Below are positions 1 to 8,119 of a stretch of 8,119 nucleotides of DNA, in pieces; positions within the stretch are counted from its first letter, which is position 1; every line of letters begins with the position of its first letter. This stretch comes from Acetobacteraceae bacterium (lineage in GTDB: Bacteria; Pseudomonadota; Alphaproteobacteria; Acetobacterales; Acetobacteraceae). The stretch lies in the NCBI GenBank assembly GCA_027340195.1, contig DAHWNE010000413.1, positions 1 through 8,119 on the forward strand, read 5' to 3'. Under the pieces are notes generated by a model, which saw nothing but the letters and a program-made list of their open reading frames with translations, was not told the DNA's origin and made no database searches. Both the position numbers and the translations under genes were made by a program.

Positions 1-659
1 TTGCCGCGCAGCCCGGTGACCACCGCCACCGGCAGGTTGCGGGCGACGAGCACCGGGCCTTGTTCGATATGCAGCTCGAACCAGGCGGCAAGCCGGGCCG
101 GGTCGAGCAGCCGCGCGCCCTCGGCGATGGCGGGGACGTCAGCGCCGGTCGCCGCCATCGCCTCGGCCAGGGTCTCGCCGTCGCCCAGCCGTGGGGTCGC
201 TAGATCCTCGGCACCGAGGTCGCCGAACAGGGCCGAGGAGCCGAGATAGGGGCGCCCGAACCAGGCGCTTTCCTCGCCGCGCAAGGCGAACAGGCACAGA
301 TCCCGCCGCCGTCCCGGCAGATCGCGCAGCGCGGCCAGCGCCAGCAGGCCGGCGACGACGCCGGCGGCGCCGTCGAAATTGCCGCCTTGCGGAACCGAAT
401 CCAGATGCGAGCCGCAGGAGACGGACGCCAGGCCCGGGTCCGCGCCGGGCAAGGTGACCACCAGATTGGCCGCCCGGTCGCGCCGGGTGGCGAGGCCCAG
501 CGCGTGCGCCGCCGCGGCGATGTGATCGAGCGCGGCCGACTCGGCGGCGGCATAGCTTGGGCGGGTGATGCCGGTGCCGTCCCAGCCGATACGGTGCAGG
601 GCGGCGAACAGCGCCTCCGCGCTGGCGGCGGCGTCGGCGGTGAGGCTTGGTTCAGGCAA
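1..659 (-). CDS. M20-family N-carbamoyl-L-amino-acid hydrolase / ureidosuccinase-like amidase (5' part, runs off left edge)
   Basis: This is a Zn-dependent hydrolase of the hydantoinase/carbamoylase family (N-carbamoyl-L-amino-acid hydrolase, beta-ureidopropionase, allantoate amidohydrolase). Family members release CO2 and NH3 from an N-carbamoyl group in the cytoplasm. The first 219 residues are present, about half of the usual ~410. Visible motifs are GSHLDSVPQGGNFDGAAGV (residues 83-101), RGEESAWF (127-134) and ELHIEQGPVL (195-204). By family knowledge H85, D96, E130 and H197 are metal ligands and E129 the general base. All are intact; the last ligand histidine lies beyond the edge. An in-frame stop at 666-668 forces the start to the TTG at 657-659, which has GGTGA six bases upstream. 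The start overlaps the pyrD stop by 8 nt, so translation is probably coupled. The exact substrate cannot be read from half a protein. The pyrD/pyrK context suggests N-carbamoyl-aspartate, but hydantoin-derived or beta-ureido substrates remain possible. Confidence 0.9.
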   Translation of the reverse strand, partial: MPEPSLTADAAASAEALFAALHRIGWDGTGITRPSYAAAESAALDHIAAAAHALGLATRRDRAANLVVTLPGADPGLASVSCGSHLDSVPQGGNFDGAAGVVAGLLALAALRDLPGRRRDLCLFALRGEESAWFGRPYLGSSALFGDLGAEDLATPRLGDGETLAEAMAATGADVPAIAEGARLLDPARLAAWFELHIEQGPVLVARNLPVAVVTGLRG

Positions 660-1599
660 CGGGGTTCACCCAGGCGAGTTCCGGTTCGTCGGTTTCCTCG
701 GTGCGCATCGCCCCGGTCAGCTCCGAGACGCGGGCGATGTCGTGGCGTTCGCAGAACCGGTCGAGCCCGGCGATGATCGCGTCCATCGCGGTCGGATCTC
801 GGAACGTCGCGGTGCCGACCTGCACCGCGGTGGCGCCGGCGAGCAGATATTCCACCGCGTCGGCGGCGTCGGCGATGCCGCCGCAGCCGATCACCGGGAT
901 GCGAACGGCGCGGGCGCATTGCCAGACCTGGCGCAGCACGATCGGCTTGATCGCGGGTCCCGACAGCCCGCCCAGCACGTTGCCCAGGCGCGGGCGGAAA
1001 GTTTCGGTATCGATCGACAGCGCCAGGATGGTGTTGGCCACCACCAGCGCGTCGGCGCCGGCGGCCTCGGCCGCGCGCGCCACCGGGGCGATCTCGCCAA
1101 CGTTGGGCGTGAGCTTCACCCATAGCGGGAGTGCGGTCGCCGCGCGCAGCGCCCGGACCGCGGCCGCGGTGCTGTCCTCGCGCATTGCGAAAGCCTGGCC
1201 GTCGGCTTCGAGATTGGGGCAGGAGATATTGGCCTCGATCGCCGCCACCCCGGGGACCGACAGCGCCGCCGCCAGGCTGGCGAACCCTTCGGCGGTGGGG
1301 GCGGAGATGGAGGCGACCAGCGGCGGGGCGAAGGCGGCGAAGAAGGGGACCGTATGTTCCAGAAAATGCGCCACCCCCTGGGAGGGGATGCCGATCGAGT
1401 TCAGCATCCCGCCGGCGGTCTCGGCCACCCGCGGCAGCGGATTGCCGAGGCGCAACTCGCGGGTGATCGTCTTGGTGACAAAGGCCCCGAGCCGGTTGAG
1501 GTCGAGCGCGCGGGCCATCCCCTCGCTGAAGGTGCCGGAGGCGGGCATCACCGGGTTGGCCAGGGTCAGCGTGCCGATGCGAACCGAGAGATCGGTCAT
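652..1599 (-). CDS. pyrD: Dihydroorotate dehydrogenase, class 1B-type catalytic subunit
   Basis: A 315-residue FMN TIM-barrel enzyme interconverting dihydroorotate and orotate. Class 1B enzymes work in the cytosol with a PyrK partner and NAD, and PyrK is encoded just upstream. Visible features are VTKTIT (41-46), MLNSIG (65-70), ISCPN (125-129) with C127 as the expected catalytic base, VKLTPN (161-166), ANT (188-190), and the phosphate-binding GCGGI (238-242) and VGTA (261-264). The orotate contacts known from the family (K43, N67, N124, N129, N189) look conserved. The stretch after N129 (LEADGQAF) and the one after N67 (SIGIPSQG) depart from the usual class 1B NVKxGGxxFG and NAIGLQNPG, so this may be a divergent, possibly catabolic paralogue. 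The ATG at 1597-1599 has GAGG at 1607-1610 and overlaps the pyrK stop as ATGA. An upstream in-frame ATG at 1698 lies inside pyrK and was not used. A dihydropyrimidine dehydrogenase-like substrate is the main alternative. Confidence 0.9.
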   Translation of the reverse strand: MTDLSVRIGTLTLANPVMPASGTFSEGMARALDLNRLGAFVTKTITRELRLGNPLPRVAETAGGMLNSIGIPSQGVAHFLEHTVPFFAAFAPPLVASISAPTAEGFASLAAALSVPGVAAIEANISCPNLEADGQAFAMREDSTAAAVRALRAATALPLWVKLTPNVGEIAPVARAAEAAGADALVVANTILALSIDTETFRPRLGNVLGGLSGPAIKPIVLRQVWQCARAVRIPVIGCGGIADAADAVEYLLAGATAVQVGTATFRDPTAMDAIIAGLDRFCERHDIARVSELTGAMRTEETDEPELAWVNPVA

Positions 1600-2396
1600 T
1601 CCAGCGCCTCGCGCGCGTCGAAGACGGGACCATCGTAGCATACTCGGCGATGCAGCACCTGGCCGTCGACGCGGAAGGACCGGACGCAGCAGAAACACAT
1701 CCCGAGGCCGCAGGCCATCTGCTGTTCCAGCGCCACCATCGCCGGGATGCCGAAGCCTTGCGCCAGCCGGCGCACCACTTCGAGCAGCCGTGCCGAGCCG
1801 CAGGTGAACAGCGCATCGCAGCGTCCGTCGGCGATCATGCCGCGCAGCAGGCGCTCGACATGGGCCGGGCCGGAGGTGCCCTCGGCATCGGTGACCGGGA
1901 TAACCCGGGCGCCTGCGGCGCGGAACGCATCGTCGGCCACCATCAGCGACGGGCGGCGGGCCGACAGGATGGCGGTGACCTCCATTCCGCGCGCACGGGC
2001 CGCGGCGCCGAGCGGGGCGAGGGTGGCGAGGCCGGCGCCACGGCCGAGGGCGACGATGTGGCGCCAGCCTGGCTCCAGGGTAAAGCCGTTCCCGAGCGGG
2101 CCGAGCAGATCGAGGCGGTCGCCGGGGACCAGCCCGGCAAGGCCGCGTGTGCCGATGCCGGTGACCTTGAACAGGAACGAGACCTCGCCGCTGGCGGGAT
2201 CCGCACCATAGACGCTCATCGGCCGGCGCAGGAACGGCGTGCCGGCGGGGGAAGCGGGGCAGAGCAGCTGGAAGAACTGGCCCGGGCGCGCCTGCGAGGC
2301 GGGCGCGCCGGCGCGCACGCGAATACGGTGGTATTCGGCGTTGAGGGATGCGCTTTCGAGGACCTCTGTCTGCTGGACGGCGACCTCGCCGGTCAT
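1596..2396 (-). CDS. pyrK: PyrK-like FAD/[2Fe-2S] electron-transfer subunit of dihydroorotate dehydrogenase
   Basis: A 266-residue ferredoxin-reductase-type protein that passes electrons between NAD(H) and the FMN of the class 1B PyrD encoded immediately downstream. Domain order is an FAD-binding beta barrel (about 5-105, with the FAD motif RRPMS at 57-61), an NAD-binding domain (about 112-225, glycine-rich GRGAGLATLAPL at 118-129, TCGSARLL at 198-205), and a C-terminal [2Fe-2S] segment. The cluster cysteines are C229, C234, C237 and C253 (C-x4-C-x2-C-x15-C), followed by the typical YDGPVF. C236 is an extra cysteine inside the cluster. The nucleotide loop differs from the common GGGIGxAPL form, with an arginine in it. 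Length is normal for PyrK. The ATG overlaps the transporter stop as ATGA and has no obvious ribosome site of its own, which implies translational coupling. Partnership with the neighbouring PyrD is inferred from family and adjacency. Confidence 0.9.
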   Translation of the reverse strand: MTGEVAVQQTEVLESASLNAEYHRIRVRAGAPASQARPGQFFQLLCPASPAGTPFLRRPMSVYGADPASGEVSFLFKVTGIGTRGLAGLVPGDRLDLLGPLGNGFTLEPGWRHIVALGRGAGLATLAPLGAAARARGMEVTAILSARRPSLMVADDAFRAAGARVIPVTDAEGTSGPAHVERLLRGMIADGRCDALFTCGSARLLEVVRRLAQGFGIPAMVALEQQMACGLGMCFCCVRSFRVDGQVLHRRVCYDGPVFDAREALE

Positions 2397-3607
2397 GTCA
2401 GCGCGGCACCGCGGCGTTCCGGGATCAGCAGCGCCATTGCGATGAGGTCGATGATGTAGAGGACCGCGAGCAGCGCGATGGCGGTGGGGAAGCCGTGTTT
2501 GGCCAGAATGCCGCCCACCACCACCGGGCCGAAGCCGCCGATGAAGCGGCCGATGTTGAACAGCACGTTCTGCGCCGTCGCGCGGGCGGCGGTGGGGTAG
2601 AGCTCGCTCATCAGCGCGCCGTAGCCGCCCAGCATCCCGTTGATGAAGAAGCCCAGCACGGCGCCGCCGATCAGCAGGGCGCCGGGCGATGCAAGGCGCG
2701 AATAGAGCACCACCATGATGGCCGCACCCAGCATGTAGCCCATGAAGCTGGGGCGGCGGCCGATGCGGTCGGCCAGGATACCGAAGCACCAGATGCCGAG
2801 ACCCATGCCCAGGATCGTCACCACGATCCAGCTCGCGGTGCCCACCAGACCGAGGTGCAGCTTGCCGTTGAGGTAGCTCGGCAGCCAGATCATCACGCCA
2901 TAGTAGCCGAAGTTCTGCACCCCGCAGAGGATGATCATGCCGAGGCTGATTTTGGCCGTTGCGGCATCGGCGACCAGCAGGCGCAGCGATTGTGCCTCGC
3001 TGGTGGCGTGCTTGCGCTCGAACAGCGCGGGCTCGTGCAGGCGGCGCCGGATCAGGAATGCGGCGAGTGCCGGGATGATGCCGACGGCGAACATCCCGCG
3101 CCAGCCGATCAACGGCAGCAGGGCGGGGGTGACCAGCGCGGCCACCAGCACGCCCGCCTGCCAGCCCAGTCCGACATAGGAGGAGACGCGGGCCCGCTGC
3201 GAGGCCGGCCAGGCCTCCGCGGCCAGGGTCATGCCGATGCCGAATTCGCCTCCCAGGCCGAGGCCGGCGATGGCGCGGAAGATGAGCAGCTGGGTGTAGC
3301 TCTGCGCCAGGGCGCAAGCGCCGGTGAACACCGCGAACACCAGAATGGTCCAGGTCAGGACCCGGACCCGGCCCAGGCGGTCGGCCAGGGTGCCGAACAG
3401 GATCCCGCCCACGACCGCGCCGACCAGGGTGTAGGTGAACAGCGCCCCGATCTGCGTCGGAACCAGGTGCAGCGCATGGGCGATCGGGCCGACCATGAAG
3501 CCCAGGATCAGCAGGTCGAACCCGTCCATGGCGTAGCCGACGGCGGAGCCGAGAAGGGCGCGGCGGGCTTCGGGGGTGATGGTTTCGGTGGCGGTGGTGG
3601 CGGACAA
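2393..3607 (-). CDS. MFS transporter, AAHS/sugar-porter-like, putative importer for the pyr-like operon
   Basis: A 404-residue inner-membrane protein of the major facilitator superfamily with about 12 hydrophobic helices in two halves. The first helix carries GYAMDGFDLL (24-33), the acidic pattern seen in aromatic-acid/H+ symporters and sialate-type carriers. The loop 2-3 signature is GTLADRLGR (72-80), repeated in the second half as GILADRIGRR. The segment RAIAGLGLGGEFGIG lies in helix 4. The frame stays open upstream to 3835, but the residues before 3607 look like non-coding translation. The TTG at 3605-3607 has GAAGGA nine bases upstream and puts the first helix about 18 residues in, so I chose it. 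It is the first gene of a four-gene operon and overlaps pyrK by 4 nt. Substrate is unknown. Downstream PyrD/PyrK and carbamoylase suggest orotate, dihydroorotate or a related pyrimidine/hydantoin, but this is inference. Confidence 0.88.
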   Translation of the reverse strand: MSATTATETITPEARRALLGSAVGYAMDGFDLLILGFMVGPIAHALHLVPTQIGALFTYTLVGAVVGGILFGTLADRLGRVRVLTWTILVFAVFTGACALAQSYTQLLIFRAIAGLGLGGEFGIGMTLAAEAWPASQRARVSSYVGLGWQAGVLVAALVTPALLPLIGWRGMFAVGIIPALAAFLIRRRLHEPALFERKHATSEAQSLRLLVADAATAKISLGMIILCGVQNFGYYGVMIWLPSYLNGKLHLGLVGTASWIVVTILGMGLGIWCFGILADRIGRRPSFMGYMLGAAIMVVLYSRLASPGALLIGGAVLGFFINGMLGGYGALMSELYPTAARATAQNVLFNIGRFIGGFGPVVVGGILAKHGFPTAIALLAVLYIIDLIAMALLIPERRGAALT

Positions 3608-3616
3608 AGCGGCGGG

Positions 3617-3622
3617 TCCTTC
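3617..3622 (-). promoter_or_regulatory. Ribosome binding site deciding the TTG start of the MFS gene
   Basis: GAAGGA on the minus strand, nine bases before the TTG at 3605-3607. It is the best purine-rich match in the plausible start region, and no ATG or GTG with a comparable site lies near the first membrane helix. It supports a TTG start for the operon's lead gene. Confidence 0.6.
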
Positions 3623-3740
3623 AACAGCAAAGGGGAGGAATGGCTTTTCGGCGATGCGGGTGTCAAGCGTCTTGGGCGCAGCGGAATGAGGCTTCCCGCC
3701 ATGTCCGTCGCCGGCGCGGCTCCACCGCGCGGTCCCGGTA

Positions 3741-3767
3741 GCCATAACGGCGCAAACCGGCCATAAC
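3741..3767. promoter_or_regulatory. Paired GCCATAAC direct repeats in the divergent promoter region
   Basis: The 200-bp region between the divergently read MFS operon (start 3607) and the DAHP synthase gene (start 3808) contains two exact copies of GCCATAAC, at 3741-3748 and 3760-3767, 19 bp apart start to start. CATAAC resembles a -10 box at four of six positions, so the copies may be tandem -10 elements for the plus-strand gene. Alternatively they could be half-sites for a regulator. The stretch is less GC-rich than its surroundings. I see no convincing -35 partner on either strand, so the function is open. Confidence 0.3.
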
Positions 3768-3794
3768 CGCCCTGATCTCGGCGCGTTTCGCCGC

Positions 3795-3799
3795 AGGAG
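3795..3799 (+). promoter_or_regulatory. Ribosome binding site of the DAHP synthase gene
   Basis: AGGAG eight bases upstream of the ATG at 3808. It settles the start of the shikimate gene and argues against later in-frame starts. Confidence 0.75.
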
Positions 3800-3807
3800 C
3801 CGTTGCA

Positions 3808-5187
3808 ATGACATCCACCTGGACCCCGACCTCATGGCGCGCCCGCCCGATCCGTCAGGCGCCCGTCTATCCTGACCCGGCTGCCCTGGCCGGGGTGGAA
3901 TCCCGGCTACGGACTTATCCGCCGCTGGTGTTCGCCGGTGAGGCGCGGCGGTTGAAGGCGGGGCTGGCCCAGGCCGCCGACGGCCGCGCCTTCGTCCTGC
4001 TGGGCGGGGATTGCGCCGAGAGCTACGCCGAGTTCACCGCCAACATCCTGCGCGACAGCTTCCGGGTGCTGCTGCAGATGGCGGTGGTGCTGACCTTCGG
4101 CGCCTCGGTGCCGGTGGTGAAGATGGGGCGCATGGCCGGGCAGTATGCGAAGCCGCGATCCTCCGACACCGAGACCCGCGACGGCCAGACCCTGCCCAGC
4201 TATCGCGGTGACATCATCAACGGGCCCGAGTTCACCGCCGCCGCGCGGGTGCCAGATCCGGCGCGGATGGAGACCGGTTATTTCCAGGCCGCGGCCAAGC
4301 TCAATCTGCTGCGCGCCTTCGCCTCCGGCGGCTACGCCGATCTGCACGAGGTGCATCGGTGGAACCTGGGTTTTGTCGAACGCTCGCCGCTGGCCGATCG
4401 CTACCGCGATCTTTCGGCGCGGATTGATGAGACGCTGGCCTTCATGGCCGCCTGCGGGATGACCAGCGCCACCACGCGGGATTTGCGCGAGACCGATTTC
4501 TATGTCGCGCATGAGGCGCTGCTACTGCCTTACGAACAGGCGCTGGCGCGGGTGGATTCCACCACCGGGGACTGGTACGGGTGTTCGGCGCATTTCCTTT
4601 GGATCGGCGACCGCACGCGCCAACTGGATGGGGCGCACGTGGAGTTCCTGCGTGGGCTCGGCAATCCGCTCGGCATGAAGGTCGGCCCGACCCAGGAAGC
4701 CGATGACCTGCTGCGCCTAATCGACCGGCTCAATCCGGCCAACGAGGCGGGCCGGCTAACCCTGATCGCGCGTATGGGCGCGGACAAGATTGCGGCCAGG
4801 CTGCCGCCGCTGGTACGCGCGGTGGAGCGCGAGGGGCGCAAGGTGGTCTGGATCACCGACCCGATGCACGGGAACACCGTCACCGCCGCCGGCAATCTGA
4901 AGACCCGCAGCTTCGATGCGATCCTTTCCGAGGTACGGGGCTTCTTCGATATTCATGCCGCGGAGGGAAGCTGGGCCGGTGGCGTGCATGTGGAGATGAC
5001 CGGTCAGGACGTGACCGAGTGCATCGGCGGAGCGCACCGGCTGACCGAGGCCGATCTCGGCCAGCGATACGAAACGTTCTGCGATCCGAGACTGAATGCC
5101 GAACAGTCGCTGGAACTCGCGTTCCTGGTGGCCGCCGAGCTGAAGCGCCGGCGCGAGGCGTCGGCACCAGCGCTGGCGGCCCAGTAG
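3808..5187 (+). CDS. aroG: Class II 3-deoxy-7-phosphoheptulonate (DAHP) synthase
   Basis: A cytosolic 459-residue enzyme that condenses phosphoenolpyruvate with erythrose 4-phosphate, the first committed step of the shikimate pathway to aromatic amino acids. It belongs to the class II (plant/Mycobacterium) type, and its length is close to the mycobacterial enzyme. Diagnostic motifs are [11 protein letters not shown] (66-76), [24 protein letters not shown] and [19 protein letters not shown]. The four metal ligands expected from the family, C69, H354, E396 and D426, are all present. The start is supported by AGGAG eight bases upstream. It is transcribed divergently from the pyr-like operon and is followed 46 bp later by a phosphoribosyltransferase gene on the same strand, with no T-tract terminator between them, so the two are likely cotranscribed. 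I see no fused chorismate mutase domain. Family assignment is very secure; the gene symbol follows mycobacterial usage for class II enzymes. Confidence 0.97.
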
Positions 5188-5221
5188 GCGGCGGCGTCGC
5201 CGGACCGGCGCCGCGCGCCAC

Positions 5222-5230
5222 GGGAGGGGG
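5222..5230 (+). promoter_or_regulatory. Ribosome binding site of the phosphoribosyltransferase gene in a GC-rich spacer
   Basis: GGGAGGGGG lies three bases before the ATG at 5234, with the GGGAGG core seven bases from the start. The 46-bp spacer (5188-5233) contains GC-rich self-complementary sequence but no run of T, so I do not call an intrinsic terminator there. Confidence 0.65.
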
Positions 5231-5233
5231 CCG

Positions 5234-6346
5234 ATGAGTGACGATGCGGAGATTTCCGCCCGCACCGACGCCTATTTCAACCGCACCCGCGCGATCGTCG
5301 CCCGGTTCGGCGACAAGCAGGTCACCTACGCGATCTTTCTTCGCCGGCCGGTGATTTCGGCGCCGCGGCTGATGCTGGACTGGCTGCGGACCGTGGTGCA
5401 GAGGCGGGGGGTAGAGATCGACGTGCAGCTGCTCCAGCCGGAGGGAGCCTGGGTCGGCGCCGGCGAGCCGATCGTCTATCTCACCGGCAGCCTGCTCGCG
5501 CTGTCCGACCTGGAAACGATCCTGCTGCAGAAGCTCGGCCCCGCTTCGGTTGCCGCGCATCACGCCTATCAGATGTGTCTGGCACTGCCGAAAGTGGCGT
5601 TCCTGGCGATGGAAGCGCGGCACTGCGCGGGCGCCGAGATGCAGGATATGATGGGCTACGCCGCCGCCACCGGCAGCGCGGCGGCGAAGCGGGAGGGCGC
5701 ACGCGGGTTCATTGGCAACGCCAACGACATGACGGCGCATTGGTTCGGCAATCCGCGCGGGCTGGGCACCATGCCGCATTCGCTGATCGGCTATGCGGGA
5801 TCCACCCTGCGCGCCGCCGAGATGTACCGCGAGACCTTTCCCGACGAGCCGATGACGGTGCTGGTCGATTACTTCGGCCTCGAGATCACCGATGCGCTGG
5901 CGGTCTGCGCGCGGTTTCCTGACCTTGCTGCATCCGGGGGGCTCTCGTTCCGGCTGGATACGCATGGCGGTCGGTTTCTCGAAGGCCTCGATCCGGCGGC
6001 ATCCTACGCGGTGCTGGAGCGGCACGTGCCGGGCGCGATCCGGCGCTACCGTTCGGAGACCGAGCTTCGGTTCCTGGTCGGCACCGGGGTCTCGGCGGCG
6101 GCGATCTGGCGGTTCCGGGAGGCGATGGATCAGGCCGGCTACCGGGCGGTGAAGATCGTCGCGTCCTCGGGCTTCGGGGTGGAGAAGTGCCGGGTCATGG
6201 CAGACGCGCAAGCGCCGATCGACGTGGTGGGCACCGGCAGCTTCATTCCCGATGCCTGGCACGAGACCTACGCGACCGCCGATATCGTGGCCTATGACGG
6301 CGCGCCGCTGGTGAAGCTGGGCCGCGAGTTCCTGCTGCGGCGGTAG
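5234..6346 (+). CDS. Nicotinate phosphoribosyltransferase family protein (PncB-like)
   Basis: A 370-residue protein of the nicotinate/nicotinamide phosphoribosyltransferase superfamily. The expected reaction is nicotinate plus PRPP to nicotinate mononucleotide, entering the NAD salvage (Preiss-Handler) pathway in the cytosol. It opens with TDAYFNRTRA (11-20), matching the family's TDxYFxRT substrate segment. It then shows ARHCAG (128-133), GTMPHSLIG (178-186) with H182 at the place of the family's phosphorylated histidine, FRLDTHGGR (239-247), KIVASSGF (307-314) and VGTGSFIP (332-339), the phosphoribosyl-binding end of the barrel. It is shorter than E. coli-type PncB (about 400) and closer to the compact archaeal/bacterial type. 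No signal or membrane segment is seen. It follows DAHP synthase at 46 bp and ends 6 bp from a convergent gene. Substrate specificity within the superfamily (nicotinate versus another base) cannot be fixed by eye. Confidence 0.85.
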   Translation: MSDDAEISARTDAYFNRTRAIVARFGDKQVTYAIFLRRPVISAPRLMLDWLRTVVQRRGVEIDVQLLQPEGAWVGAGEPIVYLTGSLLALSDLETILLQKLGPASVAAHHAYQMCLALPKVAFLAMEARHCAGAEMQDMMGYAAATGSAAAKREGARGFIGNANDMTAHWFGNPRGLGTMPHSLIGYAGSTLRAAEMYRETFPDEPMTVLVDYFGLEITDALAVCARFPDLAASGGLSFRLDTHGGRFLEGLDPAASYAVLERHVPGAIRRYRSETELRFLVGTGVSAAAIWRFREAMDQAGYRAVKIVASSGFGVEKCRVMADAQAPIDVVGTGSFIPDAWHETYATADIVAYDGAPLVKLGREFLLRR

Positions 6347-6352
6347 CGGCGG

Positions 6353-6820
6353 TCAGGCTTCCCGGGCCTTTATCATGCGTAGCGGCGTGTAGCTCAGCAG
6401 CAGGGTCGAATCGGAGCGCAGCACCTGGTTGCGGGTGCGCACCAGCCCGCGCCCGGGGCGGGAGCGCGATCGGCGCGCCTCGATCACCTCGCATTCCACA
6501 TGGATGGTGTCCCCGACGCAGCAGGGGGCGTGAACGGTCAGCTGCATCTCCAGGAAGGCGAAGCCGGTGTGTTGCATCGTGGCGTGGACCAGCAGCCCTT
6601 CGGCGAAGGCATAGACCATGGCGCCGGGCACCACGCGGCGGCGGATGTCGCTTTCCTCGGCCAGGAATTCCTGGTTGGTGAACAGCACCTCGGTCATGCC
6701 GGTGACGCCGATGAAATTGACCAGGTCGGCTTCGGTCAGGGTGCGCCCGATGGTGCGGAAGCGGCGGCCGAGGGGGAGGTCCTCGAAGCAGAGTCCGAGG
6801 CCCAGGGTTTCCAGGCTCAT
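6353..6820 (-). CDS. MaoC-like hotdog-fold protein lacking the hydratase catalytic pair
   Basis: A 155-residue single hotdog-domain protein resembling MaoC / (R)-specific enoyl-CoA hydratase family members. It begins FEDLPLGRRFRTIGRTLTEA (12-31), like the family's typical F-x-D-L-x-x-G opening. VVPGAMVYAFAEGLL follows as the long central hotdog helix, then VGDTIHVECEVIEAR as the strand segment. In canonical MaoC hydratases the sequence SGDxNPxH provides the catalytic Asp and His. Here the aligned stretch reads TGMTEVLF, with M42 and F47 in those places, so (R)-hydratase chemistry is unlikely. A binding, thioesterase-like or altered lyase role is possible. The ATG at 6818-6820 has GGAGA seven bases upstream. 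The frame runs open up to 6952, but that extension is arginine/proline-rich and spans the regulatory gap, so I excluded it. It is a lone gene, convergent with the phosphoribosyltransferase and divergent from yghU. Confidence 0.82.
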   Translation of the reverse strand: MSLETLGLGLCFEDLPLGRRFRTIGRTLTEADLVNFIGVTGMTEVLFTNQEFLAEESDIRRRVVPGAMVYAFAEGLLVHATMQHTGFAFLEMQLTVHAPCCVGDTIHVECEVIEARRSRSRPGRGLVRTRNQVLRSDSTLLLSYTPLRMIKAREA

Positions 6821-6916
6821 CGCGCGGTCTCCAGCGGGGGCGGGGGTGTTGGTACCGCGGTTTCGCCGCAGGAACCAGGGCAGGGATCGCCGCGGCGGGG
6901 AACATCCGATAGGCTC

Positions 6917-6943
6917 CCCCGGAACCCGGGGCCGTCGGCCCCG
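6917..6943 (+). promoter_or_regulatory. Overlapping, mutually exclusive hairpins in the yghU leader
   Basis: Two GC stems share bases. One is CCCCGG/CCGGGG with a 3-nt loop (6917-6931). The other is CGGGGCC/GGCCCCG with a 3-nt loop (6927-6943). They cannot form together, because 6927-6931 belongs to both. The second ends 11 nt before the GGAGGA ribosome site of yghU. It could be a leader structure or an operator-like palindrome for the 146-bp divergent gap (6821-6966). In DNA this GC-rich such stems also arise by chance, so the role is uncertain. Confidence 0.3.
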
Positions 6944-6954
6944 CCCTGCCATCC

Positions 6955-6960
6955 GGAGGA
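6955..6960 (+). promoter_or_regulatory. Ribosome binding site of yghU
   Basis: GGAGGA six bases before the ATG at 6967, a near-perfect site that fixes the start of the glutathione transferase gene. Confidence 0.8.
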
Positions 6961-6966
6961 CCGCCC

Positions 6967-7839
6967 ATGACCGATGCCGCCGATTACACTCCGCCCGAGG
7001 TCTGGACCTGGACCAAACCGAGCGGCGGGCGGTTCGCCAGCATCAATCGCCCGATCGCCGGGGCCACCCATGAGAAGGCGCTGCCGGTCGGGCGGCATCC
7101 GCTCCAACTCTATTCGCTGGCCACGCCGAATGGGCAGAAGGTCACCATCATGCTGGAGGAATTGCTGGCGCTCGGCCATTCCGGGGCGGAATACGACGCG
7201 TGGCTGATCCGCATCAGCGAGGGCGATCAGTTTTCAAGTGGATTCGTCGCGGTCAACCCGAACTCGAAGATCCCGGCGCTGCTGGACCGCAGCGGTCCGA
7301 GCCCGATCCGGGTGTTCGAGTCGGGGGCGATCCTGATGTATCTGGCCGAGAAGTTCGGCGCCTTCCTGCCCACCGCCACTGCGGCACGCGCCGAGTGCCT
7401 GTCGTGGCTGTTCTGGCAGATGGGCAGCGCGCCCTATCTGGGCGGCGGGTTCGGGCACTTCTATGCCTATGCGCCGAGCAAGATCGAATACGCGATCGAC
7501 CGCTTCGCAATGGAGGTGAAGCGCCAGCTCGATGTGCTCGACCGACGGCTCGCAGAGAGCGCCTATGTCGCCGGCCCTGACTACACCATCGCCGACATGG
7601 CGATCTGGCCCTGGTACGGCGGGCTGGTGAAGGGGGCGCTGTACGGGGCGGGCAAGTTCCTCTCGGTGCAGGACTATACGCATGTACAGCGCTGGGCCGA
7701 TGCGATCGCCGCCCGCCCGGCGGTGCAGCGTGGGCGGATGGTCAACCGGGTGAACGGCGAGCCGGCGGAGCAGCTGCACGAACGCCACGACGCCGGCGAT
7801 TTCGCGACCCGGACCCAGGACAAACTGGGCGCGGCGTAG
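6967..7839 (+). CDS. yghU: YghU-type glutathione S-transferase / glutathione-dependent disulfide reductase
   Basis: A 290-residue cytosolic protein that matches E. coli YghU (about 288 residues) along nearly its whole length, including the characteristic N-terminal VWTW and INRPIAGATHEKALPVG segments. YghU is a nu-class GST that binds two glutathiones and reduces disulfides rather than acting as a strong transferase. The thioredoxin-like domain (about 45-130) carries YSLATPNGQKV with T53 and N55 (this family uses Thr/Asn in place of a catalytic Cys or Ser), NPNSKIPAL (97-105), where the cis-proline is P103, and FESG (117-120), which contacts glutathione. The all-helical domain follows, with FWQMGSAPYLGGGFGHF and YTIADMAIWPWYG. 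The C-terminal EQLHERHDAGDF tail is also YghU-like. A GGAGGA site precedes the ATG. It is likely monocistronic, diverging from the hotdog gene and converging on recG with an 11-bp gap. Confidence 0.97.
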   Translation: MTDAADYTPPEVWTWTKPSGGRFASINRPIAGATHEKALPVGRHPLQLYSLATPNGQKVTIMLEELLALGHSGAEYDAWLIRISEGDQFSSGFVAVNPNSKIPALLDRSGPSPIRVFESGAILMYLAEKFGAFLPTATAARAECLSWLFWQMGSAPYLGGGFGHFYAYAPSKIEYAIDRFAMEVKRQLDVLDRRLAESAYVAGPDYTIADMAIWPWYGGLVKGALYGAGKFLSVQDYTHVQRWADAIAARPAVQRGRMVNRVNGEPAEQLHERHDAGDFATRTQDKLGAA

Positions 7840-7850
7840 CCTCGGCGCGG

Positions 7851-8119
7851 TCAGCCGGCCAGCAGGGTGCGCATCGCACCCCACTGGCCGAACAGCCGCA
7901 GCAGCACCCGTATCGCGCGCCCGCGCGGGCTGGCCAGGGCCGGATCGCGGTCGAGCAGCAGCGCGGCGTCCTGGTGCGCCATCAGCAGCAGGTGCTCATG
8001 CGCGTCCGGGTCCGCCAAGCGGAAGCCGGGCTGTCCGGCCTGGCGGGTCCCCAGCACGTCGCCGGCGCCGCGGAGGCGGAAATCCGCGTCGGCGATAACA
8101 AATCCGTCCTCGGTGTCGC
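7851..8119 (-). CDS. recG: ATP-dependent DNA helicase RecG, C-terminal end (runs off right edge)
   Basis: Only the last 88 residues are in the window. RecG remodels stalled replication forks and Holliday junctions as a monomeric superfamily 2 helicase. The segment DFRLRGAGDVLGTRQAGQ matches the highly conserved RecG stretch that follows helicase motif VI, and FRLAD plus the helical tail ending in RTLLAG match the usual C-terminus. The reading frame is open to the window edge and the TGA at 7851-7853 closes it at a normal place. It converges on yghU with 11 bp between the two stop codons and no visible terminator. The short visible length limits further detail, but the signature is distinctive. 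Confidence 0.9.
   Translation of the reverse strand, partial: DTEDGFVIADADFRLRGAGDVLGTRQAGQPGFRLADPDAHEHLLLMAHQDAALLLDRDPALASPRGRAIRVLLRLFGQWGAMRTLLAG

What the first reader, a model, noticed from the sequence alone, without database searches (positions are those of the whole stretch)
1..3607. Candidate orotate/pyrimidine catabolic operon: transporter + PyrK + PyrDB + carbamoylase
Seen: four minus-strand genes overlap end to end, encoding an MFS carrier, a PyrK-like electron-transfer subunit, a class 1B-type PyrD and an M20 N-carbamoyl-amino-acid hydrolase. Known: class 1B DHODH was first described as the NADH-linked orotate-reducing enzyme of an orotate-fermenting clostridium (Zymobacterium oroticum), whose pathway runs orotate, dihydroorotate, N-carbamoyl-aspartate, aspartate. 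Biosynthetic pyrD has no reason to be coupled to an importer and a carbamoylase, and most proteobacteria use quinone-linked class 2 PyrD for biosynthesis. Inference: this is a catabolic unit for orotate or a related pyrimidine/hydantoin in an aerobic-type proteobacterium. The ring-opening dihydroorotase/hydantoinase is not in the window and would be expected to the left of position 1 or elsewhere.
Basis: partly seen in the sequence, partly recalled or inferred. Interest (0 to 1): 0.72.

Follow-up and report, generated by a model that had tools for sequence, protein, structure and literature searches.

The report
Bacterial operon for eating orotate
A run of overlapping genes, conserved from this bacterium to Cupriavidus and found on some plasmids, encodes a transporter, a two-subunit dihydroorotate dehydrogenase and a hydrolase of the carbamoylase family, and is predicted to break down the pyrimidine intermediate orotate as food, although database labels on plasmid copies call the dehydrogenase biosynthetic.

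Summary
In detail: MFS carrier, PyrK, class 1B PyrD and an M20 carbamoylase lie in one overlapping minus-strand run; the carbamoylase is cut by the contig end. A second contig of the same assembly overlaps that end by 34 exact bases and adds the carbamoylase C-terminus and a PyrE-like gene, then a convergent unrelated gene. The dihydroorotase expected "to the left" is not there, but class II dihydroorotase is in the run in 26 of 80 relatives and aspartase in 8 (Cupriavidus necator: MFS-PyrK-PyrD-M20-PyrC-AspA). Biosynthetic use is unlikely: 29 of 29 named proteobacterial genomes with this PyrKD type also have class 2 PyrD, as does a same-genus genome with the cluster. All 73 carbamoylase-linked PyrD rows keep the orotate-site residues; 14 of 15 unlinked ones do not. 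Orotate catabolism is the best reading, by sequence and synteny only; no activity was measured. New here: a candidate gene clade for carbamoyl-aspartate hydrolase, apparently recruited twice, and an operon PyrE paralogue that lost its catalytic-loop lysine and may be an orotate sensor. Against: class 2 PyrD and canonical PyrE were not found in the window's own 66%-complete assembly.

The parts
2393..3607 (-). MFS transporter, aromatic acid:H+ symporter type (404 aa); predicted orotate importer and first gene of the operon
   Evidence: TIGR00895 308 bits (below its cut-off of 418.6), PF07690; 95% identical orthologue in G005, same place. In other loci a TRAP transporter stands in this place.
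1596..2396 (-). PyrK, FAD/NAD/[2Fe-2S] electron-transfer subunit of class 1B dihydroorotate dehydrogenase (266 aa)
   Evidence: PF10418 45.9 bits; best PDB match 1ep1_B, with the four cysteines aligned.
652..1599 (-). PyrD class 1B (315 aa); predicted to run as orotate reductase
   Evidence: NF005574 338.6 bits over cut-off 269; PDB 1ep1_A E 4.8e-74; orotate-site positions K43 N67 G70 N124 C127 N129 N189 T190 (roles recalled).
3..659 (-). N-terminal half (219 aa) of an M20 N-carbamoyl amino acid amidohydrolase; predicted N-carbamoyl-L-aspartate hydrolase. C-terminus, followed by a PyrE-like gene, is on contig C328 of the same assembly (L045:6-647 and 644-1318).
   Evidence: NF006771 183.6 bits over half the profile; 34-base exact overlap of contig ends and continued frame; full-length G005 orthologue over TIGR01879 cut-off.

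Best explanation
The run MFS-PyrK-PyrD-M20-(PyrE-like) is a conserved operon that most likely degrades imported orotate as a nitrogen and carbon source. Shown by sequence: the gene order, the class 1B PyrKD pair with the orotate-site and iron-sulfur residues, the M20 carbamoylase, and the same set plus class II dihydroorotase, and in some loci aspartase and a malic-enzyme-like gene, in relatives. Inferred: the MFS carrier (TRAP in other lineages) brings orotate in; PyrKD, driven by NADH, reduces it to dihydroorotate, the reverse of biosynthesis; a dihydroorotase (operon PyrC in many relatives, in this genome probably the class I enzyme) opens the ring to N-carbamoyl-L-aspartate; the M20 enzyme splits that to aspartate, CO2 and ammonia; aspartase can pass aspartate to fumarate. 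The operon PyrE-like protein of this lineage lacks the catalytic-loop lysine and is inferred to be a specialised paralogue, perhaps an orotate-sensing one, and not the housekeeping OMP-forming enzyme.
For: Synteny: of the 80 best PyrD relatives (a capped list), PyrK adjoins PyrD in 80, M20 is in the same run in 61, M20 with a dihydroorotase-family gene in 29, and transporter + M20 + that gene in 18. Cupriavidus necator L120: divergent HTH gene, then MFS-PyrK-PyrD-M20-PyrC-AspA, PyrC 452 bits over cut-off 293 and AspA 703 over 681. Second DHODH: class 2 PyrD in 29 of 29 genomes; two class 1B PyrD over cut-off in 6 of 7 Bacillota. Substrate: site residues KNGNCNNT in 73 of 73 M20-linked PyrD rows, altered in 14 of 15 unlinked, and the unaltered one (L121) is cut by its contig end and groups with an M20-linked row. 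M20 in two separate clades: 63 pseudomonadotal rows (100/99) and 7 Bacillota rows (97/89), so a carbamoylase seems to have joined PyrKD twice. Transporter (MFS or TRAP) and ring-opening enzyme (class II or class I type) also vary by lineage around a constant PyrKD + M20 core. Plasmid copy in P. putida with dihydroorotase, malic enzyme and a chemotaxis receptor downstream, as annotated. Same genus: G004 has the cluster, class 2 PyrD and canonical PyrE.
Against: No activity, expression or growth data. The window's operon has no dihydroorotase and no aspartase. Class 2 PyrD and canonical PyrE were not found in G000 or G005, and their neighbourhoods in sister genomes were mostly not found there either, so gap and loss cannot be told apart in these two assemblies. 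M20 is outside the run in 19 of 80 loci and not within 7 kb in 15. The Bacillota ring-opening enzymes score over the allantoinase cut-off in two (L116, L127) of the three scanned, though all three also pass the class I dihydroorotase model. In Paenibacillus L135 the PyrKD is the only class 1B PyrD over cut-off and a gene that I read by eye as PyrF follows it, so that member may be biosynthetic. M20 specificity for carbamoyl-aspartate rests on context: the HSG[ATV][VI]PR motif is in 59 of 64 pseudomonadotal cluster M20, but in 0 of 7 Bacillota ones, and 1 of 24 off-cluster paralogues has it.
Confidence: 0.84

Rival explanations
1. The operon is biosynthetic in this lineage: PyrKD and the operon PyrE have replaced class 2 PyrD and canonical PyrE, and the M20 gene does something else.
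For: Neither class 2 PyrD nor canonical PyrE is found in G000 or G005, while a class I pyrC is present in both, beside pyrB in G005 and beside its evident orthologue in G000.
Against: Same-genus G004 carries the cluster together with class 2 PyrD and canonical PyrE. The operon PyrE of G000/G005 has Leu where the catalytic-loop Lys stands in the solved OPRTs it aligns to, and 8 of 8 alphaproteobacterial genomes with a Lys-less copy in or next to the operon keep a canonical one as well. A carbamoyl-aspartate hydrolase in a biosynthetic operon would drain PyrB's product (inference). G000 is 66% complete.
Confidence: 0.06
2. The same chain of reactions serves another substrate: a substituted orotate, or a hydantoin or other cyclic ureide, with PyrKD adapted to it.
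For: M20 carbamoylases and cyclic amidohydrolases also serve hydantoin and purine routes; two of three scanned Bacillota members carry an enzyme over the allantoinase cut-off; PyrKD paralogues with altered sites sit in other contexts.
Against: 73 of 73 M20-linked PyrD rows keep the orotate-site residues, including the 7 Bacillota ones at 48-62% identity to the window, while 14 of 15 unlinked ones, at 53-67% identity, do not. The ring-opening gene in the run is class II (E. coli PyrC type) in 26 of the 31 loci that have one, far over the dihydroorotase cut-off in the three scanned.
Confidence: 0.07
3. The operon scavenges dihydroorotate or carbamoyl-aspartate released by other cells, with PyrKD running in the oxidative direction to feed UMP synthesis.
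For: PyrE-like genes lie in the run in 37 of 80 loci, and in 8 of 8 tested genomes with a Lys-bearing PyrE in or next to the operon it is the only PyrE over cut-off, so some operons do hold or adjoin a housekeeping pyrE.
Against: M20 would destroy the scavenged carbamoyl-aspartate (inference); aspartase and malic-enzyme-like genes in several loci point down to central metabolism; the window lineage's PyrE is Lys-less.
Confidence: 0.03

Closest known systems
Reductive orotate pathway of Zymobacterium (Clostridium) oroticum: orotate, dihydroorotate, carbamoyl-aspartate, aspartate (recalled; no paper on it was opened)
   Same: The gene set matches the steps one for one in relatives with PyrC; PyrKD is the same class of enzyme.
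   Different: Here in Pseudomonadota and some Bacilli, as a gene run with a transporter in 38 of 80 loci, and on plasmids; the carbamoylase is of the M20 family; the window's copy has no dihydroorotase of its own and has a PyrE-like gene.
Biosynthetic class 1B dihydroorotate dehydrogenase, PyrK-PyrD of Lactococcus lactis (PDB 1ep1-1ep3)
   Same: Both subunits, catalytic cysteine, orotate-site residues and PyrK cysteines.
   Different: Next to a transporter and an M20 carbamoylase; accompanied by a second DHODH in the genomes tested (L135 excepted); the second-copy PyrD of six Bacillota, presumed biosynthetic, form a separate clade at 100/100.
M20 hydantoinase/carbamoylase family (TIGR01879: AllC, N-carbamoyl-L-amino acid hydrolase, beta-ureidopropionase)
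   Same: Full-length orthologue over the family cut-off; solved relatives include 3n5f and 1z2l.
   Different: Own clade; HSG[ATV][VI]PR in 59 of 64 pseudomonadotal cluster members against 1 of 24 off-cluster paralogues, 10 of which have HAGTTP; none of the source names shown for the 120 listed homologues is carbamoyl-aspartate hydrolase, and many have no name.
X1 and X2 dihydroorotate-dehydrogenase-like families of Barba et al. 2013 (PMC4016543; section 5 and passages read)
   Same: DHODH-like enzymes found by genomic context; X1 beside a cyclic amidohydrolase and an M20 peptidase.
   Different: Those are clades apart from class 1B, tied to purine genes (X1) or pyruvate-ferredoxin oxidoreductase (X2); the window's PyrD is class 1B with PyrK. 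An X2-like gene is in this genome on contig C137.

Membership tests
Class 1B dihydroorotate dehydrogenase (PyrK-PyrD) | PyrD over class 1B family cut-offs | tested here: met
   NF005574 338.6 against 269; TIGR01037 283 against 270
Class 1B dihydroorotate dehydrogenase (PyrK-PyrD) | Catalytic cysteine and orotate-site residues | tested here: met
   C127 and K43, N67, G70, N124, N129, N189, T190 present; their roles are recalled from Lactococcus structures
Class 1B dihydroorotate dehydrogenase (PyrK-PyrD) | PyrK with FAD/NAD part and four [2Fe-2S] cysteines beside PyrD | tested here: met
   PF10418; alignment to 1ep1_B; cysteine spacing found in 80 of 81 PyrK rows
Class 1B dihydroorotate dehydrogenase (PyrK-PyrD) | NAD-linked activity | not testable with these tools
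   needs enzyme assay
M20 hydantoinase/carbamoylase family | Family score over cut-off | tested here: met
   G005 orthologue 270.9 against 204 for TIGR01879; the window fragment alone is half a protein at 134.3
M20 hydantoinase/carbamoylase family | Metal-site motif residues H85, D96, E129, E130, H197 | tested here: met
   invariant in 8 of 8 aligned, window fragment included; the metal-ligand role is recalled
N-carbamoyl-L-aspartate hydrolase (ureidosuccinase) | Activity on N-carbamoyl-L-aspartate | not testable with these tools
   assigned from context only
Reductive orotate pathway (Z. oroticum type) | Orotate reductase, ring opening and carbamoylase genes in one unit | tested here: inconclusive
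   All three in one run in 29 of 80 loci; the window operon lacks the ring-opening gene, which is present elsewhere in the genome as a class I dihydroorotase
Biosynthetic pyrimidine operon | Only dihydroorotate dehydrogenase of the genome | tested here: inconclusive
   Not met in 29 of 29 named genomes and in G004; in G000 itself no second one was found, at 66% completeness
Orotate phosphoribosyltransferase (operon PyrE, contig C328) | Catalytic-loop lysine (Lys103 of the Salmonella enzyme, recalled) | tested here: not met
   YVRKHPLGIGR against YVRKKPKGFGR; Leu aligned to Lys of 4ohc and 3m3h; 229 bits, below the cut-off of 245

The most novel reading that the evidence does not exclude
A widespread, partly plasmid-borne orotate-eating operon exists whose carbamoylase is the missing gene for N-carbamoyl-L-aspartate hydrolase, recruited independently in Pseudomonadota and Bacilli, and in which duplicated orotate phosphoribosyltransferases have lost catalytic residues and become orotate sensors or switches of the pathway.
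Probability: 0.35. Interest if true: 0.75.

Novelty: new variant of a known kind. Interest (0 to 1): 0.6.

Why it matters
Orotate degradation was worked out biochemically decades ago in an anaerobe (recalled). If right, this operon gives it genes in many Pseudomonadota and some Bacilli and a candidate sequence for the carbamoyl-aspartate hydrolase. Genes labelled as pyrimidine biosynthesis, on plasmids too, would then be catabolic, which changes metabolic models and predicts strains that use orotate as food. It turns an old question into simple assays: growth on orotate, NADH-orotate reductase, ammonia release from carbamoyl-aspartate. The Lys-less PyrE paralogues are a testable case of an enzyme turned regulator.

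Tried and rejected
Looking left of base 1: the window is a whole contig, so I searched the assembly for PyrE, fetched the contig and found that C328 overlaps the window's end by 34 exact bases. The dihydroorotase/hydantoinase expected there is not present.

Synteny test for true loss of class 2 pyrD and canonical pyrE in G000/G005: inconclusive. Near the pyrE query only an ABC-transporter gene (G005) and a regulator gene (both) matched well, each on its own contig; the genes next to pyrD2 in G004 were not found in either.

M20 specificity motif: I hoped that HSG[ATV][VI]PR would mark carbamoyl-aspartate specificity. It is in 59 of 64 pseudomonadotal cluster members (2 more have Lys for Arg; L097, L106 and L117 lack it), but in 0 of 7 Bacillota cluster members, and one off-cluster paralogue (L166) of 24 has it, with HSGATPR in three more. 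Not used as proof.

PyrE as the housekeeping enzyme in all operons: rejected, since the copies split into Lys-bearing and Lys-less (32 and 22 of 54 rows; some rows lie outside the gene runs), and the genome counts follow that split. Of the 26 genomes, 8 have a Lys-less copy and also a canonical one (L060, L061, L063, L065, L067, L071, L111, L122; for L122 the canonical match is reported with one stop inside), 8 have one Lys-bearing copy and no other over cut-off (L068, L072, L084, L088, L089, L090, L096, L124; four of them with other hits of 20-25 bits). Not counted: L076, L099, L128 (Lys-less, Burkholderiales, no second match over cut-off; the model also gives only weak hits in Cupriavidus L118 and L120, which have no operon PyrE, so it does not see their biosynthetic PyrE), L134 (keeps the Lys, otherwise altered) and L091, L093, L097, L098, L118, L120 (no operon PyrE).

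Literature: ten searches of the held library. Three returned nothing; in the listings of the others I saw no paper on an orotate catabolic operon or on a gene for ureidosuccinase, but searches listed only 15 of 25 and 20 of 30 papers, and only titles and abstract starts were read, apart from PMC4016543 (section 5 and passages). The library is open-licence only, so absence from print is not shown.

Rows dropped before counts or trees: one search left out L153, L156, L164, L167 (copies of cluster genes) and L106 (fragment); one search left out L059, L124, L136 (same genomes as G005, G010, G020). The 73 rows still include those three doubles. The 65 'near' loci include L079 (a 33%-identity M20 outside the run) and L105, L111, L132 (M20 divergent). 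Gene calls in loci come from my own ORF script and may miss or cut genes; it missed PyrK of G016, which tblastn then found.
Full report
What is there. The window is the whole of contig C229 (8119 bases) of an assembly of 2.24 Mb in 450 contigs, 66% complete. On the minus strand, in reading order, lie an MFS carrier (3607-2393), PyrK (2396-1596), PyrD (1599-652) and the first 219 codons of an M20 amidohydrolase (659-3), overlapping by 4, 4 and 8 bases. PyrD passes class 1B cut-offs, PyrK has the DHODB iron-sulfur domain, the M20 fragment matches the hydantoinase/carbamoylase family, and the carrier resembles aromatic acid:H+ symporters below cut-off. Right of the operon, on the plus strand, class II DAHP synthase starts at 3808.

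The left side. Contig C328 of the same assembly begins with the reverse complement of window bases 1-34 and continues the M20 frame; a 224-aa PyrE-like gene follows, overlapping by 4 bases, then, on the opposite strand, a gene that I read by eye as the GTPase der. The same-genus genome G005 has the same order on one contig. The operon of this lineage is thus MFS-PyrK-PyrD-M20-PyrE-like, with no dihydroorotase or hydantoinase in it. A class I dihydroorotase stands on contig C152; its neighbour is the evident orthologue of the G005 gene that scans as pyrB.

Conservation. Among 100 genomes (own, genus, family, class) eight, own included, have a PyrD at 60% identity or more over nearly the whole length, and in the seven relatives M20 lies next to PyrD. 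G004 of the same genus has the MFS and PyrK genes and the first 21 codons of PyrD at its contig end. A scan of named genomes gave the 80 best loci, with more beyond the limit. In those 80, PyrK adjoins PyrD in 80; M20 is in the same gene run in 61 and within 7 kb in 65; a dihydroorotase-family gene is in the run in 31 (26 class II, 5 class I type), 29 of them with M20; PyrE is in the run in 37; MFS or TRAP transporter in 38; aspartase in 8. Family scans of examples confirm class II dihydroorotase in G024, G074 and Cupriavidus necator, and aspartate ammonia-lyase (NF008909 over cut-off) in G024, C. necator, Bosea and Pullulanibacillus. A malic-enzyme-like gene (best match NF009501, below its cut-off) follows in Cupriavidus sp. 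WGlv3 and precedes in Pullulanibacillus. Regulators and transporters differ by lineage: LysR, XRE-type HTH or PucR; MFS or TRAP.

Is it biosynthetic? Class 2 PyrD passes its cut-off in 29 of 29 named proteobacterial genomes holding loci of this PyrD type (26 with M20 linked, 3 without; one, L124, is the same genome as G010), and in G010, G016, G020, G024 (in two pieces), G043 and G074. Six of seven Bacillota genomes with the cluster have two class 1B PyrD over cut-off; Paenibacillus L135 has one. In a tree the six second-copy Bacillota PyrD, presumed biosynthetic, form one clade (100/100) apart from all cluster PyrD. In the window's own assembly and in G005 neither class 2 PyrD nor canonical PyrE was found, and synteny could not decide between gap and loss. 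G004, which has the cluster, has both, so gap is more likely.

Which substrate? Eight positions that align to orotate-site and catalytic residues of the solved Lactococcus enzyme (K43, N67, G70, N124, C127, N129, N189, T190; roles recalled, alignment) read KNGNCNNT in 73 of 73 M20-linked PyrD rows. In 14 of 15 rows without M20 one or two of them are changed (N67 to F, Q, C or A; N129 to T; T190 to A or G); the exception, L121, is cut by its contig end just after PyrD and groups with the M20-linked G010 in the tree. Distance from the window does not explain this: the 7 Bacillota members, at 48-62% identity, keep the set, and the unlinked ones that changed it stand at 53-67%. Defluviicoccus RHO2_bin_2 holds one locus of each kind (L078, L119). 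The rows are related to each other, so this is a pattern and not 88 independent trials.

The carbamoylase. In a tree with off-cluster M20 paralogues, 63 pseudomonadotal cluster sequences form one clade (100/99) and 7 Bacillota ones another (97/89), separated by paralogues. A carbamoylase therefore seems to have joined PyrKD twice, which is what one expects if its reaction is needed there. Of 5387 homologues found, the best 120 are listed, and no source name shown among them is carbamoyl-aspartate hydrolase. Its specificity is inferred from context; a motif that I tried is not diagnostic.

The PyrE-like gene. In 54 aligned PyrE rows from these loci and relatives the catalytic-loop lysine is kept in 32 and lost in 22 (Leu 14, Gln 4, Ala 3, Val 1); the window lineage has Leu, and four Burkholderiales copies (L099, L125, L128, L129) also have a shortened loop and a changed PRPP motif. 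Eight of eight alphaproteobacterial genomes with a Lys-less copy in or next to the operon have another, canonical PyrE over cut-off; eight of eight with a Lys-bearing copy there have only that one over cut-off (ten other genomes of that call could not be put on either side). So in some lineages the housekeeping pyrE sits in or by the operon, and in others, this one included, a specialised paralogue does. What the paralogue does is unknown; orotate sensing is my guess.

Mechanism, with shown and inferred steps apart. Shown: genes, order, residues, co-occurrence. Inferred: import of orotate; reduction by NADH through PyrKD; ring opening by a dihydroorotase; decarbamoylation by M20 to aspartate, CO2 and ammonia; onward flow through aspartase in lineages that have it. 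Since M20 would destroy the product of PyrB, the operon is expected to be tightly controlled and switched on by orotate.

Mobility. Seventy-one plasmid records hold a PyrD match at E 1e-60 or better, 53 of them Klebsiella. Four were looked at. A Pseudomonas putida conjugative plasmid has HTH / hypothetical-MFS-PyrK-PyrD-Zn hydrolase-dihydroorotase-hypothetical-malic enzyme-chemotaxis receptor; a Klebsiella grimontii plasmid has MFS / PyrK (annotated oxidoreductase)-PyrD-Zn hydrolase-pyrC-HTH-hypothetical; Nitratireductor has HTH / TRAP-PyrK-PyrD-Zn hydrolase-PyrE; Roseomonas has LysR / MFS-PyrK-PyrD-Zn hydrolase-PyrE. All four carry the label 'pyrimidine nucleotide biosynthetic process' on PyrD.

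Novelty and limits. The pathway chemistry is old (recalled). In the open-licence library I saw no description of this operon (listings only), which does not show that none exists. I rate it a new variant of a known kind.

Noticed in passing
L109, L113, L115, L123; L095, L104, L112, L126; L087; L086, L101: PyrKD pairs without M20 and with altered orotate-site residues sit in other contexts: a Rieske oxygenase and an asparaginase (scanned in L109); a molybdenum hydroxylase of xanthine dehydrogenase type (scanned in L104); an arylmalonate decarboxylase/racemase-like gene (L087); an unknown protein of about 235 aa (L086, L101). They look like PyrKD recruited for other rings.
   Followed up: partly
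L067:14504-14812, L082:14000-14329, L099:15358-15684 and others: An orphan protein of about 105 aa stands at or near the end of the operon in 13 loci, with a second set of 5 similar-sized ones; the three scanned have no match over cut-off in Pfam, and the one scanned in NCBIfam has none.
   Followed up: partly
L190 (Klebsiella grimontii plasmid); 53 Klebsiella plasmid records with a PyrD match: A copy of the gene set with pyrC lies on a Klebsiella plasmid next to an arsenic operon, with a biosynthetic label; only this one of the 53 records was looked at.
   Followed up: partly
L040:954-5535 (own contig C137): A DHODH-like protein beside a 1192-aa protein that I read by eye as pyruvate-ferredoxin oxidoreductase, the arrangement that Barba et al. 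2013 call X2; function unknown.
   Followed up: no
L041:3359-5126 (G024 contig C68): A second, diverged PyrK-PyrD pair (35-37% identity) beside an ABC transporter with a Peripla_BP_6 binding protein.
   Followed up: no
window 5234-6346 +: A nicotinate phosphoribosyltransferase-like protein, below all cut-offs, next to class II DAHP synthase; the pairing is kept in G005.
   Followed up: no
L103, about 2568-7030: PyrK-PyrD-PyrE-PyrC-PyrE in a row with a TauD-type dioxygenase upstream and no M20; PyrD has N129 changed to T.
   Followed up: no
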